A stretch of DNA of 64,000 bases. Source: Fodinicola acaciae (GTDB lineage Bacteria > Actinomycetota > Actinomycetes > Mycobacteriales > HKI-0501). Shown here piece by piece: positions 1 through 64,000 of the stretch. Both the position numbers and the translations under genes were made by a program. Position 1 is the stretch's first letter. Each line of letters opens with the position of its first letter. A model generated the notes under the pieces. It made no database searches. It saw only the letters and a program-made list of their open reading frames with translations, and was not told where the DNA came from. The DNA lies in the NCBI RefSeq assembly GCF_010993745.1, contig NZ_WOTN01000004.1, positions 1,054,001 through 1,118,000 on the forward strand. The letters run 5' to 3'.

Positions 1-996
1 GCCGGCCAGCGCGCGCAGGCCGTCGGAGGCCGGATAGAAGTGCAGGTCGGCGACCACTTCCTCGCCGGGCACGAACGAGTTGTCGAGCAGCTGGCCGTTG
101 GCGGCGAAGGACAGGATGAGCGCCGGCCGTCCGGTCCGCGCGCCGCGCAGCCAGATGCGGCGCGTACGGATCCGGGTGTCCTCGCTGTCTCGCCAGCCGA
201 GCACCTGCCAGGTGTCGGTGACCGGTGGGGTGGCCAGCACGTCCTCCCGGCTGACCGGATAGCCGATCTCGGCGCGTACGGCGGCGGCCAGCGGCGCCGG
301 CAGCTCGCCGAGCCGGCGGTGTGCGCGTACGAGCAGGCGCAGCATGCCGTACTCGGCCAGCACCGCGTCGGTCCAGCCGGGACCGACCGTGCTCAGCCGG
401 CGCAGCTTCGTCGCGATGCTCTGTGCCTGCGCGTCGACCATCCGCGCGGCCATCGCGTCCAACTGCGCGTATCCGCCGCGGGTCAGGCCGGCCAGGCCGG
501 TGCGCACCTGGTCGCTCAGCCACTGGTCGAGCTCGTCCAGGCCGGCGCTGACCCTGGCCTCGCGCTGCTCCGCTCGCCGTGCCTGCGCGACCGGATCCGG
601 CGTCCTCGGCGTCTTTTCCAGCGACTTTGCCGCGCGCTCCTCCAGCCACTCGGCGGCCCACGGCGGCACCGGCTTGTCCGTGACCTTGCCTTCCGACCAG
701 TGCAGCAGCAGTGCGAGCGCGTGCTTGCAGGGAAGCTTGCGGCTCGGACACGTGCACTTGTATGCCGGGCCGGTCAGGTCGGTGACCACGCGGTAGGTCT
801 TCAGGCCGCTGCCTTCGCAGATCCCCCAGACCGCGGTCACCGTCTGTGTGTCGGCGCTGCCGGTCTCCAGCCACGGGTTGCTCCTGGCGACCACGCGCGC
901 CGCCCGCACCGACGCCTCATCCGACGCCAGCGCCAGCACGCGCTCCACCACCCAGGGCCGACCCACACTGGCGAGCGTATCGATGCCGGGTGACAT
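1..996 (-). CDS. SWIM zinc-finger protein, 3' end outside window
   Basis: The minus-strand frame is open from an ATG at 996 to the window edge, giving 332 residues with no stop, so the C-terminus is missing. Residues 81-92 carry C81-x-C83 and C90-x-H92 (CTCPSRKLPCKH), the CxCx(n)CxH signature of the SWIM zinc finger, a predicted nucleic-acid or protein binding module. The rest is charged and helical with no enzyme motif I recognise. SWIM proteins of this type often sit beside MoxR/VWA gene sets in actinobacteria, but the downstream neighbour lies outside the window. The plus-strand frame covering the same bases is an arginine/proline-rich shadow. The gene diverges from the sulfur operon that starts near 1245. 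Confidence 0.85.
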   Translation of the reverse strand, partial: MSPGIDTLASVGRPWVVERVLALASDEASVRAARVVARSNPWLETGSADTQTVTAVWGICEGSGLKTYRVVTDLTGPAYKCTCPSRKLPCKHALALLLHWSEGKVTDKPVPPWAAEWLEERAAKSLEKTPRTPDPVAQARRAEQREARVSAGLDELDQWLSDQVRTGLAGLTRGGYAQLDAMAARMVDAQAQSIATKLRRLSTVGPGWTDAVLAEYGMLRLLVRAHRRLGELPAPLAAAVRAEIGYPVSREDVLATPPVTDTWQVLGWRDSEDTRIRTRRIWLRGARTGRPALILSFAANGQLLDNSFVPGEEVVADLHFYPASDGLRALAG

Positions 997-1054
997 CCCG
1001 GCGCCGTACGGACCGACTCGACCGACGACCCGCGCTGCCGCCCGACGTTCGCAG

Positions 1055-1091
1055 GGGACCCTTACATGCGTCAGGCGTACGTAAGGGTCCC
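1055..1091. repeat. Perfect hairpin with 15-nt loop
   Basis: GGGACCCTTAC (1055-1065) and GTAAGGGTCCC (1081-1091) are perfect 11-bp arms around a 15-nt loop, ATGCGTCAGGCGTAC. It lies between the divergent SWIM gene and the sulfur operon. The architecture recurs at 20310-20356, 25532-25558 and 39573-39615, which suggests a dispersed palindrome family. There is no T-tract, so it is not a classical intrinsic terminator. Confidence 0.6.
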
Positions 1092-1136
1092 GTGGCGCGC
1101 GTACGGGAATAGAAGGCGGGTCACAGGGCATTTGCA

Positions 1137-1166
1137 TTGCTAACGCTCCGGGACGCGCCGTACGGT
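1137..1166 (+). promoter_or_regulatory. Possible promoter for the sulfur operon
   Basis: TTGCTA (1137-1142), 18 bp, then TACGGT (1161-1166) resembles a primary-sigma promoter and lies 78 bp upstream of the leader peptide. The match is moderate and rests on sequence alone. Confidence 0.3.
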
Positions 1167-1244
1167 AGCGGATGACTCCGGCCGCGGCGGCCGGCTGGCC
1201 TCGCAGTGCGGCGGGACCGAGATCATGACTCTCGTGGAGGCGAC

Positions 1245-1319
1245 ATGCGCTGGAGGTTGGGTCTGACCCAACGCCGCCACGTCGACCTCGGCCGCGTCCA
1301 CAGCTCCACCTGTCGCTGA
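1245..1319 (+). CDS. Cysteine-type leader peptide of the sulfur operon
   Basis: A 24-codon frame starts with ATG four bases after a GGAGG ribosome site and ends in TGA. The peptide contains RRHVDLGRVHSSTCR, the pattern of short actinobacterial peptides annotated as putative leader peptides in front of sulfur assimilation genes: an Arg-rich start, RRHVDL, and a Cys near the C-terminus. It lies 80 bp upstream of the flavin monooxygenase operon. A second peptide of the same length and pattern is at 25753-25827, before a sulfonate-type transporter. The likely role is in cis: ribosome behaviour at the C-terminal Cys codon would report cysteine supply. An imperfect hairpin at 1367-1391 ends next to the GGAG of the first enzyme gene and could be the controlled structure. 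The family match is strong; the mechanism is inference. Confidence 0.8.
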   Translation: MRWRLGLTQRRHVDLGRVHSSTCR

Positions 1320-1399
1320 TTCCCGCCTTTCCGCCACCTGGCCGGCAGTCGGCGCGCGACGCCTGGGTTTCCGGCCGCCACGGCCCGAAACGGAGTCTC

Positions 1400-2533
1400 A
1401 TGCCAGCACTTTCCCGACCGATCCTCGGCATCGCCGCCGACGCGGCCGGCCATCACCCGGCCGGCTGGACGCAGTCGTCGGCCGATCCGCGTACGTTGCT
1501 CACCGCCGGCTATCACGTCGGCCTCGCTCAGCTGGCCGAACGCGGCCGGTTCGACTTTCTCACCATCGCCGACTCGTTCGCGCCGGGTCCGGAGACCGAC
1601 GCGACCGCCAGTGGCCGGTTGGACGCGTTGTTGACCGCGGCCAGGGTTGGTCCGGTGACACGGCACATCGGCCTGCTGCCGACCGTCACGACCACCCACA
1701 CCGAGCCGTTCCACGTGTCGAAATCGTTGGCCACGCTGGATTTCGTCAGCCTCGGCCGGGCCGGCTGGCAGGTCGAGGTGTCGCGTACGGCCGCCGAGGC
1801 CGCGCACTTCGGACGCAAAACCGTTGCTCCATCGGACAAACTCTGGTCCGAGGCCAGCGACGCGATCGATGTCGTACGCCGCCTGTGGGACAGCTGGGAG
1901 GACGACGCGGAAATCCGCGACGCCGCGACCGGTCGGTTCATCGACCGCGACAAACTGCATTATGTCGACTTCTCCGGTGAGTTTTTCTCCGTACGCGGAC
2001 CGTCGATCACTCCGCGGCCGCCGCAGGGCCATCCGCTGATCGCCGTACGCGTCGACGATCCGGAGGCGGTCGCGGTCGCCGCGCGGTGGGCCGACATCGT
2101 ACGCACCGCGGCAAAAGACATCACCGAGGCGGCCGCGATTCGTGAGCGCGTACGCGCCGAGATCGCCGCCAACGGACGCGACCCGGACGAGGTCGCCTTC
2201 CTCGTCGACGTGGCGACGACCGTCGCCGAGACGGCCGCCGAAGCGACCGCGTTGGACGAAAGACTCAATGCCCGCAAGCATTTCACGCCACCGGGCCTGA
2301 CCTTTGTCGGCGGCGGCGCGGAACTCGCCGAGCGGATCGAGGAATGGCGGGCGTACGTCGACGGATTCACCCTGTCGGCGGCCGTCCTGCCGCAGGGCCT
2401 GGAAGCGATCGTCGACCACACCATTCCGGTGTTGACCGATCGCGGCATCCATCCGCGGGCGTACCCGCCTGGGTCGTTCCGTGAGCGGTTTGGCCTGCGC
2501 CGGCCGGAAAACCAGTACGCGGAGGCGACATGA
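1400..2533 (+). CDS. LLM-class FMN-dependent monooxygenase (NtaA/SnaA/DszA group)
   Basis: The 377-residue product is a luciferase-like TIM-barrel flavin monooxygenase. It has the group's N-terminal start and the mid-region LATLDFVSLGRAGWQVEVS, matching the conserved LDHLSGGRxGWNxVT segment of NtaA/SnaA/DszA enzymes. Such enzymes use reduced FMN from a partner reductase plus O2 to oxidise organosulfur or amino-polycarboxylate substrates. ATG at 1400 follows a GGAG site. The next gene overlaps by 4 bp, and two flavin reductases follow in the same operon, so FMNH2 supply is built in. The sulfur-type leader peptide upstream suggests C-S bond cleavage for sulfur scavenging. The actual substrate cannot be read from the sequence. 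Confidence 0.88.
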   Translation: MPALSRPILGIAADAAGHHPAGWTQSSADPRTLLTAGYHVGLAQLAERGRFDFLTIADSFAPGPETDATASGRLDALLTAARVGPVTRHIGLLPTVTTTHTEPFHVSKSLATLDFVSLGRAGWQVEVSRTAAEAAHFGRKTVAPSDKLWSEASDAIDVVRRLWDSWEDDAEIRDAATGRFIDRDKLHYVDFSGEFFSVRGPSITPRPPQGHPLIAVRVDDPEAVAVAARWADIVRTAAKDITEAAAIRERVRAEIAANGRDPDEVAFLVDVATTVAETAAEATALDERLNARKHFTPPGLTFVGGGAELAERIEEWRAYVDGFTLSAAVLPQGLEAIVDHTIPVLTDRGIHPRAYPPGSFRERFGLRRPENQYAEAT

Positions 2534-3837
2534 CCAAGCAGATCCACCTCGCGGCGCATTTTCCCGGCGTCAACAACACCACGGTCTGGAGCGACCCGCG
2601 CTCCGGCAGCAACATCGACTTCAGCGGCTTCGTCCATCTTGCCAAGACCGCCGAACGCGGAAAGATGGACTTCTTCTTCCTCGCCGAGGGCCTGCGACTT
2701 CGCGAGCAGCGCGGCAAAATCCACGATCTCGATGTGGTCGGCCGGCCGGACACCTTCACCGTGCTCGCCGCTCTCGCGGCGGTGACCGAGAAACTCGGCC
2801 TTGGCGGCACGATCAACGCGACCTTCAACGAACCGTACGAGCTGGCCCGGCAGTTCGCCGCGCTCGACCACCTTTCCGGCGGCCGCGCGGCGTGGAACGT
2901 CGTCACCTCCTCTGACGCGTTCACGGGTGAGAACTTCCGTCGCGGCGGCTATCTCGACCATGCCGCGCGATATGACCGCGCGGCCGAGACGGTGCAGACG
3001 GCACGAGAGCTGTGGGACACCGGAGTCGGCGAGTTTTCCCACCAGGGCAGGCAGTTTGACATCCACGGCGAGTTCAACACACCGACTCCGCCGCAGGGAC
3101 ATCCGGTCGTCATCCAGGCCGGCGACTCCGACAGCGGCCGGGAATTCGGCGCGGCCACCGCGGACGCGATTTTCTCCGCCCATGGCACGTTGGCGGCCGG
3201 CCAGGCCTTCTACCGGGACGTGAAAGGCCGGCTGGCGAAATACGGGCGTACGCCCGACCAGCTGAAAATCCTGCCGGGCGCCACCTTCGTGCTCGGCGAC
3301 ACCGACGAGGAGGCGCGCGAAAACGCGCGACAGATCCGGTTGCGGCAGGTCGGTCCGCAGACCGCGATCGCCTTCGCCGAGCAGCTGTGGAACCGCGATC
3401 TTTCCGCGTACGACCCGGAAGGACCGCTGCCGGACCTCGAGCCGGCCGACGACGCCGTGTCGATTTCGCAGGGTCGCGCGCGTACGCACCGCGACCGGCT
3501 GACGAGCGTCGAGCGGTGGCGGCAGATCGCCGCGGAAAAGGGCCTCAACCTCCGGCAGACCGTCATCGAGGTCACCGGCCGGCAATCCTTTGTCGGCACA
3601 CCGCGGAAAGTCGCTGAGGAGATCAACGCGTACGTGCAAAGGGACGCGGCCGACGGCTTCATCCTGATCCCGCACCTGACCCCGACCGGCCTGGACGAGT
3701 TCGTCGACAAGGTCATCCCGGAGTTGCAGGAACGCGGCGTCTTTCGCGGTGACTACACCGGAAACACCCTACGCGACCATCTGGACCTGGCGCCGGTCGG
3801 GCAGGACGACCGACGGAGCGGAGTGATCTCGGCATGA
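2530..3837 (+). CDS. LLM-class FMN-dependent monooxygenase (NtaA group)
   Basis: This 435-residue enzyme is a full-length member of the NtaA/SnaA/DszA monooxygenases. Recognisable blocks are the N-terminal LAAHFPGVNNTTVW, LDHLSGGRAAWNVVTSSD in the middle, and PQGHPVVIQAGDSDSGREF, where these enzymes carry a PQxxPxxxQAGxSxxG motif. It starts inside the stop of the previous monooxygenase (ATGA overlap) and overlaps the FMN reductase by 4 bp. The two monooxygenases are different members of one family and not recent duplicates, so they probably act on different substrates or successive steps. Reduced flavin would come from the two reductases downstream. Confidence 0.9.
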   Translation: MTKQIHLAAHFPGVNNTTVWSDPRSGSNIDFSGFVHLAKTAERGKMDFFFLAEGLRLREQRGKIHDLDVVGRPDTFTVLAALAAVTEKLGLGGTINATFNEPYELARQFAALDHLSGGRAAWNVVTSSDAFTGENFRRGGYLDHAARYDRAAETVQTARELWDTGVGEFSHQGRQFDIHGEFNTPTPPQGHPVVIQAGDSDSGREFGAATADAIFSAHGTLAAGQAFYRDVKGRLAKYGRTPDQLKILPGATFVLGDTDEEARENARQIRLRQVGPQTAIAFAEQLWNRDLSAYDPEGPLPDLEPADDAVSISQGRARTHRDRLTSVERWRQIAAEKGLNLRQTVIEVTGRQSFVGTPRKVAEEINAYVQRDAADGFILIPHLTPTGLDEFVDKVIPELQERGVFRGDYTGNTLRDHLDLAPVGQDDRRSGVISA

Positions 3838-4358
3838 GCGAGGCTTTGACGCTGATCGGCCACCCACGGGCCGGCTCGCGCACCGGCGCGCTGGCGCGGG
3901 CGGTGGCGACCGCGATCGGTGGCAGCGTGCCCGGCCTGGACGAGTGGCGGACACTGGAGCTCGCCGAGGTCGTCCAGGTGCGGATCGCCGGCCAGCCCGA
4001 CGACCGGCCGACGCCGCCGGCCACCGGCGACGATCCTTTCACGCTGGTGAAAAGCGCGCGGCTCGTGGTGGTGGCGACGCCGTCGTTCAAGGGGACCTAC
4101 ACCGGCCTGCTCAAGGCATTCATCGACCTGCTGCCGCCGGGACATCTCGGTGAGACGGTCGTGGTGCCGATCGCCGTCGCCGGCTCCGACGCGCACGTAC
4201 AGTCCACATCGGACACTCTGCGCGCGGTGCTTGTCGAGGTCGGCGCGACCGTACCGGTGGTGCTGGGTGTGCCGGAGTCGGCGCTGGCCGAAAGTGACGC
4301 GATAGCACAGAAGTTCGTCGCCGATCGCGCCGCCGAGATCGCACGGGCGCTGGCATGA
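3834..4358 (+). CDS. NADPH-dependent FMN reductase, SsuE/MsuE type
   Basis: A flavodoxin-fold FMN reductase of 174 residues. The segment PSFKGTYTGLLKAFIDLLP matches the conserved P(I/S)(Y/F)KxxYTGxLKAFxDLLP of SsuE/MsuE, the reductases that feed FMNH2 to alkanesulfonate monooxygenases. It overlaps the upstream monooxygenase and the downstream flavin reductase by 4 bp each, so the proteins are probably made together. Its presence is the best internal evidence that this operon is a sulfonate- or sulfone-type desulfurisation set rather than nitrilotriacetate degradation. Confidence 0.88.
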   Translation: MSEALTLIGHPRAGSRTGALARAVATAIGGSVPGLDEWRTLELAEVVQVRIAGQPDDRPTPPATGDDPFTLVKSARLVVVATPSFKGTYTGLLKAFIDLLPPGHLGETVVVPIAVAGSDAHVQSTSDTLRAVLVEVGATVPVVLGVPESALAESDAIAQKFVADRAAEIARALA

Positions 4359-4882
4359 GCAGCCTGGCGGCCCTGGTGAGCGACGCCCGGCCGGACGGTG
4401 TCGACCTGATCTTCCGCGAGGTTTTCCGGCGGCACGCGGTCGGTGTCGCGGTCGTCACGGCCGGCGTCGACAAGCCGGTCGGTTTCACCGCGACCTCGCT
4501 GGTCTCGGTGTCGGCCGAGCCGCCGTTGCTCAGTTTCAACATTTCCAAAACGTCATCGAGCTGGCCGACCGTCTGCCGGTCGGAGCACCTGGCGATCCAC
4601 CTGCTCGCCGAACACCAGGGTGCGGTGGCGACCGTCTTCGCGACCAGCGGCATCGACCGGTTTGCCGAGGTGCCGGGGTGGCGCCGCGGACCGTACCAGG
4701 TGCCGCTGCTGCCCGACGCGCTCGCACATCTGGTCGCTCGCGTGCACACTCGGATCGACGCCGGTGATCACGCGGTCGTGATCGCCGCGGTGCTCGACGG
4801 CGCGCACACGGACGCCGCGCCGCTGGTCGCGCACCAAGGTGGCTGGACCGGACTGCGGCAACGACAGGGAGACAGCAGATGA
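4355..4882 (+). CDS. Flavin reductase, FMN-binding split-barrel family
   Basis: The 175-residue protein belongs to the split-barrel flavin reductase group (DszD/HpaC-like). It shows the family start [13 protein letters not shown], then [19 protein letters not shown], then [16 protein letters not shown], the usual flavin-pocket blocks. Enzymes of this group reduce free FMN or FAD with NAD(P)H. It overlaps both neighbours by 4 bp. Two unrelated reductase folds side by side in one operon is unusual; each may serve a different monooxygenase here. Confidence 0.85.
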
Positions 4883-5988
4883 CCCGACTGTCCATTTTGG
4901 ACCTGTCGCCGGTCGGCGCTGGCGGCACTGCCGCGCAGGCCGTCCATAACAGCGTCGACCTGGCGCGAAAGGCGGAGGCGGCTGGATATCACCGTTATTG
5001 GCTGGCCGAGCATCACATCGCACCTGGCGTGGCCAGCTCGGCCACCGCGGTGCTGATCGGCCAGATCGCGGCCGCGACGAAGACGATCCGCGTCGGCTCC
5101 GGTGCCGTCCAGCTCGGCCATCACACCGCGCTGTCGGTCGCGGAGGAATTTGGCACGCTGGCGGCGTTTTACCCCGGCCGCATCGACCTCGGCCTCGGCC
5201 GCTCCGGCCACCGTAAGCCACCACCGCCCGGCGTGAGAATTCCGGAACCGCCGCGTGGCGAACGAAAGGTCGTCGACGGCCTGGTCGTTCCGGCCGGATT
5301 TCCGATCACGCCGATGGCCACCTCGCCGCGGCTGGTGTTGGAAAACCGGCTGATTCACCTGCCGGGCGCCGAGCCGGTCGATTACGGCGACGCCGTACAC
5401 GACATTTTGGCCTTCCTCAACGGAAACTACAGCTTGGATGGGTTGGAGGCGCACGCCACGCCCGGCGAGGGCGCGGACGTGCAGCCGTGGATCTTCGGCA
5501 GCAGCGGTGGTGAAAGTGCGATCTTGGCTGGAAAGCTTGGCCTGCCCTTTGCTGCCAGCTATCACGTGGCGCCGGCCAAGGTGCTGGAGGCTGTGGCCGG
5601 CTATCGTGAGGCTTTCCGTCCGTCCGAACGGTTTCCGCGGCCGTACGTGGCGGTCAGCGCCGACATCGTGGTCGCCGACTCCGACGAGCGCGCCGCCGAG
5701 CTGGCTTCGCCGTATGGCCTGTGGGTCCTCAGCATCCGCTCCGGTCGCGGCGCGATTTCCTTTCCCACGCCGGAAGAAGCCGCCAAACATGAGTGGACCG
5801 ACGAGGAACGCGAGCTGGTTGTCGACCGGCTGGACACGCAGTTTGTCGGCTCACCGGCGACGGTCGCGGAAAAACTGCGTACGCTCCAACGCGTCACCGG
5901 CGCCGACGAGCTCATCTTGACCACCATCACGCACGACTACGCCGACCGAGTCCGCTCACACCAACTCATCGCCGCCGAACTCGCCTGA
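4879..5988 (+). CDS. LLM-class oxidoreductase, MsnO8-like
   Basis: A luciferase-like monooxygenase of 369 residues from a different subgroup than the first two. The start [29 protein letters not shown] and [20 protein letters not shown] are typical of the MsnO8/YhbW-like subgroup, which is closer to bacterial luciferase. It is the last gene of the operon, starting in the stop of the flavin reductase. The operon therefore encodes three flavin-dependent oxygenases and two flavin reductases. A hairpin follows at 6015-6030. Substrate unknown. Confidence 0.85.
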
Positions 5989-6310
5989 CGCGGCTCACGC
6001 GGAGAAAAGAATGCGGCCCCTCACGGGGCCACCCCGCTGGTCGTAGCCAGCATCGTCCTTCCAGCATACCCGACGTTCGCCGGTTTTTATCCACCTCTCT
6101 ACGATTTGGCTGTCAGGCAATAGGCCCGCACGGGGAGGAGGCCGCCGAACGATGCCGACGTCGTGGCTTCATTGATGAGGCACATCTGCGCTCGTCTCTT
6201 TTACCGGACAGTGTGCATATCCCAGGCAAAGGACGTGCGTGTCGGCCAGCCACGTGGTGCGGTTGACGAGCCGCCGATTGGCGTGACCTCTCAGTTCCCC
6301 CAACAGTCTC
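5989..6310. other. Intergenic region with terminator-like hairpin
   Basis: No supported gene in these 322 bp between the convergent sulfur operon and PAP2 gene. GGCCCC (6015-6020), loop TCAC, GGGGCC (6025-6030) is a compact GC hairpin 27 bp after the last stop and probably terminates the operon. A weaker GCTGG/CCAGC stem follows at 6036-6051. I see no tRNA fold or other RNA signature. Confidence 0.5.
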
Positions 6311-7054
6311 TCAAGCGCGGGGTGGGCGTGAGCGTTGCAGGCGCGCGGTCAGGGACCGTACGGACCGGCGAAACGGCGGATGACTGGCGACCCCGGCTCC
6401 AACCAGCACCAGGGTCAGCCAGCCGAGTCCGACCATGGTCCCGGCGAGTACGTCGGTCAGCCAGTGCACGCCGAGATAGACGCGGCTGACCGACACCGCG
6501 ACGACCATCGCACCGGCCGCCAGCGCGACGGTCAGCCGCGCCCACAGCGCGCGTACGAGGCAGCAGCCGACGAAGGCCAGCACGCTGTACGTCGACGCCG
6601 ACAGCAGGGCGTGGCCGGACGGGTACGAGTAGCCGCCGGCGTTGGACAGCCAGAAGCCGTGCGGCGGCCGGGCCCGGTGGACCAGCACCTTGGCGGTCGT
6701 ACTCACCAGCTCCGCGCCGACCAGCGTCACCAGCACCAACACCCCCGGCCAGATCGATCGCAGCCGCCACATCCCCAGCGCCGCCACCGCCAGCGCGACC
6801 ACGACCAGGCCGGGACCGGCGCCGAGCGCGGTGACGGTGGCGAAGAAGCCGGTCAGCGGCGCGGCGCGGTGGTGTACGGCGAACGCGAGCACCGGCTGGT
6901 CCCAGCCGGCGATCCCGTCCCGCTCGTTGACCGCGTCCAGCAGCGCCAGGAACCCGAAGGTCAGCACGAGCAGCGCGATGACACCGGCCGCGACCAGCTG
7001 GCTGAGCCGCGGCCGGCTGGACCGGACGAGGGAGGTGCTCACGGCCAACCACAC
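6311..7054 (-). CDS. PAP2-family membrane phosphatase
   Basis: The 247-residue integral membrane protein has all three PAP2 phosphatase motifs in order: KVLVHRARP (122-130), PSGH (145-148) and SRVYLGVHWLTD (190-201). These carry the catalytic histidines and phosphate-binding arginines facing the outer side of the membrane. Several hydrophobic segments flank them. Family members dephosphorylate lipid phosphates such as phosphatidic acid or undecaprenyl pyrophosphate. The GTG start at 7054 is the longest choice; an internal GTG four codons later is possible. It diverges from the small membrane protein gene at 7113. Confidence 0.88.
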   Translation of the reverse strand: MWLAVSTSLVRSSRPRLSQLVAAGVIALLVLTFGFLALLDAVNERDGIAGWDQPVLAFAVHHRAAPLTGFFATVTALGAGPGLVVVALAVAALGMWRLRSIWPGVLVLVTLVGAELVSTTAKVLVHRARPPHGFWLSNAGGYSYPSGHALLSASTYSVLAFVGCCLVRALWARLTVALAAGAMVVAVSVSRVYLGVHWLTDVLAGTMVGLGWLTLVLVGAGVASHPPFRRSVRSLTARLQRSRPPRA

Positions 7055-7112
7055 TACGAGCCGGACGCGAGTCGTTCGGCCGTTCCGTGCAGGACGGCGG
7101 CATACTGAGCCT

Positions 7113-7526
7113 ATGCCGGTCGTACGGTTGATGGGACGCGCCTTCCACGAGATCTACCGGGTCGTCCGCGGCACGACGCCGACCCACCAGCACCTTCGCG
7201 AGCGGCTGGTCTTCCTGTTCGTGCTCAGCGTGGTCGTCGACCTGATCTCCAGCGCGGTCATCCTGTACGCCGAGCACGCGGCTCCGGGGACCCAGATCCA
7301 CACGTACGGTGACGCGTTCTTCTGGACGACCGGCCAGCTGCTGACGGTGTCGTCCAACCTCGCCAACCCGATCAGTCCGCTGGCGCGAGCGGTCGACATC
7401 GGGCTGGAGTTCTACGCGATCACCGTGGTCGCCTCGCTCGCCGGCTCGATGGGGGCCTTCTTCCATCGCCGCGGCCTGGAACGTCATCCGATGCACCTGC
7501 CACCGGCCACCACCGACCTCAGCTGA
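7113..7526 (+). CDS. Small two-TM membrane protein, K-channel-like topology
   Basis: A 137-residue protein with a transmembrane segment near residues 32-54 (FVLSVVVDLISSAVILYAEH), a middle segment TYGDAFFWTTGQLLTVSSN that resembles a channel pore helix, and a second hydrophobic helix near residues 92-112. The TM-pore-TM layout resembles two-TM ion-channel domains, but no TVGYG selectivity filter follows the pore-like helix. Conduction is therefore unproven and this may be a channel-derived accessory protein. ATG at 7113 lies 58 bp from the divergent PAP2 start. An AT-containing hairpin follows the stop. Confidence 0.7.
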   Translation: MPVVRLMGRAFHEIYRVVRGTTPTHQHLRERLVFLFVLSVVVDLISSAVILYAEHAAPGTQIHTYGDAFFWTTGQLLTVSSNLANPISPLARAVDIGLEFYAITVVASLAGSMGAFFHRRGLERHPMHLPPATTDLS

Positions 7527-8091
7527 CGAGGCATTTTCCGGATCGGAAATTGCCATGACGCCGCGTAGGGGTGGGGTAACTCACCTACTGAGACGATCAC
7601 GACACCGGAATGCCGGCGAGTGTGCGATTCCGCCGGATTCTCGCGGGGAATACACAGGAAAGGTCGCGTACCGCAATTCCGCCGAATTGGCCCAGAGCAA
7701 AGGTACTTAACCGTTGGGATGACGCGCCGAAGGTATGTCCTACTTCCGGGGTACGTGCGGATGGCACCTCCGGGTGGCGAGGCACGTGCGCGTTTGGCCT
7801 ATTCTTTGGTTTGTGCCGGTTCGGCGATGAAGCCGATCACCGCTGGACGGACGGGCAGTGGGAGGGGCTGGCTGCGGTGACTCGGACCATTCCGATGACG
7901 CACTCAGCGACCTCTCAGTGCGCGGGTCGTAGGGTTGATTTGTTGCGTCCCGGTCGCCAAAGCCCGGAAATACCATTCCGAGCGTCGGTGCCGCCTCACG
8001 GTTGTCACCGGTTGTTCATGACCAGGCAAAGTTGGGCAGTGACCATGAAGTCATCGATGACGACCGCAGCCCGGACCGAAACCAGGCCCAT
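7527..8091. other. Long 5' region before the glycosylation operon
   Basis: These 565 bp separate the small membrane protein from the fused transporter-glycosyltransferase gene. Apart from the hairpin at 7530-7554 I see no supported gene. Base composition is less GC-rich than the coding regions, and several short inverted and direct repeats are present. It could hold a long 5' leader, but I could not match it to a known riboswitch class. Confidence 0.35.
7530..7554 (+). terminator. Terminator-like hairpin after the small membrane protein
   Basis: GGCATTTTCCG, a 3-nt loop, then CGGAAATTGCC form a near-perfect stem (one mismatch) starting at the stop of the upstream gene. Confidence 0.4.
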
Positions 8092-10317
8092 ATGACCGCG
8101 ATCACTGCCTTCGCCATCCTCCTCGCCGCGCTCGGGGCCTGCTGCTACGCCGCCGGCGCCTGGCTGCAGCACGGTGCGGTCTCGGGTGTCGCCGCCGCCG
8201 AGAGCAAGTTCGGCCTCGGCTCGCTGGTGACCATGCTGCGCCAGCCGCGCTGGCTGCTCGGCCTGCTGGTCATCGTCGGCGGCATCGTCTCGCACCTGCT
8301 CGCGCTCGGCTACGCCCCGCTGACCATCGTGCAGCCGGTCGGCGCGCTCGCGCTGCCGCTCACCGTCTTCATCTACGCGCGATCGGCCGGCAACCGGCTC
8401 GGCCGCCGCGCGACCGCCGGCGCGCTGGCCACCACGGTCGGCCTCGCGGTCTTCGTCTTCACCGCCGCCAACGGCTCGACGTACACCGAGGTCAGCGCGG
8501 CCGCCGAGGTGCTGGCCACCCAGCTGGTGGCCGGTGGCCTGGTGGTGCTCGGCCTGGTCGGCCTGCTGGCCAAGGGGACCGTACGGTGCGTCGCGCTGGC
8601 CTGCGGCGCCGGCGTCGGCTACGGCTACGTGTCGCTGCTGATGCGCGGCATCATGCAGGGCTTCGGCGCGGAAGGCATCACCGGCATCCCGGTGCTGTCC
8701 GTGGTCTGCCTGCTGTTGGCGCTGGTCATCGGGGTCGCGATGCTGCAGCTCGCGTACGCCAGCGGACCGCCGGACATCGTCATCGCCTGCCTCACGCTGG
8801 TCGACCCGCTGGTCGCCGTCGGCCTCGGCATCGGCCTGCTCGGCGAGGGGGCCCACAACGACCAGTGGATCATCACCGGCGAGATCGTGGGCGCGCTGAT
8901 CGCCAGCATCGGCGTGGCCATCCTGGCGCGCTTCCATCCGGAACGGCTGCGCAGAGCCGCCGACCGGGTCGAGGCAAAACCTAAGAACTCGCTCACCGAA
9001 GCCGCGCTCCTTGGCCTCGGTGAGCGCAAGCTGCGTATCGTCATCGCCGCCGACACGTTCCCACCGGACATCAACGGTGCCGCGCGCTTCGGCTCACGGC
9101 TGGCCCGCGGCCTGGTCGAGCGCGGACACGAGGTGCACATCATCTGTCCGTCGCGGACCATCCACGACGAGACGACCACGTACGAAGGCGCCACGCTGCA
9201 CCGCATCGGGTCATACCGGACGCCGTGGTTCCATCCCACCTTCCGGCTCACGCCGGTGTGGCGGATCGCGCGCGCGACGCGAAAGCTGCTCGACGAGGTC
9301 GAGCCGGACGTGATCCACGTGCAGTCGCATTTCCTGTTCGGCGACGCGCTGCTGTGGCAGGGTTCGCGGCGCGGCATTCCGGTGGTCGCGACCAACCACT
9401 TCATGCCGGAAAACCTCTACGGCTCACTGCACCTGCCGCATGTCGTACGCGCCGCGGTCGGCCGGCACCTGTGGCGTTCGGTGGTGCGCCGTTACAAGCG
9501 GGCCCAGATCGTCACCGCGCCGACCGGTCGTGCGGTGGAGTTGTTGCACGACAACGGTTTTCCGGAGATCGCCATTCCGGTGTCCTGCGGCATCGAGGTC
9601 GAGCTCTACGCGCGGCACACCGAGGAGTTTCTGGCCGCGCACACCGAAAAACGGCCGCCGATGGCGCTTTTCGTCGGCCGGCTCGACGAGGAGAAGCACA
9701 TTGACGAGCTGGTGCGCGCGATCGCGAAGGTCCAGCTGCCGGAGCCGCCGCACCTGACGATCGTCGGCGGCGGTGTCTGCCGCGGACCGCTGGAGGCGCT
9801 GGCCGCCGAGCTGGGGATCGCCGACCGCGTCCATTTCACCGGCCTGGTCACCGACGAGGAAGTGCGCGACGCGTACGCGGCCGCCGACGTGTTCTGCATG
9901 CCGAGCATCGCCGAGCTGCAAAGCATCGCCACGATGGAGGCGATGTCGTCCGGCAAGCCGGTCATCGCCGCCGACGCGATGGCGTTGCCGCATCTGGTAC
10001 GACCAGACGAAAACGGCTGGCTTTTCCGGCCCGGTGACGTGGACCAGTTGGCGGCGATGATCCAGCGGCTGCTGTCCGACGCGGAGTTGCGCGCGCGGTT
10101 CGCCGCGGCCAGCCGGCGGATCATCGCGCCGCACGACATCAACGCCGTTCTGCGTACGTTCGAAGACATCTATCGTGCGGTCATCGACGGTTCGCCGGCC
10201 GACCTGGTCCAGCAGCTGGTCGCCGGCTCCGGCACGCAGACGCGCGCCATCGCGCCGCCGCCCAACCGGATCCGCTTCCGCGAGCAGCTGGCTCGGCTGT
10301 CCGGACGGTCCCGGTGA
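8092..10317 (+). CDS. DMT-type transporter fused to GT4 glycosyltransferase
   Basis: The 741-residue product joins two modules. Residues 1 to about 300 form a ten-helix DMT/EamA-like membrane domain, with blocks such as LALGYAPLTIVQPVGALALPL typical of actinobacterial DMT proteins. From residue 313 (KLRIVIAADTFPPDINGAARFG) a GT-B fold GT4 glycosyltransferase follows, with the NDP-sugar E-x7-E pair at E608 and E616 and GGGVCRGPLEAL before it. The reading frame is continuous with no internal stop, so the fusion is real in this sequence. I chose ATG 8092 because the membrane domain starts there. The two downstream genes overlap it in a 4-bp chain. Coupling a membrane carrier to a lipid or polymer glycosyltransferase is the inferred role; acceptor and sugar are unknown. 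Confidence 0.85.
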   Translation: MTAITAFAILLAALGACCYAAGAWLQHGAVSGVAAAESKFGLGSLVTMLRQPRWLLGLLVIVGGIVSHLLALGYAPLTIVQPVGALALPLTVFIYARSAGNRLGRRATAGALATTVGLAVFVFTAANGSTYTEVSAAAEVLATQLVAGGLVVLGLVGLLAKGTVRCVALACGAGVGYGYVSLLMRGIMQGFGAEGITGIPVLSVVCLLLALVIGVAMLQLAYASGPPDIVIACLTLVDPLVAVGLGIGLLGEGAHNDQWIITGEIVGALIASIGVAILARFHPERLRRAADRVEAKPKNSLTEAALLGLGERKLRIVIAADTFPPDINGAARFGSRLARGLVERGHEVHIICPSRTIHDETTTYEGATLHRIGSYRTPWFHPTFRLTPVWRIARATRKLLDEVEPDVIHVQSHFLFGDALLWQGSRRGIPVVATNHFMPENLYGSLHLPHVVRAAVGRHLWRSVVRRYKRAQIVTAPTGRAVELLHDNGFPEIAIPVSCGIEVELYARHTEEFLAAHTEKRPPMALFVGRLDEEKHIDELVRAIAKVQLPEPPHLTIVGGGVCRGPLEALAAELGIADRVHFTGLVTDEEVRDAYAAADVFCMPSIAELQSIATMEAMSSGKPVIAADAMALPHLVRPDENGWLFRPGDVDQLAAMIQRLLSDAELRARFAAASRRIIAPHDINAVLRTFEDIYRAVIDGSPADLVQQLVAGSGTQTRAIAPPPNRIRFREQLARLSGRSR

Positions 10318-11213
10318 CGGCTGTCGTGCCGAGCGCCGAGGCACGCGCCTCGGTCGAGTCCGTCGCCACCGTCGACGGTGCCGAGCTGCATTACTGGACT
10401 TACTATCCGGCGCCGCGGGTTGGCGTCGAGGCGCCGACTTTGGTCATGGTGCACGGATTTCGCGGCACCCACCAGGGCCTGGAGCTGATCGCCGGCAACC
10501 TGCCGGAGTTTCGGGTGGTCAGTCCGGACCTGCCGGGTTTTGGCCTGTCGCCGCCGATGCCGGCGTTGCCGCACGACGTTTCCGGCTACGCAAAGGTGAT
10601 CGCCGACCTGATCCGGCAGGTGTCGGCCGGTCCGGTCGTGTTGCTCGGACATTCCTTCGGGTCGATCGTCGCGGCGCGGATCGCCGCTTTTGAGCCGGAG
10701 CTGGTCAGCTCGCTGGTTCTGGTCAATCCGCTGGCCACACCGGTGCCGGCGAACGGTGGTCCTGGGCGCCTTGGTCTGCGGTTCGCTTCCGCGTACTATC
10801 GCGCCGCCGTCGCCATGCCACCGCGCGCCGGCCGGTTTTTGCTTGCCAGCAAGGCTTTCACGCTCTCGATGAGTGCCGCGATGGCGGTGACCCGCGACCG
10901 TGAGCTGCGCAAGGACATACACCGTCGGCACCTGCTGCATTTCAGCGACTTCCACGACCGTGCCGTGCTGCTGCAGGCTTTCACCGCGATCGCCTCCTGC
11001 GGTGTCTGCGACTATGCGGCGGACATACATGCGCGTACGCTGCTGATCGCCGGCGACCGCGACCGGATGGCGCCGCTGGCCGGCGCACGCTGGCTGCTGC
11101 CGCGGCTGGCCGACGGCCGGCTGCGTACGATCGACGGTGTCGGACACCTTGTGCATTACGAAAAACCGGCGGCCGCCGCCGCGCTGATCCGTGACTTCCT
11201 GGCCACGTCATGA
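10314..11213 (+). CDS. Alpha/beta hydrolase
   Basis: The 299-residue protein is a canonical alpha/beta hydrolase. It has an oxyanion-region MVHGFRG, nucleophile elbow GHSFGS with Ser114, an acid residue in AGDRDRMA and catalytic His278 in VGHLVHYEKP. It starts inside the stop of the fused glycosyltransferase and overlaps the next glycosyltransferase by 4 bp, so it belongs to the same glycolipid or glycoconjugate operon. It could be an esterase that trims or transfers acyl groups on that product, but no substrate can be inferred from sequence. Confidence 0.85.
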   Translation: MTAVVPSAEARASVESVATVDGAELHYWTYYPAPRVGVEAPTLVMVHGFRGTHQGLELIAGNLPEFRVVSPDLPGFGLSPPMPALPHDVSGYAKVIADLIRQVSAGPVVLLGHSFGSIVAARIAAFEPELVSSLVLVNPLATPVPANGGPGRLGLRFASAYYRAAVAMPPRAGRFLLASKAFTLSMSAAMAVTRDRELRKDIHRRHLLHFSDFHDRAVLLQAFTAIASCGVCDYAADIHARTLLIAGDRDRMAPLAGARWLLPRLADGRLRTIDGVGHLVHYEKPAAAAALIRDFLATS

Positions 11214-12274
11214 AAGTCTTCTTCGACGCGCGGTGGACCCGGACCGACACGCATGACGGCATCAGCCGCTATGGCGCGAGCCTGGTGGAGGCTTTCAGCC
11301 GCATCCATCCGGTGACGATGATCATCAACGACGAGCGGCAGCTCGCTCTGTTGCCCGATGGCATTCCGTACGTCCGGCTCAACAGCGCGATGTCGCCGAA
11401 AGAGCTTTTCCTGCCGCGAAAACTGCGCAAGCTCGGCGCCGACGTGGTGTTCAGTCCGATGCAGGTGATCGGCAGCCTCGGCCGCGATTACCAGCTGATC
11501 CTGACGTTGCACGACCTGATCTACTACCGGCACCGCACGCCGCCCGGGTTTTTGCCTTTGCCAGTGCGGATAATCTGGCGGCTTTACCATATGACATATA
11601 CGCCGCAGCGGCTGTTGCTCAACCGCGCCGACGCCGTTGCCACGGTGAGCGAAACCAGTCGCGACCTGATCGTGGAGCACCGGCTGACCAGGCGGCCGGT
11701 CGAGGTGATCTACAACGCCCCGCCGGAGGGGCTTGGCAGCACGGCGGCGGTGGAGCCGACGAAGGACCTCGTCTACATGGGGTCGTTCATGCCGTACAAG
11801 AATGTCGAGACGCTGATCGCCGGCATGCGGTTTCTGCCCGGCTACACGCTGCATCTGGTCAGCCGGATCAAGCCGGAACGCGAGGCCGAGCTGCGCGCAC
11901 TGGTGCCGGATGGCGCCGAGGTCGTCTTCTGGCGGGGGATCAGCGACGGCGACTATCACCAGCTGCTCAAGTCGGCCGCCGCGCTGGTCACCGCCTCGAA
12001 GGACGAGGGTTTCGGCCTGCCGCTGATCGAGGCGATGGCCTTCGGCGCTCCGGTGGTGTGCAGCGGACTGCCGGTTTTTCACGAGGTCGCCGGCGAGGCC
12101 GCCGCGTTTTTCGACACCGACTCGCCCCGGACGTACGCGGACGCCGTGCTGGCGGTCTCCGAGCCGGCGCGCCGCGCCGAGCTGGCCGCCGCCGGCCGCG
12201 CGCGTGCTGCCGACTTCACCTGGGACTCGTCGGCGCGGCGCCTGCTCGCGCTCATGCAGCGCCTCACCGCGTAG
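11210..12274 (+). CDS. GT4-family glycosyltransferase
   Basis: A 354-residue GT-B glycosyltransferase. The C-terminal donor site has KDEGFGLPLIEAMAFG with E266 and E274 forming the E-x7-E motif, and YMGSFMPYKNVETLI precedes it, typical of mannosyl/rhamnosyl-type GT4 enzymes. The N-terminus has LTLHDLIYYRH, common in this subgroup. It is the last gene of the three-gene operon (4-bp overlap with the hydrolase). With the fused GT4 upstream this gives two glycosyltransferases, suggesting stepwise assembly of a glycan on a shared acceptor. Confidence 0.88.
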   Translation: MKVFFDARWTRTDTHDGISRYGASLVEAFSRIHPVTMIINDERQLALLPDGIPYVRLNSAMSPKELFLPRKLRKLGADVVFSPMQVIGSLGRDYQLILTLHDLIYYRHRTPPGFLPLPVRIIWRLYHMTYTPQRLLLNRADAVATVSETSRDLIVEHRLTRRPVEVIYNAPPEGLGSTAAVEPTKDLVYMGSFMPYKNVETLIAGMRFLPGYTLHLVSRIKPEREAELRALVPDGAEVVFWRGISDGDYHQLLKSAAALVTASKDEGFGLPLIEAMAFGAPVVCSGLPVFHEVAGEAAAFFDTDSPRTYADAVLAVSEPARRAELAAAGRARAADFTWDSSARRLLALMQRLTA

Positions 12275-12349
12275 ACCGCATGGCGGCTACACCCAGGTCG
12301 ACAAGGGTTGCGTCCAATTGTCGGATGGGGGCTTAAACTCAAGTCCCAC

Positions 12350-12371
12350 GCAAGCATGGTGGCCATGCGAC
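12350..12371. repeat. Single arm of the GCAAGCATGGT repeat at a convergent junction
   Basis: CGCAAGCATGGTGGCCATGC lies between the convergent glycosyltransferase and ABC permease genes. The same core occurs as two opposed arms at 20310-20356 and partly at 25520-25537. A degenerate partner (CGCATGGC) lies near 12279, so a weak stem with a long loop is possible. Confidence 0.4.
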
Positions 12372-12373
12372 CA

Positions 12374-13153
12374 CTAGCGGTGGCTTTCGCGGTAGGTGAA
12401 GGCGATCGTGCCGGCGAGAAGCAGCACGGCGAACAGGCCGCCGACCACGACCGCGTCGATGACTGGGCCGGCGACCACGACCTCGGCATAGCGTGAGCTG
12501 CCGGCATAGAACTGCTCGCGGGTGAGGCCGACGGCATAGCGCAGCGGCATGGCCCAAGCCAGGAAGTCCAGATATGGCGGCAAACCGTGCAGCGGTACGA
12601 TCACGCCGGCCACCACGTACTGCGGGATGATCAGAAACTGGAAGACCTGCATCGCCGACCGCTGGTTGGGCAGGAGCGCGACGGTCGCCAGGCCGAAAGC
12701 GGCGCCGAGCAAGGTGGTCGCGACACACGGAAGCGCGAGCCGGAGCAGCAACGACGGCGTCAGGGCGACGCCGACCAAACCGGCGGCCGCCACCACGAAA
12801 CAGCCCTGCAGCAGCGCGACGCCGCTCTCGCCGGCGATTTTTCCGGCCATCAAGGCAAAGCGTGACACCGGAGCGACGAACAGCTCGCGCGAGAAGTCGG
12901 TCTCGCGGTCCTCGACGATGGAGATCATGCCGGCTGCCGCGGACTGGAACAGGCTCGCGGCGAGTACGCCGGTGAAGGCCAGCGTCACCGCGTCCAGTCC
13001 GGTCACCTTCCCGACCGTCGATTGCAAGACCGTACCGAGGCCGGCGATGAGGACGATCGGAAAAGCGAGGTTGACGGCCAGCCGCGCGCGGTCGCGGACC
13101 AGTTTCGTCACGTCCCGCTGCGCGATCGCCAGGATGGCCCAGAGCGTGGTCAT
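12374..13153 (-). CDS. ABC-2 type transporter permease
   Basis: A 259-residue permease with six hydrophobic segments. FPIVLIAGLGTVLQS in the N-terminal third and IIPQYVVAGVIVPLHGLPPYLDFLAWAMPL in the C-terminal third, split here only for description, are typical of ABC-2 permeases of the drug or polysaccharide export type. It overlaps the ATPase gene by 4 bp, and the start ATG at 13153 was chosen for that reason. With the cytoplasmic ATPase it would form a homodimeric exporter. Substrate unknown. Confidence 0.85.
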   Translation of the reverse strand: MTTLWAILAIAQRDVTKLVRDRARLAVNLAFPIVLIAGLGTVLQSTVGKVTGLDAVTLAFTGVLAASLFQSAAAGMISIVEDRETDFSRELFVAPVSRFALMAGKIAGESGVALLQGCFVVAAAGLVGVALTPSLLLRLALPCVATTLLGAAFGLATVALLPNQRSAMQVFQFLIIPQYVVAGVIVPLHGLPPYLDFLAWAMPLRYAVGLTREQFYAGSSRYAEVVVAGPVIDAVVVGGLFAVLLLAGTIAFTYRESHR

Positions 13154-13902
13154 AGCCGCGATTTCTCCAGCAGCAACAAATAAGCGTCCTCGAGGCTGAG
13201 GCCGCCGGCGCGCAGCGCGGCTGGCGTGTCCAGTGTCAGTACGCGACCGCCCGACATCACACAGACGGTGTCGGCGGTTTCCGCCTCTTCCAGGTAGTGC
13301 GTCGTGAGAAAGATCGTCGTGCCGTCGCTGCAGCGGATCTCGTCGAGATAGACCCACAGGTCGCGGCGGCTTTCCGGATCCAGTCCGGTCGTCGGCTCAT
13401 CGAGAAAGAGCACGCGCGGCTGATGCATCAGTGCGCGTACGATCTCCAGCTTTCGCCGCGTGCCACCGGAAAGCGACCGCGTACGCTGGCCGAGCACGTC
13501 GTCAACGCCGAGGATCGCGGCCAGTTCCTCGACATGCCAGCGATACGCGCGCGGCATCAGCCGGTGCGACGCGCGCCACGGATAAAGGCCATAGAGGATC
13601 GCGTGCAGCCGGATGTTTTCCTCGGCGGTGAGGTTGGGGTCCAGCGACGGCTGCTGGAAGACGATGCCGATCTCGCGGCGGATCCTGGAGCGTTGCGTGG
13701 CCAGGTCGAAACCGGCAAGCCGCACCTTGCCGGCTGTCGGCAGCAGAATCGTGGTGAGCACTGACAAAGTCGTCGTCTTGCCGGCTCCGTTCGGCCCGAG
13801 CAGGCAGAAGAAGTCGCCGTCCGGCACGTCGAAGCTGACGCCGTCGACCGCCGGGCGGTCGCTGCCGCGAAACCGCTTGGTCAGCTCGCGCACCTCGATC
13901 AT
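13150..13902 (-). CDS. ABC transporter ATP-binding protein (DrrA-like)
   Basis: A 250-residue ATPase with Walker A GPNGAGKT (36-43), Q-loop FQQPSLDPN, signature LSGG (144-147) and Walker B VLFLDEPTTGLDP from residue 164. The spacing and C-terminal part match daunorubicin-resistance-type (DrrA) exporters paired with ABC-2 permeases. Residues 107-125 hold a small insertion (YPWRASHRLMPRAYRW) between Q-loop and signature. ATG 13902 overlaps the cupin stop; the permease follows with a 4-bp overlap. Confidence 0.9.
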   Translation of the reverse strand: MIEVRELTKRFRGSDRPAVDGVSFDVPDGDFFCLLGPNGAGKTTTLSVLTTILLPTAGKVRLAGFDLATQRSRIRREIGIVFQQPSLDPNLTAEENIRLHAILYGLYPWRASHRLMPRAYRWHVEELAAILGVDDVLGQRTRSLSGGTRRKLEIVRALMHQPRVLFLDEPTTGLDPESRRDLWVYLDEIRCSDGTTIFLTTHYLEEAETADTVCVMSGGRVLTLDTPAALRAGGLSLEDAYLLLLEKSRL

Positions 13903-14423
13903 CGCGCGGACCGCCGATATCGCCGGTCGAGCCGGCACAGCCTGGCCAGCCAGGCAGCCGGCACCACGACCGCGTTGACCAGCGCGCCAAAATGCGGTGC
14001 GCGCACTTCCCGGCGGAAATCCGCCATGAACAGCACCAGATCCAGCGGCGCCGGCAGCCGGCGGCCGCGTCTGGACAGCCACGCGGCGGTGGCGAGCAGG
14101 TCCTGCATGTCCAACGCCGGCCGCGTCTCCACCAGCACGTGCGCGGTTTCGCTGCCGGGGTTGGAGAAACTGTGCGCGACTCCTGGCGGCACCCGCACCA
14201 CCTCGCCGGGACCGGCGACGACCGTACGTCGGCCGAGCCGGAAACGCATCCGGCCGGCCAGCACGACAAAACGCTCGTCCTGCTCCGGATGGGTGTGACC
14301 GCTCGGCACGTGTCCGCCTGGCGCCAGGAAAAGTTCCCACGACAACAGCGAGCCACCGGTGTCGGCCGCGGTCCGCCTGATCACGATCCGCTCGCCGGTG
14401 GCCGGGTTCTCGATGACGGACAC
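13899..14423 (-). CDS. Cupin-domain protein
   Basis: The 174-residue protein has a cupin barrel with the metal-binding set SGHTHPEQDERFVVLAGRM and PPGVAHSFSNPG (H-x-H, E and H). A C-terminal extension of about 60 residues is partly hydrophobic and has no assigned function. GTG 14423 is preceded by GAGGAGG. It is the first gene of a three-gene operon with the ABC exporter, so it may act on, or sense, the exported compound. Catalysis is not implied by the fold. Confidence 0.75.
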   Translation of the reverse strand: MSVIENPATGERIVIRRTAADTGGSLLSWELFLAPGGHVPSGHTHPEQDERFVVLAGRMRFRLGRRTVVAGPGEVVRVPPGVAHSFSNPGSETAHVLVETRPALDMQDLLATAAWLSRRGRRLPAPLDLVLFMADFRREVRAPHFGALVNAVVVPAAWLARLCRLDRRYRRSAR

Positions 14424-14483
14424 TGCGCCTCCTCGCGGTTCGTTTCCGTGCCGATCGTCGCGAAAACCGGCGCCGCCGTCGTC

Positions 14484-14499
14484 CGTTGGCGAGCCAACG
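14484..14499. promoter_or_regulatory. Palindrome in a divergent promoter region
   Basis: CGTTGGC-GA-GCCAACG is a perfect 7-bp inverted repeat between the cupin/ABC operon (minus) and the glycosidase gene (plus). Its size and place fit a dimeric repressor site. No regulator gene is adjacent. Confidence 0.4.
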
Positions 14500-14642
14500 T
14501 CGGATACGCAGATCTGCGACGCTGGGACGGCGCGCGTACGTCCTGGCGCGTACGTGCGGATAGCTCGCCCGGCCGACGACAACGGCCACGGCACCGGTGA
14601 TGCTGGCAATGACAGCAGTCGACGCCAGCGAGGAGTGCAAGC

Positions 14643-15788
14643 ATGAGGCGAGCCGCCGCATTGGCCGTCGGAGCCGGCATCGGACTTGCCGCTCCGCTGC
14701 TTTCCGAGCTGCGCGTACGAAAAGCGGCGCGTCCGTTGACCAGCGACTGGCGACGCCGGCCGGTTTGCCGGCGCGGAGTCACCCGGCTCGGCCTGAGTTT
14801 TCGTCCGCTGCAGGCCGAGGCGCTCGGCCTCGACGCCGGACAGGCGCTCAAGGAACTGCTGTCCTATCCGTACGAGACGATCCGGCTCGCCGCCTACTGG
14901 GACCGGATGGAGCCGGCGCCCGGCCAGTGGCTGACCGACGACCTCGACCGCCAGCTGGATGCCGCGCAGGCGGCCGGAAAGCAGGTGATCCTCTGCCTCG
15001 GACCGGTGAAGGCCTTCGGCTATCCGGAGTTTTTCGTGCCGCCGCACCATTTGCGGACGCCGCTGGCGGAAGGGTCACTGGTCGAGCGCCGTGACCTGCT
15101 GGAGGCGGCGGCCGGATTCGCCGTCAAGGTCGTCGAGCGCTATCGCGATCGCCGCTCGATCGTCGCCTGGCAGGTGGAGCACGAGGCGACCGATCCGCTC
15201 GGCATGGAACATTCGTGGCGGCTGTCGACCGCCTTCGTACGCGCGGAAGTCGAGGCCGTACGCGCCGCGGATCCCGGCCGGCCGGTGATGATGAACGGAT
15301 TTCTGCCGACTTCCACGGCGGTCCGCTTCCAGCAGTGGTGGCGCACGCGTGACCAGGGCGATTCACTCGACGTGGCGATGCGCTTTGCCGACATCGTCGG
15401 CATCGATTACTACCCGCGCCACGCGGTCACCGAGGTGGCTGGCCGGACGGTGTATCTCGACGGCAGCCGCCGGCCATGGCTGCAGCGCCGGCGAAAGGAA
15501 CTCTTCGACTGGGCCGCGGCCGGCGACCGCCAGCTGATCGTCGCCGAAGGCCAGGCCGAGCCGTGGGAAACCGTTACGGTGCCGCCGAATCCGACCTCCA
15601 ACGCCATGTTCAGCTGCCTGCCGGAAAACCTGATCGACAACTACAACCGGTGCATGCGATGGAGCCGGTCGGCGCGTACGCCGTTGTCCGCGTATCTGTT
15701 CTGGGGTGCCGAATACTGGCTTCTGCGCCACCGGCAGGGAGACTCCAGCTATCTCCGCGCCTTCGAGCGGGTCCTCAACGAGAGCTGA
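14643..15788 (+). CDS. GH42-like glycoside hydrolase
   Basis: A 381-residue TIM-barrel glycosidase of clan GH-A type. A likely acid/base Glu lies in SIVAWQVEHEATDP and the likely nucleophile Glu in LIVAEGQAEPW. The protein is shorter than full GH42 beta-galactosidases because it lacks the trimerisation and C-terminal domains. The first 20 residues (RRAAALAVGAGIGLAAPLL) resemble a signal or anchor sequence, so it may be outside the membrane. ATG 14643 follows AGGAG by six bases. Its 3' end overlaps the convergent membrane protein gene by 14 bp. Specificity is not clear. Confidence 0.75.
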   Translation: MRRAAALAVGAGIGLAAPLLSELRVRKAARPLTSDWRRRPVCRRGVTRLGLSFRPLQAEALGLDAGQALKELLSYPYETIRLAAYWDRMEPAPGQWLTDDLDRQLDAAQAAGKQVILCLGPVKAFGYPEFFVPPHHLRTPLAEGSLVERRDLLEAAAGFAVKVVERYRDRRSIVAWQVEHEATDPLGMEHSWRLSTAFVRAEVEAVRAADPGRPVMMNGFLPTSTAVRFQQWWRTRDQGDSLDVAMRFADIVGIDYYPRHAVTEVAGRTVYLDGSRRPWLQRRRKELFDWAAAGDRQLIVAEGQAEPWETVTVPPNPTSNAMFSCLPENLIDNYNRCMRWSRSARTPLSAYLFWGAEYWLLRHRQGDSSYLRAFERVLNES

Positions 15789-16596
15789 CCTCCATTTCCG
15801 CGTCGAGAATCCGCCGTGCGCGCGGCACGACCAGGCCGCGACCGATGACAAACCACAAGGCGACCATGACGATCAGCGGAATCTGCGAGGTGAAGGACGT
15901 TTTGGTGACGGCATCGGCCGGCTGGCCGTAGATGATCACGATACGCAGCACGGCGTCGATGAGCAGCACGACACCGAAACCGGCTGTCAGGCCGCGATAG
16001 ATCGCCCGGAACTGTCGCGACTTTTCCCACGTACGGTCAAAAGCCTCGGCGCGAGCCGGATCACCATTGGCGGCGACGGGTTTCAAGGCCGTACGCATCA
16101 GCGGATTGGTGGTGAACGCGGACACGAGCATGTAGACGCCGCCGACCGCCATGTAGAGCGAGGTCCTCGCCAGCACGAATCGCGCGTCGCCGCTGATCGA
16201 GGTGAGGACGACGCCGAGCGCCACTTCCACCAGCACCAGCAAGGCAAATCCGTCGAGCGTGGGCCGGCTCCGGTCGAGCAACAGGTCACCGATCACCAGC
16301 ACGCCGGAGGTGATCGCGCCGGCCACCATGCTGGGCACGGCACCGAAACCGGCGAGATAGCAGCCGACGATCGCCGTTGTCGCCAGCGCGGCCACCAGAA
16401 TGCCGAATCTCCACCGGAAAACGCCGGTCTCGACGCGACCGGCGACGGCTTTTCCGGTCAGCAGCGTGCCGCCGATCGCCAGCCGTACGGCCGTTGGCAG
16501 CCCGGTCGGTGTCAGCGCCACCAGGACCAGAGCCGGCAGCAGAATGTCGGCCGCGATGTTGAGCAGCATGATCGCCAAGTACGCGCGCTTACGCAT
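15775..16596 (-). CDS. VC0807-like integral membrane protein
   Basis: The 273-residue protein has about six hydrophobic helices, paired with a conserved-looking block FTTNPLMRTALKPV and a loop with ARAEAFDRTWEKSRQFR, which resembles the VC0807 family of uncharacterised membrane proteins. It overlaps the upstream FAD monooxygenase gene by 8 bp, so both are probably co-transcribed and under the divergent MarR regulator. Function unknown. Confidence 0.7.
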   Translation of the reverse strand: MRKRAYLAIMLLNIAADILLPALVLVALTPTGLPTAVRLAIGGTLLTGKAVAGRVETGVFRWRFGILVAALATTAIVGCYLAGFGAVPSMVAGAITSGVLVIGDLLLDRSRPTLDGFALLVLVEVALGVVLTSISGDARFVLARTSLYMAVGGVYMLVSAFTTNPLMRTALKPVAANGDPARAEAFDRTWEKSRQFRAIYRGLTAGFGVVLLIDAVLRIVIIYGQPADAVTKTSFTSQIPLIVMVALWFVIGRGLVVPRARRILDAEMEVSSR

Positions 16597-17626
16597 GGCT
16601 CACCTCCGCGGACGTCAGCCGCGCCGACCGTTCCAGTGCCGCACCGGCTCTGACGCGCATTTCCTTGTGGTAAGCCGAAACCGCGTCAGCCGGGTCGTCG
16701 CGGGCGGTGAGCTGGGCGACCAGCGAGCCGGCATCAGCGAGAGCGGTGTTGGCGCCTTCGCCGGCGGCCGGTGACATCGCGTGGATCGCGTCGCCGAGGA
16801 AGGCGACCGGCGTACGCTCCGGAATCGGCGGAATCTCCGGCATCGCGCGCAACGGTGCCAGAAAACTGTCGTCGGCGACACTCTCGCGCAGGATCGCGAC
16901 AGCTCGTTTGTCCCAGCCAGCCGTACGTTCCACGGCAAACCGGACGAGGTCCCCGTCTCGCGGCAGCTCGCCGGACGGCCCCATCAGGACCCACATCACG
17001 TACGATCCGCCGTTCGGCGGATCGTACGCGCACAATGCCAGGACGGTCGTTTTGTCGACCACGCCGCAAAATCGGCTGTGCAGGATGGTCGGCGAGAGCC
17101 ACGGCCGGTTGGCCGCGGTCAGCGGGGCGCGACCGAAAATCGCCGACCAACCGAGCCGCCGTGGCTCGGCGCCAGGCAACAGTTCCTTGCGCAGCACCGA
17201 ATTGACGCCGTCCGCGGCGACGACCAGGTCGGCGTCGCCGACATCGGCGAGCGACCTGACACGACGACCGAACCGGATCCGGCCGGCCACTGCGTCGGCG
17301 AGGATGCGGCGCACGGTCCCGCGGTCGATCGCGCCAGGCGCCGGCGGCGCCTCATGCCGCGACACGAGCCGTAGGTCTGGCGCGTACAGATAGACACCGG
17401 GGTCGCTCTGCCGGTGCAGTGTCCGTTCGTACGCGGCGAAATGTTCGTCGTCCAGACAGGCCCGCAGGCCGCGATGGCCGTCAGCGTTGACGTTGATCCG
17501 ATAACCCTGGCCGGCGTCGGCGACCTGCTCCCGAGCCTCCAGAACCTCGACCTGGAAACCGGCTCTGAGCAGGCCGTTCGCGACGCACAGGCCGCCGAGG
17601 CCGGCTCCTACCACGACTACACGCAT
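16589..17626 (-). CDS. FAD-dependent aromatic-type monooxygenase
   Basis: A 345-residue group A flavoprotein monooxygenase. It shows the N-terminal FAD motif VVVGAGLGGLCVANGLLRAG, the DG motif region VVAADGVNSVLR, and the second FAD motif FLGDAIHAMSPAAGEGANTAL. Relatives hydroxylate phenolic compounds or inactivate antibiotics such as rifampicin or tetracycline. It is divergent from a MarR regulator 61 bp away and overlaps the downstream membrane protein. A detoxification role controlled by MarR is plausible, but the substrate is unknown. Confidence 0.87.
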   Translation of the reverse strand: MRVVVVGAGLGGLCVANGLLRAGFQVEVLEAREQVADAGQGYRINVNADGHRGLRACLDDEHFAAYERTLHRQSDPGVYLYAPDLRLVSRHEAPPAPGAIDRGTVRRILADAVAGRIRFGRRVRSLADVGDADLVVAADGVNSVLRKELLPGAEPRRLGWSAIFGRAPLTAANRPWLSPTILHSRFCGVVDKTTVLALCAYDPPNGGSYVMWVLMGPSGELPRDGDLVRFAVERTAGWDKRAVAILRESVADDSFLAPLRAMPEIPPIPERTPVAFLGDAIHAMSPAAGEGANTALADAGSLVAQLTARDDPADAVSAYHKEMRVRAGAALERSARLTSAEVSHA

Positions 17627-17632
17627 TCTCTG

Positions 17633-17671
17633 ACTCTCTAAGTGTCTCGGCTACTAAGATAATTGGAGAGT
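17633..17671. promoter_or_regulatory. Probable MarR operator region
   Basis: The 61-bp gap between the divergent FAD monooxygenase and MarR genes is AT-rich for this genome. ACTCTC (17633-17638) and GAGAGT (17666-17671) are opposed, and TAAGATA occurs twice just beside them (17655 and 17672). Position and repeats fit autoregulation by the MarR protein. Confidence 0.4.
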
Positions 17672-17687
17672 AAGATACGATGTGGTC

Positions 17688-18161
17688 ATGACGCAAGGCA
17701 TCACCCCGGAAGCGCAGGCCGCCGGCGCGTTGCTCGGCCGTGAGTTCGCCACTGCGATGGTCGTGTTCCACGAGGCGATCGGCCGGCTGCTGGGGCTCAG
17801 CTCGGTGGAGCGCAAGTGCCTCGACGTGCTGCAACGGCTCGGCCCGGTGACCGCCGGCACGATCGGCGAGCACACCGGCCTGACCACCGGCGCGGTCACC
17901 GGCCTGGTCGACCGGCTGGAGAAGGCCGGTCACGCGAGGCGTACGCGCGATCCGCACGACCGCCGCAAGGTCGTCGTGGAGCTGGTGCCTAACGAAAAAC
18001 GCGATGCGCTGATGGCCGCGGCGTTCGGACCGTTCACCGACGACATGGCGAAGGTGGCCACCAACTACGACGAGGCCGAGCTCCGTGCGATCGGTGACTG
18101 GATCCGGCGTACGACCGACGTGCTGGTCGCCAACACGCGCCGAATCATGGAAATTCAGTGA
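17688..18161 (+). CDS. MarR-family transcriptional regulator
   Basis: A 157-residue winged-helix regulator. The recognition region reads GPVTAGTIGEHTGLTTGAVTGLVDRLEKAG, quoted as two adjoining blocks of helix and wing, and the wing has RTRDPHDRRKVVVEL, the usual MarR signature DxxDRR. ATG 17688 is used; a GTG two codons earlier is also possible. It faces away from the FAD monooxygenase gene and very likely represses it. Its 3' end overlaps the convergent glycosylase gene by 7 bp. Confidence 0.87.
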   Translation: MTQGITPEAQAAGALLGREFATAMVVFHEAIGRLLGLSSVERKCLDVLQRLGPVTAGTIGEHTGLTTGAVTGLVDRLEKAGHARRTRDPHDRRKVVVELVPNEKRDALMAAAFGPFTDDMAKVATNYDEAELRAIGDWIRRTTDVLVANTRRIMEIQ

Positions 18162-19081
18162 CGGCGGTGATCCTGGATGGTCATCCGCGGACCACGGCGT
18201 GGCGCGTGCGCGAAAGGTGACGACTCGATGAGGCGTACGACCCGATAGCGGTGCGGCCGCCACGGCTCGAGCAGCTCCACCATGCCGTCGTCGTCGAGCG
18301 GCTCGCCGACGAGCGCGTGGCCGACGACCTTGCTCAGGTGATAGTCGCCGACCGACAGCGCGTCGGTGTCGCCGAGCGCGCGGCCGGCGACCTCGGCGGC
18401 GGTCCACACGCCGATGCCGCGCATGGACTGCAACCGCCGATAGGCCTCCTCCAGTGGCAGGTCGGCGCAGCGGTCGAGCTGAGCGGCGACGCGCGCGCAG
18501 GTGACGATCGTGCGCGACTGCGGCGGCTCGACGCCGGCGCGATGCCAGTCCCACGACGGAATGTGGCGCCACACCTCGCCGGAGGGTGGCACGCGCATGG
18601 CCGCCGGCGCCGGACCTGGAGCTGGCGTGCCATAGCGGCGCACCAGCCAGCGCCAGGCCATCCTGGCCTGCTTGCCGGTCACCTTCTGCTCCAGTACGGC
18701 TGGCACCAGCGCCTCCATCACGCGGCCGCTGCGTGGAATGCGCAGGCCAGGATTTCGGTCGTACGACTCGGAAAGCAGCGGATGCGCCGGCACGAAGCCG
18801 GCCGGGTCGTCGCGACCGCCGAGCAGGTCAGGCAGGCCGGCGACGACCTCCTCGGCGCCGGGACCCCAGGCCTGGCAGGTGATCTCGTGCAGGCCGCGCG
18901 CGGTCAGCCGGTACGACGCGGGGCCGCTGGCCATCAGGGTCGTACGCCAGAGTGCGCCATCCGGCGCGAACTGGTGGCACGGGTCGCCGCCGCCGCGCGC
19001 CAGCGGCCAGAGCGTCGCGCGTACGTCCACCGGGAAGGCCGGTCGCCAGGTCGTTGTCACGGGCTCGGCGACGGCGGTCAC
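18155..19081 (-). CDS. AlkA-like DNA-3-methyladenine glycosylase
   Basis: The product of about 308 residues is a helix-hairpin-helix-GPD DNA glycosylase. The hairpin and catalytic region reads LQSMRGIGVWTAAEVAGRAL followed by SVGDYHLS, where the Asp of GDYH is the catalytic residue. The N-terminal part fits the AlkA-like barrel. It would remove alkylated bases as the first step of base excision repair. The start is uncertain: I prefer GTG 19081, but an in-frame ATG at 19144 would add 21 residues that look unlike the family. Confidence 0.82.
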   Translation of the reverse strand: MTAVAEPVTTTWRPAFPVDVRATLWPLARGGGDPCHQFAPDGALWRTTLMASGPASYRLTARGLHEITCQAWGPGAEEVVAGLPDLLGGRDDPAGFVPAHPLLSESYDRNPGLRIPRSGRVMEALVPAVLEQKVTGKQARMAWRWLVRRYGTPAPGPAPAAMRVPPSGEVWRHIPSWDWHRAGVEPPQSRTIVTCARVAAQLDRCADLPLEEAYRRLQSMRGIGVWTAAEVAGRALGDTDALSVGDYHLSKVVGHALVGEPLDDDGMVELLEPWRPHRYRVVRLIESSPFAHAPRRGPRMTIQDHRRH

Positions 19082-19185
19082 GGGAGAGAGTCTACGGCGG
19101 GCCGGATGCGGCCAAATTGCGGCGATGTTTGTAAATTTCGCCATCTAGAGATGCGTAGTGACTCAGTTGCGGCTCTAATGGCCAC

Positions 19186-20304
19186 ATGAGATGGCAGTCA
19201 CGCAGGTGGGCCGTCACGTCGGCCCTGGTGCTGGTCGCGGTCACCGCGACGACGTTCGCCGACACGCCGGTTTCGCAGGCTCGCGCGGCGAAGATCCAAC
19301 TCACGCCTCAGCAGGAGGCCGGCCAGCGAGTGGTCTACTCGTATCCGGGGCTGACCGTGCCGCAGAGCCTGCTGACCGCGATCCAGAACGGCCAGGCGGC
19401 CGGTGTGATCTTCTTCAAGGAGAACATCTCCAGCCCGACGCAGATCTCCGGCGTCATCCAGCAGCTGGCGCGCGCCCAGCAACAGAGTCCGGTGCAGGCG
19501 CCGCTGCTGCTGATGACCGACCAGGAAGGCGGCCAGGTGCGCCGGTTGCCGGGCGCGCCGGAGTTGTCCGAGAAGGAGATCGGCGCGTCGTCCAACGGCC
19601 CGACGCTCGCGACGCAGGCCGGCACCGGAGCCGGCGACAACCTGCGCGGCGTCGGCATGAACCTCAATCTCGCGCCGGTGCTCGACGTCTATCGCACCGC
19701 CGGTGACTTCATGGACCAGTACGGCCGTTCGTACAGCATGAACGCCACCACCTGCGGCAACCTCGGCCGCAACTTCATCAGCGCGCAGCAGGCCGTCAAG
19801 GTGGCCGCCACCGCCAAGCACTTCCCCGGCATCGGGTCGGCCACCACCAACCAGAACACCGACGCGCGGCCGGTCACGCTGAACGTGCCGCTGTCGACGC
19901 TGCGCAGCGTGGACGAGGCACCGTACGGCCAGGCCATCGGCGCCGGCGTGAAGCTGGTGATGACCTCGTGGGCCGTCTATCCGTCGCTGGACGCCAACCG
20001 GCCGGCGGGTCTCTCGTCCACGATCGTGCAGCAGGAGCTGCGCGGCCGGCTCGGCTTCTCCGGCGTGACGATCACCGACGCGATCGAGGCCGGTGCGCTG
20101 CAGGCGTACGGGACGACCGGACAGCGCAGTGTCCTGGCCGCGCAGGCCGGCATGGACCTGATCCTCGCCTCGGCTCGCGACGTGAGCCAGGGCCAGGCGG
20201 CGACCACCGCGCTGGCCAACGCGCTGCAGTCCGGCCAGCTCGACCAGGCCGCCTTCACCGCTTCGCTCAACCGCATCAACGCGCTGCGCAGCAGCCTCGG
20301 GTAG
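19186..20304 (+). CDS. Secreted GH3 beta-N-acetylhexosaminidase-like enzyme
   Basis: The 372-residue protein has an N-terminal signal peptide ending near VSQARA, then a GH3 TIM barrel. TDQEGGQVRRLPG and KHFPGIGSATTNQNTD are the NagZ-type substrate motifs; the nucleophile Asp is probably in TITDAIEAGAL. NagZ enzymes cut GlcNAc from muropeptides; secreted versions act on cell-wall fragments or chitin oligomers. It is single-domain like NagZ, not the larger GH3 beta-glucosidase. It may work with the GH20 hexosaminidase at 30005. A hairpin follows at once. Confidence 0.85.
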   Translation: MRWQSRRWAVTSALVLVAVTATTFADTPVSQARAAKIQLTPQQEAGQRVVYSYPGLTVPQSLLTAIQNGQAAGVIFFKENISSPTQISGVIQQLARAQQQSPVQAPLLLMTDQEGGQVRRLPGAPELSEKEIGASSNGPTLATQAGTGAGDNLRGVGMNLNLAPVLDVYRTAGDFMDQYGRSYSMNATTCGNLGRNFISAQQAVKVAATAKHFPGIGSATTNQNTDARPVTLNVPLSTLRSVDEAPYGQAIGAGVKLVMTSWAVYPSLDANRPAGLSSTIVQQELRGRLGFSGVTITDAIEAGALQAYGTTGQRSVLAAQAGMDLILASARDVSQGQAATTALANALQSGQLDQAAFTASLNRINALRSSLG

Positions 20305-20309
20305 AAGGC

Positions 20310-20356
20310 CGCATGGCCACCATGCTTGCACTGGATGCACGCATGGTGGCCATGCG
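20310..20356. repeat. 16-bp perfect hairpin with 15-nt loop between convergent genes
   Basis: CGCATGGCCACCATGC (20310-20325) and GCATGGTGGCCATGCG (20341-20356) pair without mismatch around the loop TTGCACTGGATGCAC. It sits exactly between the convergent GH3 and GH65 genes and probably acts as a two-way transcription barrier. The loop core CTGGATGCAC recurs at 25543-25552, and the arm recurs at 12350. Confidence 0.7.
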
Positions 20357-20373
20357 CGCATTCGGCGACGGGG

Positions 20374-22728
20374 TCAGCGGATCGGCCGGCGGCGGCTGGG
20401 TTCGCGACCTGGCGGCTGGTGGACCGGTGCCACCTCCGGCAGCGGCGGGATCGGCATGGTGACCGGCGTGTCCGGCTCCAGCGTGATCGTCTCGCCGTGA
20501 TGCCGTACGCACGTCGGCTGGCCGTCCAAAGCCGTGTAGCGCACCGAATCGGCGCGCACCTCGACGCGCAGCGGCGTGCCGCGTACGCACACACGGAAGG
20601 CGAAACCGGTCAGCGCTGGCGGCAGCCGCGGCGCGAACGACACACATTCGTCACCGACCCGCAGCCCGCCGAAGCCGGCCACCATCGCGTTCCAGCCGCT
20701 CGCCAGCGCGGCGATGTGCAGGCCGTCGGAGGTGTTGTGTTCGAGGTCGCGCAGGTCCATCAGCGTGGCCTCGGCGAGATAGTCGTAGGCCAGCTCCAGA
20801 TGGCCGACTTCCGCGGCGATCGCCGCCTGCGTGCCGGCCGACAGCGACGAGTCGCGTACGGTTATCGCTTCGTAGTAGGCGAAATTCCGTGCCTTCTGCG
20901 CGGCCGTGAAAGCCTCCGGATATTGCTGCATCGCGAGCACCAGGTCGGCCTGCTTGACCACCTGCTTGCGATAGAGATCCAGATACGGGAAATGCAGCAG
21001 CAGTGGATAGTGTTCCGGACCGGTGTTCGCGAAGTCCCAGAACTGGTGCCGGGTGAAGCCGTCCGACTGCGGGTGGACGCCGATTTTCTCGTCGTACGGC
21101 ACATACATCGCGTCCGCCGCCGCGGCCCAGCCGGCGGCCTCGGCCGCGCTGATGTCGAGTTCCTTTGCGCGGCCCGGAAATCTCTTCGCCAGCTGCGCGG
21201 CCGCGCGCAGGTTTTGTTGCGCCATCAGGTTGGTGTAGACGTTGTTGTCGGCGATCGCGGAGTATTCGTCGGGACCGGTGATGCCGTCGATCCGGAATTC
21301 GCCGTCGCGGCCCCGATGTCCGACCGACATCCACAGTCGCGCGGTCTGCGTGACGATGTCCATGCCCAGACCGCCGGCGAAATCCTGGTCGTCGGTCACT
21401 CGGCAGTAGTTGACCACGGCGTCGGCGATGTCCGCGTTGACGTGCAACGCGGCCGTACCAGCCGGCCAGTATCCGGAGCATTCCGCGCCGTCGATGGTCC
21501 GCCACGGAAACGCCGCGCCGGCGAAGCCGAGTTGTCTGGCCCTGTCCAAGGCGGACGGCAACGTGCTGTGCCGCCAACGCAACGCGTGTTTCGTCGCCTC
21601 CGGATACGTCAGCGTCAGCACCGGAAGCACGAACGTCTCGGCGTCCCAGAACGTGTGCCCGTCGTAACCCGGCCCGGTCAGCCCCTTGGCTGGTACGGCC
21701 CGGCCCTCGCTGCGCGCGGATGCCTGCAGCACGTGGAAAAGTCCGAACCGCAGGCCCTGCTGCAGCTCCGGATCCCCGTCCAGCTGGATGTCGGCGTTGG
21801 TCCAGAACTGGTCGAGGAACTCGCGCTGTTCGGTGCGAAGTCCGTCCCAGCCGGCGCGGTGCGCGGCGACCAGCGCGGCCGCGACCTGGTCGCGCACCGC
21901 CGGCAGCGAGCGGCGGCCGGACCAGCCGTACGCGACGTATTTCACCAGCGTGAGTTTCTCGCCTGGTTGCAGGACAACGGCGACCGTCGTCCGGCCAAGG
22001 TCGGCGGCCGAGTCGGACGTGATCTCCCGCTTTTCCGGTCCGTCGATGGTGTGCACCATCCCGGCTCCGACCCGGATCTCGCTGCGCCGCGTGTGATGCA
22101 CGAGGTAGGCGCCGTTGGGCCGGCTGCCGTGGTCCTCGCTCACCAACGCGTCATGCAGCATGGCCGACGCGCGCGGGTCGCCGTTGCCGACCGGCAGCTG
22201 CTCGTTGGCGACCAGCTCCGACTGCAGCACGATCCGTGCCGGCTCGCCGACCGCCTCCACCTCATAGCGGATCGCCGCGATCGCGCGGTGCGTGAAGGAC
22301 ACCAATCGCTGCGAGCGCACGCGTACGACCTGACCGGCCGGCGACTCCCACTCCACCTGCCGGTCCAGCAGGCCGGTGCGGAAGTCGAGCTCACGGCGGT
22401 GTGCGTGCACGACGCCGTAGCGGATGTCGAACGGCTCGTCGTCGACCAGCAGCCGGATCAGCTTGCCGTTGCTGACGTTGAGGATCGTCTGGCCGGACTC
22501 CGGATAGCCATAGCCGGCCTCGGCGTGCGGCAGCGGGCGGATCTCGTGGACGCCGTTGAGATAGGTCCCCGGCAGGCCGTGCGGCTCACCCTCGTCGAGG
22601 TTGCCGCGCCAGCCGATGTGTCCGTTGGACAGCGCGAAAACCGACTCGCTCTGCGGCAGCATGTCGGGCTCCAGCGCGCTCTCCACCAGGCGCCACGGGT
22701 CGACGTCGTAGGCCGGATGCGGGATCAC
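20374..22728 (-). CDS. GH65 glycoside phosphorylase (maltose/trehalose phosphorylase type)
   Basis: A 784-residue GH65 enzyme. The N-terminal beta-sandwich begins [15 protein letters not shown], with [14 protein letters not shown] typical of the family. The (alpha/alpha)6 barrel contains [15 protein letters not shown] and [20 protein letters not shown], where the Glu of PDEY is the general acid, and [10 protein letters not shown] in the phosphate-binding region. It would split an alpha-linked disaccharide with phosphate to give beta-glucose 1-phosphate. The adjoining beta-phosphoglucomutase, overlapping by 4 bp, supports phosphorolysis rather than hydrolysis. Trehalose, maltose and kojibiose are all possible substrates. 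GTG 22728 was chosen because of the overlap; the longer frame upstream is the mutase region in another frame. Confidence 0.9.
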
Positions 22729-23438
22729 GCGTCGTCCTCCAGCAGCTCGGCGAGATCCTCGACCACCGTGTCGGCGCCGTGTGCGCGCAACTGCTCGGCC
22801 TGGCCGACCCGGTCGACGCCGACCACGAAGCCGAAGTGGCCGGCTCGACCGGCCGCCACGCCGGCCAGCGCGTCCTCGTACACGACCGCCTCCGCCGGCT
22901 CGACGCGCAGGTCGGCGGCACCGGCCAGGAACGTGTCCGGCGCCGGCTTGCCGGACAGGCCCCGCTCGTGCGCGACGTTGCCGTCGACGCGTACGGCGAA
23001 GAAGTGCTCGATGCCGGCCGCGGCCAGCACGTCCTTGCAGTTCGTACTCGATGACACCACCGCGCACGGCAGGCCGGCCTCGGTCGCCGCGCGCAGATAG
23101 CGCACGGAGCCGTCGTACGCCTGCACGCCCCGCTCGTGGATCATCCGCAGCACCAGCTCGTTCTTGCGCAGGCCGAGCCGGTGGATCTCGTCGCCGGACG
23201 GCTCGATGCCGCGCGAGGCCAGGAACGAGCGCGTGCCGTCGTCGCGTGGCTTGCCGTCGACGTACTCGTCGTAGTCGGCGACCTTGTCGAACGGCCGGAA
23301 ACCGGGTCCGTCGCGCTCGCGCAGGTAGTCGTCGAACATGGTCTTCCAGGCGGCGGCATGGACCTTGGCCGTCTGGGTCAGGACCCCGTCCAGATCGAAC
23401 AGACAGGCCCGGATGGAGTCGGGGAGGCCGAGTCGCAC
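22725..23438 (-). CDS. pgmB: Beta-phosphoglucomutase, HAD superfamily
   Basis: The 237-residue HAD protein has the motif I nucleophile in CLFDLDGVL, motif II in AVVSSSTNC, the Lys of motif III in [10 protein letters not shown] and the acidic motif IV in [11 protein letters not shown]. The cap has [14 protein letters not shown], typical of beta-phosphoglucomutases. It would turn beta-glucose 1-phosphate from the GH65 enzyme into glucose 6-phosphate. The gene precedes GH65 in the operon with a 4-bp overlap, an arrangement common for this pathway. Confidence 0.88.
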
Positions 23439-23457
23439 TCCATCAGGCTACGAGACG

Positions 23458-23823
23458 TCAGCTCGCCCCGCGCGCCTCGTCGAGCGTGCCGTACACGGCG
23501 AAGGTGGCCTCCAGGCCGGTCAGCTCCAGCAGCCGCTCGATCGGCGAGCCGCCGAGCACCAGCCGCAGGCTGACCTGCCGCAGCTCCGCGTGCTGCTGCT
23601 GCTCGACCAGTGCCTTCAGGCCGGCGGAGCCGACGAAACCGAGCCCGCTCAGATCCAGGACCACGGCCCGCGGAGCGGCGTCGATGCGTGCCTCGACCTG
23701 CCGAGAGAACTCCGGCTCGGTGGCCATGTCCAGCTCACCGGCGACCGTGACCACGGTGACGCCGGCGCTCTCGGAGACATCGACACTGAGGCCCGCGCCA
23801 GGTGGGTACGCCGGGTCCGTCAT
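23458..23823 (-). CDS. STAS-domain anti-anti-sigma factor
   Basis: A 121-residue single STAS domain. Strand VTVVTVAGELDMATEP and the phosphorylation site region LDLSGLGFVGSAGLKAL, with the target Ser after FVG, match RsbV/SpoIIAA-type antagonists. In the unphosphorylated state such proteins bind an RsbW-type kinase and free its sigma factor. The sigma factor and RsbW-like genes lie just upstream on the same strand (24040-25205), separated by a hairpin. ATG 23823 follows GGAGGG. Confidence 0.88.
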   Translation of the reverse strand: MTDPAYPPGAGLSVDVSESAGVTVVTVAGELDMATEPEFSRQVEARIDAAPRAVVLDLSGLGFVGSAGLKALVEQQQHAELRQVSLRLVLGGSPIERLLELTGLEATFAVYGTLDEARGAS

Positions 23824-23946
23824 CGGATGCCACCCTCCAGAGCCACGAATTCCCTGTCGATGCGACAGATTACCCGGACCGGTCGGTCGGTGTGTCAGGA
23901 GCGCTCGGTTGCCGTGGCGGCGCTCTCACAGGCCCGGACACAGCAA

Positions 23947-23980
23947 AGCCCCGGCCGCCACGGGGGGAGCGGTCGGGGCT
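23947..23980 (-). terminator. Strong hairpin after the sigma factor gene
   Basis: AGCCCCGGCCGC (23947-23958) pairs with GCGGTCGGGGCT (23969-23980), 12 bp with one G-T pair and a 10-nt loop. It lies 60 bp after the sigma factor stop and before the STAS gene, so it probably terminates or attenuates the rsbW-sigma transcript. Confidence 0.55.
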
Positions 23981-24039
23981 GCGCTGCAAGTAAAGCTTGA
24001 CACGGGCCGCGTCGCGGCGCAATACCTGGAACCTGTGTG

Positions 24040-24822
24040 TCAGTCCTCGGTGAGGGCCTCGCGCAGGTTGGCCAGCGTACGGGCCAGGATCCGGGACACC
24101 TGCATCTGTGAGACGCCGACCTGTTCGGCGATGCTGGTCTGCGTCATGTTGCCGAAGAACCGCAGCATGAGGATCTTGCGGTCGCGCTCCGGCAGCGCGG
24201 CCAACAGGGGCTTGAGGGCCTCGTGATTGTCGATGCCGTCCAGCCGCGAGTCCTCCTCGCCGAGCGTGTCGCCGAGCGGCGTGTCGTCGGAAAAACCCGG
24301 AGCGGGGGCCTGCAAGGAGTCGGTGTGGTACGCCCGGCCGGCCTCCAGACCCTCGTACACCTTCTGGATGTCCAGGCCGAGGTGGTCGGCCAGCTGCTGC
24401 GGGGTCGGCGCGGCGCCGAGCTGCTGCGAGAGCTCGGCGGCTGCTCCGCTGACCGCCAGGTGCAGCTCCTTGGCGCCGCGCGGCACCCGGATGGCCCAGC
24501 TGGCGTCGCGGAAGTGCCGGCGTACCTCACCCATGATGGTCGGCACCGCGAAGGACAGGAAGTCGCTGCCGCGTTCGGGGTCGAACCGGTCGACGGCCTT
24601 GACCAGGCCGAGCCGCGCCACCTGCACGAGGTCGTCGTGCGCCTCGCCGCGGTTGCGGAACCGCAGCGCCACGTGGTCGGCGACCGGCAGGTATTCGGTG
24701 ACCAGCCGCTCGCGCAGGTCGGCGCGCCGCGGATCGCTGTCCGGCAGTCCGGTCAGCTCGGTGAACAGCGGTTCGAGCTCGCTGTAGTCCCGCGGCTGAT
24801 CGGGCTCGAGTGACTCGGTCAC
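24040..24822 (-). CDS. RNA polymerase sigma factor, SigF/SigB family
   Basis: A 260-residue group 3 sigma factor. Region 2 shows YLPVADHVALRFRNRGEAHDD and the core DLVQVARLGLVKAVDRFDP; region 3 follows, and region 4 has GNMTQTSIAEQVGVSQMQVS with the HTH. The order and length fit the stress/sporulation SigF/SigB group of actinobacteria. GTG 24822 overlaps the stop of the RsbW-like gene, the usual arrangement for a sigma factor and its anti-sigma kinase. A much longer open frame upstream in the same phase is not coding; it runs through the anti-sigma gene and a repeat. Confidence 0.9.
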   Translation of the reverse strand: MTESLEPDQPRDYSELEPLFTELTGLPDSDPRRADLRERLVTEYLPVADHVALRFRNRGEAHDDLVQVARLGLVKAVDRFDPERGSDFLSFAVPTIMGEVRRHFRDASWAIRVPRGAKELHLAVSGAAAELSQQLGAAPTPQQLADHLGLDIQKVYEGLEAGRAYHTDSLQAPAPGFSDDTPLGDTLGEEDSRLDGIDNHEALKPLLAALPERDRKILMLRFFGNMTQTSIAEQVGVSQMQVSRILARTLANLREALTED

Positions 24823-25205
24823 CCGGGCTGCACCGTCCCGCGAGCCTTGACCGCCTCGATGTGTAAGGCGCCGTCGTCCAGCCAGTTGCGCGCCGAGTCG
24901 ACCAGGGCGGTGAGCACCCGCCAGCCGAACGACGTGGTGCTGTGCGGCGTGGCGCTCTCCGTACGCACCGAGCCGTGCACGGTCAGCTTGTCGCCGGTCA
25001 TGTCGAACTGGCACGCCAGCACGGCCGCGCCGGCCGAGCGGGTGATCAGCTCCGAGCACAGCTCGTCGACGGCCATGGTGATGTCGGAAATCGCGTCGAG
25101 ATCGAAGTTTTCCCGCATCGCGATAGTGCTCGCGACCGCCCTGACCACCGGCAGCTGCGTCGGCTCCGCCGGCACGCGCACCTCGACCACCTGGGGAACG
25201 TCCAC
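24819..25205 (-). CDS. rsbW: RsbW-like anti-sigma kinase (GHKL ATPase)
   Basis: The 128-residue protein is a single GHKL ATPase domain. The N-box reads ITMAVDELCSELI, with Ser/Glu in place of the usual Asn, as in other actinobacterial RsbW proteins. TSFGWRVLTALVD corresponds to the G2 region. It would hold the overlapping sigma factor inactive and phosphorylate the STAS antagonist at 23458. GTG 25205 gives the family length; longer same-frame extension runs into repetitive proline-rich sequence and was rejected. Confidence 0.82.
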   Translation of the reverse strand: MDVPQVVEVRVPAEPTQLPVVRAVASTIAMRENFDLDAISDITMAVDELCSELITRSAGAAVLACQFDMTGDKLTVHGSVRTESATPHSTTSFGWRVLTALVDSARNWLDDGALHIEAVKARGTVQPG

Positions 25206-25344
25206 CTCCGCACCGTAGCGTCTCCGGCCCCCACCTGCTCGCACCCGGGTCGGCGGCCGACCGTCGGACGCTTGGGTGTCCGCCTTGGGTGTCCCGCGGC
25301 TGGACGCCCGATGCCTCTGTCGAGGGCGGCATGGATCGTTTGGT

Positions 25345-25607
25345 TGGTCTTTCTGAGTGTTGCGTTGGGTGGGCGGTTGGTTTGCGTACGCGGCAGGCCC
25401 GGTCGGACATCGGTGTGGCGGGGAGCCCGTCGCGTCGGCCGGTGTGGCAGGTATTGCACCTCTGGGGTGCCTCAACTGAGTCGTCAGTCGCAGTCGTCAC
25501 ATCCGTAACATCGTCGATGCAAGCATGGTCCCCTTGCGTGCGCTGGATGCACGTAAGGAGGCCCAGCCACCATCATTCAAACCGGCAAGACGGGCATTTA
25601 GCGCTAC
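25345..25607 (-). repeat. Dispersed repeat, copy A
   Basis: Three blocks match copy B at 34250-34488 in the same order and orientation: CTGAGTGTTGCGTTGGGTGG with GGTTTGCGTACGCGGCAGGC; GTGCCTCAACTGAGTCGTCA with CAGTCGTCAC; and CAAACCGGCAAGACGGGCAT running into TTAGCG. Copy A has one copy of the GTTGCGTTGGGTGG tract, while B has a 33-bp tandem expansion. Copy A also contains an inserted hairpin at 25532-25558. Both copies end 100-150 bp upstream of a minus-strand gene. Confidence 0.65.
25532..25558. repeat. Hairpin of the 15-nt loop family inside repeat copy A
   Basis: CCTTGC and GTAAGG flank the 15-nt segment GTGCGCTGGATGCAC, which can itself fold further (GTGC/GCAC). The loop is nearly the same as that at 20326-20340. 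This block is absent from repeat copy B, so it looks inserted. Confidence 0.5.
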
Positions 25608-25752
25608 ATCATGTGCCATGGCGGCCTTTCGACGCGCGGGACCGCAACGCATGAGGAGCAGCCGGACATAAGTGGAGATTGCCGGCGGTGGATGTGGTGC
25701 AGGTCGCCGAGTGCGTGACGTGACGGTGCCGATTCGCATAGCATCAACGTCC

Positions 25753-25827
25753 ATGCGCTCGCTCCGGCTGGTCAGCCGCCGGCACATCGACATGTGCCGG
25801 GTCTTCAGCGCCGCGTGTTGTCGCTGA
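25753..25827 (+). CDS. Cysteine-type leader peptide of the sulfonate transporter operon
   Basis: A 24-codon frame from ATG 25753 to TGA encodes a peptide containing RRHIDMCRVFSAACCR. It has the same length and pattern as the peptide at 1245-1319 (RRHVDL...CR) but carries three cysteines instead of one. It lies 72 bp upstream of the substrate-binding lipoprotein gene. Both positions, in front of sulfur-acquisition operons, support a role as a cis-acting cysteine-sensing leader. With tandem Cys codons near the end, it should respond more strongly to Cys-tRNA shortage. Too short for usual gene finders. Mechanism inferred. Confidence 0.8.
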   Translation: MRSLRLVSRRHIDMCRVFSAACCR

Positions 25828-25899
25828 CACCTTCTCCGTACGTCCGCGTTTGACCTGAAGTCCGCGCACAATCCTCGCAAATTCCCCCAGGAGACGTCT

Positions 25900-26946
25900 G
25901 TGTCAGCATCTCCGCGCCTTCCGCGGCGCGCCCTGTTCGCGACCGCCGCGGCCGCGGTCCTGATCGCTGCTGGCCTCACGGCCTGCGGCGACAGCGGCAA
26001 GGTCGAGTCGGTACGACTCGGCTATTTTCCCAACCTGACACACGCGACGGCGATCGTCGGAGTGCAGGAAGGCCTGTTCCAGAAGTCGCTCGGCGCCACC
26101 AAGCTGACGACCCAGACGTTCAACGCCGGCCCGGCCGAGATCGAGGCGCTGTTCTCCGGCGCCATCGACATCGGCTACATCGGTCCGAGCCCGACGGTCA
26201 ATGCGTACGTGAAGTCCAAGGGCAAGGCGCTGAAGGTGATCTCCGGGTCGGCCTCCGGCGGCGTCCTGCTGGTGGTCAAGCCGGGCATCAAGAAGCCGGC
26301 GGATCTCAAGGGCAAGAAGATCGCGACTCCGCAGCTGGGCAACACCCAGGACGTGGCGCTGCGCTATTGGCTCAAGCAGCAGGGTTTCACCACCACCAAG
26401 GACGGCGGCGGCGACGTACACGTGACGCCGCAGGAAAACCCGGTCACCGTCGAGGCCTTCGGCAGCGGCGCGATCGACGGTGCCTGGGTGCCGGAGCCGA
26501 CCGCGTCGACGCTGGTCAAGGCGGGTGGTCACGTGCTGGTCGACGAGCGTGACCTGTGGCCTGGCAAGAAGTTCGTGATCACCAACGTGATCGTCCGTAC
26601 GGAGTTTCTCCAGCAGCATCCCGACCTGGTCAAGGCCTTCCTCAAGGGCCAGGTCGCGGCGACGCGGCTGATCACCGGCAACCCGGCCAAAGCGCAGCAG
26701 GACGTGATCACCGCGCTCGGCAAGCTGACCGGCAAGCCGCCGAAGGCCGCCCTGGTCGCCTCGGCGTGGAAGAGCATCGAGTTCACCAACGACCCGCTGG
26801 CCAGCACGCTGGTCACCGGTGCCAACCACGCGGTCGAGATCGGCCTGCTCGACAAGCCCAACCTGACGGGTCTGTACGACCTGACCATCCTCAACCAGGT
26901 GCTCACCGAGGCGCACCAACCGACCGTCCCGGAGCCGAGCACATGA
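25900..26946 (+). CDS. ssuA: Aliphatic sulfonate-type ABC transporter, binding lipoprotein
   Basis: The 348-residue protein starts with a Tat-like/lipoprotein signal: RRALFATAAAA and lipobox LTAC with Cys29. The mature part is an NMT1/SsuA-type periplasmic-binding protein: LGYFPNLTHATAIVGVQEGLF, GAIDIGYIGPSPTVNAY and GKKIATPQLGNTQDVALRYW, each a known block of the sulfonate/nitrate/taurine family. GTG 25900 follows AGGAG. Choice between sulfonate and other ligands rests mainly on the cysteine leader peptide upstream and the homocysteine methyltransferase downstream. Confidence 0.85.
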   Translation: MSASPRLPRRALFATAAAAVLIAAGLTACGDSGKVESVRLGYFPNLTHATAIVGVQEGLFQKSLGATKLTTQTFNAGPAEIEALFSGAIDIGYIGPSPTVNAYVKSKGKALKVISGSASGGVLLVVKPGIKKPADLKGKKIATPQLGNTQDVALRYWLKQQGFTTTKDGGGDVHVTPQENPVTVEAFGSGAIDGAWVPEPTASTLVKAGGHVLVDERDLWPGKKFVITNVIVRTEFLQQHPDLVKAFLKGQVAATRLITGNPAKAQQDVITALGKLTGKPPKAALVASAWKSIEFTNDPLASTLVTGANHAVEIGLLDKPNLTGLYDLTILNQVLTEAHQPTVPEPST

Positions 26947-27725
26947 CGATGACCGAGCTGAGCCCGGACAGACAGACGACCGCACCGGCCGTACGCATCG
27001 ACGCCGTCAGCAAGGTCTTCGGCCAGCGCGGCGGCCAGGTCGTCGCGCTGGACGGCATCTCGTTGACCGCCCGGCCGGGCGAGTTCGTCTGCCTGGTCGG
27101 CGCGTCCGGCTGCGGCAAAAGTACGTTGCTGTCGCTGGTCGCCGGGCTCGACTCGCCGACCGCCGGCACCATCGACACCGGCGGCGCTCGTGCCGCGCTG
27201 ATGTTCCAGGAGCCTGGCCTCATGCCGTGGCTGACGGTGGCCAGCAACGTCGAGCTGCCGCTGCGGCTCAGCGGTGTCGGTCGCACCGAGCGGCGCGATC
27301 GCGCGCGCGAGCTGTTGGAGACCGTACATCTCGCGGATTTCGCCGCGAGGCGGCCGCACGAGCTGTCCGGCGGCATGCGCCAGCGGGTCGCGCTCGCGCG
27401 CGTACTCGCCGCCAACGCCCCGGTGTTGCTGATGGACGAGCCGTTCGGCGCGCTCGACGCGATGACGCGTGACGTGCTGCACGACGAGATCGAGCGGATC
27501 TGGTCCGAACGCCAGCTCACGGTGCTTTTCGTGACCCACAACGTACGCGAGGCGGCGCGGCTGGGCGACCGGATCGTGCTGCTGTCCAGCCGGCCGGGCC
27601 GGGTCGTCGACGAGTTCGCGGTGGACATCCCGCGGCCGCGGCGGATCGACTCGCCGGAGGTGTCCAAGCTGGCCTCGGTCGTCACCGACCGGCTGCGCGA
27701 GGAGGTGCGCCGGCATGGCCGTTGA
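26943..27725 (+). CDS. ssuB: Aliphatic sulfonate-type ABC transporter, ATPase
   Basis: A 260-residue ATPase with Walker A GASGCGKS (53-60), Q-loop FQEPGLMPWLTV, signature LSGG (141-144) and Walker B VLLMDEPFGALD from residue 161. FQEPGLMPW and the short length place it with SsuB/TauB/NrtD importers. The first ATG (26943) overlaps the lipoprotein stop by 4 bp. The permease follows with an 11-bp overlap. Powers uptake of the sulfur compound bound by the lipoprotein. Confidence 0.88.
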   Translation: MTMTELSPDRQTTAPAVRIDAVSKVFGQRGGQVVALDGISLTARPGEFVCLVGASGCGKSTLLSLVAGLDSPTAGTIDTGGARAALMFQEPGLMPWLTVASNVELPLRLSGVGRTERRDRARELLETVHLADFAARRPHELSGGMRQRVALARVLAANAPVLLMDEPFGALDAMTRDVLHDEIERIWSERQLTVLFVTHNVREAARLGDRIVLLSSRPGRVVDEFAVDIPRPRRIDSPEVSKLASVVTDRLREEVRRHGR

Positions 27726-28569
27726 CAGCAAGGTCGAGCTGGCCGGCCTGGACGCGCTGGAGCTCGGCGGTGGGCGTACGACCGGACTCGGCTCGCGGTT
27801 GTGGGCGGCCAGCTGGCCGAAGCTGCTGGCGGTCGCGCTGGTCTTCGCCGCCTGGCAGCTGATCGTCTGGTCGGGCCTGAAGCCGGACTACATCCTGCCG
27901 GGGCCGGCGGAGGTCTTCGCCTGGCTGTGGCAGAACGTCTTCACCGCTCAGTTCTGGACCGCGATCGCCATCACGATGACGCGCGCGCTCAGTGGCTATG
28001 CGGTGGCGATCGTGATCGGCGCGATCGTCGGCATCGCGGTCGTACGCGTGAGGGCGCTGCGCGCGGCCATCGGCTCCCTGATCACCGGCCTGCAGACGCT
28101 GCCGTCCATCGCCTGGTTTCCGCTGGCGATCCTGCTCTTCCAGCTGTCCGAGCAGACCATCACCTTCGTGGTCGTGCTGGGTGCGGCGCCGTCCATCGCC
28201 AACGGGCTGATCAACGGCGTCGACTACGTGCCGCCGCTGCTCAAGCGGGTCGGGACCAACCTCGGAGCACGCGGCCTCGGTCTCTATCGGCACGTCGTCC
28301 TGCCGGCCGCGCTGCCGTCGTGTGTCGCGGGCCTGAAGCAGGGATGGGCCTTCGCGTGGCGCAGCCTGATGGCCGGTGAGCTGCTGGTCATCGTGCAGGG
28401 ACGGCCGTCGATCGGCGCCGAGCTGCAGCACGCACGCGACCAGATCCAGCCAGAGATCGTCATCGCGTTGCTGATCGTCATCCTGATCATCGGCATCCTG
28501 GTGGACACCGCGTTCAGCTTCGCCGACCGCACGCTGCGCTCGCGCTGGGGCCTGTCCGACACGCGTTGA
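27715..28569 (+). CDS. ssuC: Aliphatic sulfonate-type ABC transporter, permease
   Basis: The 284-residue permease has six membrane segments and the EAA-type loop near LGARGLGLYRHVVLPAALPS, where the importer ATPase docks. VWSGLKPDYILPGPAEVFAW is the typical extracytoplasmic start of SsuC/TauC proteins. It completes the three-part importer. The next gene, homocysteine S-methyltransferase, starts within or shortly after its stop, so sulfur uptake and methionine metabolism are joined in one operon. Confidence 0.87.
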   Translation: MAVDSKVELAGLDALELGGGRTTGLGSRLWAASWPKLLAVALVFAAWQLIVWSGLKPDYILPGPAEVFAWLWQNVFTAQFWTAIAITMTRALSGYAVAIVIGAIVGIAVVRVRALRAAIGSLITGLQTLPSIAWFPLAILLFQLSEQTITFVVVLGAAPSIANGLINGVDYVPPLLKRVGTNLGARGLGLYRHVVLPAALPSCVAGLKQGWAFAWRSLMAGELLVIVQGRPSIGAELQHARDQIQPEIVIALLIVILIIGILVDTAFSFADRTLRSRWGLSDTR

Positions 28570-28643
28570 GCACGCTGGTCCGACTGAGTCGCAGTCGGCC
28601 GGACCAGCGGCGCTTCAAGTATGCCGCGCGGCACACTGGGCAG

Positions 28644-29474
28644 GTGGTTTTTGCCGAGGTCGTACGCGAGCGGGTCGTCGTGCTGGACGGCGGTCTGGCG
28701 ACCGAGCTGGAGCGCCGCGGCAACGACCTGTCGTCCTCGCTCTGGTCGGCGCGGCTGCTGCGTGACGATCCGGCTGAGATAGTCGCCGCACACCGCACGT
28801 TTTTCGCCGCCGGCGCCCAGGTCGCGACGACCGCCAGCTATCAGGCTCCGCTTGAGCTGCTGCGGCATAGCGTCCCGTTGGCGCGTGAGGCGGCGGACGA
28901 GGCAGGCGGCTGGGTCGCGGCCTCGGTCGGCCCGTACGGTGCCGCGCTCGCCGACGGTTCGGAATATCGCGGCGACTACGGCCTGAGCGTCGACGCTTTG
29001 CGCGCGTATCACCGGCCGCGGCTGGACCAGCTCGTCGACGCCGGTCCGGACGTACTCGCCGTGGAGACCATTCCGTGTCTCGCCGAGGTCGAGGCCCTGG
29101 TGACCGAGCTCGACGCGATCGGATTTCCGGCTTGGCTCTCGCTGACCTGCGACGGCACGCGTACGCGCGCGGGCGAGCCGGTCGCGGAGGCCTTCGCGAT
29201 GGCTCGCGACTGCGCCGCGGTCGTCGCGGCCGGGGTCAACTGCACGGCGCCGGCCGACGTGCCGGCGCTGGTCGAGCTGGCGGCGGCGAGCGGCAAGCCG
29301 GTCGTCGCGTACCCGAACAGCGGCGAGGCCTGGGTCGACCGCCGCTGGACCGGACCGGCCGCCTTCTCCACCGCCGAGGTCGACGGCTGGCTCGCCGCCG
29401 GAGTGCGGCTGGTCGGTGGCTGCTGCCGCGTCGGCCCGGCCGAGATCGCCGGGATCGCCGAGACCGTCCGCTGA
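28644..29474 (+). CDS. mmuM: Homocysteine S-methyltransferase
   Basis: About 277 residues with the family start VVVLDGGLATELERRG and zinc-binding cysteines in GVNCTAP and GGCCRVGP. The enzyme makes methionine from homocysteine using S-methylmethionine or AdoMet. I prefer GTG 28644, which gives the normal MmuM start; a TTG at 28566 overlapping the permease stop would add 26 atypical residues. Location after the sulfur transporter suggests shared control by the leader peptide at 25753. Confidence 0.87.
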   Translation: MVFAEVVRERVVVLDGGLATELERRGNDLSSSLWSARLLRDDPAEIVAAHRTFFAAGAQVATTASYQAPLELLRHSVPLAREAADEAGGWVAASVGPYGAALADGSEYRGDYGLSVDALRAYHRPRLDQLVDAGPDVLAVETIPCLAEVEALVTELDAIGFPAWLSLTCDGTRTRAGEPVAEAFAMARDCAAVVAAGVNCTAPADVPALVELAAASGKPVVAYPNSGEAWVDRRWTGPAAFSTAEVDGWLAAGVRLVGGCCRVGPAEIAGIAETVR

Positions 29475-29570
29475 AATACATTCGGAATTCCGGCGGACCG
29501 GAAAAGGTTTTACGGATCATTCTTTCTCGATTCCTGCAGGCCATCGACCGTTAACGTTGCGCAGAAAGTC

Positions 29571-29599
29571 TTGACAGCGCTGGGACCGAGGAATAGGCA
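29571..29599 (+). promoter_or_regulatory. Consensus-like primary sigma promoter
   Basis: TTGACA (29571-29576), 17 bp, TAGGCA (29594-29599). The -35 is perfect and spacing ideal. It would drive the zinc-ribbon gene starting near 29652. Confidence 0.55.
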
Positions 29600-29651
29600 T
29601 GTGACAAGGCAAAGCCGGCAGATGTCCGGCGGCCCAAGGGGTGTGAGCGGC

Positions 29652-29879
29652 GTGTCCAGGAATACTTACTACATTGCCGGTGACCTTCCTTACTACGCGA
29701 TTGCCTGCGACACCTGTGGCGCGTCCTTCACGTGTTACGACGATTCCTGTTACCAGTGGAATTCGCTGTGCGCGACCGCGGAGTACGCCGGCTGGCGGCT
29801 CGCCGACGACGGCCGCGGACCACATCTGTGCCCGGACTGCGTCGCGTCGACCTCGCCGCGCCGGCTCGCCACCACCTGA
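29652..29879 (+). CDS. Small zinc-ribbon protein of unknown function
   Basis: The 75-residue product has two paired cysteine motifs, AIACDTCGASFTCYDD and HLCPDC near the end, enclosing a Trp-rich middle (EYAGWRLADDGRGPH). The Cys spacing indicates one zinc ribbon. GTG 29652 lies about ten bases after AAGGGG; a GTG at 29643 is an alternative. A strong promoter-like sequence lies 50-80 bp upstream, and an earlier in-frame TTG is part of that promoter, so is not the start. No neighbour indicates the function. Confidence 0.65.
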   Translation: MSRNTYYIAGDLPYYAIACDTCGASFTCYDDSCYQWNSLCATAEYAGWRLADDGRGPHLCPDCVASTSPRRLATT

Positions 29880-30004
29880 CCGTAAGCAGTCAGCTGTGCC
29901 GAAACCTTGACGGGTGGTCTACGGCTGCTCGAAGATGTCTGCGCTGAGCAGTTTCGGAGCATCTTCGATCATGCTGACGAGCGTCGGACAGGGGTTGCAC
30001 GCAC

Positions 30005-31594
30005 ATGTCCAGACCCACACGCCGCACCATCCTCACCGCCGCGGCCGCCACCGCACTCTCGCTGGGGCTGCCGACGACACCGGCCGAGGCCGCCGAATCG
30101 GCCGCCGAGCTGCCCAAGCTGATTCCGGCGCCGGCCTCGCTGAAGTCGTTGCCTGGCAAGGATTTCCAGCTCACCGCGCGGTCGTCGATCGCGGTGCTGC
30201 CGGCGTACGGCCAACCGCTGGCGGCCGCCGAGATGCTCGCCGGCGTGCTGCGTCAGTCGACCGGTTTCGCGCTGCCGGTCAACCGGCCGTCGTCCGGTCC
30301 CAAGATCGTCCTGACGCTCGGCGGTCCGGCCTCGCTCGGCCAGGAAGGCTATGAGCTCACCGCCACCGCACACGCGGTGCTGATCCGGGCGCGTACGGCC
30401 GAAGGTCTCTTCCGCGGCATCACCACGCTGCGACAGCTGCTGCCGGCGAAGGTCGAGGCGAGCAGCCACCAGCCGGGTCCGTGGGCCGTGCCGAGCGTGC
30501 GGATCGCCGACCATCCGCGGTTTGGCTGGCGCGGCGCGATGCTCGACGTGTCACGGCACTTCTTCCCGGTCGCGGCCGTCAAGCGTTACCTGGACCTCAT
30601 CTCGCTCTACAAGATCAACGTCCTGCACCTGCACCTGGCCGACGACCAGGGCTGGCGGATCGTCGTCGACAGCTGGCCGCGGCTGGCCACGTACGGCGGC
30701 AGCACGCAGGTCGGTGGCGGTGCCGGCGGCTACTACACGAAGCGGGACTACCAGGACCTGGTCGCGTACGCGGCGGCTCGCTTCATCACGATCGTGCCGG
30801 AGATCGACTCGCCGGGTCACACCAACGCGGCCCTCGCCTCGTACGCGGAGCTCAACTGCGACGGTGTCGCCCCGCCGCTCTACACCGGCACCGATGTCGG
30901 CTTCAGCTCGCTGTGTGTCGCCAAGCCGTTGACCTACAAGTTCCTCGACGATGTCGTACGCGAAATCGCCGAGATCACACCTGGCGCCTTCTATCACCTC
31001 GGCGGCGACGAGGCACACAGCACGCCGCACGACGACTACGTCACCTTCGTCGACAAGCTGCAGCCGATCGTCAAGGCACACGGCAAGCGGGTCATCGGCT
31101 GGGACGAGATCGGTGCGGCCAGCCTGCTGCCCGGCAGCTACGCGCAGCACTGGGACCCGGCGACCGGCAACCAGCCGGGCACCGAGAAGGCGCGTAACGC
31201 GGTCGCCAAGGGCGCCAAGCTGGTGATGTCGCCGGCCAGCAGGGCGTATCTGGACATGAAGTACAACAAGCAGACGCCGCTCGGCCTGTCCTGGGCCGGA
31301 TACGTCGAGGTCAAGGACTCCTACGACTGGGATCCGGCGACGATCGTGAGCGGCCTCCAGGAGTCCGACATCGCCGGCGTCGAGGCGCCGCTGTGGAGCG
31401 AGACGCTGGTGAAGATCGCCGACATCGAGTTCATGGCGTTTCCTCGGCTGCCCGGCATCGCCGAGCTCGGCTGGTCGCCGGCCGCGTCGCACGGCTGGGA
31501 CGCGTACAAGCTGCGGCTCGCCGCGCAGGCGCCGCGCTGGTCGGTGCTCGGCGTGAACTACTACCGCTCGACGCAGGTCCCCTGGCCATCGTGA
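30005..31594 (+). CDS. Secreted GH20 beta-N-acetylhexosaminidase
   Basis: A 529-residue protein with a Tat-type signal (SRPTRRTILTAAAATALSL, cleavage near AEAAE). An N-terminal GH20b-like domain is followed by the TIM barrel with WRGAMLDVSRHFFPV, HLHLADDQGWR and the catalytic Asp-Glu pair in YHLGGDEAHSTPH. Substrate-assisted cleavage of terminal GlcNAc/GalNAc is expected, on chitin or cell-wall oligomers outside the cell. Monocistronic. Probably complements the secreted GH3 enzyme at 19186. Confidence 0.92.
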   Translation: MSRPTRRTILTAAAATALSLGLPTTPAEAAESAAELPKLIPAPASLKSLPGKDFQLTARSSIAVLPAYGQPLAAAEMLAGVLRQSTGFALPVNRPSSGPKIVLTLGGPASLGQEGYELTATAHAVLIRARTAEGLFRGITTLRQLLPAKVEASSHQPGPWAVPSVRIADHPRFGWRGAMLDVSRHFFPVAAVKRYLDLISLYKINVLHLHLADDQGWRIVVDSWPRLATYGGSTQVGGGAGGYYTKRDYQDLVAYAAARFITIVPEIDSPGHTNAALASYAELNCDGVAPPLYTGTDVGFSSLCVAKPLTYKFLDDVVREIAEITPGAFYHLGGDEAHSTPHDDYVTFVDKLQPIVKAHGKRVIGWDEIGAASLLPGSYAQHWDPATGNQPGTEKARNAVAKGAKLVMSPASRAYLDMKYNKQTPLGLSWAGYVEVKDSYDWDPATIVSGLQESDIAGVEAPLWSETLVKIADIEFMAFPRLPGIAELGWSPAASHGWDAYKLRLAAQAPRWSVLGVNYYRSTQVPWPS

Positions 31595-31609
31595 CCGTTC
31601 CACAGGCTC

Positions 31610-32194
31610 TTAGCGGGGGGACAGGTCGGCCGGGGTGGCCCGCAGCGACACGCCGCCGGGTTTGTGCAGGCTCGGTCCGTCGCCGCGGAAACCGCTCGGG
31701 TCGTTGTCGCCGGAGACCAGCAACCCGGTCGGCTTGGCGGTCTTCGGGATGTCGAACCAGAGCTCGACCTCGACGGCCGAGTGACCGCCGATGGTGATCC
31801 GGTCGACCTGCCGGCGTACGGCCATCGCGAAGGCGTCGGGCTTGGCGTTCGCCGCCGGCACGCCGGTGAGCCGCTGGTTGGCATAGACGTAGTCGTGGAA
31901 GTCCGGGTCGTGGTTGTCGACCCGGAGCCGCAGCCGGCAGAAGGCGCCGGCGGTCGGCTCGCCTTCGGAATGCGTGCCCTGCACCGCGGTCAGCCCGCAG
32001 CCGAAGGCCTCCAGGGTGAAGGTGAGATGGCCGTCGGTGGCGGCCCGCGACGGCGTCGGCCGCGGCGACCCGCTCGGATCGGCGTTGGCGGTCGGGATGA
32101 GGTCGTTGAGAGCCCACCCGACCGCGCCGCCGAGGATCAGCGCGGCCAGCACCAGGAGTGCGCCGCGCCAGCTGAGCAGGCCGCGAGTTCTCAC
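31610..32194 (-). CDS. Membrane-anchored DUF4352-like protein
   Basis: The 194-residue protein has a short cytoplasmic start, one membrane helix (ALLVLAALILGGAVGWAL), a Pro/Ser linker and an outer beta-sandwich with AFCRLRLRVDNHDPDFHDYV and VEVELWFDIPKTAKP, the pattern of DUF4352 immunoglobulin-like domains. Two Cys (AFGCGLTA and AFCRLR) may form a disulfide. Its stop is 16 bp from the convergent GH20 stop. Function unknown. Confidence 0.72.
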   Translation of the reverse strand: MRTRGLLSWRGALLVLAALILGGAVGWALNDLIPTANADPSGSPRPTPSRAATDGHLTFTLEAFGCGLTAVQGTHSEGEPTAGAFCRLRLRVDNHDPDFHDYVYANQRLTGVPAANAKPDAFAMAVRRQVDRITIGGHSAVEVELWFDIPKTAKPTGLLVSGDNDPSGFRGDGPSLHKPGGVSLRATPADLSPR

Positions 32195-32230
32195 CTGCCA
32201 GATGGTAAAGGCCGCGAGGCCTGCACCGGG

Positions 32231-32602
32231 TCAGTTCTTGCGCTGGATCTCCTGCACGGACCACTTGTTGCCATCCGGGTCGGCGAAGAACACAAAGCGT
32301 CCCCACGGAAAGTCCTGCACCTCGGAAACCTCCACGCCGTTGGCCGTGAGGTGTTTGTGCGCCGTCTCGATGTCCGAGACCACCAGCTGTACGCCCTGCA
32401 CCGATCCCGGCGCCGCCTCGGTCACACCGGTGCCGATGGTGATCGAGCAACCCGATCCCGGCGGCGTGAGCTGGACAAACCGCAGGTTCTCATTGACCCG
32501 GTGGTCGTGGTCGGCGACGAAACCGACCCGCTCGGTGTAGAAGGCCTTCGCGCGGTCCACGTCGGTCACCGGGATCGCCACGAGTTCCAGCTTCCAGTCC
32601 AT
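32231..32602 (-). CDS. VOC/glyoxalase-fold protein
   Basis: A 123-residue single VOC domain. It starts with LELVAIPVTDVDRAKAFYTE and ends with FVFFADPDGNKWSVQEI, the classic beta-alpha-beta-beta-beta repeat with conserved FxDPDGN. Such proteins are small metal enzymes or binding proteins for antibiotics. A cluster of TTCCTA/TAGGAA half-sites lies upstream at 32647-32675. No substrate can be named. Confidence 0.85.
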   Translation of the reverse strand: MDWKLELVAIPVTDVDRAKAFYTERVGFVADHDHRVNENLRFVQLTPPGSGCSITIGTGVTEAAPGSVQGVQLVVSDIETAHKHLTANGVEVSEVQDFPWGRFVFFADPDGNKWSVQEIQRKN

Positions 32603-32646
32603 CGTCCTGTCCTCTCCGTCGTTGGTGAGAACAACTCTATGGACCC

Positions 32647-32675
32647 ATTAGGAAGATTTGATTCCTAATAGGAAA
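32647..32675. promoter_or_regulatory. Palindromic half-sites between crtI stop and VOC gene
   Basis: ATTAGGAA-N7-TTCCTAAT (32647-32669) is a perfect 8-bp inverted repeat, and TAGGAAA follows at once, making three half-sites. It overlaps the crtI stop. It may be the crtI terminator or an operator for the VOC gene 45 bp downstream; it is AT-rich for this genome. Confidence 0.4.
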
Positions 32676-34131
32676 TCGGACCGGTGATCCGCTCGGCGGC
32701 CAGCCGGCCGGAGACCAACACCATCGGAACGCCGACGCCTGGCTGCGTGCCGGAGCCGACGAACACCACGTTGTCGTAGGCGAGGTTGGCCGGCCGCATC
32801 GGCCCGGTCTGCGAAAACGTGTGCGCCAGCGCGAACGGCGTCCCGGCGGCCATGCCGGCCGCCGACCAGTCGTCCGGTGTGACGACATGGCGTACGACCG
32901 TCGCATCGGTCAGCCCGCGATAGCCGCGCGCCTCCAGGACGCGCAGGATCTCGTCGGCGTAACGCTCGCCGTGCTGTTTCCAGTCGATCGGCGCCTTGAG
33001 ATTCGGCACAGGTGCCAGCACGTAGTACGCGTGCTGACCGGCCGGCGCGAGGGACGGATCCGACCGGCTCGGATTGCTGACCAGCAGGGACGGATCGCTC
33101 ATCAACCGGCCGCCGGTGAGCTCGTCGAAGGTCCGCCGCCACGCACGGCCGACATGGATGTTGTGGTGCGCGATCCGCGAAAAGCCTTTGCTGGCACCGA
33201 TATGCAGCAACACGCACGACGGCGAATGACGCAACGGCCGGCGCAGTGGTCGCTTGAGCAGGTCGCGTCGCGCGACCGGCAGGTCGGGGTTGAGCACGAC
33301 CACGTCGGCGGCGATCCGCTCGTCGGCGGTGCGTACGGCCACCGCTCGCCCACCGGCCATCTCGACCTCGGTGACCGCGTGGCCATAGCGGATGTCGACC
33401 CCGTGTTTCGTTGCCACCGCGGCCATCGCTGCTGGCATGGCATGCATGCCGCCGCGCGGGAAATAGACGCCGGCGACGGTGTCCAGATACGAGATGACCG
33501 CATACAGGGCGAGTGCCTTGTGCGGTGGCACGCCGGCGTACAAGGCCTGGAAGGAAAAGATGCGCCGCGTACGCGGATCGTCGAAGAACGAGTTGACTTT
33601 TCCGGACAGCCGGCGGAATCCGCCGGCCGCGACCAGCCGCGCCAGCGGCCCGCCGAGCAGGTCGAGCGGTGTGTCCAGGTTACGGTCGATGAACGCGTCC
33701 CACTCCAGGTCGTGCAGAAACCGCGTGTAGTCGACGAACCGGAGATAGCCGTCCGCCTCCCGCGCACCGCAGACGCGGCGGATCTCCTCGGCGGTGTCGG
33801 CGACCTCGGCGCGTACGTCCAATGTGGACCCGTCCGGAAAATGCGCGCGATAGGCAGGATCGAGCCGGGTCAGCTCCAGCCAGTCGTCGAGTTTTTCCCC
33901 GACGGCGGCGAAAGTGTCGGCGATCAGCCGCGGCATCGTGAGCACCGTCGGACCGGTGTCGAAACGGAAACCGCGGTCGGCCAGCAGGCCGGCGCGGCCA
34001 CCTGGCCGGCCGGCCCGCTCCAACACGGTCACCTGCCGGCCGCTGCCGGCGAGCCGGATCGCGCACGCCAGGCCGCCGAGCCCGGCACCGACGACGACCA
34101 CTCGATCCGTACGACCACGCACCGTACGCAT
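32665..34131 (-). CDS. crtI: Phytoene desaturase family protein
   Basis: The 488-residue flavoprotein has an N-terminal dinucleotide motif VVVGAGLGGLACAIRLAGSG and the carotenoid desaturase C-terminal signature VGSGTQPGVGVPMVLVSGR. DTGPTVLTMP and ASVYF-like blocks of CrtI are also present (FDTGPTVLTMPRLIADTF). ATG 34131 follows GGAGGT; an open extension upstream is the repeat copy B. It would introduce double bonds in a carotenoid precursor. No crtE, crtB or cyclase gene is in the window, so the pathway partners must be elsewhere or this is a related oxidase. Confidence 0.82.
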   Translation of the reverse strand: MRTVRGRTDRVVVVGAGLGGLACAIRLAGSGRQVTVLERAGRPGGRAGLLADRGFRFDTGPTVLTMPRLIADTFAAVGEKLDDWLELTRLDPAYRAHFPDGSTLDVRAEVADTAEEIRRVCGAREADGYLRFVDYTRFLHDLEWDAFIDRNLDTPLDLLGGPLARLVAAGGFRRLSGKVNSFFDDPRTRRIFSFQALYAGVPPHKALALYAVISYLDTVAGVYFPRGGMHAMPAAMAAVATKHGVDIRYGHAVTEVEMAGGRAVAVRTADERIAADVVVLNPDLPVARRDLLKRPLRRPLRHSPSCVLLHIGASKGFSRIAHHNIHVGRAWRRTFDELTGGRLMSDPSLLVSNPSRSDPSLAPAGQHAYYVLAPVPNLKAPIDWKQHGERYADEILRVLEARGYRGLTDATVVRHVVTPDDWSAAGMAAGTPFALAHTFSQTGPMRPANLAYDNVVFVGSGTQPGVGVPMVLVSGRLAAERITGPISY

Positions 34132-34534
34132 GTCACCTCCGAGGTTTCTCCGCATCGTAGGTTTCGGTCGTGCGGGTGGTTTGTTTGGCTGTGGTCGCGG
34201 GGAGCGAGGTGTGCGCTGGACCTGGCTTGCTTCGTGCTGCGGTTGGGTGTGGGTCTTCTGAGTGTTGCGTTGGGTGGGTGGTTGGGCTTTCTGTTTGGTG
34301 CGTTGGGCGGGTGGTTGGGCTTTCTGTTTGGTGCGTTGGGCGGGTGGTTGGTTTGCGTACGCGGCAGGCCCGGTCGACATGTGCTCAAGCAAGTATTGCA
34401 GCCGTGGAGTGCCTCAACTGAGTCGTCAGCCACAGTCGTCACCTTGCCGCCATCACTCAAACCGGCAAGACGGGCATTTAGCGTTACAGCACCCCACATG
34501 GAGGCCGTGCGACCAGAGGGCGGCCGGGCTGACG
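34132..34534. other. Gene-free region holding dispersed repeat copy B
   Basis: No supported gene in 403 bp between crtI and the GH-A glycosidase. Most is repeat copy B. The minus strand is open throughout and would encode a repetitive Pro/Gln/Lys-rich peptide, which I treat as repeat-derived. Confidence 0.6.
34250..34488 (-). repeat. Dispersed repeat, copy B, with 33-bp tandem expansion
   Basis: Shares its ordered blocks with copy A (25345-25607), including GGTTTGCGTACGCGGCAGGC, GTGCCTCAACTGAGTCGTCA and CAAACCGGCAAGACGGGCAT. A 33-bp unit beginning CTTTCTGTTTGGTGCGTTGG is present twice in tandem (34287-34319 and 34320-34352, one difference), with a third partial unit before it. The tandem part is absent in copy A. 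Confidence 0.7.
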
Positions 34535-35959
34535 TCAGGGCTCCGGGGTGATGAAAACGGGGGTGATGGTGAGCGGCAGGTGGACCCGGCCGCTGTCGAG
34601 TTTTGGCTCCCGCGCTTGGTTGTACGCATCGACCGCGTACGCCTCCGGCGCGTGCCACGGCCAGTCGAAGTCGACCGCCGGCTCGTTCTCGCCGTCCAGA
34701 CCCGAGCGGCGGACCCAGGCGGCGATGACCGGCGGCCTGTCCGCGCGCTCGATCTCGAAAACGAAGAGATCCGGCTGGTCCGCCACGTCGTGCTGGCGCA
34801 CTTTGCTGGCACCGCGAAGGATTCCGGCGGTGAGCCGCAGTGCCTCGGCCGACGGATAGAGCCGGTCGAGCACGCCGTCGCGATAGTCCATCAGCTTGAA
34901 CTTGTCGAACATGAAGCCCATCACGCTGTAGTGCGTAGGCGGCAGGTTCGGCACCTCCGGCGCCAGGTTCCAGCACAGCGTGAAGTCCACGTCGTTGGCG
35001 AAGGCGAGCAGGTTGCGTACGACGATGTCGCGACTGTTCCAACGATGCCGGCGCTCCTCGTCGTCGGCCGGCGCGTCCGGTACGAACATTCGCAGCTCCG
35101 CCGGCAGTTCGGCGACGCGCGCGTAGAGGTCGGCGAGCAGTTTCTGTTCCGGCGGCTCGGCGCCGGCGTCGCCGGTGTTGGTGGACCAGCCGTCCGGGAT
35201 CTCGCCGATCGTGCCGCCGCCGGCCGCCTCGATCACCGGTGCGAAATAACGAAACATCGTCTCCGGAAACTCGAACGGCACCGGCCCGTTGTATTCGCCG
35301 GCGACGACCGGTTTCCGATATCCGGCAGCGGCCATCATCGCGCGCGCGTCGGAAATGGCCTTCGGGATCCCGTACGGGTCGCCGTACAAATGGATGTCGA
35401 GAATGTCGAAGTCGTCGCCGCTGCTTTCGATGATGTGCTGCCACGCTGGCCGCTGCTCGTTCTGTGTCGCGCCTGGCGGCATGCCGCCGAGCACGACCTT
35501 CGCCCGCGGGTCGGATTTCCTGACCGCTTCGGCGAAAACCTTGAGCTGCGCGACATACTCCTCCGGGGCGCCGGCCCACAGGATCGGCACGGTCGGCTCG
35601 TTGTCGCACTGCCAGTATGCGATTTTTCCTCGGCAATGCGCGACCAGCTCGCGTACGAACGCGCCGAACCGGTCGAGGTCCTTCGCCGGCGACGGCGGCA
35701 GGAAGTCGGTCTCGCGCTTGGTCCCCCACAGCGACGACGAGCTGACCGTGACCCAGGCCTCGACCTCGCCGTCGAGCTGGTCGAGCAGCGCGTCGGCGAC
35801 GGTCCAGTCGAAGCGACCCGGCTCCGGCTCGATCTGCGACCAGTAGAGATAGACCCGCAGCACATCCAGATTCAGGCCTTTGACCTGCGACGACACGTCT
35901 TCGGGTGGGCCATGGTGGCCGAAGGTGATGCCGCGGACCACGCCGAGCCTGATATCCAT
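34535..35959 (-). CDS. Clan GH-A glycoside hydrolase
   Basis: A 474-residue cytoplasmic TIM-barrel glycosidase. The acid/base is in AYWQCDNEPTVP (Asn-Glu-Pro) and the nucleophile probably in VVAGEYNGP, features shared by GH5, GH39 and GH42-type enzymes. A C-terminal beta domain ends PLTITPVFITPEP. No signal peptide. ATG 35959 is spaced five bases from AGGAGG; ATG 35962 is also possible. Three TGAAC-N3-GTTCA palindromes lie directly upstream, shared with a divergent TetR gene, so expression is probably ligand-induced. Substrate unknown. Confidence 0.72.
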   Translation of the reverse strand: MDIRLGVVRGITFGHHGPPEDVSSQVKGLNLDVLRVYLYWSQIEPEPGRFDWTVADALLDQLDGEVEAWVTVSSSSLWGTKRETDFLPPSPAKDLDRFGAFVRELVAHCRGKIAYWQCDNEPTVPILWAGAPEEYVAQLKVFAEAVRKSDPRAKVVLGGMPPGATQNEQRPAWQHIIESSGDDFDILDIHLYGDPYGIPKAISDARAMMAAAGYRKPVVAGEYNGPVPFEFPETMFRYFAPVIEAAGGGTIGEIPDGWSTNTGDAGAEPPEQKLLADLYARVAELPAELRMFVPDAPADDEERRHRWNSRDIVVRNLLAFANDVDFTLCWNLAPEVPNLPPTHYSVMGFMFDKFKLMDYRDGVLDRLYPSAEALRLTAGILRGASKVRQHDVADQPDLFVFEIERADRPPVIAAWVRRSGLDGENEPAVDFDWPWHAPEAYAVDAYNQAREPKLDSGRVHLPLTITPVFITPEP

Positions 35960-35969
35960 CATGTCCTCC

Positions 35970-36019
35970 TGAACACTGTTCATTGAACGCCGTTCAGGAC
36001 GCTAGTTGAACACCGTTCA
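35970..36019. promoter_or_regulatory. Three TetR operator palindromes
   Basis: TGAACACTGTTCA (35970-35982), TGAACGCCGTTCA (35984-35996) and TGAACACCGTTCA (36007-36019) are perfect TGAAC-N3-GTTCA palindromes with centres 14 and 23 bp apart. They fill the gap between the divergent glycosidase and TetR genes and are almost certainly the TetR binding sites. Confidence 0.75.
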
Positions 36020-36045
36020 GTGCGCAAGGGTAGGATCGGCTTCCG

Positions 36046-36651
36046 ATGGCACTCGACCGTGATCTGATCGTGCGTACGGCGTTGCGCCTGCTCGACGAGG
36101 TCGGCCTGGAGACGCTGTCGCTGCGCCGGCTGGCCAAGGAGCTGGACGTGCAGGCGTCGGCGCTCTACTGGCACGTCAAGAACAAGCAGGAGCTGCTTGA
36201 TGAGATGGCGCGGGTGATCGTGATCGACGCCGTACGCGCGGCGCCGATGCCGGCCGGGCAGACCTGGCAGGAGATGCTGACGCATCTCGCTCGCGTGCAA
36301 TACACGGCGACCCGGTCGCATCGCGACGGTGGCGCGCTGATGCTGACCGCCCGCAACCTCGCCGACTACCAGCTGGAATATCTGGACTGGATGCTCGGCA
36401 TGCTGGTCGCGGCCGGCTTCACCGAGACCGCGGCGGCCGAGGCTTTCCTGGTGGTGAGCAACTACGCGCTCGGCGCCGCCGTGGTGCAGCAGCGCGGCGG
36501 CAACACCGGGGTCGACGCGACGGAGCCGGAGGTGGTGGCTGCCGTGCGGACACATCCGGCGCTCATCCGGATCGTCGAGGCGTCCAAGGACCCGGACGCG
36601 GTCTTCGAGACCGGCCTGCGCTGGCTCATCGCCGGCATGATCACCGTCTAG
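36046..36651 (+). CDS. TetR-family regulator (TetR_C type)
   Basis: A 201-residue regulator with the N-terminal HTH LSLRRLAKELDVQASALYWH, a form typical of TetR proteins with the classical TetR_C ligand domain. It faces away from the GH-A glycosidase gene, with three operator palindromes between them, so it probably represses the glycosidase and itself. Its last codons overlap the convergent anti-sigma gene by 4 bp. Confidence 0.87.
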   Translation: MALDRDLIVRTALRLLDEVGLETLSLRRLAKELDVQASALYWHVKNKQELLDEMARVIVIDAVRAAPMPAGQTWQEMLTHLARVQYTATRSHRDGGALMLTARNLADYQLEYLDWMLGMLVAAGFTETAAAEAFLVVSNYALGAAVVQQRGGNTGVDATEPEVVAAVRTHPALIRIVEASKDPDAVFETGLRWLIAGMITV

Positions 36652-37334
36652 CGATCGACGGTGCCGTTGGCGATCACTTTCGTCGGCTTGGCCGGCCGCG
36701 CCTGACCCGGCTCCAGGCTCACCGCGTACGCGGCGGCGTCCGTCACCGGCACGTCGAGCTTGTGCACCGCGAGGCCGGCGCCGGTCACGTCGAAGCGCCC
36801 CACCGGCTCCGGTGACGCACCGGCGATCCGCCACAGCCAGTACGAGCCCGTCCGGTTGGCCGCCAGGTCGTCGGTGACGACCTGCAGCTTGCCGCCGGTG
36901 GCCAGCACGTACGCGACGGCCTGGCCGCTCGGCGTGGACAGCGTCGCGAGCCGTCCGCCTGGCCGGCCGAGCTGGCGCACCAGCTCGGCGGTCGCCTGCC
37001 GGTCGGCGGCGTTTTGCTGCTGCAGCACGACGTTCCAACCACCCAGCAGCACCGCGACGACCACCGCCGCGGCGGTCAGCAACCACGGCAACCGGCGTCG
37101 CGCCGGCAGCTGCCGCACGACCACCGCCCGCTGGATGCGGTCGCGCAGCTCCGCCGGCGGATCGACCTGCGGCGCCGCGTACGCCAGCTCACCGGCGACC
37201 GCGCTCAGGTCGTCGACCGTCCGCCGGCAGTCGGCACAGGTCTCCAAATGGTCGCGAAAGCGCGTCTCGTCCTCGGGGTCCAGCGCGTGCAGCGCATAGC
37301 CGGCGGCCAGCTCGTCGAACTCCTGGTGCGTCAC
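36648..37334 (-). CDS. RskA-type anti-sigma factor
   Basis: The 228-residue protein has an N-terminal zinc anti-sigma domain with the H-x3-C-x2-C motif in HLETCADCRR, one membrane helix (LPWLLTAAAVVVAVLLGG, about residues 82-100) and an outer RskA-like beta domain with GSYWLWRIAGASPEPVGRF. It would hold the overlapping ECF sigma factor at the membrane until proteolysis of the outer domain releases it. The 4-bp overlap with the sigma gene supports pairing. Confidence 0.88.
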   Translation of the reverse strand: MTHQEFDELAAGYALHALDPEDETRFRDHLETCADCRRTVDDLSAVAGELAYAAPQVDPPAELRDRIQRAVVVRQLPARRRLPWLLTAAAVVVAVLLGGWNVVLQQQNAADRQATAELVRQLGRPGGRLATLSTPSGQAVAYVLATGGKLQVVTDDLAANRTGSYWLWRIAGASPEPVGRFDVTGAGLAVHKLDVPVTDAAAYAVSLEPGQARPAKPTKVIANGTVDR

Positions 37335-37933
37335 TGCGCACCTCCGTCCGCGATCGTGCCGAGCAGGTCGCGCAGCCGCCGCATGCCGGTCAGCATGCGC
37401 GTCTTGACCGTACCGAGCGGAGTGTCGGTCAGGGTGGCGACCTCACGTTGTGTGTAGCCGCCGAAGTACGCCAGCACCAGTGCCTCTCGCTGCGGCTCGG
37501 GCAGCTTGCGCAACGCGGCTCGTACGCGCTCACCGCGCAACGTCGTCCACGCGTTGTCGTCGACCGTCCGCTCGACGTGCTCGGTCACGAACTGCTCGGT
37601 CGCCTGCGCGCGCCGCTTGCGCGACGACTCCTCGCGGCGTACGGCGTCGACCGCCTTGTGGTGTGTCACCGACAGCAGCCAGGAGGCGAAGCCGCCACGG
37701 CCGGCGGCATAGCGGTCGGGGTCTTTCCACAGCGCCAGAAACACATCCTGCACCACGTCCTGTGCGAAACCGTCGTCACCGGTGACCCGGCGGGCCAGGC
37801 CGTACACCGGCCGCGCGTAGCGGTCGTACAGCTCGCCGAGCGCGTCGGCATCGCGTTTGAACAGCCTGGCGACCAGCGCGGCGTCGCTCGGTGCAGGCGG
37901 CTCCGCGCGCGGCCACCGGTGTGGTCCGGCCAT
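37331..37933 (-). CDS. ECF sigma factor (SigK-like)
   Basis: A 200-residue ECF sigma factor. Region 2 reads LYDRYARPVYGLARRVTGD and DVVQDVFLALWKDPDRYA; region 4 has LVLAYFGGYTQREVATLTDT followed by PLGTVKTRM. The RskA-type partner overlaps it by 4 bp, as for the SigK/RskA pairs of actinobacteria. ATG 37933 follows GAGGAG at the right distance; a GTG at 37948 is less likely because the ribosome site would fall inside it. Confidence 0.88.
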   Translation of the reverse strand: MAGPHRWPRAEPPAPSDAALVARLFKRDADALGELYDRYARPVYGLARRVTGDDGFAQDVVQDVFLALWKDPDRYAAGRGGFASWLLSVTHHKAVDAVRREESSRKRRAQATEQFVTEHVERTVDDNAWTTLRGERVRAALRKLPEPQREALVLAYFGGYTQREVATLTDTPLGTVKTRMLTGMRRLRDLLGTIADGGAQ

Positions 37934-37948
37934 CAGGCTCCTCGTCAC

Positions 37949-38512
37949 TCACGACGTTCGCACGCCGGCCGGATCCGGATTGGTCGCCGCGCCGAGCGCT
38001 CCGCCGGCCGCCGCGATCAGCTGCTCGCGAGCGACCGCGCGCGAAGCCCGGCCGGCCAGCCGCGGAGCGCTGGTCAGGATGTTGAGCGCGGCCGCCGCGC
38101 GCAGCCGGGCACCGGCGTCGTCGGTCGTCGCCAGCATCTCGGCGAGCCGGTCCATCGCACGCCTGGTGCGCGCGCCCGGCGGCAGCGTACGGATCGCCGC
38201 GACACTGCTCTCCAGCACGCTCATCAACGCGCGGTTACCCCACACCAGGTCGAAATAATCGGTCAGGATCCGCCGGCGCCGCTCGTCCCGGTCGCCGATC
38301 GCCTCGGCGCTCGCCGCGATGCCGGTCACGCCGTCGGCGATCTTCGCGGCGAGCGCGACGAGAATCTCCTCCTTGTTGGGGAAGTGGTAGTAGAGCGCGG
38401 CCGAGGTGATCCCCAGCCTGCCGCCGAGTGCCCGGATCGAGGCCCTGTCATAGCCGACCTCGCCGAACAGCTCGATCGCCGCGGCCAGGATCCGCTCGCG
38501 CATGTCCGTCAC
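37949..38512 (-). CDS. TetR-family regulator beside the broken P450
   Basis: The 187-residue protein has an AcrR-type HTH: ELFGEVGYDRASIRALGGRL followed by GITSAALYYHFPNKEEIL. The ligand domain is not assignable. It diverges from the P450 pseudogene, with two ATCGATCGAT operators between. GTG 38512 follows AAGGAGG by three bases; ATG 38503 is also possible. Its former target was probably the P450. Fifteen bases separate it from the ECF sigma gene. Confidence 0.85.
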   Translation of the reverse strand: MTDMRERILAAAIELFGEVGYDRASIRALGGRLGITSAALYYHFPNKEEILVALAAKIADGVTGIAASAEAIGDRDERRRRILTDYFDLVWGNRALMSVLESSVAAIRTLPPGARTRRAMDRLAEMLATTDDAGARLRAAAALNILTSAPRLAGRASRAVAREQLIAAAGGALGAATNPDPAGVRTS

Positions 38513-38523
38513 GGTCCTCCTTG

Positions 38524-38580
38524 CTTATCGATCGATCAGTAGCCTAGCATCGCCGGCGTACTTATCGATCGATTAGTAAG
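38524..38580. promoter_or_regulatory. Paired TetR operators
   Basis: CTTATCGATCGATCAGTAG (38524-38542) and CTTATCGATCGATTAGTAAG (38561-38580) are near-identical imperfect palindromes with a shared ATCGATCGAT core, 37 bp apart. They lie between the TetR start and the P450 start. Confidence 0.65.
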
Positions 38581-38588
38581 GGACGGCG

Positions 38589-39565
38589 ATGGTTCATCAG
38601 GCTCGGTTGCCCAACGGACTGACGGCGTGGGTCGTCGGCAGGCACGCGGACGTACGAGCGGTGCTGACGGATCCGCGGATCAGCAAGGACCTCCGAAACG
38701 GCGCAGCCGCGCTGGCGGCGGCCGGGATGGACGGCTTTGACGACGGCGCGCTGGACATGAACCACGCCGATCCGCCGGAACACACGCGGCTGCGGTCGTC
38801 GGTCATGAAGGTGTTCACCGCGCGGCGCATCCGCGAGCTGGAGCCACGTATCCAGCAGATCGCCGACGATCTGGTCGACGGTTTCGTGGGAAACACAGCG
38901 GAACTCGTCGGTGAGTACGCGGCGCCGCTGCCGGTGACGGTGATCTCCGAACTGCTCGGCGTGCCGGCGGCGGACCGTCCGACCGTGCGCGAGCTGTCGA
39001 CGAGACTGTTCACCGACGCGCACGCCGGCCCTGAGGCGGTGCGGAATCTCCAGGCGTACATCGGCGATTTGCTGGCGCTCAAACGTAAAGAACCGGATGA
39101 CGCGCTGCTTTCCGCGTTGGTCGTCCAGGATCAGCTCAGCGCAGCCGAGTTGGTGTCGATGACGTTCCTGTTGCTGGTCGCCGGGCACGAGACGACCGCC
39201 AACCTGATCGGCAACGCCGTCAACGCGACACTGGCGAATCCGTCCGTACGCGATGCCGTGCTGGCTGACCCGGCGACCGCCGTCGAGGAGTTCCTGCGTT
39301 TCGATCCGCCGGTGAAGATGGGGACTTTTCGTTGTGCGGTCGAGGATGTCGAGATCGGTGGCGTACGGATCAGGAAAGGCGAGGCGGTGATCGTCGACCT
39401 CGCCGCCGCGAGCACTGTCTCGGCGCACCCCTCGCTCGCGCCGAGGCCCGGATCGCCATCGCCACCCTGCTGCGCCGGCTGCCGGCGCTGCGCCTGGTGG
39501 CCGAGCCGGTGAAGCGCGATGCCGGCATCATGAACGGATTCCGGGCCCTGCACGTCGCCTGGTGA
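38589..39565 (+). pseudogene. Cytochrome P450 with internal deletion and frameshift
   Basis: The frame from ATG 38589 reads as a bacterial CYP105/107-like P450: LLLVAGHETTANLIG is the I-helix, EEFLRFDPP has the K-helix region, and VEDVEIGGVRIRKGEAVIVD follows. After DLAAAS the frame goes out of register. The C-terminal part continues in another frame from 39413 as HCLGAPLARAEARIAIATLL and ends at 39565. About 30 residues are missing, including the FGxGxH part of the haem-binding loop. The Cys ligand survives but out of frame. The N-terminus also lacks the first 30-40 residues usual for the family, with stop codons just upstream. So it is a decayed gene unless a sequencing error explains the junction. 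Confidence 0.85.
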
Positions 39566-39572
39566 ACCACCC

Positions 39573-39615
39573 CGAGGGTGACATTTTGGCTGCGGAGCGC
39601 GAAATGTCACCCTCG
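39573..39615. terminator. 14-bp perfect hairpin between convergent genes
   Basis: CGAGGGTGACATTT (39573-39586) and AAATGTCACCCTCG (39602-39615) pair perfectly around a 15-nt loop. It lies between the P450 remnant and the convergent iorA gene. The T-rich arm end makes it a plausible two-way terminator; the loop length matches the other long hairpins in this window. Confidence 0.65.
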
Positions 39616-39623
39616 CGTCGGCT

Positions 39624-40100
39624 CTACATCTTGGCGGCGGCGGCTTTCACTGCCTCGCGGATGCGAAAGTAGGTGCCGCAGCGGCAGATGTTGCGCAGGT
39701 CGTCGAAGTCCTCGTCGGTGATCTCGCGGCCTTCGCGGCGGGCCTTCTTCACCAGCGCCACCGCGGCCATGATCTGACCGGGCTGGCAATAGCCGCACTG
39801 CGCCACGTCGTAGTCGAGCCAGGCCTCCTGCATCGGGTGCAGGTCACCGGTCTTCTTGTCGGCGAGGCCCTCGATCGTGGTGATCTCGTCGGTCGCCTTG
39901 ATCTTGGAGATCGGCACCGAGCAGGGGTTGAAGGCCTTTCCGTTGATGTGGCTCGTACACGCCTTGCAGACGTCCAGGCCGCAGCCGTATTTCGGTCCGG
40001 TGATGCCGAGCAGGTCACGCAGCACCCACAGCAGCCGCGTGTCTGCCTCGGTGTCGACGGTGACCTTCTCGCCGTTCAGGACGAATGTGTGTTGGGACAC
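39624..40100 (-). CDS. iorA: Molybdenum hydroxylase, 2Fe-2S subunit (IorA-like)
   Basis: A 158-residue iron-sulfur subunit with the plant-type cluster YGCGLDVCKACTSHINGK and NPC, then the second cluster CGYCQPGQIM and NICRCGTY. The layout matches the small subunit of isoquinoline 1-oxidoreductase and related aldehyde oxidases. It passes electrons from the molybdenum site to an outside acceptor. GTG 40100 follows AAGGAG by seven bases. The large subunit is 11 bp upstream; no separate FAD subunit is present, as is normal for the IorAB type. Confidence 0.9.
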   Translation of the reverse strand: MSQHTFVLNGEKVTVDTEADTRLLWVLRDLLGITGPKYGCGLDVCKACTSHINGKAFNPCSVPISKIKATDEITTIEGLADKKTGDLHPMQEAWLDYDVAQCGYCQPGQIMAAVALVKKARREGREITDEDFDDLRNICRCGTYFRIREAVKAAAAKM

Positions 40101-40111
40101 CAAAACTCCTT

Positions 40112-42442
40112 CTAGAAGGCGTGGTCGAGGCCGTCGGTGGGAGAGGCCGGGATGGACGGTACGCGGGGCAGCGGCTCGAAGCCGAGCTTGCTGTGGTTGA
40201 TCGGGAAGGTGGTCGGCATGGTGCCGGTGGCGCGCGCGTACGCACAGGCCACCGCGGCGAAGGCGGCCGAGACACCGAGCTCGCCGGCGCCGCCGATCCG
40301 GTCGCCGCGCCGCGGCATCACGAAGATCTTCATCTTCGGTGGCGTGTTCCACTGCCTGGTGTAGAAGTAGTGGTCCCAGCTGCCTTCCAGCGGCAACCCG
40401 TCCTTGATGTGCAGGCTGGAGGTGAGCGCGTGCGCGATGCCGTCGTTGAGGCAGCCCATCATCTGCGCGTCCAGGCCGCGCGGGTTGATCGGGATGCCGG
40501 CGTCGACCGCGATGGTGGCCCTGGTGATCCGCGGTCCGGTGACACCGTCGCGTATCGGCCGGTTCACCGTCTCCGGCCGGCAGTCGATCTCCACCAGCAT
40601 CGCGACGCAGCTCGCGTACTCGGAGTGGAAGCCGATGCCCTGCGCCATGCCGGCCGGCAGCTTGCGTCCCCAGTCGCCTTCGGACGCGACTTTGTCGAGT
40701 ACGGCGCGAAACTCCGCCTTCTTCATGAACTCGCGGCGGAAGGCGACCGCGTCCTTTCCGAGTTTCGCGGCCAACTGGTCCACGACCAGCTCGCGAGCGG
40801 TCGTCACGTTCGGCGAGTAGACGTTGCGCATGCTGCCGGTGTGGAAGCCGAGGTCGACCTCGTTGAGCAGCTGTGTGGTGACACCGAAGTTGTACGGCAC
40901 CGCCTGGGACAGCATGAACACCGTCTGCGCGAAGCTGAGGTTGCCGCCGACCGGCAGTTTCGCCGCGGTGGCGGTCAACGCCTCACCGAGGCCGTGGGTG
41001 AAGTCGGTGCGGACGCTGGTGTGCCGCTGCTCGTACGAGACGACGTTGCCGGCCGCGTAGGTGGCGCGGATCCGCGAGAAGCTCATCGGGTGCGTACGGC
41101 CGTGCCGGAAGTCGTCCGTGCGGTGCCACATCAGCTTGACCGGCTTGCCGATCTTCTTGGAGATCTCGGCGGCTTCCAGCGCCGCGTCGCCGAACAGCTT
41201 GCGGCCGTTGGAGCCGCCGCCGTGCATGACGTGCGTCTTGACCGCGGTCACCGGCAGGCCGACCTTGGCGGCGATCTCCTCGTGCACGTCGATCGGCGTC
41301 TTCAGGCCGGACCAGATCTCCGCGCGGTCGGGCCGTACGTCGGCGATCGCGCAGTTGGTCTCCAGCGCGGAGTTGCTGTTGAACGGGAAGGAAAACTCGG
41401 CGTCGATGTGCTTGACCAGCAGGCCGGGCACGGTCATCGGCAGCGTCGCGTCCTTGAGCTTTTGCAGCACCGTGGCGTCGGACTCGCCGTCGACGACGCC
41501 GGCCGTCCAGGTGACCTTCAACGCGCGTACGGCGTCGATGCAGTGGCTGAAGGTCTTCGCGCGCACGGCCACACCCGTCGAGATCGTCACCACGTCGGTG
41601 ACACCGGGCATCGCCTTGACCTTGGCCAGGTTCTGCACCGACTTGACCTTGGCGCTGATCGTCGGCGGCCGGCACACCATGGTCGGCAGCGCACCCGGCA
41701 CCTGCAGGTCCATCGTGAAGGTCTTCTTGCCGGTCACGATGTCGTGTGCGTCGATCCGGTTCTGCGGAGTGCCGACGATCGTGAACTCGCTGGCGTCCTT
41801 GAGCTGGACCGACATCTTCTGGTTCTTCTGCACCGCGGCGGCGGCAGACAGCTTGCCGTAGGAGACCGTCCTGCCGGACTTGCGGTGGTGGACGACGCCG
41901 GCCTTGACGGTCAGCTCGGACGTGGGCACGCCGAGCTTCTTGGCGGCGGTGGCCATCAGCTGCGCCTTGGCGACCGCGGCCATCGTACGGACCGGCGTGT
42001 AGAGCGACCGGACCGAGTTGGAGCCGCCGGTGAGCTGGTTGAACAGCAGCTCCGGCCGGGCCGGCGCCGGTGTGCAGTTGACCTTGGACAGCGGCATGTC
42101 CAGCTCTTCGGCGATCAGCATCGCCATCGTCGTACAGATGCCCTGGCCGACCTCGGCGCGCGGCACCTCGAAGTTGGCGACGCCGTCCTCGCTCATGTGC
42201 ATCGAGATGAGGCCCGAGGTCGGGGTGGCGGCCAGCGTCAGCGCGTCGCCGAGGTCGAGCAGCTCGGCCGGCTGCGGCGGCGACGGGATGGCCGCCTCGG
42301 CCTGCCGGTTGACGATCGTCTCGGTGCCGATGCCGGCGGCCACCACGAGCGTCGGTGCGGCCACCAGATAGCCGAGGACCTTGCGCCGTCTCAACCCGGC
42401 GGGGTCGGCGTGCTGGGGGTGGTGTCGGCGATCGTCTGCCAT
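40112..42442 (-). CDS. iorB: Molybdenum hydroxylase, catalytic subunit (IorB-like)
   Basis: The 776-residue subunit has an RRRKVLGYLVAAPTLVVAAG start that looks like a Tat signal, then the molybdopterin-binding oxidase fold. Recognisable blocks are VPRAEVGQGICTTMAMLIAE, VKTHVMHGGGSNGRKLFGD and, near the end, GGAGELGVSAAFAAVACAYA, where the Glu of GAGELG is the catalytic base. This form with an N-terminal export signal and paired IorA is often active in the cell envelope on aldehydes or N-heterocycles. ATG 42442 follows AAAGGA. The reading frame extends upstream but without family likeness. Confidence 0.9.
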   Translation of the reverse strand: MADDRRHHPQHADPAGLRRRKVLGYLVAAPTLVVAAGIGTETIVNRQAEAAIPSPPQPAELLDLGDALTLAATPTSGLISMHMSEDGVANFEVPRAEVGQGICTTMAMLIAEELDMPLSKVNCTPAPARPELLFNQLTGGSNSVRSLYTPVRTMAAVAKAQLMATAAKKLGVPTSELTVKAGVVHHRKSGRTVSYGKLSAAAAVQKNQKMSVQLKDASEFTIVGTPQNRIDAHDIVTGKKTFTMDLQVPGALPTMVCRPPTISAKVKSVQNLAKVKAMPGVTDVVTISTGVAVRAKTFSHCIDAVRALKVTWTAGVVDGESDATVLQKLKDATLPMTVPGLLVKHIDAEFSFPFNSNSALETNCAIADVRPDRAEIWSGLKTPIDVHEEIAAKVGLPVTAVKTHVMHGGGSNGRKLFGDAALEAAEISKKIGKPVKLMWHRTDDFRHGRTHPMSFSRIRATYAAGNVVSYEQRHTSVRTDFTHGLGEALTATAAKLPVGGNLSFAQTVFMLSQAVPYNFGVTTQLLNEVDLGFHTGSMRNVYSPNVTTARELVVDQLAAKLGKDAVAFRREFMKKAEFRAVLDKVASEGDWGRKLPAGMAQGIGFHSEYASCVAMLVEIDCRPETVNRPIRDGVTGPRITRATIAVDAGIPINPRGLDAQMMGCLNDGIAHALTSSLHIKDGLPLEGSWDHYFYTRQWNTPPKMKIFVMPRRGDRIGGAGELGVSAAFAAVACAYARATGTMPTTFPINHSKLGFEPLPRVPSIPASPTDGLDHAF

Positions 42443-42921
42443 CGGCTGTCCTTTCGCACCGGCATGCGGATGGCCGTACGCGCGGGCCGGCGTGGGACAC
42501 GGCACATCCAGATTCGCGAGGCAGTGTGACACGCCGCACTGTCGTCGCGTATGAGCGGTTTGCCCACAGTCCGCCGAGGCGACTTGGGCAGTCCGCACAT
42601 TTGTCGCCATGCTTGCCGCAGATGCGGAAGGGATCAGGGAAGCTGGCGCCGAATCTGCGCCTGGAAGAATTTCCGATACGGACAGTGATGGAGTGACGCT
42701 ACCTGTCCGGCGTCCAGCCCGTCATACAGACCAGGCGCCGGACCGGTAGGTCCCCCTTGGAGTGGCCGCGACCGTTGGTCGCCGGCCAGCCAAGGCTCCA
42801 GAGGCATCCCCCAGATGTGCCTCTCTTTGAAGCTACGCCACGAAATTCGGCGAGAGAAGCGGCCGAGTCTGAGGCAGTGATCACATCCAGTTGATCATTG
42901 CGGGCCGTCGATTACGTAGAG
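42443..42921. other. Intergenic region with a short hairpin
   Basis: No supported gene in 479 bp upstream of iorB. AGAGGCA (42800-42806) and TGCCTCT (42818-42824) form a 7-bp stem. A 46-codon frame from 42609 has poor codon usage and was not accepted. The iorB promoter should lie here. Confidence 0.4.
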
Positions 42922-43848
42922 TTAGTTCTTGATCGGCTTGCCGAGCAGGACGGTGTCCACCGAGGCGATGCCGAGGCCGCCGAGGTCGCCGGCGATCAGG
43001 GCGTACAACCGGGACAGGTCCGGCACGCGTACGGACAGTTGGAGGTTGGCGTCGCCGGTCGTCGCGAAGGCGCCGTGCACAGCGGGATGACCGGCGAGCC
43101 GCCGGCCGGTGCGGTCGAGCTGGCCGGGATCCACCCGCAGCGCCAGGATCGCGTTGACCGCCAGGCCGAGCCGGCGGTGGTCCAGCAGCACCTGCGTACG
43201 CAGCTGGCCGCTGTCGGCGAGCGCGGCGAGGCGCCGCCGTACGGTCGACTCCGGCAGGCCGCACTGTGTCGCCAGCCGGGCGGCCGGCGCGCGACCGTCC
43301 GGTTCCAGTGCCGCCAGGATCGCGCGGTCGGTCGCGTCCAGCGGCCGCTGCGGCTGCGTCGCCGGTGTGGTCAGCGCGGCGCGTTCGGCTTCGGTCAGCG
43401 CGTCCAGCCGCCAGTCGGCGGCGCTCGCGTACACGTGCAGCACGGTCTGCGCGGCCACCGACGCGACCGCCGTCTGCTGCGCGACGACGCGGTTGACCGC
43501 GTCCGGGCGGCCGGTGGCCACGGCCACGATCTCGTCGCCGGTGGCCGAGAGGTCGATCAGCGGAATGTCCTCGTGTGCCGCCAAAGTCGCGGCGATCGCG
43601 TCGACCCGGCCGCGCAGCACCTTTATCCGTAACAAAATCCCGCCGACGCCGGTGGCTGGTCGCGGTGCGCCGACCACCCGGGCGGCGCCGCTGGCCAGCA
43701 GCGTCGTCCATCTGCGGCGTACGGTGCGCGTGCTCATGTCCAGGACCGCCGCGGCTTTCTCCGCGGTCAGCCGGCCGTCACACTGCAGTGCGCCGATCAG
43801 CCGCCGGTCACGGTCGTCCAACGGGGATTCGGCCGGAGTCGCTGCCAC
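42922..43848 (-). CDS. Double-unit Lrp/AsnC-family regulator
   Basis: The 308-residue protein contains two AsnC units in tandem. The first HTH is LDDRDRRLIGALQCDGRL with DMSTRTVRRRW; the second is LDATDRAILAALEPDGRAP with GLPESTVRRRL. Each is followed by an Lrp ligand-type domain, the second ending with LIAGDLGGLGIASVDTVLLG. Most Lrp proteins have one unit, so this acts as a built-in dimer. It is the last gene of the cytosine deaminase/oxygenase/permease run and probably controls it. GTG 43848 is my choice; the start is uncertain. Confidence 0.78.
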   Translation of the reverse strand: MAATPAESPLDDRDRRLIGALQCDGRLTAEKAAAVLDMSTRTVRRRWTTLLASGAARVVGAPRPATGVGGILLRIKVLRGRVDAIAATLAAHEDIPLIDLSATGDEIVAVATGRPDAVNRVVAQQTAVASVAAQTVLHVYASAADWRLDALTEAERAALTTPATQPQRPLDATDRAILAALEPDGRAPAARLATQCGLPESTVRRRLAALADSGQLRTQVLLDHRRLGLAVNAILALRVDPGQLDRTGRRLAGHPAVHGAFATTGDANLQLSVRVPDLSRLYALIAGDLGGLGIASVDTVLLGKPIKN

Positions 43849-43928
43849 GCCGGCATCTTTCTCCCCATCCGCAACACAAACGACGGCAGGGGTGGCCGGT
43901 GCCGCTTTTTTGGAGTTTTGTCCATTGG

Positions 43929-45308
43929 TCAGGAAACGACCGGCCGGCGAGCAAGTGCCAGATAGAGCAGCGCGGCGACCGCGAAGCCGACCAGGAAGGT
44001 GACGTCGCCGACCGCCGGCAGGACGCTCGGCACCGGCGCCACGTACAACTTCTGGTTGGCGAACAACACGATCGACACCGCCGCGCCGGCCACGAAGGAC
44101 AGCAGGCCGGCCCAGTTGCTGTACGTCCGGTCGTCCAGGAGGTGGTCGACCGGCTGGCGGCGCCGCAGCCACTGGTCGACCAACACGATCGCCAGCCACG
44201 GACTGATCCAGTAGGAGATCAGCAGCAGGAAGTTCTCGTACGCGGAGCCGGCGTCGGTCAACCCGAAGGCGGCCAGGATCAGCCCCACCGCGCCGAAACC
44301 CAGCGCGACGATGGCGCGCCGCCAGGCCAGCGGCAGCCGGATCCCCAGGCACAGGAAGGAAAGCGCGCCGGAGTAGATGTTGAGTGCGTTGGCCGCGACC
44401 GCGCCGAGCGTGATGGCGAGCAGCGTGAGCGCGGCCAGCCAGGCCGGCATGTGGCTGGTGAAGGCGGCGGTCGGCGTCGCGGTCTTGTCGGTGGTGATGG
44501 TCGCCGAGGCCGAGCCGACCAGCATCAGCACTGTGGTGGAAAGGAAAAGCCCGCCGCCGGCGGCCCAGCCGACCGCGCGACCGCTCACCGAGGCGGGCAG
44601 ATAGCGGCTGTAGTCGGCCGCGTACGGATTCCAGCCGGCGGTGTAGCCGAAGGCCGCGCCGACGGTGAGCAGAAAGCCGCCGAGGCCGCCGTTGCCGGTG
44701 CCGCCGAGCGCGTTGGCCTGTCCGAGCACGAAAACCGCGCCGATCGCGAAGATCACCGCGAGCACCGCGAAGACGTACTTTTCGTACGCCTGCACGAGAT
44801 TGTGTCCGAAGAAGCCGATGCCGACCTGCGCCACCACGACGATGACCAGGGTGAGCAGGACCGGCAGGCCGGTCAGCGTGTTGAGCGCGAAAGCGCCGCT
44901 GACGCTGTTCACCGCGAACCAGCCGATGCCGGCGGTCACCGACATCAGGCCGGCCGGCAGCGTGTTGCCCCAGAAGCCGAAACCGAGCCGGCTGAGCACC
45001 ATCTGCGGCCGGCCGTGCCGCGGACCGCGCGCGGACAGCAGGCCGTGCGCCAGCGACCCGAGCGCGTTGCCGATCGCGGTGGCCAGCACCGCCTGCCAGA
45101 AGGTCAGTCCGAACGCGGACACCGCGAGCACGCCGACGAAAATCGTGGCGAACTCCAGGTTGGGCGAGGCCCAGGTCCAGAACAGCTGCCGCGGCCGGCC
45201 ATGCCGGTCGGCGTCGGCGACCGGCTCGATGCCGCCGGGCTCCACCGCGACGACGCGATCACCGTACGCGCCGTCGCCGGCCGCCGGTTTCGGCTTCACT
45301 GTGGCCAT
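43929..45308 (-). CDS. NCS1-family nucleobase permease
   Basis: A 459-residue permease with about twelve membrane helices. FWTWASPNLEFATIFVGVLA, GYTAGWNPYAADYSRYLP and WISPWLAIVLVDQWLRR are the conserved NCS1 blocks (purine/cytosine permease, PuuT-like). It would import a nucleobase with Na+ or H+. Its place after a cytosine deaminase and a 2OG oxygenase suggests cytosine, uracil or a related base. ATG 45308 is used. Confidence 0.88.
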   Translation of the reverse strand: MATVKPKPAAGDGAYGDRVVAVEPGGIEPVADADRHGRPRQLFWTWASPNLEFATIFVGVLAVSAFGLTFWQAVLATAIGNALGSLAHGLLSARGPRHGRPQMVLSRLGFGFWGNTLPAGLMSVTAGIGWFAVNSVSGAFALNTLTGLPVLLTLVIVVVAQVGIGFFGHNLVQAYEKYVFAVLAVIFAIGAVFVLGQANALGGTGNGGLGGFLLTVGAAFGYTAGWNPYAADYSRYLPASVSGRAVGWAAGGGLFLSTTVLMLVGSASATITTDKTATPTAAFTSHMPAWLAALTLLAITLGAVAANALNIYSGALSFLCLGIRLPLAWRRAIVALGFGAVGLILAAFGLTDAGSAYENFLLLISYWISPWLAIVLVDQWLRRRQPVDHLLDDRTYSNWAGLLSFVAGAAVSIVLFANQKLYVAPVPSVLPAVGDVTFLVGFAVAALLYLALARRPVVS

Positions 45309-45376
45309 CGCGCGCCTACCCTCTCCGCTTTTGCCACAATCTAGGCAAGGGATGTTTCGTCGGCGTTGCGCGAAGC

Positions 45377-46333
45377 CTATCCAACTGTGATGGCGTCCAG
45401 CTTTTCCTTCAGATATTCGGCGGCAATAACGTCCGGATACGTGGTTTGTCCCACCGGTGCCGGCAATGAGGCGATCCTGGCGTCGTGGTTGGTTTCGTAG
45501 AAGAAGACCAGCGACACCAGCTCCTCGTGCGGCGCGGACGGATCGGGCGGCAGCACGCGGTGCCGGGTCGACCGCCAGCGGTCGCCGGTCCACCTGGCCA
45601 TCAGGTCGCCGATGTTGATGGTGAAGGCGGCCGGATCGTACGGCGCGTCCACCCATTCGCCGTCAGCGGTGAAAATCTGCAGTCCGCCGAGCCCTACCTG
45701 ACGGTCGAGCACGGTGACCGTGCCGAAGTCGGTGTGCGGTCCGATCCGGAACTGGCCGTCCTGCGGCACACCGGTGTGGGTGATCGCCGGATACCAGTTG
45801 ATGTTGAAGGTGTGCGTCGGACGATCGGTGTGCCTGGTGAAGAAATCGGCTGGCAAATCCAGGGAAGCCGCGAAAATCGTCAGCAATTCATCCGATAGCG
45901 CGCGCATTCGCGCCATATAGGCACGTACGGCCGTGCCGAATTCCGGTGTCTCGGCCGGCCAGAGGTTTTGCTGGAACCAGAACGCGTCGATCTCCGGGAT
46001 GCCGACCGGCTGGTCGGCGCCGACGGTGTAGGACTCCTTGAGATCCGGCGGTGTCCGCTGGCCTTCGGCGCCGGCGTTCGCCTCGACGCCCGGCGGCAGC
46101 CAGCCGCGGCCGCCGACGGTCACCGCATAGCGGGATTTGGTCGACTCCGGCAACGCGAAGAATTCGCGAGCCAACGCGCGCGTACGCTCACGCAGCTCGT
46201 CGGGGACGCCATGGCCTTTGACGAGCAGGAAACCAGACTCGCACAATGCCGCGTCGACTTCGGCCGCGACGGCCGCGCGGTCGGCGGCAGAGCCGTCGCG
46301 CCACGGCCGCAGGTCGATCAGCGGAACGCTCAT
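45377..46333 (-). CDS. 2-oxoglutarate/Fe(II) oxygenase, IPNS-like
   Basis: A 318-residue oxygenase of the isopenicillin N synthase family. The iron ligands are in GPHTDFGTVT (His, Asp) and STRHRVLPP (His). In most relatives an R-x-S motif before LVFF binds 2-oxoglutarate; here the segment reads LVSLVFFYETNHDA, with Leu in place of Arg. It overlaps the cytosine deaminase by 4 bp and precedes the nucleobase permease, so hydroxylation of a pyrimidine base, as by thymine 7-hydroxylase, is an attractive idea but unproven. Confidence 0.82.
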   Translation of the reverse strand: MSVPLIDLRPWRDGSAADRAAVAAEVDAALCESGFLLVKGHGVPDELRERTRALAREFFALPESTKSRYAVTVGGRGWLPPGVEANAGAEGQRTPPDLKESYTVGADQPVGIPEIDAFWFQQNLWPAETPEFGTAVRAYMARMRALSDELLTIFAASLDLPADFFTRHTDRPTHTFNINWYPAITHTGVPQDGQFRIGPHTDFGTVTVLDRQVGLGGLQIFTADGEWVDAPYDPAAFTINIGDLMARWTGDRWRSTRHRVLPPDPSAPHEELVSLVFFYETNHDARIASLPAPVGQTTYPDVIAAEYLKEKLDAITVG

Positions 46334-46779
46334 TTCTCCCCGCCAATGTCCTCGAACCACAGATCCGGGCGGTCCCTGACGAACTCCGTCATCAGCGCGA
46401 CGCAGGCCGGGTCCTCGACGATGGTGATGCCGACGCCGAGCTCGGCCAGCCAGTCGTGGCCGCCGGAAAACGTCGTCGCCTCACCGATGACGACTTGTGA
46501 GATGCCAAACTGGCGCACCAGGCCGCTGCAATACCAGCACGGTGACAACGTCGTCACCATCACCGTGTCGCGATAGTGCGGCCGGCGGCCGGCGTTACGG
46601 AACGCGGCGGTCTCGGCGTGCGTCGACGGATCGTCGTCCTGCACGCGCCGGTTGTGACCGCGGCCGAGCAGCTGGCCGCCGATGGTGAAAAGCGCCGCGC
46701 CGATCGGCACGCCACCTTCGGCCTTGCCGAGCTCGGCCTCCTCGCGTGCGACGGCCAGCAGCCGGTCAACGTCATCCAT
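46330..46779 (-). CDS. Cytosine deaminase, yeast FCY1 type
   Basis: The 149-residue zinc deaminase has THAETAAF (His ligand, catalytic Glu) and TLSPCWYCSGLV (two Cys ligands). The C-terminus VRDRPDLWFEDIGG closely follows yeast Fcy1 (RPxxWFEDIGE), and VPIGAALFTIGGQLLGRGHN matches its start. This is not the amidohydrolase CodA type usual in enteric bacteria. It would convert cytosine to uracil. First gene of the nucleobase operon; ATG 46779. Confidence 0.87.
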   Translation of the reverse strand: MDDVDRLLAVAREEAELGKAEGGVPIGAALFTIGGQLLGRGHNRRVQDDDPSTHAETAAFRNAGRRPHYRDTVMVTTLSPCWYCSGLVRQFGISQVVIGEATTFSGGHDWLAELGVGITIVEDPACVALMTEFVRDRPDLWFEDIGGEK

Positions 46780-46825
46780 GCTGCTCAGCGTAAACGAAAC
46801 CGCGCCGAGGGTGAGGGTGTCGTCG

Positions 46826-47314
46826 TCAGCGCCTGGTGCCGAAGTCCTGCGTCCAGTACGTGCGATATTTCGCCGCCCCGGAATAGACATAGCCGACGCC
46901 GATGTCGCGCAGCTTGCAGTTGAGGATGTTGGCGCGATGACCGGAGCTGTTCATCCAGCCGTTCACGACCTGCGCCGGCGTCTGGTAGCCGGCCGCGATG
47001 TTCTCGGCCCACCGGCTCCACGAATAGCCGGCGGAGGTGATCCGCGCGCCAGGCGTCTTGCCGTTTTGGCTGTTGTGCGCGAAATAGTTGTGCGCCGCCA
47101 TGTCGGCGCTGTGGCCCTGCGCGGACCGGGTCAGCGCCGCGTTCACCGTCAGGTTTCCGCAGCCGTGCGAGCGGCGCTGCTGGTTGGTGAGGTCGACGAC
47201 CTGTTGTGCGTAGCTGACGGCGGCGTAGGCCGGACTGACGGCGACGGCGGTGAGGCTGGCGGCGCCGGTGGCGCCGGCGAGCAGGCACGCGAAAATCACA
47301 CGGCTTGCTTTCAC
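46826..47314 (-). CDS. Secreted CAP-domain protein (YkwD-like)
   Basis: The 162-residue protein has a signal peptide (KASRVIFACLLAGATGAASL, cleavage near AYA) and a CAP fold: VVDLTNQQRRSHGCGNLTVN, HSADMAAHNYFAHNS, AENIAAGYQTPAQVVNGWMN and SSGHRANILNCKLRDIGVGY. The two His and Glu of the CAP cavity are present. GTG 47314 follows AAAGGG. Bacterial CAP proteins of this type are common in actinobacteria, role mostly unknown. Confidence 0.87.
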   Translation of the reverse strand: MKASRVIFACLLAGATGAASLTAVAVSPAYAAVSYAQQVVDLTNQQRRSHGCGNLTVNAALTRSAQGHSADMAAHNYFAHNSQNGKTPGARITSAGYSWSRWAENIAAGYQTPAQVVNGWMNSSGHRANILNCKLRDIGVGYVYSGAAKYRTYWTQDFGTRR

Positions 47315-47660
47315 GGGTTGACCCTTTGCGCTCGAGGCGATACGGAAATCGCCGGGAAACGTGCCCCCGCACGAAGGTTTCACCGGATTATCGGCGGCGT
47401 TCCGCCGGACGTAACAGCGCTAAAAGCAAAGTGCCGGATCCGGCCAGTTTATTCACAGTGAAAAAGCGCTGCGTCGCAATGCGATTACGAATTCGGTCGG
47501 TCGGTGTCACGTCGCGCGGTCGGCCGGTTACCGGCTCCGGGGACCGGTCCCCGGACGTACGTGCACTATGCCGGATGGCATCAACCGGACAGTCCCGACT
47601 TTCCGTGCTTCCCGGACGGTAGGGAGGGTGGCACATCTGGACCCGCGCGAAAGGGCTGGC
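47315..47660. other. Divergent promoter region with 20-bp palindrome
   Basis: No supported gene in 346 bp between the CAP and beta-helix genes. At 47536-47555 lies TCCGGGGACCGGTCCCCGGA, a perfect 20-bp palindrome, which could be an operator or processed RNA hairpin. Otherwise nothing recognised. Confidence 0.5.
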
Positions 47661-48647
47661 ATGCATCGGATCCGATTCTGGTTGGCCGCGGCCGGCGGCA
47701 TTCTGCTCGTGCCGTCGATCGCGGTGAGTGCGCACGCGGACACGGTGACCGTACGCACCGCCGCCGAGCTGACCAGTGCGCTCGCCGCGGCCGCTCCCGG
47801 CCAGACCATCGAGCTGGCGGCCGGCACGTACGACGGCAGCTTCACCGCCACCGCGAAAGGCACCGCGAGCCAGCCGATCACGTTGACCGGCCCGCGCGAA
47901 GCGGTGCTGTCCAACCACGGCGGTTATGGCCTGCATCTGGACGGCGCCGCGTATTGGAAGCTCACCGGCTTCGCGGTTTCCGGCGCCAGCAAGGGGATCG
48001 TGCTGGACCACACCAACCACACCGTGCTGGACCGGCTGGCCGTGTCCAATGTGGACGCCGAGGCGATCCATCTGCGCGCGTCCAGCTCCGACAACACGAT
48101 CAGCGACTCTTCCGTACGCGACACCGGCCGCAAACAGCCACAGTTTGGCGAGGGGATCTATCTCGGCTCGGCGAAAAGCCACTGGGACGACTACGGCGAA
48201 AACGGTGGACCGGACCGCAGCGACCGTAACCAGGTCATCGGAAACCAGCTCGGGCCCAACATCCGCGCCGAGGCCATCGACATCAAGGAAGGCACCCAGG
48301 ACGGCGTCATCCGCGGCAACAGCTTCGACGGCCACGGCATCTCCGGCCAGAATTACGCGGATTCGTGGGTCGACGTGAAAGGCGGCGGATATCGGCTCGC
48401 CGACAACACCGGCACGTACGACGGCGACGGCGCGCTCGTCGACGGATTCCAGGTGCACCAACAGGTCAGCGGCATGGGCTGCGCGAACACCTTTGACGGC
48501 AACAAATCCGACCTCGGCGGCGCCAGCGGATACGCGATCGACGTGACCGACCAGAGCAAATGCGACCGGCCGAACGTCGTGCGGTCGACCAACACCGTAC
48601 GCGACGCCGGCTCCGGCCTCACCAACATCGACGTGACCGGGAGGTGA
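47661..48647 (+). CDS. Secreted right-handed beta-helix protein
   Basis: A 328-residue protein with a signal peptide (RIRFWLAAAGGILLVPSIAV, cleavage near AHA). It then reads as a parallel beta-helix of the pectate lyase-like type: TVRTAAELTSALAAAAPGQT, followed by repeated strands such as LDHTNHTVLDRLAVSNVDAE and IHLRASSSDNTISDSSVRDT. No catalytic Lys/Arg set of PL families can be assigned. ATG 47661 follows AAAGGG. The following gene encodes a second, diverged beta-helix protein 44 bp downstream. Confidence 0.75.
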   Translation: MHRIRFWLAAAGGILLVPSIAVSAHADTVTVRTAAELTSALAAAAPGQTIELAAGTYDGSFTATAKGTASQPITLTGPREAVLSNHGGYGLHLDGAAYWKLTGFAVSGASKGIVLDHTNHTVLDRLAVSNVDAEAIHLRASSSDNTISDSSVRDTGRKQPQFGEGIYLGSAKSHWDDYGENGGPDRSDRNQVIGNQLGPNIRAEAIDIKEGTQDGVIRGNSFDGHGISGQNYADSWVDVKGGGYRLADNTGTYDGDGALVDGFQVHQQVSGMGCANTFDGNKSDLGGASGYAIDVTDQSKCDRPNVVRSTNTVRDAGSGLTNIDVTGR

Positions 48648-48691
48648 TCCAGCCACTCTTCGACAGGCCAGATCCAGACGACCACGGGAGA

Positions 48692-49606
48692 ATGCTCAGA
48701 ATGCTACTGAAAAGAACGCTCGGCATCGCCGTCGCGGCGGTCGCGGTGCTCGGCTGTTCGCATCCGGCGAGTGCGACCAGTCCCGACACCAGGCCCGGTG
48801 CCCAACACGTGGCGGCGGCGAAATGTTCGTTGCGTACGACCGCGACGAGCGCGGCGCGCACGGCGCGGCCAGGCGATGTGGTGTGCCTGACCGACGCACG
48901 CAAGTCCAGCCGGCTGAAGATCACCAAGGGCGGCACGGCGGAAAAGCCGGTGGTGTATGACGGCGGCGGCACGACCCAGGTCGGCGGCATCGATGTCGAC
49001 GCCGATTACGTCGTGGTGCAGGGATATGTGATGAACCAGCCGTCCGCGCCCGGCGTACGGATGACCGGCAACAACGACACACTGCAGAACAACAAGATCG
49101 CCAAGCCGAAAGGCGGCGACGGTGACGGCATCCGGTTTTTCGGCGACCACGTGAAGATCCTGCACAACACGGTCAGCCAGACCGACAACAGCACCGGCGC
49201 GCACGCGGACTGCATGCAGACCTACCAAAGTGACACACCGTCCAGCTCCGACGTGACGATCGACGGCAACCGGTGCGAGAAAATCGACAACATGTGCATC
49301 ATGGCCGAAGGCCCCAACGACGGCGAAGGCGACGGCCAGGGCCACAGCGACCACTGGATGTTCAGCAACAACTTCTGTGAGACGCTGCAGGCCTCGCAGA
49401 ACGTCATGGTCGAGGACATCCAGTATCTGACGATCAACGGCAACGAGTTCACCGGCAACACCGACCACGCGATCGGGCTGGACATCGGCTCGACGTACGC
49501 GCATGTCGGCGACAACAAGGTCGATCCGTCGATCCACTGCTATGTCGGTGCCTCGAAGGACTCGATGAAGGGTTACCAGGGCCCCAAACCGGAGTGCCAG
49601 CCTTAG
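48692..49606 (+). CDS. Beta-helix lipoprotein
   Basis: A 304-residue protein with a probable lipobox AVLGC (Cys22) after a hydrophobic start. The mature part is a parallel beta-helix with many NNxI and DNxxxxA turns: GNNDTLQNNKIAKPKGGDGD, FFGDHVKILHNTVSQTDNST, VTIDGNRCEKIDNMCIM. Several Cys may form disulfides. ATG 48692 or 48701 could be used. It follows the other beta-helix gene by 44 bp and is likely co-transcribed. A GC hairpin ends the unit. Polysaccharide binding or cleavage is the usual role of such folds. Confidence 0.72.
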   Translation: MLRMLLKRTLGIAVAAVAVLGCSHPASATSPDTRPGAQHVAAAKCSLRTTATSAARTARPGDVVCLTDARKSSRLKITKGGTAEKPVVYDGGGTTQVGGIDVDADYVVVQGYVMNQPSAPGVRMTGNNDTLQNNKIAKPKGGDGDGIRFFGDHVKILHNTVSQTDNSTGAHADCMQTYQSDTPSSSDVTIDGNRCEKIDNMCIMAEGPNDGEGDGQGHSDHWMFSNNFCETLQASQNVMVEDIQYLTINGNEFTGNTDHAIGLDIGSTYAHVGDNKVDPSIHCYVGASKDSMKGYQGPKPECQP

Positions 49607-49623
49607 AACTGGCAAACCGACGG

Positions 49624-49652
49624 CCGGCCGCGCCCGCCGGGGGTGCGGCCGG
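49624..49652 (+). terminator. GC hairpin after the beta-helix genes
   Basis: CCGGCCGC (49624-49631) and GCGGCCGG (49645-49652) form a perfect 8-bp stem with a 13-nt loop, 18 bp after the stop. It separates the beta-helix unit from the lanthipeptide genes. Confidence 0.55.
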
Positions 49653-49790
49653 CACCTTGCGATTATCTCGGCGGCACCTTGCAAAGCCGCCGCTATATGG
49701 TGGTGACAAAGGAAAAAGCCTCGATCCGGCCTTGTCTGGCGGGTGAGCTGGACGTACGTTCGGCGGACCTGTCGACCGATGGAGGTTGCT

Positions 49791-49961
49791 ATGGAGGCAC
49801 TGCTCGAACTGGCTCCGCGGGACGCCGGCACCGATCCCGGTGAGCCGGACGTCGAGTTCCTGGAGGGCCGTTCGCTGCATGACATCGTCGCCTGCGAGGC
49901 GAGCTGTTATTGCACGTACGGCACGGATTACTGTCCGGCGACCGGACGGTCGAACTTCTGA
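49791..49961 (+). CDS. Putative lanthipeptide precursor
   Basis: A 56-residue peptide directly before a lanthipeptide synthetase gene (11-bp gap). ATG 49791 follows GGAGG by five bases. The N-terminal two-thirds is acidic and leader-like (LLELAPRDAGTDPGEPDVEF). The C-terminal core from about residue 35 reads CEASCYCTYGTDYCPATG followed by RSNF, with Cys 35, 39, 41 and 48 and Ser/Thr 38, 42, 45, 51 and 54. T42-x2-T45-x2-C48 fits the S/T-x2-S/T-x(2-5)-C pattern that class III enzymes turn into labionin. Four cysteines allow up to four rings. Position, composition and synthetase make the call strong; ring pattern and cleavage site are unknown. Confidence 0.82.
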   Translation: MEALLELAPRDAGTDPGEPDVEFLEGRSLHDIVACEASCYCTYGTDYCPATGRSNF

Positions 49962-49972
49962 CCGTCGACGCC

Positions 49973-52489
49973 ATGACCAGCGAGGACGTCGAGCTGGTGG
50001 TACGCAGCCTGGTGGCCGGTCACGGCCGCCAGGTGCGCGCCAGCTCGCTGTGGCTGCAGGTGTCCGGTGCCGATCCGGACGAGGTGAGGCCGCACGGTTG
50101 GAAGCTGCACGTTTCCGCGCGTGCGGCGGATTTCGCCGCGGTGGTGACCGAGGTCGTGCCATTGCTGCTGGACGCCGGTTGCGCGTTCAAGCTGGCTCGC
50201 TCGGTCGAGGTGCTGTCGCAGCTCAACGACGGAAATCCGACGCCGGCGCTGGTCGGCAAGGCGTTCACCGTCTATCCGGCGGAGCCGCTTTTCCGTCCAC
50301 TGGCGGAAAAACTCGCCGGTGTGCTGGGTGGCCGGCCGGCGCCCCGGGTGCTCAGCGACCGGCAGGTCGCCGCGGACGCTCCGGTGTATTACCGCTATGG
50401 TCCGTTTGCCAGCAACCTGAGCGCCGAGCCGGACGGCAAGGTCATCTCGGCCATCGTCGGACCGCACGGCGACCGGTTCGACGGCACCGCCGAGCTGACT
50501 TACCGACAGCCGTCGTGGGTCACCGACCCGTTCGGTGCCGACCCAGCGCCGCCGGACGAGCCGGTGATCCTCGGTCGGCGTTACCGGCCGGCGAAGGGGA
50601 TTTTCCAGTCGCCGCGCGGAAACGTCTACACGGCGTTCGACGAGTGGACCGGCGAGAAAGTCGTCGTTAAGCGGGCACGGGCGTACGTCGGAGAGACCGA
50701 CGCCGGCTATGACACACGTCTGCGACTGCGTAACGAGCGATACGTTCTGACCGCGCTGGCCGGCATCGCGGGGGTGCCGCGCTGCCTGGACCATTTCCGG
50801 CACGGCGACGACGAGTTTCTGGTCACCTCGTTCGGCGGCAAGTTCAACCTCGGCGAGGACATCGGCCGCCGCGGCCGCTATCGTCCGTCCACAGTGGACA
50901 GGCGTTCGCTGGACTCGCTGGCATGTCGCCTTGGCGGCATCATCGCGGCCGTGCACGATCGCGGCTTCGTCTCTCGCGATGTCTCACCGTCCAATGTGGT
51001 CGTCGACGACGAGACATACGACGTGACGCTGATCGATTTCGGCATCTGCCATCACGGCGACGTACGGATGCCTGGCGGCACACCAGGGATCGCACCGGCG
51101 CGGCAGTTCGCCGGCGAGCCGGCACATCCGGCCGACGACTGCCACGCGTTGGGGATGGTGCTGCTGCAGGCCGCGACCGGAGCGCCGGCGGCGACCGGCG
51201 GCGCGGATCCGGCGGCGCCGCGGCGGCACGCGCTGGAGATGATCGATCGCATCTATGGCACGGATCTTCCGCCGGCCATCGCGTACGTCGTCGGCCTGCT
51301 CTCCGACGATCCTGACGAGGCGGTGGCGACTTTACGGGCGATCGTTGAGAAAAAGCCGCCGCCGGTGGAGCCAGTCGCATGCGCGCCCACCTATGCACCG
51401 GATTTGCTTGATCGTACGCGCGAAAACGTCCTGGCCGCGATCGACGCGCGGCTGGCCGAGCCAGACGGATTCGTGGAGCCAAACGTCTATCGCGGCGTCA
51501 GCGGCGTCGGCCTGGAACTCCTGCACCACCTGGACAAACCAGGAGTCGCGGAGATGGTCCGGCGGCTGCAGGATTACTGCGCACAGAGTGCGACCCGGCT
51601 CGACCTGCCACCCGGGCTGCTGCTCGGGGCGACCGGCGTGCGGATTTTCCTTGAGCAAGCACGGATCTGTGGCAGTGACGGCCCGGTGCTGCCGGCCGAG
51701 ACCGCCGGTTGGCGGCCGAAAGGCGACGAGATCACCATCGGCGCCGCCGGCATCGGCCTCGGTCACCTCGTCCTCGACCGGCTCGCGCCGCATCCGGATC
51801 ACGAACGCGTCGTACGTGAGTCCGTCGAACGCGTGACGCGGCACCTCGATCCGGAGTCGGCGTTTGCGCCGGAGCAGGTGAGCGAGGAGTCCGGCATGGA
51901 CACGACGACCGGCTTCGCGCACGGCCTGTCCGGCGTCATCGCGCTGCTGCTGGCCGTGCGAGACACGGCACTTTGGTCGGAATCGCTGGAAAACCAGCTG
52001 GCTCGGCGGCTGGAGCTGGTGCGCGCGCGTACGACCCGGTTGATCGAGGTCTCGGCCATGGCGACCGCCGTGCCGCTGTCGGTTTCCTGGTGCCGCGGCC
52101 TCGCCGGCATCGGCCGTACGCTCTGGCTGGCCGGCCACAAGCTGGCCGATCGTGAGCTGGTGGAGCTGGCCGTCGCCGCCGGATCCGCCTGTGCCGACTG
52201 GGTCCCGTATCTGGCCAACCGCGGCCAATGCTGTGGCATCAGCGGCGTCGGCGAGTTTTTCCTCGACCTGGCCGAGGAAAACGAGCGCTTCGGTGCGGCG
52301 GCGGAGTCGGCGGCGACGCAGCTGGTCGTACGCGGGCTGGCCGATCCGCCGGCGAACGTCAAGGTCACCAGGCTCGGCGAACAGGACGGCGTGGCGTGGT
52401 CCGGCGGTATTTCCGGCCAGCTCGCGTTCTTACGGCGGCTGCGCGATCGCGGCACCGGAAACCCGATGGGACCGTTTCCGGCGCCGTGA
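49973..52489 (+). CDS. Class III/IV lanthipeptide synthetase (LanKC/LanL) with CCG cyclase motif
   Basis: An 838-residue three-domain enzyme. An N-terminal lyase-type domain has WKLHVSA (Lys44, His46) and AFKLARS, followed by VGKAFTVYP. A Ser/Thr kinase domain has Lys233 in KVVVKRA, FVSRDVSPSN (Asp336, Asn341) and DFG (Asp355). A LanC-like cyclase has GFAHGLSG, SWCRGLAG (Cys707) and QCCGISG (Cys753, Cys754). Together these phosphorylate Ser/Thr, eliminate phosphate and add Cys thiols. In most zinc-binding LanC domains the third ligand is His (CHG); here it is Cys, as reported for ProcM-like enzymes. Class III LanKC proteins generally lack zinc ligands, so this resembles class IV more. ATG 49973 starts 11 bp after the precursor stop; translation may be coupled. 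Confidence 0.85.
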   Translation: MTSEDVELVVRSLVAGHGRQVRASSLWLQVSGADPDEVRPHGWKLHVSARAADFAAVVTEVVPLLLDAGCAFKLARSVEVLSQLNDGNPTPALVGKAFTVYPAEPLFRPLAEKLAGVLGGRPAPRVLSDRQVAADAPVYYRYGPFASNLSAEPDGKVISAIVGPHGDRFDGTAELTYRQPSWVTDPFGADPAPPDEPVILGRRYRPAKGIFQSPRGNVYTAFDEWTGEKVVVKRARAYVGETDAGYDTRLRLRNERYVLTALAGIAGVPRCLDHFRHGDDEFLVTSFGGKFNLGEDIGRRGRYRPSTVDRRSLDSLACRLGGIIAAVHDRGFVSRDVSPSNVVVDDETYDVTLIDFGICHHGDVRMPGGTPGIAPARQFAGEPAHPADDCHALGMVLLQAATGAPAATGGADPAAPRRHALEMIDRIYGTDLPPAIAYVVGLLSDDPDEAVATLRAIVEKKPPPVEPVACAPTYAPDLLDRTRENVLAAIDARLAEPDGFVEPNVYRGVSGVGLELLHHLDKPGVAEMVRRLQDYCAQSATRLDLPPGLLLGATGVRIFLEQARICGSDGPVLPAETAGWRPKGDEITIGAAGIGLGHLVLDRLAPHPDHERVVRESVERVTRHLDPESAFAPEQVSEESGMDTTTGFAHGLSGVIALLLAVRDTALWSESLENQLARRLELVRARTTRLIEVSAMATAVPLSVSWCRGLAGIGRTLWLAGHKLADRELVELAVAAGSACADWVPYLANRGQCCGISGVGEFFLDLAEENERFGAAAESAATQLVVRGLADPPANVKVTRLGEQDGVAWSGGISGQLAFLRRLRDRGTGNPMGPFPAP

Positions 52490-53431
52490 TCACAGCCGGG
52501 AGACGCGGCGCTCCATCTCCGGGCCGAAGGTGCCGGCGCGCGACCGATCCAATGCGTCGGCGAAGTCTTCCTCGACCAGCTCGGCGTTGATGAAGGCGCC
52601 GGCCTGCGCGCCGGCGCTGGCGGCGCCGATCACCGTGGCCATCGGAGTGACGCTGTTGCCGGCGGCGAAAACGCCGAACTCGCTGGTGCGGCCGACGGCG
52701 TCGACGCGTACGACCCCGTTGTCGTCGGCAACGCAGCCGAGATCTTTCAGCAGCCGGTCGTTGGGCACCATTTTCGGCGCCACGAACAACGCCGAGCGCT
52801 CGACCGTACGACCGTCGGCCAGCTCGACAGCGGACAGCCGGTCGTCGGTGACCGCGACGCGTACGACCTTGCCGTCCACCACCTTCACGCCGCGAGCCGA
52901 AAGCTTCTCGCGGTCTTCCAGCGAAACCTCGGTGCCGTTGGAGAAGAAGACCAGGTCGGGGGACCATTGGCGGACCAGATACGCGTGGTGCAGCGAGCCG
53001 ATCACGCCGAGCGGCCGGTCGCGCACCTCGTAGCCGTGGCAGTAAGGACAGTGCAGCACGTCCCGGCCGAAGCGCTCGCGCAGCCCGGCGATGTCCGGCA
53101 GCACGTCGGTCAGGCCGGTGGCGACCAGCACGCGCCGCGCCTTCAGGACGCGCCCGTCGCCGAGCCGCACGTAGAAGCCGGCGTCGATGCCGGTCACCTC
53201 GCCGTCGATGATCTCACCGCCGTACGACTCGAGCTCCGCGCGTCCGGCGGCCAGCAGCTCGCGTGGCGGCATGCCGTCGCGCGACAGGAATCCGTGCATC
53301 GCCGTGGCCGGTGCGTTGCGGGGCTGGCCACCGTCGACCACCGCGATCCGCCGCCGCGCGCGTCCCAGCATGAGCGCCGCGTTGAGCCCCGCAGCGCCAC
53401 CGCCGACTATCACTACGTCGTAAACACTCAT
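52490..53431 (-). CDS. Thioredoxin reductase-like flavoprotein
   Basis: A 313-residue FAD/NAD(P) oxidoreductase: FAD motif VVIVGGGAAGLNAALMLGRA, redox pair in HCPYCHGYE, and C-terminal FGVFAAGNSVTPMATVIGAA. It resembles TrxB but its CxxC pair (CPYC) is followed by HGYE, as in the stand-alone thiol oxidoreductases next to regulatory genes. ATG 53431 follows GAGGAGG. It diverges from an XRE-cupin regulator and its stop abuts the lanthipeptide synthetase stop. A role with the peptide is only possible, as the genes are convergent. Confidence 0.85.
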   Translation of the reverse strand: MSVYDVVIVGGGAAGLNAALMLGRARRRIAVVDGGQPRNAPATAMHGFLSRDGMPPRELLAAGRAELESYGGEIIDGEVTGIDAGFYVRLGDGRVLKARRVLVATGLTDVLPDIAGLRERFGRDVLHCPYCHGYEVRDRPLGVIGSLHHAYLVRQWSPDLVFFSNGTEVSLEDREKLSARGVKVVDGKVVRVAVTDDRLSAVELADGRTVERSALFVAPKMVPNDRLLKDLGCVADDNGVVRVDAVGRTSEFGVFAAGNSVTPMATVIGAASAGAQAGAFINAELVEEDFADALDRSRAGTFGPEMERRVSRL

Positions 53432-53478
53432 CGTTTCCTCCTCTGTGCTGGCGAGGATGCACGCGTCGTACACCCCTT

Positions 53479-53494
53479 GGCAAACCTTGTTGCC
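53479..53494. promoter_or_regulatory. Short inverted repeat in a divergent promoter
   Basis: GGCAA-N6-TTGCC lies between the flavoprotein and XRE-cupin genes and may bind the XRE regulator. Arms are only 5 bp. Confidence 0.3.
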
Positions 53495-53514
53495 GTTTCT
53501 GGGACACTGGTGTC

Positions 53515-54099
53515 ATGGACGCAACCGTCGAGAACGCGTTGGCCGAGGTCGGCGGCCGGTTGAAGCGCGTACGCATGGAGCGCGGCGTCACGCTGGCCGC
53601 GCTGTCGGAGGCCACCGGCATCTCCAAGAGCACGCTGTCGCGGCTGGAGGGCGGCCAGCGCAAACCCAGCCTGGAGCTGCTGCTGCCGATCGCGCAGGCA
53701 CACCAGGTGCCGCTCGACGAGCTGGTCGGCGCGCCGGAGGTCGGCGACCCGCGGATCCGGATGGTGCCGCGCAAGTTGCCGCACATGACCGTCGTGCCGC
53801 TGACCCGCCAGCCGGGCGGCCTCCAGGCATACAAGATGATCCTGCCGGCTCGCCGGGAGCCGCCGGAGCTGATGACGCACGAGGGCTATGAGTGGTTCTA
53901 TGTGCTGTCCGGCCGGGTACGGCTCCGGCTGGCCGACCACGACCTGGAGCTCGGCACCGGCGAGGCGGCCGAGTTCGACTGCCGGCTGCCGCACTGGTTC
54001 GGCGGCGCTGGCGGTGCCGCCGAGGTGCTCAGCCTGTTTGGTCCGCAGGGGGAGCGGATGCACGTACGCGCGCGTTCGAAGGCGCGCGACGCTCGATGA
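53515..54099 (+). CDS. XRE-family regulator with C-terminal cupin
   Basis: The 194-residue protein joins an N-terminal XRE helix-turn-helix (VTLAALSEATGISKSTLSRL and EGGQRKPSLELLLPIA) to a cupin domain (MTHEGYEWFYVLSGRVRLRL). Such regulators use the cupin to sense a small ligand. It diverges from the thioredoxin reductase-like gene, its probable target. The last 71 bp overlap the convergent ArsR-GNAT gene. Confidence 0.87.
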   Translation: MDATVENALAEVGGRLKRVRMERGVTLAALSEATGISKSTLSRLEGGQRKPSLELLLPIAQAHQVPLDELVGAPEVGDPRIRMVPRKLPHMTVVPLTRQPGGLQAYKMILPARREPPELMTHEGYEWFYVLSGRVRLRLADHDLELGTGEAAEFDCRLPHWFGGAGGAAEVLSLFGPQGERMHVRARSKARDAR

Positions 54100-54835
54100 A
54101 GACCGTGTCGTGCCAGCGGCCGTTGAGCCGCGCGATCCGCTCGCGGATGCCGACCGTACGGAACCCGGCCGCGTGGTGCAGGGCCAGGCTTGCCGTGTTT
54201 TCCGCGAAGATCGCCGACTGCAGCGTCCAGATGCCGGCCGCGTCGGCGCCGCTGACCTGCTGGTGGAGCAGCGCCTTGCCGACGCCACGGCCGCGCATGC
54301 CGTCGGCGATGTAGACCGAGGTCTCGGCGACGCCGGCATAGCACGGCCGGCTCGACGCCGCGGTGAGCGCGGCCCAGCCGGCGACGGCGCCGTCGACCTC
54401 GGCGACCCAGCGCTGGTCCGGCAGCCACTTCGCGTCGAGCGCCGCGCGGCTGGGCACGTCCGTCTCGAAGGTGGCCAGTCCAGTGGCGATGCCTTCGGCG
54501 TAGATCCGCCGCACGTCCGGCCAGTCCCGCGGAAGCAACGGGCGTACGTTCACGTCGTCAGGAAGCCGCAGCGGTTTCGCCGTCGTGGTCGTGACCTGGG
54601 GAAAGCCGCGACGACAGACGACGCTTTCGTTGTGCAGGCCCACAAAACCGACGTCCGCGAGCGTACGCAGGTGGCCGGCGCAGGCCGCCGGACCGATGCC
54701 GAGCTCGTCGGCCAGAGCCTCGACGGTCGTCTCACCGCTCGCCGCGACCGAGTGCAGCAGCCGGACGCGCGTGGCGTCGGCGAGCGCGCCGAACGACGCC
54801 GCGTACGCGTCGGCGTTTTCCTGTGACAGCGCCAT
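54029..54835 (-). CDS. ArsR-type HTH fused to GNAT acetyltransferase
   Basis: A 268-residue two-domain protein. Residues 1-80 form an ArsR-like winged helix (ALADATRVRLLHSVAASGET and TTVEALADELGIGPAACAGH). Residues 92-255 form a GNAT domain like phosphinothricin/arsinothricin acetyltransferases: VRPLLPRDWPDVRRIYAEGI, ETSVYIADGMRGRGVGKALL, HHAAGFRTVGIRERIARLNG. The HTH lacks the ArsR metal-binding cysteines. The fusion would couple drug acetylation with DNA binding. The C-terminal 20 residues overlap the XRE-cupin gene. Confidence 0.8.
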   Translation of the reverse strand: MALSQENADAYAASFGALADATRVRLLHSVAASGETTVEALADELGIGPAACAGHLRTLADVGFVGLHNESVVCRRGFPQVTTTTAKPLRLPDDVNVRPLLPRDWPDVRRIYAEGIATGLATFETDVPSRAALDAKWLPDQRWVAEVDGAVAGWAALTAASSRPCYAGVAETSVYIADGMRGRGVGKALLHQQVSGADAAGIWTLQSAIFAENTASLALHHAAGFRTVGIRERIARLNGRWHDTVFIERRAPSNARVRASAPPADQTG

Positions 54836-54842
54836 AACGGCA

Positions 54843-55217
54843 TCATCGCAGGGTTTCGGCGAGCACCTTCCGCTGTGTTGTCTTGGCCACGTCGTAGCGC
54901 GCGCGGCCGGCGTCGGTCATCCGCACGAAGATCGCCCGACGGTCGTTTTCGCAGACCGTACGTTCGACCAGGCCGTCGCGCTCCAGCCGGGCGATCAGCC
55001 GGGACGCCGCGCTCTGGCTGAGCGGCAGCAGGTCGACGAGCTGCTGGCCGCGGCACTGGTCGCCGATCTCCATCAGCCGGTCGAGCGCCTCGAACTCGCT
55101 CAACCCGAGCCCGTGCTCCTCCTGCAGCGCACGCTCGATGGCGCAGCTGACCTGCGCGTACCGCACCTGCAGCGCACGCCATTCGATGACGAGCGGCTCG
55201 GCTGTCTCCACGGACAT
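54843..55217 (-). CDS. MarR-family regulator of the adjacent MFS exporter
   Basis: A 124-residue winged-helix regulator. FEALDRLMEIGDQCRGQQLV, DLLPLSQSAASRLIARLERD and GLVERTVCENDRRAIFVRMT contain the MarR HTH and wing. It diverges from an MFS gene with an AT-rich, palindrome-bearing gap between them, so it probably represses that exporter. ATG 55217 gives the usual length; the open frame further upstream is unlikely to be coding. Confidence 0.85.
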   Translation of the reverse strand: MSVETAEPLVIEWRALQVRYAQVSCAIERALQEEHGLGLSEFEALDRLMEIGDQCRGQQLVDLLPLSQSAASRLIARLERDGLVERTVCENDRRAIFVRMTDAGRARYDVAKTTQRKVLAETLR

Positions 55218-55231
55218 GGCCGCGATACTAA

Positions 55232-55297
55232 CACATGCATGTGCATTAGATGCATCACCATTAAATGCGTTGGCATCATATGTGTGTGCATGTAATC
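55232..55297. promoter_or_regulatory. Probable MarR operator region
   Basis: The 88-bp gap between MarR and MFS genes is the most AT-rich stretch nearby. It holds the perfect palindrome CACATGCATGTG (55232-55243) and a second GTGTGCATGTA element near 55285, with several ATGCAT-like repeats between them. The MFS start follows within ten bases, so transcription may be leaderless. Confidence 0.5.
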
Positions 55298-55305
55298 TCG
55301 TCCGA

Positions 55306-56799
55306 GTGACAACACTAGAGACCAATACTCGGCGGTGGGACGCGCGGCTCTGGGGTGTGCTGCTGGTCGTCTGCACCGTGGTCGCTCTCGACGCGCTCGA
55401 CGTCTCGATGGTCGGCGTCGCACTGCCGGCGATCCGCGCCGACCTCGGCATGTCCACCTCCTCTTTGCAATGGGTCGTCAGCGGTTACGTCCTCGGCTAC
55501 GGCGGTCTGCTGCTGCTCGGTGGCCGCGCCGCTGACCTGCTCGGACGCCGTCGCGTACTGTTGATCGCCCTCGGTGTCTTCACCGCCGCGTCGCTGCTCG
55601 GCGGCCTGGTCAGCGACGGCACACTGCTGATCGCGGCCCGGTTCATCAAAGGCATGGCGGCCGCGTTCACCGCGCCGGCCGCGCTGTCCATCGTCACTAC
55701 GACCTTTCCGGAAGGCCACGCGCGCAACCGCGCGTTGAGCATCTTCGGTGTGTTCGGCGCGAGCGGCTATTCGCTCGGCCTGGTCTTCTCCGGCCTGATG
55801 ACGCAGGTCGGCTGGCGGTGGACCTTCCTGCTGCCGGTGCCGATCGCGCTGGCCACCTTGTACGCCGCCTACCGGCTGGTGCCGCGGACCGCGCGGCCGG
55901 CGCGTACCGGTCAGGGCTATGACGTGGTCGGGGCCGTGCTCGGCGTCGCCGCGTCGATGCTGCTGGTGTTCACGGTGGTGAGCGCGCCGGAGGCCGGCTG
56001 GGCCTCGGTGCGTACGATCGGCGGCCTCGTTCTGTCGGTGGCGCTGGCGGTCACCTTCGTCGTGGTCGAGCGGCGCAGCCCGCATCCGTTGCTGCGGCTC
56101 GGCATCCTGCGCGCCGGTGCGTTGCGGCGCGCCAACCTCGGCGTGATCGCGTTCTTCGGCGGCTACATCAGCTTCCAGTTCGTGGTGATGCTCTATCTGC
56201 AGTCCGTACGGCAGTGGTCGCCACTGCAGACCGCGCTGGCCTTCCTGCCGGCGGCGCTGATCGTGGCCTTCGGGTCGCCGCGTACGGCCTGGATCGTCGA
56301 CCGCGTCGGCACCGCGCCGACCATCGCGGCCGGTGTGCTCGCGCACGTCGCCGGCTATCTGCTGTTCTTCGACGTGGGGATCGACAGCAACTACTTCACG
56401 ACCGTGCTGCCGAGCATGCTGCTGCTCGGAGTCGGCTTCATGCTCGCGTTCCCGGCCTTCAACATCCAGGCCACCTCCGGCATCTCGGACGACGAGCAGG
56501 GTCTGGCCGGCGGCCTGCTCAACACGTCGGTGCAGGTCGGCGGTGCCGTCGTACTCGCCATCGTGACCGCGGTGGTGACCGCCAGCGGTGGCGCACAGGC
56601 CTCGGCGGCGGCTCTGCTCGCCGGTTTCCGGCCGGCGTTGTACGTCGTCACCGGCGTGTCGGTCCTGGGTCTCGCGGTCGCGGTGATGGGCCTGGTCGCG
56701 CACCGGCGAGCGGTGGTCGCTCGGCGCCGCGCCGGCAGTCGCGTACTGGCGACCGGAGGCGCTCAGACCGCCGACCCCACCTATGCCAACGCGGAGTAG
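55306..56799 (+). CDS. MFS exporter, DHA2 (14-TM) family
   Basis: A 497-residue transporter with about fourteen helices. Motif A-like GGRAADLLGRRRVLLIALGV after helix 2, the TM1 motif ALDALDVSMVGVALPAIRAD, and motif C-like GASGYSLGLVFSGLM place it with DHA2 drug exporters. The following cupin gene lies 26 bp downstream, probably in the same unit. GTG 55306 is used because the transporter starts there. Probably controlled by the divergent MarR. Confidence 0.88.
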   Translation: MTTLETNTRRWDARLWGVLLVVCTVVALDALDVSMVGVALPAIRADLGMSTSSLQWVVSGYVLGYGGLLLLGGRAADLLGRRRVLLIALGVFTAASLLGGLVSDGTLLIAARFIKGMAAAFTAPAALSIVTTTFPEGHARNRALSIFGVFGASGYSLGLVFSGLMTQVGWRWTFLLPVPIALATLYAAYRLVPRTARPARTGQGYDVVGAVLGVAASMLLVFTVVSAPEAGWASVRTIGGLVLSVALAVTFVVVERRSPHPLLRLGILRAGALRRANLGVIAFFGGYISFQFVVMLYLQSVRQWSPLQTALAFLPAALIVAFGSPRTAWIVDRVGTAPTIAAGVLAHVAGYLLFFDVGIDSNYFTTVLPSMLLLGVGFMLAFPAFNIQATSGISDDEQGLAGGLLNTSVQVGGAVVLAIVTAVVTASGGAQASAAALLAGFRPALYVVTGVSVLGLAVAVMGLVAHRRAVVARRRAGSRVLATGGAQTADPTYANAE

Positions 56800-56825
56800 C
56801 GAGCGGCAAGATCTGGAGGGTGACG

Positions 56826-57281
56826 ATGGGTGAGCGTACGCAGGCGGTGCTGCGGCCGGCCGGGGATGGCGAGGCGATCCCTGGCCCGGGCGTGGAGATG
56901 CTGTTCAAGATCGTCGGCGACCAGACCGGCGGCCGGTTGTCGCTGCAGGAGTTTGTCGTCGAGCCGGGCGCGCCGGCCGTACGGCCACACATCCACTGGC
57001 AGCACGACGAGTATTTCTACGTGCTGGAAGGCGAGCTGACCGTACACACCGGCGACGGTGAGACGGCGGTCGGTCCGGGTGGCCTGCTCGCGGCCGTACG
57101 CGGCTCGGTGCACGGTTTCCGTAACGCGACCGACCGGCCGGTCAAGGCGCTGTGCGTCTTCGCGCCGGCCGGCTATGAGAACTACTTCCGCGAGGTGCAC
57201 GAGGCGATCATGGCCGGCGAGACCATGACCGACGAGCGGATGGCCGAGCTGCGCGCGAAATACGCCTCGGAAACGGTGTAG
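56826..57281 (+). CDS. Cupin-domain protein co-transcribed with MFS exporter
   Basis: The 151-residue protein has one cupin barrel with RPHIHWQHDEYFYVLEGELT and VRGSVHGFRNATDRP, giving the His-x-His, Glu and His metal set. The C-terminus (DERMAELRAKYASE) is helical. ATG 56826 follows GGAGGG. Close spacing to the MFS gene suggests joint expression, perhaps for modifying or sensing the exported compound. Specific reaction unknown. Confidence 0.8.
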   Translation: MGERTQAVLRPAGDGEAIPGPGVEMLFKIVGDQTGGRLSLQEFVVEPGAPAVRPHIHWQHDEYFYVLEGELTVHTGDGETAVGPGGLLAAVRGSVHGFRNATDRPVKALCVFAPAGYENYFREVHEAIMAGETMTDERMAELRAKYASETV

Positions 57282-57289
57282 GCCAGGCC

Positions 57290-57913
57290 CTAAACCTCGA
57301 AACGCGTCGGGTCGCCGGCGCCGTAGCGAAGGATTTCCGGCTCGTTGTCGGAAAAGTCGACGACCGTGGTCGGCTCGGTGCCGCAGTCACCCGAGTCGAC
57401 CACCGCGTCGACCACGTGGTCGAGCTCCTCCTTGATCTCCCACCCCTGCGTCATCGGCTCCTCGTGGTCGGGCAGCAGGAGCGTGCTGGTGAGCATCGGC
57501 TCGCCGAGCTCCTCCAGCAGCGCCTGCGCCACCACGTGGTTGGGAATGCGTACGCCGACCGTCTTTTTCTTCGGATGCATCAGCCGCCGTGGCACTTCCT
57601 TGGTCGCCGGCAGGATGAACGTGTAGCTGCCCGGCGTCGACGCCTTGATCGCACGGAAAACCGCGTTGTCGATCTGCACCAGCTGACCCAGCTGCGCGAA
57701 GTTGTGGCACATCAGGGTGAAGTGGTGCCGGTCGTCCAGGTGCCGGATCTGCCGGATCCGGTCCAACCCGTCTCGGTTGCCGAGCTGGCAACCGAGAGCG
57801 AAGCAGGAGTCGGTCGGATACGCGATCAGGCCGTCCTCCCGTACGAGTGCGGTCACCTGCGCGACCGCACGCTTCTGCGGGTTCTGCGGATGGACGTCGA
57901 AGTACTTCGCCAT
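57290..57913 (-). CDS. Sua5/YciO/YrdC-family protein
   Basis: A 207-residue YrdC-fold protein. LIAYPTDSCFALGCQLGNRD, LMCHNFAQLGQLVQIDN and GSYTFILPATKEVPRRL correspond to the nucleotide-binding core of threonylcarbamoyl-AMP synthases. Length and sequence look closer to the YciO subgroup than to TsaC. ATG 57913. Convergent with the cupin gene, 8 bp between stops. Confidence 0.88.
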   Translation of the reverse strand: MAKYFDVHPQNPQKRAVAQVTALVREDGLIAYPTDSCFALGCQLGNRDGLDRIRQIRHLDDRHHFTLMCHNFAQLGQLVQIDNAVFRAIKASTPGSYTFILPATKEVPRRLMHPKKKTVGVRIPNHVVAQALLEELGEPMLTSTLLLPDHEEPMTQGWEIKEELDHVVDAVVDSGDCGTEPTTVVDFSDNEPEILRYGAGDPTRFEV

Positions 57914-57922
57914 AAGCGCAGC

Positions 57923-59932
57923 TTAGGCCAGCGAAATCTCCGCATGCATCGGGCCGTTGTTGTTCAGCGTCCACCCGCTCTGGGTCTCGAATCCGGGGTT
58001 GGCGAAGGTGAACCCGACCGTCTCCAGGTTGTCATAGCCGACATCGACGCCATAGTCGCCGACACCGTTCAACTCACACAAGGAAAAGTCGAAGACCACA
58101 CTGCTTTCACCCTTGAGGAACGAGGTGACGTCCATGTGGTTCCACAGGCCCTGGCCGTTCATCCACAGCGCCGGGTCGACCTGTACGTCCATTCTGGACA
58201 GCAGATGCTTGCCGCTGCTGTTGGTGATGTACACGTCCTTGGCGTGGTAGTTGTAGCCGGAGCTGATCGCGTAGTTCTGGTCGAACATCCAGAACGAGAG
58301 CTCATAGCGCGGCGAGTTGGGGTCGACGGTGACGCGCTGGCTGGCCGAGGTGCACATGCCGGCCGAGGTGGCGGTCTTCTCCGGCAGGCTCAGCCTGAGC
58401 CGGCCTTTTCCATACATCGAAAGGTTTTTCACGCCGGTCGGTCCGGTGCTGACCGGCTGCTGCGTGCCACCCCAGCGGGCCGCGATGGCGTTGCGGATGC
58501 GCACCGGACGGTCGGCGAACCACACGTCCTGCGACGGCAGCAGGGAGTCGGCCGTACGCGCCAGGGTCCAGCTGTGCGGCGTCTCGAAACTCGGGTCCGG
58601 CACGGTCATGCCGGTCGCCTGTACGCTGTCGAAACCGACGTCGACGGGGAAGCTGCCGACGCCTTTTCGTTCCAGCAGGCGGAAAGTCAGCGTCGCCGAG
58701 GTTTTCCCGTGCAACAGCGGATAGAGCTTGTCGTTGCCGACGGTCGCCGAGGCCCAGCTGTAGTTGGGGTCGTCCTCCACGTCGGATTCCCACACCACGG
58801 TGTCGTTGATCAGCGCCTGCTTGATCTGGTATCCGACGACCGCCTGGACACGCGCGTTTTCGTCGTAATGGGCGAAAGAAAGCTGGTAAGAGTCGGCGTT
58901 GGGATCGACCGTGATGCGCTTGCTGCCCTGTTCGTACGAGCCGGTCGGCGTGGGCGTGTTCTTCGGCACGATCAGGCTGAGCCGGCCGTTGCCGGTCTGC
59001 GCCAGGTTGTCGGAGTTGACCTGCGGGTCGTCGGTGATCGGGGCGCCGTAGTTGATGATGCCCTCGATCCAGCCGTTGTCCACGTACGGCTTGGCGCGGT
59101 CCATCACCTGGCCGACGTAGTCCTCGGTCGGCGCGAGCGGCGCGTCGAGGAACCGGCCGGCGTAGATCAGCAGCAGCAGCTGCAGGTTTTTCGATTGTGT
59201 GTGCGCGAGAATCTGGTCGAGCTGCTGGGTCACGTAGCCGGGATCCTGGGTGTTCCCGTTGGTGCCCAGATACGGGAAGATGATGCCGTCGACGACACCG
59301 CTGATCGTGGACAGCTCGCTGTCGTTGAGCGCGTTGCCGAGATAGAAGGTCGTGTAGAAGCCGAGGTTCGGGTTGATCGCCTGCGAGGTCGAGCGCAGCT
59401 GCGTCAGATAGTCGCGGGTGAACAGCTGGCGGTTGGCGTCGGCGGCGAAGAAGTCGTCGATGGCCCACGCCGTCACGTTCGGATACTGCACCGACAGGTT
59501 GGCGATTTCCCTGGCCCAGCTGACAAAGTCCATCTTGTACGGCAGCGGGCAGTTGCCCGGCGGGTTCGTCTGGCATTCCGACGGCGGCGCCAGATAGATC
59601 CAGATGTTCAGGCCGGCCTGCATCGCCGCCGGCGCGAACTCCAGCCGCAGGTCGTCCCAGTCCTTCGGGGAAACCCAGACGTCGTAAAGGAAAGTGTTCA
59701 GACCCATCGCCTTCAGCTTGGCGATGGTGGCCGGCGTGTTGATGTGCCGGAAGCCGTCGGCGCGCGGCTGTGTCTCGTAGATGGTGGTGCCAACGGTGTT
59801 GCCAGTGCCCTTGCTGGCCTTCAGGCCGCCGGCCGGGATGGCCGCGTACGTACGCGCCGCGGCGTGCACCGCGACCGGCGGTAAGACGAGCAAGAGCGCG
59901 AGCAGAAGCAACGGGATACGACCGACACGCAT
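57923..59932 (-). CDS. Large secreted protein with TIM-barrel-like and duplicated C-terminal modules
   Basis: A 669-residue protein with a signal peptide (VGRIPLLLLALLLVLPPVAV). Residues 40-310 look like a glycosidase-type barrel: INTPATIAKLKAMGLNTFLY, YPNVTAWAIDDFFAADANRQ, GVVDGIIFPYLGT; the Asp pair in WAIDDFF may be catalytic. The rest holds two related modules of about 150-170 residues. Each has G-x-GRL, a TVDPN segment, YxLSF, then GVG-x-(F/Y)-x-VDVG(F/Y)D and FET-x(1-3)-WTL. These resemble carbohydrate-binding jelly rolls. No family assigned. An inverted repeat upstream may bind the divergent TetR. Confidence 0.7.
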   Translation of the reverse strand: MRVGRIPLLLLALLLVLPPVAVHAAARTYAAIPAGGLKASKGTGNTVGTTIYETQPRADGFRHINTPATIAKLKAMGLNTFLYDVWVSPKDWDDLRLEFAPAAMQAGLNIWIYLAPPSECQTNPPGNCPLPYKMDFVSWAREIANLSVQYPNVTAWAIDDFFAADANRQLFTRDYLTQLRSTSQAINPNLGFYTTFYLGNALNDSELSTISGVVDGIIFPYLGTNGNTQDPGYVTQQLDQILAHTQSKNLQLLLLIYAGRFLDAPLAPTEDYVGQVMDRAKPYVDNGWIEGIINYGAPITDDPQVNSDNLAQTGNGRLSLIVPKNTPTPTGSYEQGSKRITVDPNADSYQLSFAHYDENARVQAVVGYQIKQALINDTVVWESDVEDDPNYSWASATVGNDKLYPLLHGKTSATLTFRLLERKGVGSFPVDVGFDSVQATGMTVPDPSFETPHSWTLARTADSLLPSQDVWFADRPVRIRNAIAARWGGTQQPVSTGPTGVKNLSMYGKGRLRLSLPEKTATSAGMCTSASQRVTVDPNSPRYELSFWMFDQNYAISSGYNYHAKDVYITNSSGKHLLSRMDVQVDPALWMNGQGLWNHMDVTSFLKGESSVVFDFSLCELNGVGDYGVDVGYDNLETVGFTFANPGFETQSGWTLNNNGPMHAEISLA

Positions 59933-60048
59933 CGCGGCCTCCTGGTTACGGCGACGGGACCAGGGACGTTGTACTCCATTCCTTCGACTTAGTAAATACG
60001 TCTACGAGATATCGAACGAACAGGTCGCACACTTTGTGACAATGTTCA

Positions 60049-60069
60049 AACCGAACTGAATGTTCGGTT
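60049..60069. promoter_or_regulatory. TetR operator-like inverted repeat
   Basis: AACCGAAC-N5-GTTCGGTT (60049-60069) is a perfect 8-bp inverted repeat between the secreted protein gene and the TetR gene. A further TTCGG follows. Confidence 0.6.
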
Positions 60070-60124
60070 CGGATAGGTGGCGACTGGAGCGCCCGCGGTT
60101 GTGGTGTCTGTCAGGCTGACCGGC

Positions 60125-60754
60125 GTGACCGTACCTTTGCGTGGCCGCCAGGCTGAGGCGCGCCGCAACGACGACCGGATCGTACGTGCCGCGCGCGAGG
60201 TGCTGGTGGCCGACGGCGCTGGCGCGTCGATGGCGGCGATCGCCAAGCGCGCCGGCGTCGGCGTCGCGTCGCTTTATGCGCGCTTTCCCAGCAAAGAAGA
60301 GCTCATCCGCGTGGTGGCAATTGCCGGCATGCGCAGCGTCATCGGCTATGCGCGCGCCGCCGCCGACGAGCCGGACGCGTGGAAAGCGTTTGACACGTTC
60401 ATGCACCGGTGCGCGGAGTCCGGCGAAGGCGCACTCGTGGGCTTGGCCGGACATTTCGCGCCAGACGAGCAACATCTGGCCACCGTCGACCAGCTGCACG
60501 ACGCGCTCGACGCGCTTCTGGTGCGGACGAAGGAAAACGGCGATCTCCGTGCGGACCTCACACCGGCCGACCTGTGCCTGCTGTTGACCGAGCCGCCGGT
60601 GCGGCATCCGGTCGACCTCGGCCGCACGCCGGAGTTTCGGCGTCGGCACCTGGCGATCGTGGTGGCCGGCCTCAGAAACACCGGCGAGGCACTGCCGGGC
60701 CCGGCGCCGGCCTGGTCGGATCTGCGGGATTTCTGGACGAAACCGCATCAGTAG
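60125..60754 (+). CDS. TetR/AcrR-family regulator
   Basis: A regulator of about 209 residues. The HTH reads DGAGASMAAIAKRAGVGVAS followed by LYARFPSKEELIR; the C-terminal domain is of the SCO-type drug-responsive group with LVGLAGHFAPDEQHL. GTG 60125 gives a normal start (TVPLRGRQAEARRNDDRIVR); GTG 60077 would begin 8 bp after the operator. It is divergent from the large secreted protein, which may be its target. Confidence 0.83.
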   Translation: MTVPLRGRQAEARRNDDRIVRAAREVLVADGAGASMAAIAKRAGVGVASLYARFPSKEELIRVVAIAGMRSVIGYARAAADEPDAWKAFDTFMHRCAESGEGALVGLAGHFAPDEQHLATVDQLHDALDALLVRTKENGDLRADLTPADLCLLLTEPPVRHPVDLGRTPEFRRRHLAIVVAGLRNTGEALPGPAPAWSDLRDFWTKPHQ

Positions 60755-60918
60755 AGGTGTACGAGGCCGAGGCCGGCGATCGTGGCACTGAGCCGCCGCC
60801 GAGTGCGATGACGACCTCCGGCGCGATCGTACGCGCAACGGCGGCACCTTCGTCGACAGGGCGGGGAGAGGGATTTGCCGGAATCGCCACTTACCTGACG
60901 GCGACTTCCGGCATCTCT

Positions 60919-60947
60919 GCGACACGGGGCCGGTGAGTCCGTACAAT
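60919..60947 (+). promoter_or_regulatory. Possible promoter of the Gly/His-rich protein gene
   Basis: GCGACA (60919-60924), 17 bp, TACAAT (60942-60947). The -10 is one base from consensus and spacing is ideal; it lies 46 bp before the ATG. Confidence 0.45.
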
Positions 60948-60993
60948 CCGATTTCGCATCGCTTGGGCCGGACGTACCGGAAGTGACGGACAG

Positions 60994-61740
60994 ATGAGAC
61001 TCTCCGAGCTGCTGGATCGCTTCGCTCCCGGCTATTACTGGCGCCGCCGACGGCTCCGCCAGCTGCTGGTCGGCGCGGGTGCCGTCGCCGTGCTCGGCCT
61101 GGCCGGCTGGCTCACCGTGTCGATGACGTCCGGCCCGGCGCCGGTCAGCCGCCAGCAGCCGCCGGCCGCGGAGGCGCCGGCACCGGCCACCTCGCAACCG
61201 GTCACGCCGTCATCGCCCGCTCCTTCGCCGACGCCCTCGCGCACTCCGGCCAACCAGAGCGGGCAGCAGCCGGCCGCCGGTGGTGGCTCCGCTGGCTCGG
61301 GCCACCATCAGGCGCCGCCGACGCATCGTCCGCCGCCGCGTACGACACCGCCGTCAAGTCAGCCGCCAGCGCACACACCGCCGTCGCACACGCCGCCAGG
61401 CAACGGCAACGGCGGCGGAAATGGCAACGGCAACGGTCATGGCGGTGGTCATGGCGGTGGTCACGGCGGTGGCCAAGGCCCCATCGGCGGTCCGATCCTC
61501 GGCCCGATCGGTGGTCACGACCAAGGCAACGGTCACGGCCAGGGCAAGGGCCACGGCTTCACGCCGGCCGACCGTCGCGTCGACCGCTCGAGCGGCCGCG
61601 GCCCGAAGGCGTACGGTCCGCAAGGTCCCGAGGCACACGGTCCGAAGGCGCACGGCCACGGTGGTCACGGCCGCTTCGAGGCCGACATCGGACGGGACTT
61701 CTGGGCGACCCTGCTGGCGCTCTTCCTCTGGCAATACTGA
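60994..61740 (+). CDS. Gly/His/Pro-rich membrane-anchored protein
   Basis: A 248-residue protein with a basic cytoplasmic start (YYWRRRRLRQ), one membrane helix (LLVGAGAVAVLGLAGWLTVS, residues 25-44), a Pro/Ser/Thr-rich stretch to about 135 and then a Gly/Asn/His-rich region with repeated GHGGG units. The C-terminus is hydrophobic (FWATLLALFLWQY). The biased composition makes gene calling less certain, but a promoter-like site and a clear TM start support it. The His-rich part could bind metal. Function unknown. Confidence 0.62.
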   Translation: MRLSELLDRFAPGYYWRRRRLRQLLVGAGAVAVLGLAGWLTVSMTSGPAPVSRQQPPAAEAPAPATSQPVTPSSPAPSPTPSRTPANQSGQQPAAGGGSAGSGHHQAPPTHRPPPRTTPPSSQPPAHTPPSHTPPGNGNGGGNGNGNGHGGGHGGGHGGGQGPIGGPILGPIGGHDQGNGHGQGKGHGFTPADRRVDRSSGRGPKAYGPQGPEAHGPKAHGHGGHGRFEADIGRDFWATLLALFLWQY

Positions 61741-61769
61741 CCCCGCCGCGGCCGCTCGCCCCGACGATG

Positions 61770-62981
61770 TCAGTCGGCGGCCGCCGGGGCGACCGCGCGG
61801 CCGGCGGCCAGCACGACCGCTGCCAGCGACAGCACGATCACCGCGATCCCGAAGATCATCGCGGTCGTGGTGAGGCCGATGATGCCGACCAGCGCGCCGG
61901 CGAGCACGGACGGCACGCTGAAGGCCAGGTAGTTGACCGTGTAGACGGTGGCGAACAAGGCCGCGCGCTGGTCCGGCTCGGCGAGCGCCGACACTGCGGT
62001 GAACGCGCCTAGGAACGAGCCGCCGAAGCCGAGGCCGGACAGGATCGTGCCGGCGAAGAACAGCCAGGTGGACGTGGTGCTCAGGCCGATCAGCGTGACG
62101 GCGAGGCCGACCGGCAGGATCAGGCCCCCGCGCACCATCAGCCGCCGCGGGGCACGTCCGCGCGCCACCATCGAGCCGACCGCGCCGGCTCCCATCACGG
62201 CCGCGACGACCAGGCCGCCGACCAGGTGATCGCGTACGCCGAGCACGCTGGCGGCGATCGACGGACCGAGCGACATGAGGAAGCCGACCACCGACCACGA
62301 GCCGATCATCGTCGGCATCACGGCGAGGAAACGGCCAGCGGAGCCGGCTGGGACGGCGACGCGTGGCCGCAGCGACGCGACCGCGCCGGGCCGGCCGCCG
62401 GAGGTCTCCGGCACCAGCAGCATGGCCACGATGCCGGCCACGAACAGCGCGGTGAGCAGCACGAACACGAGTACGGTCGGGGCCGGCAGATATTCCACCA
62501 GCACGCCGGCGAACAGCGCGCCGGCCGCCAGGCCGATCGCCGGCGTCGCGCTGTTGACCGGCGCGGCGGCTCCGGGACGCGGTTGCAGATCGACCAGCGA
62601 CGCGCTGATCGCGCCGGTCGCCGCGCCGGTCGCGAGACCCTGCAGGACACGCGCCGCGACCAGCCAGCCGACGTCCTGCGCGCCGATGAAGACCAGCATG
62701 GAGACGGTTTCGGCGGCCAGCGCCGCGATCAGTACGGGCCGGCGGCCGATATGGTCGGACAGTGCGCCGGTCACCATCAGCGCGGCCAGCAGGGCGATCG
62801 CGTAGACGCCGAAGATCACCGTCAGGACGATCGCGGAGAAGTGCCATTGTGCCTGGTAGACGACGTAAAGTGGAGATGGCGTCGCGGCCGCGGCCATGAA
62901 GGCCAGCTGGATCGCCGCGAGGACCCAGAAGGAAGTCGTACGCGGCAGCCGGACGGCTGGCCGCTGAACTGTGGTGGTCAC
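61770..62981 (-). CDS. MFS exporter (DHA1-like, 12-TM)
   Basis: The 403-residue transporter has about twelve helices. GALSDHIGRRPVLIAALAAE is motif A after helix 2, and ATPAIGLAAGALFAGVLVEY fits motif C. The group includes aromatic and drug exporters. GTG 62981 is used. A divergent TetR gene and two operator palindromes lie just upstream, so it is probably induced by its substrate. Confidence 0.87.
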   Translation of the reverse strand: MTTTVQRPAVRLPRTTSFWVLAAIQLAFMAAAATPSPLYVVYQAQWHFSAIVLTVIFGVYAIALLAALMVTGALSDHIGRRPVLIAALAAETVSMLVFIGAQDVGWLVAARVLQGLATGAATGAISASLVDLQPRPGAAAPVNSATPAIGLAAGALFAGVLVEYLPAPTVLVFVLLTALFVAGIVAMLLVPETSGGRPGAVASLRPRVAVPAGSAGRFLAVMPTMIGSWSVVGFLMSLGPSIAASVLGVRDHLVGGLVVAAVMGAGAVGSMVARGRAPRRLMVRGGLILPVGLAVTLIGLSTTSTWLFFAGTILSGLGFGGSFLGAFTAVSALAEPDQRAALFATVYTVNYLAFSVPSVLAGALVGIIGLTTTAMIFGIAVIVLSLAAVVLAAGRAVAPAAAD

Positions 62982-62990
62982 GGGACTCCT

Positions 62991-63054
62991 AAAGCAAAAG
63001 TGTTTGCTTTAAGGGAGCGTACGACGCCACCGTTAAAATAGCAAAGATCTTTGC
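62991..63054. promoter_or_regulatory. Two TetR operator palindromes
   Basis: AAAGCAAA-N4-TTTGCTTT (62991-63010) and GCAAAGATCTTTGC (63041-63054) share GCAAA/TTTGC arms and are both perfect. They lie between the divergent MFS and TetR genes. Confidence 0.68.
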
Positions 63055-63072
63055 GTTAACATCGGCGTTGTG

Positions 63073-63639
63073 ATGCAGACGAGGCCCGGTGGACGCAGCG
63101 CGCGCGTGCAGGCCGCGGTGCACCAGGCCGTGACCGACTTGGTCTGCGAGCGCGGCGCCGACCAGGTGACCGTGCCGATGGTCGCCAGCCGCGCCGGCGT
63201 CAACCCGACGACCGTCTATCGCCGCTGGGGTTCGGTGCCGGCGCTGCTCGCCGACGTGGCCGTCAAGCAGGAGAGCGACCTGCCGGAGCCGGTCGGCGAC
63301 CTGCGCGTCGACCTGCCGGCGTACGCGCGCTGGGTCTATCGCGACTTGTCGCGGCCGGGCGGCATCGCGTTTTTCCGCGCCGAGGTCGCCGCCAGTGTGG
63401 ACGACCGCAAGGAAGGTATGCGCCGATGCCACCAGCGGTGCGTGGAAATCCTCGACGAGATGCTCCAACCCGCCCGTGACAACGGCGCGACGATCCCCGA
63501 TCTGCAGGTGCTTTTCGACCGGTTGGTCGCGCCGATCTATTCGCGGATCGTCTTCAGCGTCAGCGGCACGGACGAGGCGTACGCGGGACAGCTCGCCGAG
63601 GATCTCCTTGACGAATTAGAGGGTCTGCACGCCCTGTAG
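63073..63639 (+). CDS. TetR-family regulator of the adjacent MFS exporter
   Basis: The 188-residue protein has the HTH VTVPMVASRAGVNPTTVYRR, typical for TetR regulators with a TetR_C_16/C_11-like ligand domain. ATG 63073 is preceded by a GTG codon that could also serve. It diverges from the MFS exporter with shared operators. Its 3' end overlaps the convergent partial gene by 24 bp. Confidence 0.86.
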   Translation: MQTRPGGRSARVQAAVHQAVTDLVCERGADQVTVPMVASRAGVNPTTVYRRWGSVPALLADVAVKQESDLPEPVGDLRVDLPAYARWVYRDLSRPGGIAFFRAEVAASVDDRKEGMRRCHQRCVEILDEMLQPARDNGATIPDLQVLFDRLVAPIYSRIVFSVSGTDEAYAGQLAEDLLDELEGLHAL

Positions 63640-64000
63640 TACTAGCCGGCCGTCGATCACCGTGTAGAGCTCGGAGACCTTGCTGCCGGGATGGAAGATC
63701 AGCACCGGATCGGCCGCCGACTCGCCAACGGGACGCCAGGTGTTTTCGCGCAGCAGATGGAGTTTCCCGTCCGCCGTACGGCCGACGACATCGACGCCGT
63801 CCGGTGTCTCCACCGCGCGCAGGCCGACGAATGCCGGCGATTCCAGCGATCGCCACGATCCGCCGAATTGTCCACAGTGGACGTGGCCGTCGGTGTCGAG
63901 TCCGTAGATCCGCACGGCCCCGTCGTGATGGACCGGCACGGCCGTCGCGAGTGTCGCGCCGGCGAGCAGCCAGCCGCCGTGGTCGCGGTTGATTTTGAAC
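63616..64000 (-). CDS. C-terminal part of a beta-propeller-like protein, 5' end outside window
   Basis: The minus-strand frame is open from the window edge to a stop at 63616, giving 128 residues. The sequence has repeated short blades such as VRIYGLDTDGHVHCGQFGGS with W, then VVGRTADGKLHLLRENTWRP and SELYTVIDGRLVLQGV, a pattern seen in propeller or tectonin-like lectin proteins. The first half of the gene is not seen, so function cannot be given. Confidence 0.6.
   Translation of the reverse strand, partial: FKINRDHGGWLLAGATLATAVPVHHDGAVRIYGLDTDGHVHCGQFGGSWRSLESPAFVGLRAVETPDGVDVVGRTADGKLHLLRENTWRPVGESAADPVLIFHPGSKVSELYTVIDGRLVLQGVQTL

Follow-up and report, generated by a model that had tools for sequence, protein, structure and literature searches.

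RESULTS

Gene and domain layout of the locus

In the window, by which we mean the whole 64,000-nucleotide stretch of Fodinicola acaciae DNA that was analysed, an open reading frame on the forward strand (lanL, 49973..52489) encodes a protein of 838 residues that we assign, based on this frame, NCBIfam and Pfam matches, phylogenetic trees, and a structural model, to the CCG (CuvL) clade of class IV lanthipeptide synthetases. According to Pfam, the chain carries RamC_N at residues 16-193, followed by Pkinase at 216-409 and LANC_like at 582-771. These correspond, all on the forward strand, to a lyase domain at 50018..50551 (PF25816, 144 bits), a kinase domain of about residues 202-460 at 50576..51352, to which kinase structures align over about residues 192-464, and a LanC-like cyclase domain of about residues 480-838 at 51410..52486. 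A profile of residues 470-838 matches CuvL, GCR2, LanCL1/2, and NisC. Residue counts over the clade indicated that Lys44, His46, Lys73, Lys96, Asp129, and Arg141 of the lyase and Lys233, Asp336, Asn341, and Asp355 of the kinase, which we take to be the catalytic residues of these families, are conserved clade-wide, and all are present in the window protein.

The best NCBIfam model for the synthetase was that of class IV LanL, with 598.9 bits over residues 20-827, while the class III model scored 292.7 bits, half of that value. The class IV score lies below the 650-bit cut-off of the LanL model NF038150, but since other members of the CCG clade (L060, L061, L062, and L063) pass it, this cut-off appears to reflect how the model was curated more than what defines the class. 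The layout is that expected of a class IV LanL, with lyase, Ser/Thr kinase, and LanC-like domain on one chain. Pfam detected no class II dehydratase domain in the synthetase, the feature by which a ProcM-like LanM would be recognised, and the match to TIGR03897 is confined to the cyclase end (43 of 304 bits). An AlphaFold2 model of the full synthetase (mean pLDDT 87.1, pTM 0.88) had CuvL (8CAR) as its closest fold match (Z 42.7, rmsd 5.7, 781 residues); next came GCR2, over the cyclase part, with Z 32.5, and then ThurKC with Z 28.5. Judged by sequence, the synthetase is a class IV LanL rather than a class III enzyme.

The 56-residue precursor is encoded immediately upstream by lanA (49791..49961, forward strand), recognised from its open reading frame, a Shine-Dalgarno-like site, and the leader profile described below. 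GGAGG lies at 49781-49785, five bases before the ATG at 49791, and the lanA stop is 11 bases before the synthetase ATG, making this a compact locus. The leader begins MEALLELAPRDAG, and the core, with four cysteines, is ACEASCYCTYGTDYCPATGRSNF. Both the position of lanA and its leader motif recur in the loci of relatives. Leaders of the clade share a PRxxG or RDAG-like motif, while the cores are of several unlike types; the pattern C-x2-[ST]-C-x(1,2)-C-x(6,7)-C-x2-T-G-x-[ST] is common to seven loci, the window among them (L009, L029, L031, L032, L035, L083, and L086).

Precursor number in the clade

The number of potential substrates was assessed using a leader profile built from the precursors of the window and its relatives, lanA included; because it was built from these precursors, very different leaders would escape detection. 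In the organism's own genome lanA was the only significant match (E 7.5e-21; next E 0.57), and a protein search of the same genome yielded no second precursor (next match E 1.24). The profile was also applied to 12 of 14 other clade genomes (all but G329 and G518), and found one precursor in each, or two in the case of G376, upstream of the synthetase. Of the 13 matches, three (G238, G353, and G480) sit within extended open frames, and E values are less significant, at 1e-7 to 2e-6, for G480, G577, and G741. Fan-out of the ProcM-like kind was thus not seen for this leader family in the own genome and the 12 others, and with one precursor, once two, per genome, the all-Cys site occurs here without substrate fan-out, within the reach of the leader profile.

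A separate motif scan, within the starts and lengths it allowed, returned no precursor in 17 of 62 clade loci (L036, L066, L075, L079, L080, L081, L091, L092, L093, L101, L105, L108, L111, L112, L113, L116, and L117), and some of its matches elsewhere are plainly spurious frames. In the genome of L066 (G480), the leader profile did find a precursor. In L149, from Actinomadura macrotermitis, we observed a 1350-residue frame and a precursor whose core is apparently tandemly duplicated.

Zinc-site residues of the cyclase

SWCRG occupies residues 705-709 and QCCGIS residues 752-757 of the synthetase, placing the predicted first zinc ligand at Cys707 (codon 52091..52093, forward strand) and the predicted second and third at Cys753-Cys754 (52229..52234, forward strand). 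The initial annotation had located these cysteines at the same residues, described a lyase-kinase-cyclase protein, and referred to a 56-residue precursor, and the translated frame, the Pfam domain order, and the lanA frame with its upstream GGAGG agree with it on all three points. When a profile of 22 clade cyclase domains is aligned with three proteins of known structure, LanCL1, LanCL2, and Arabidopsis GCR2, these have CHG where the clade has CCG and WCHG where it has WC[RQ]G; NisC was matched as well (E 6.7e-06). This column match implies that Cys754 occupies the His-ligand position of LanC-type cyclases, as the initial annotation required, with the three cysteines at canonical zinc positions. 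All three ligand columns are therefore filled, unlike in class III, the third by Cys and not His. From the alignment we infer that Cys707, Cys753, and Cys754 bind zinc.

Two further positions of the cyclase stand out. His650 (51920..51922, forward strand), the conserved His of the AHG motif, is kept in 57 of 59 clade proteins. Glu586 (51728..51730, forward strand), identified by residue counts and motif, stands where the D[VIL]xxGxAG motif has its conserved Asp and is directly preceded by Asp585; among the 59 clade proteins with readable columns (from a set including the best 80 of 580 contig loci), 57 have Asp here, L081 has Gly, and the window protein has the sole Glu. The conserved Asp at this position presumably equates to Asp141 of NisC, judging by the motif.

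CCG is the rule in one branch of LanL proteins

To place the motif, we compared 128 distinct sequences of class III/IV proteins, a number of which are fragmentary. They came from genome searches and from 80 contig loci, the best of 580 matches in a scan of genome contigs with the clade alignment; the counts are thus no census and are biased towards relatives of the window. A scan of genome contigs with the single protein had found no relative. Bit scores against the window protein fall into two sets, separated by a gap between 234 and 298 bits. The initial annotation had expected CCG to be uncommon among close class III/IV relatives, but in this collection (loci including the best 80 of 580) the upper set has Cys at 707, 753, and 754 in 58 of 59 readable proteins, the window protein included, whereas the lower set has Cys753 with His754 in 57 of 61 class III/IV proteins. 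The same collection, again with loci drawn from the best 80 of 580, shows a parallel split directly behind the first zinc Cys: 58 of 59 clade proteins have Arg or Gln there, and 58 of 61 proteins outside the clade have His, Ser, or Asn. The C[RQ]G...CCG signature of the CuvL branch is thereby present in the window protein, and the occurrence of the all-Cys triad in 58 clade proteins indicates that it is not due to chance. The triad counts are without the clade sequences L108 and L010 and, among the others, L015, L045, and L071-L074 (these last four class III), whose columns lack residues. The one exception in the clade, L036, has lost the zinc ligands (TWWEG, QSHG) and has Arg at the AHG His. 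The genera represented among clade members of named origin include Nocardia, Planosporangium, Nonomuraea, Actinoallomurus, Saccharopolyspora, Streptomyces, Kitasatospora, Actinomadura, Catenulispora, Embleya, Glycomyces, and Labedaea. As far as sequences go, CCG is the normal state of one actinobacterial LanL branch and not peculiar to the window protein.

A relative of the synthetase from the same genus (G001) is split over three frames (L172, 8241-10761) in a draft genome that is 74% complete, which reflects either a sequencing error or a pseudogene. L015 is a piece of this relative, and its cyclase frame reads SWCQG and QCCG; the precursor core in G001 differs from that of the window and has a CC pair.

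Cyclase phylogeny

A maximum-likelihood tree was inferred from 76 cyclase domains, comprising 63 hand-picked class III/IV rows of the 128 and 13 LanM rows, 10 of which came from the 60 records listed of 183 matches and 3 from another search (the LanM record L158, with its cyclase end absent, was excluded). The 28 CCG LanL rows, among them L036 with its lost ligands, clustered together (100/100) in the LanL/LanKC part of the tree. The 13 LanM rows made up a separate group (100/100), within which four CCG LanMs, one from Nostoc and three from haloarchaea, were nested. The suggestion in the initial annotation that the enzyme belongs to a distinct clade was thus upheld by the cyclase phylogeny, while a grouping with the LanM rows, as a mixed type would have predicted, was not recovered. 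Six class III rows clustered with one another (100/96), apart from the CCG clade. Among the rows assigned as IV_CHG, L038 and L065 are without CHG and L064, L067, and L068 lie beside LanM; the tree needs three changes for this category, and IV_CHG is therefore not one clade. Two cyanobacterial LanM rows grouped as CHG, L165 and L166, read CWG and MWG.

A second tree, with 54 rows, places CuvL inside the CCG group (100/100), next to Actinomadura sp. DC4 (L119). The window protein sits in a different subbranch, together with the sequence from Nocardia panacis (100/99). Rooting was by midpoint only, and the split nearest the root of the second tree is weak (47/76). The separate grouping of CCG LanL and CCG LanM proteins is most simply read as a separate origin of CCG in each family. 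Most simply, these sequences would be explained by an in-place change of His to Cys, fixed at the base of the LanL branch and separate from that of ProcM-like LanM.

Neighbouring genes and other lanthipeptide synthetases of the genome

In the annotated part of the window, no dedicated transporter or protease was recognised beside the synthetase. The nearest transporter noticed, an MFS efflux gene at 55138-56799, was considered as a cluster partner and dropped, MFS relatives being found in four other loci at scattered distances. On the reverse strand, a thioredoxin-reductase-like flavoprotein (52490-53473) has its stop touching that of the synthetase, and upstream on the forward strand two successive right-handed beta-helix proteins with weak NosD-like matches are encoded by overlapping frames (47568-48647 and 48560-49606). 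The flavoprotein, the two beta-helix genes, and a cupin-HTH gene were likewise dropped as partners, as they are without counterpart in 63 other clade loci (three of them repeats; flanks of about 1.5 kb for loci from the genome searches and up to 10 kb for the rest), the sole match being one of 26% identity to the HTH gene in L106; tblastn found no counterparts of these genes in 20 kb around the G001 relative. Clustering of clade neighbours produced many spurious GC-rich frames. The window also holds a fusion of an ArsR-type HTH with GNAT (54029-54835, reverse strand) resembling ArsN1 family A (arsinothricin N-acetyltransferase; 138 bits, cut-off 170).

Elsewhere in the clade, an ABC transporter gene lies upstream of the synthetase in nine loci of one subbranch (L082, L085, L087-L089, L093-L095, and L097), and a MauE-type gene in eight of these nine, not L094. 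For both assignments one representative was scanned, and looked real. The own genome (G000) also encodes a CHG LanL (C1:304320-306926, 1034 bits) and a CHG class II LanM (C2:2241156-2243771).

DISCUSSION

Proposed function and alternatives

We consider it very probable that the window holds a two-gene lanthipeptide locus, in which a 56-residue precursor is paired with a class IV synthetase of the CuvL branch that works as outlined here and whose CCG stems from an in-place His-to-Cys change. By analogy, the synthetase probably ties small sulphur rings into the peptide encoded just upstream. The order of steps is borrowed from LanL and LanKC enzymes, for which the accessible text of earlier work gives kinase, lyase, and zinc-assisted thiol addition (PMC2843593, PMC10604976). 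The leader of LanA would dock on the synthetase, the kinase domain would phosphorylate Ser/Thr of the core, and the RamC_N lyase would strip the phosphate to leave Dha/Dhb. The LanC-like domain, with zinc on Cys707/Cys753/Cys754, would then activate the thiols of core cysteines, which add to Dha/Dhb in a Michael reaction; His650 and Glu586/Asp585 would be the likely acid-base residues. With four cysteines in the core, up to four thioether rings are possible.

The initial annotation raised the idea of a mixed type. Spelled out, this would be a class III/IV lyase-kinase fused to a cyclase from a ProcM-like CCG LanM, with low selectivity and many substrates. The three-Cys ligand set is indeed the same as in ProcM-like LanM, but the cyclase groups with LanL/LanKC, apart from the LanM rows and the CCG LanMs among them, the synthetase fits the LanL model at twice the bits of the class III model, and a single precursor of the leader family is present in the own genome, with one, or once two, in the 12 others; we regard this reading as most improbable. 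There is also very little chance that the protein is a class III (LanKC) enzyme that has kept or regained its zinc ligands and makes labionin. Such an enzyme would have the same domain order, and the sequence is compatible with labionin formation by a class IV-like enzyme, but the halved class III score and the separate grouping of the six class III rows argue against it, and by eye the core is without S-x2-S-x(2-5)-C, which we take to be the labionin motif.

A different concern is that the synthetase might be decaying or non-functional, its divergence and Glu586 reflecting relaxed selection. The uniqueness of Glu586 among the 59 clade proteins would fit this, as would the three frames of the same-genus relative, albeit in a draft genome, and the loss of zinc ligands in L036 of the same clade. 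However, the 838-residue frame is intact, the zinc, kinase, and lyase residues are all kept, and the adjacent precursor is intact, with a core pattern common to six other loci, and we accordingly consider decay highly unlikely. The reading that we retain is the two-gene locus with a class IV synthetase; what speaks against it is the LanL score below the cut-off, the departure of Glu586 from the conserved Asp, and that no dedicated transporter or protease was recognised beside the synthetase in the annotated part of the window.

Implications of an all-Cys site in LanL

It is possible, although we hold this only tentatively and think it somewhat less likely than the contrary, that CCC had one origin in LanM and another at the root of a widespread actinobacterial LanL branch, in LanL with a second-shell swap (His/Ser/Asn to Arg/Gln behind the first Cys) and without fan-out. 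If this is true, tris-thiolate zinc would serve faster or reversible thiol addition for particular rings and not promiscuity as such, nature would already have tested its role on the diverse cores that follow a common leader motif, and the subbranch of the window would make a new ring pattern from its C-x2-[ST]-C-x(1,2)-C-x(6,7)-C-x2-T-G-x-[ST] core. A further lineage has CCG but, as far as examined here, only one or two precursors for each enzyme, so that CCG and promiscuity are separable, and an enzyme related to one of known structure is available for testing the effect of the third Cys. The clade offers many cores, on which no report was found in the literature searched; taken alone, the window locus is one more unstudied member of it.

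Comparison with known systems

The abstract of the 2023 report on curvocidin by Sigurdsson and colleagues reportedly describes tricyclic lanthipeptides of class IV that form a new clade. The window protein belongs to the same clade (100/100) as the curvocidin synthetase, CuvL, and CuvL is its closest solved structure. The two proteins match over their full length (423 bits, 31-33% identity), with the same three domains and with SxCxG and QCCG in both, and differ in subbranch, CuvL standing beside Actinomadura sp. DC4, whose precursor core is unlike that of the window. Structures of CuvL are available as PDB 8CAR and 8CAV (Sigurdsson et al. 2023, doi 10.1002/anie.202302490).

Classical CHG LanL proteins such as VenL, as described in the accessible portion of PMC2843593, share the lyase-kinase-LanC layout, the conserved catalytic residues, and the zinc columns with the window protein, which differs by Cys for His at 754; the CCG clade further has Arg/Gln in place of their His/Ser/Asn after the first zinc Cys. 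The ProcM-like CCG LanMs have three Cys at the ligand positions, as in the window protein, but their dehydratase is unrelated and their cyclase falls in a separate tree group. The link between CCG and promiscuity is known from LanM (PMC10027976 and PMC12328550, in the text accessible), and the substrate fan-out of these enzymes was not seen for the leader family of the window.

The initial annotation presented a CCG site in such an enzyme as potentially novel, which does not hold in view of the solved CuvL and of a 2024 survey (PMC11251773). In its accessible text, this survey tabulates an L-CCC class (lyase dehydratase with Cys-Cys-Cys cyclase) of 8 predicted peptides, and its phylogeny resolves bacterial CCC enzymes into three independent subclades with a different dehydratase in each. 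The window protein, with its lyase-type dehydratase and CCC cyclase triad, falls under this definition, and the 8 L-CCC peptides likely belong to the CCG LanL clade described here. Among the literature matches listed, and within the text accessible, a lyase-type synthetase was joined with CCC only in that survey. Both the lyase-CCC idea and the separate origin of CCC are already in print there (PMC11251773). What the window adds is a divergent clade member with its own core pattern and Glu586, of a kind already represented in print and in the PDB.
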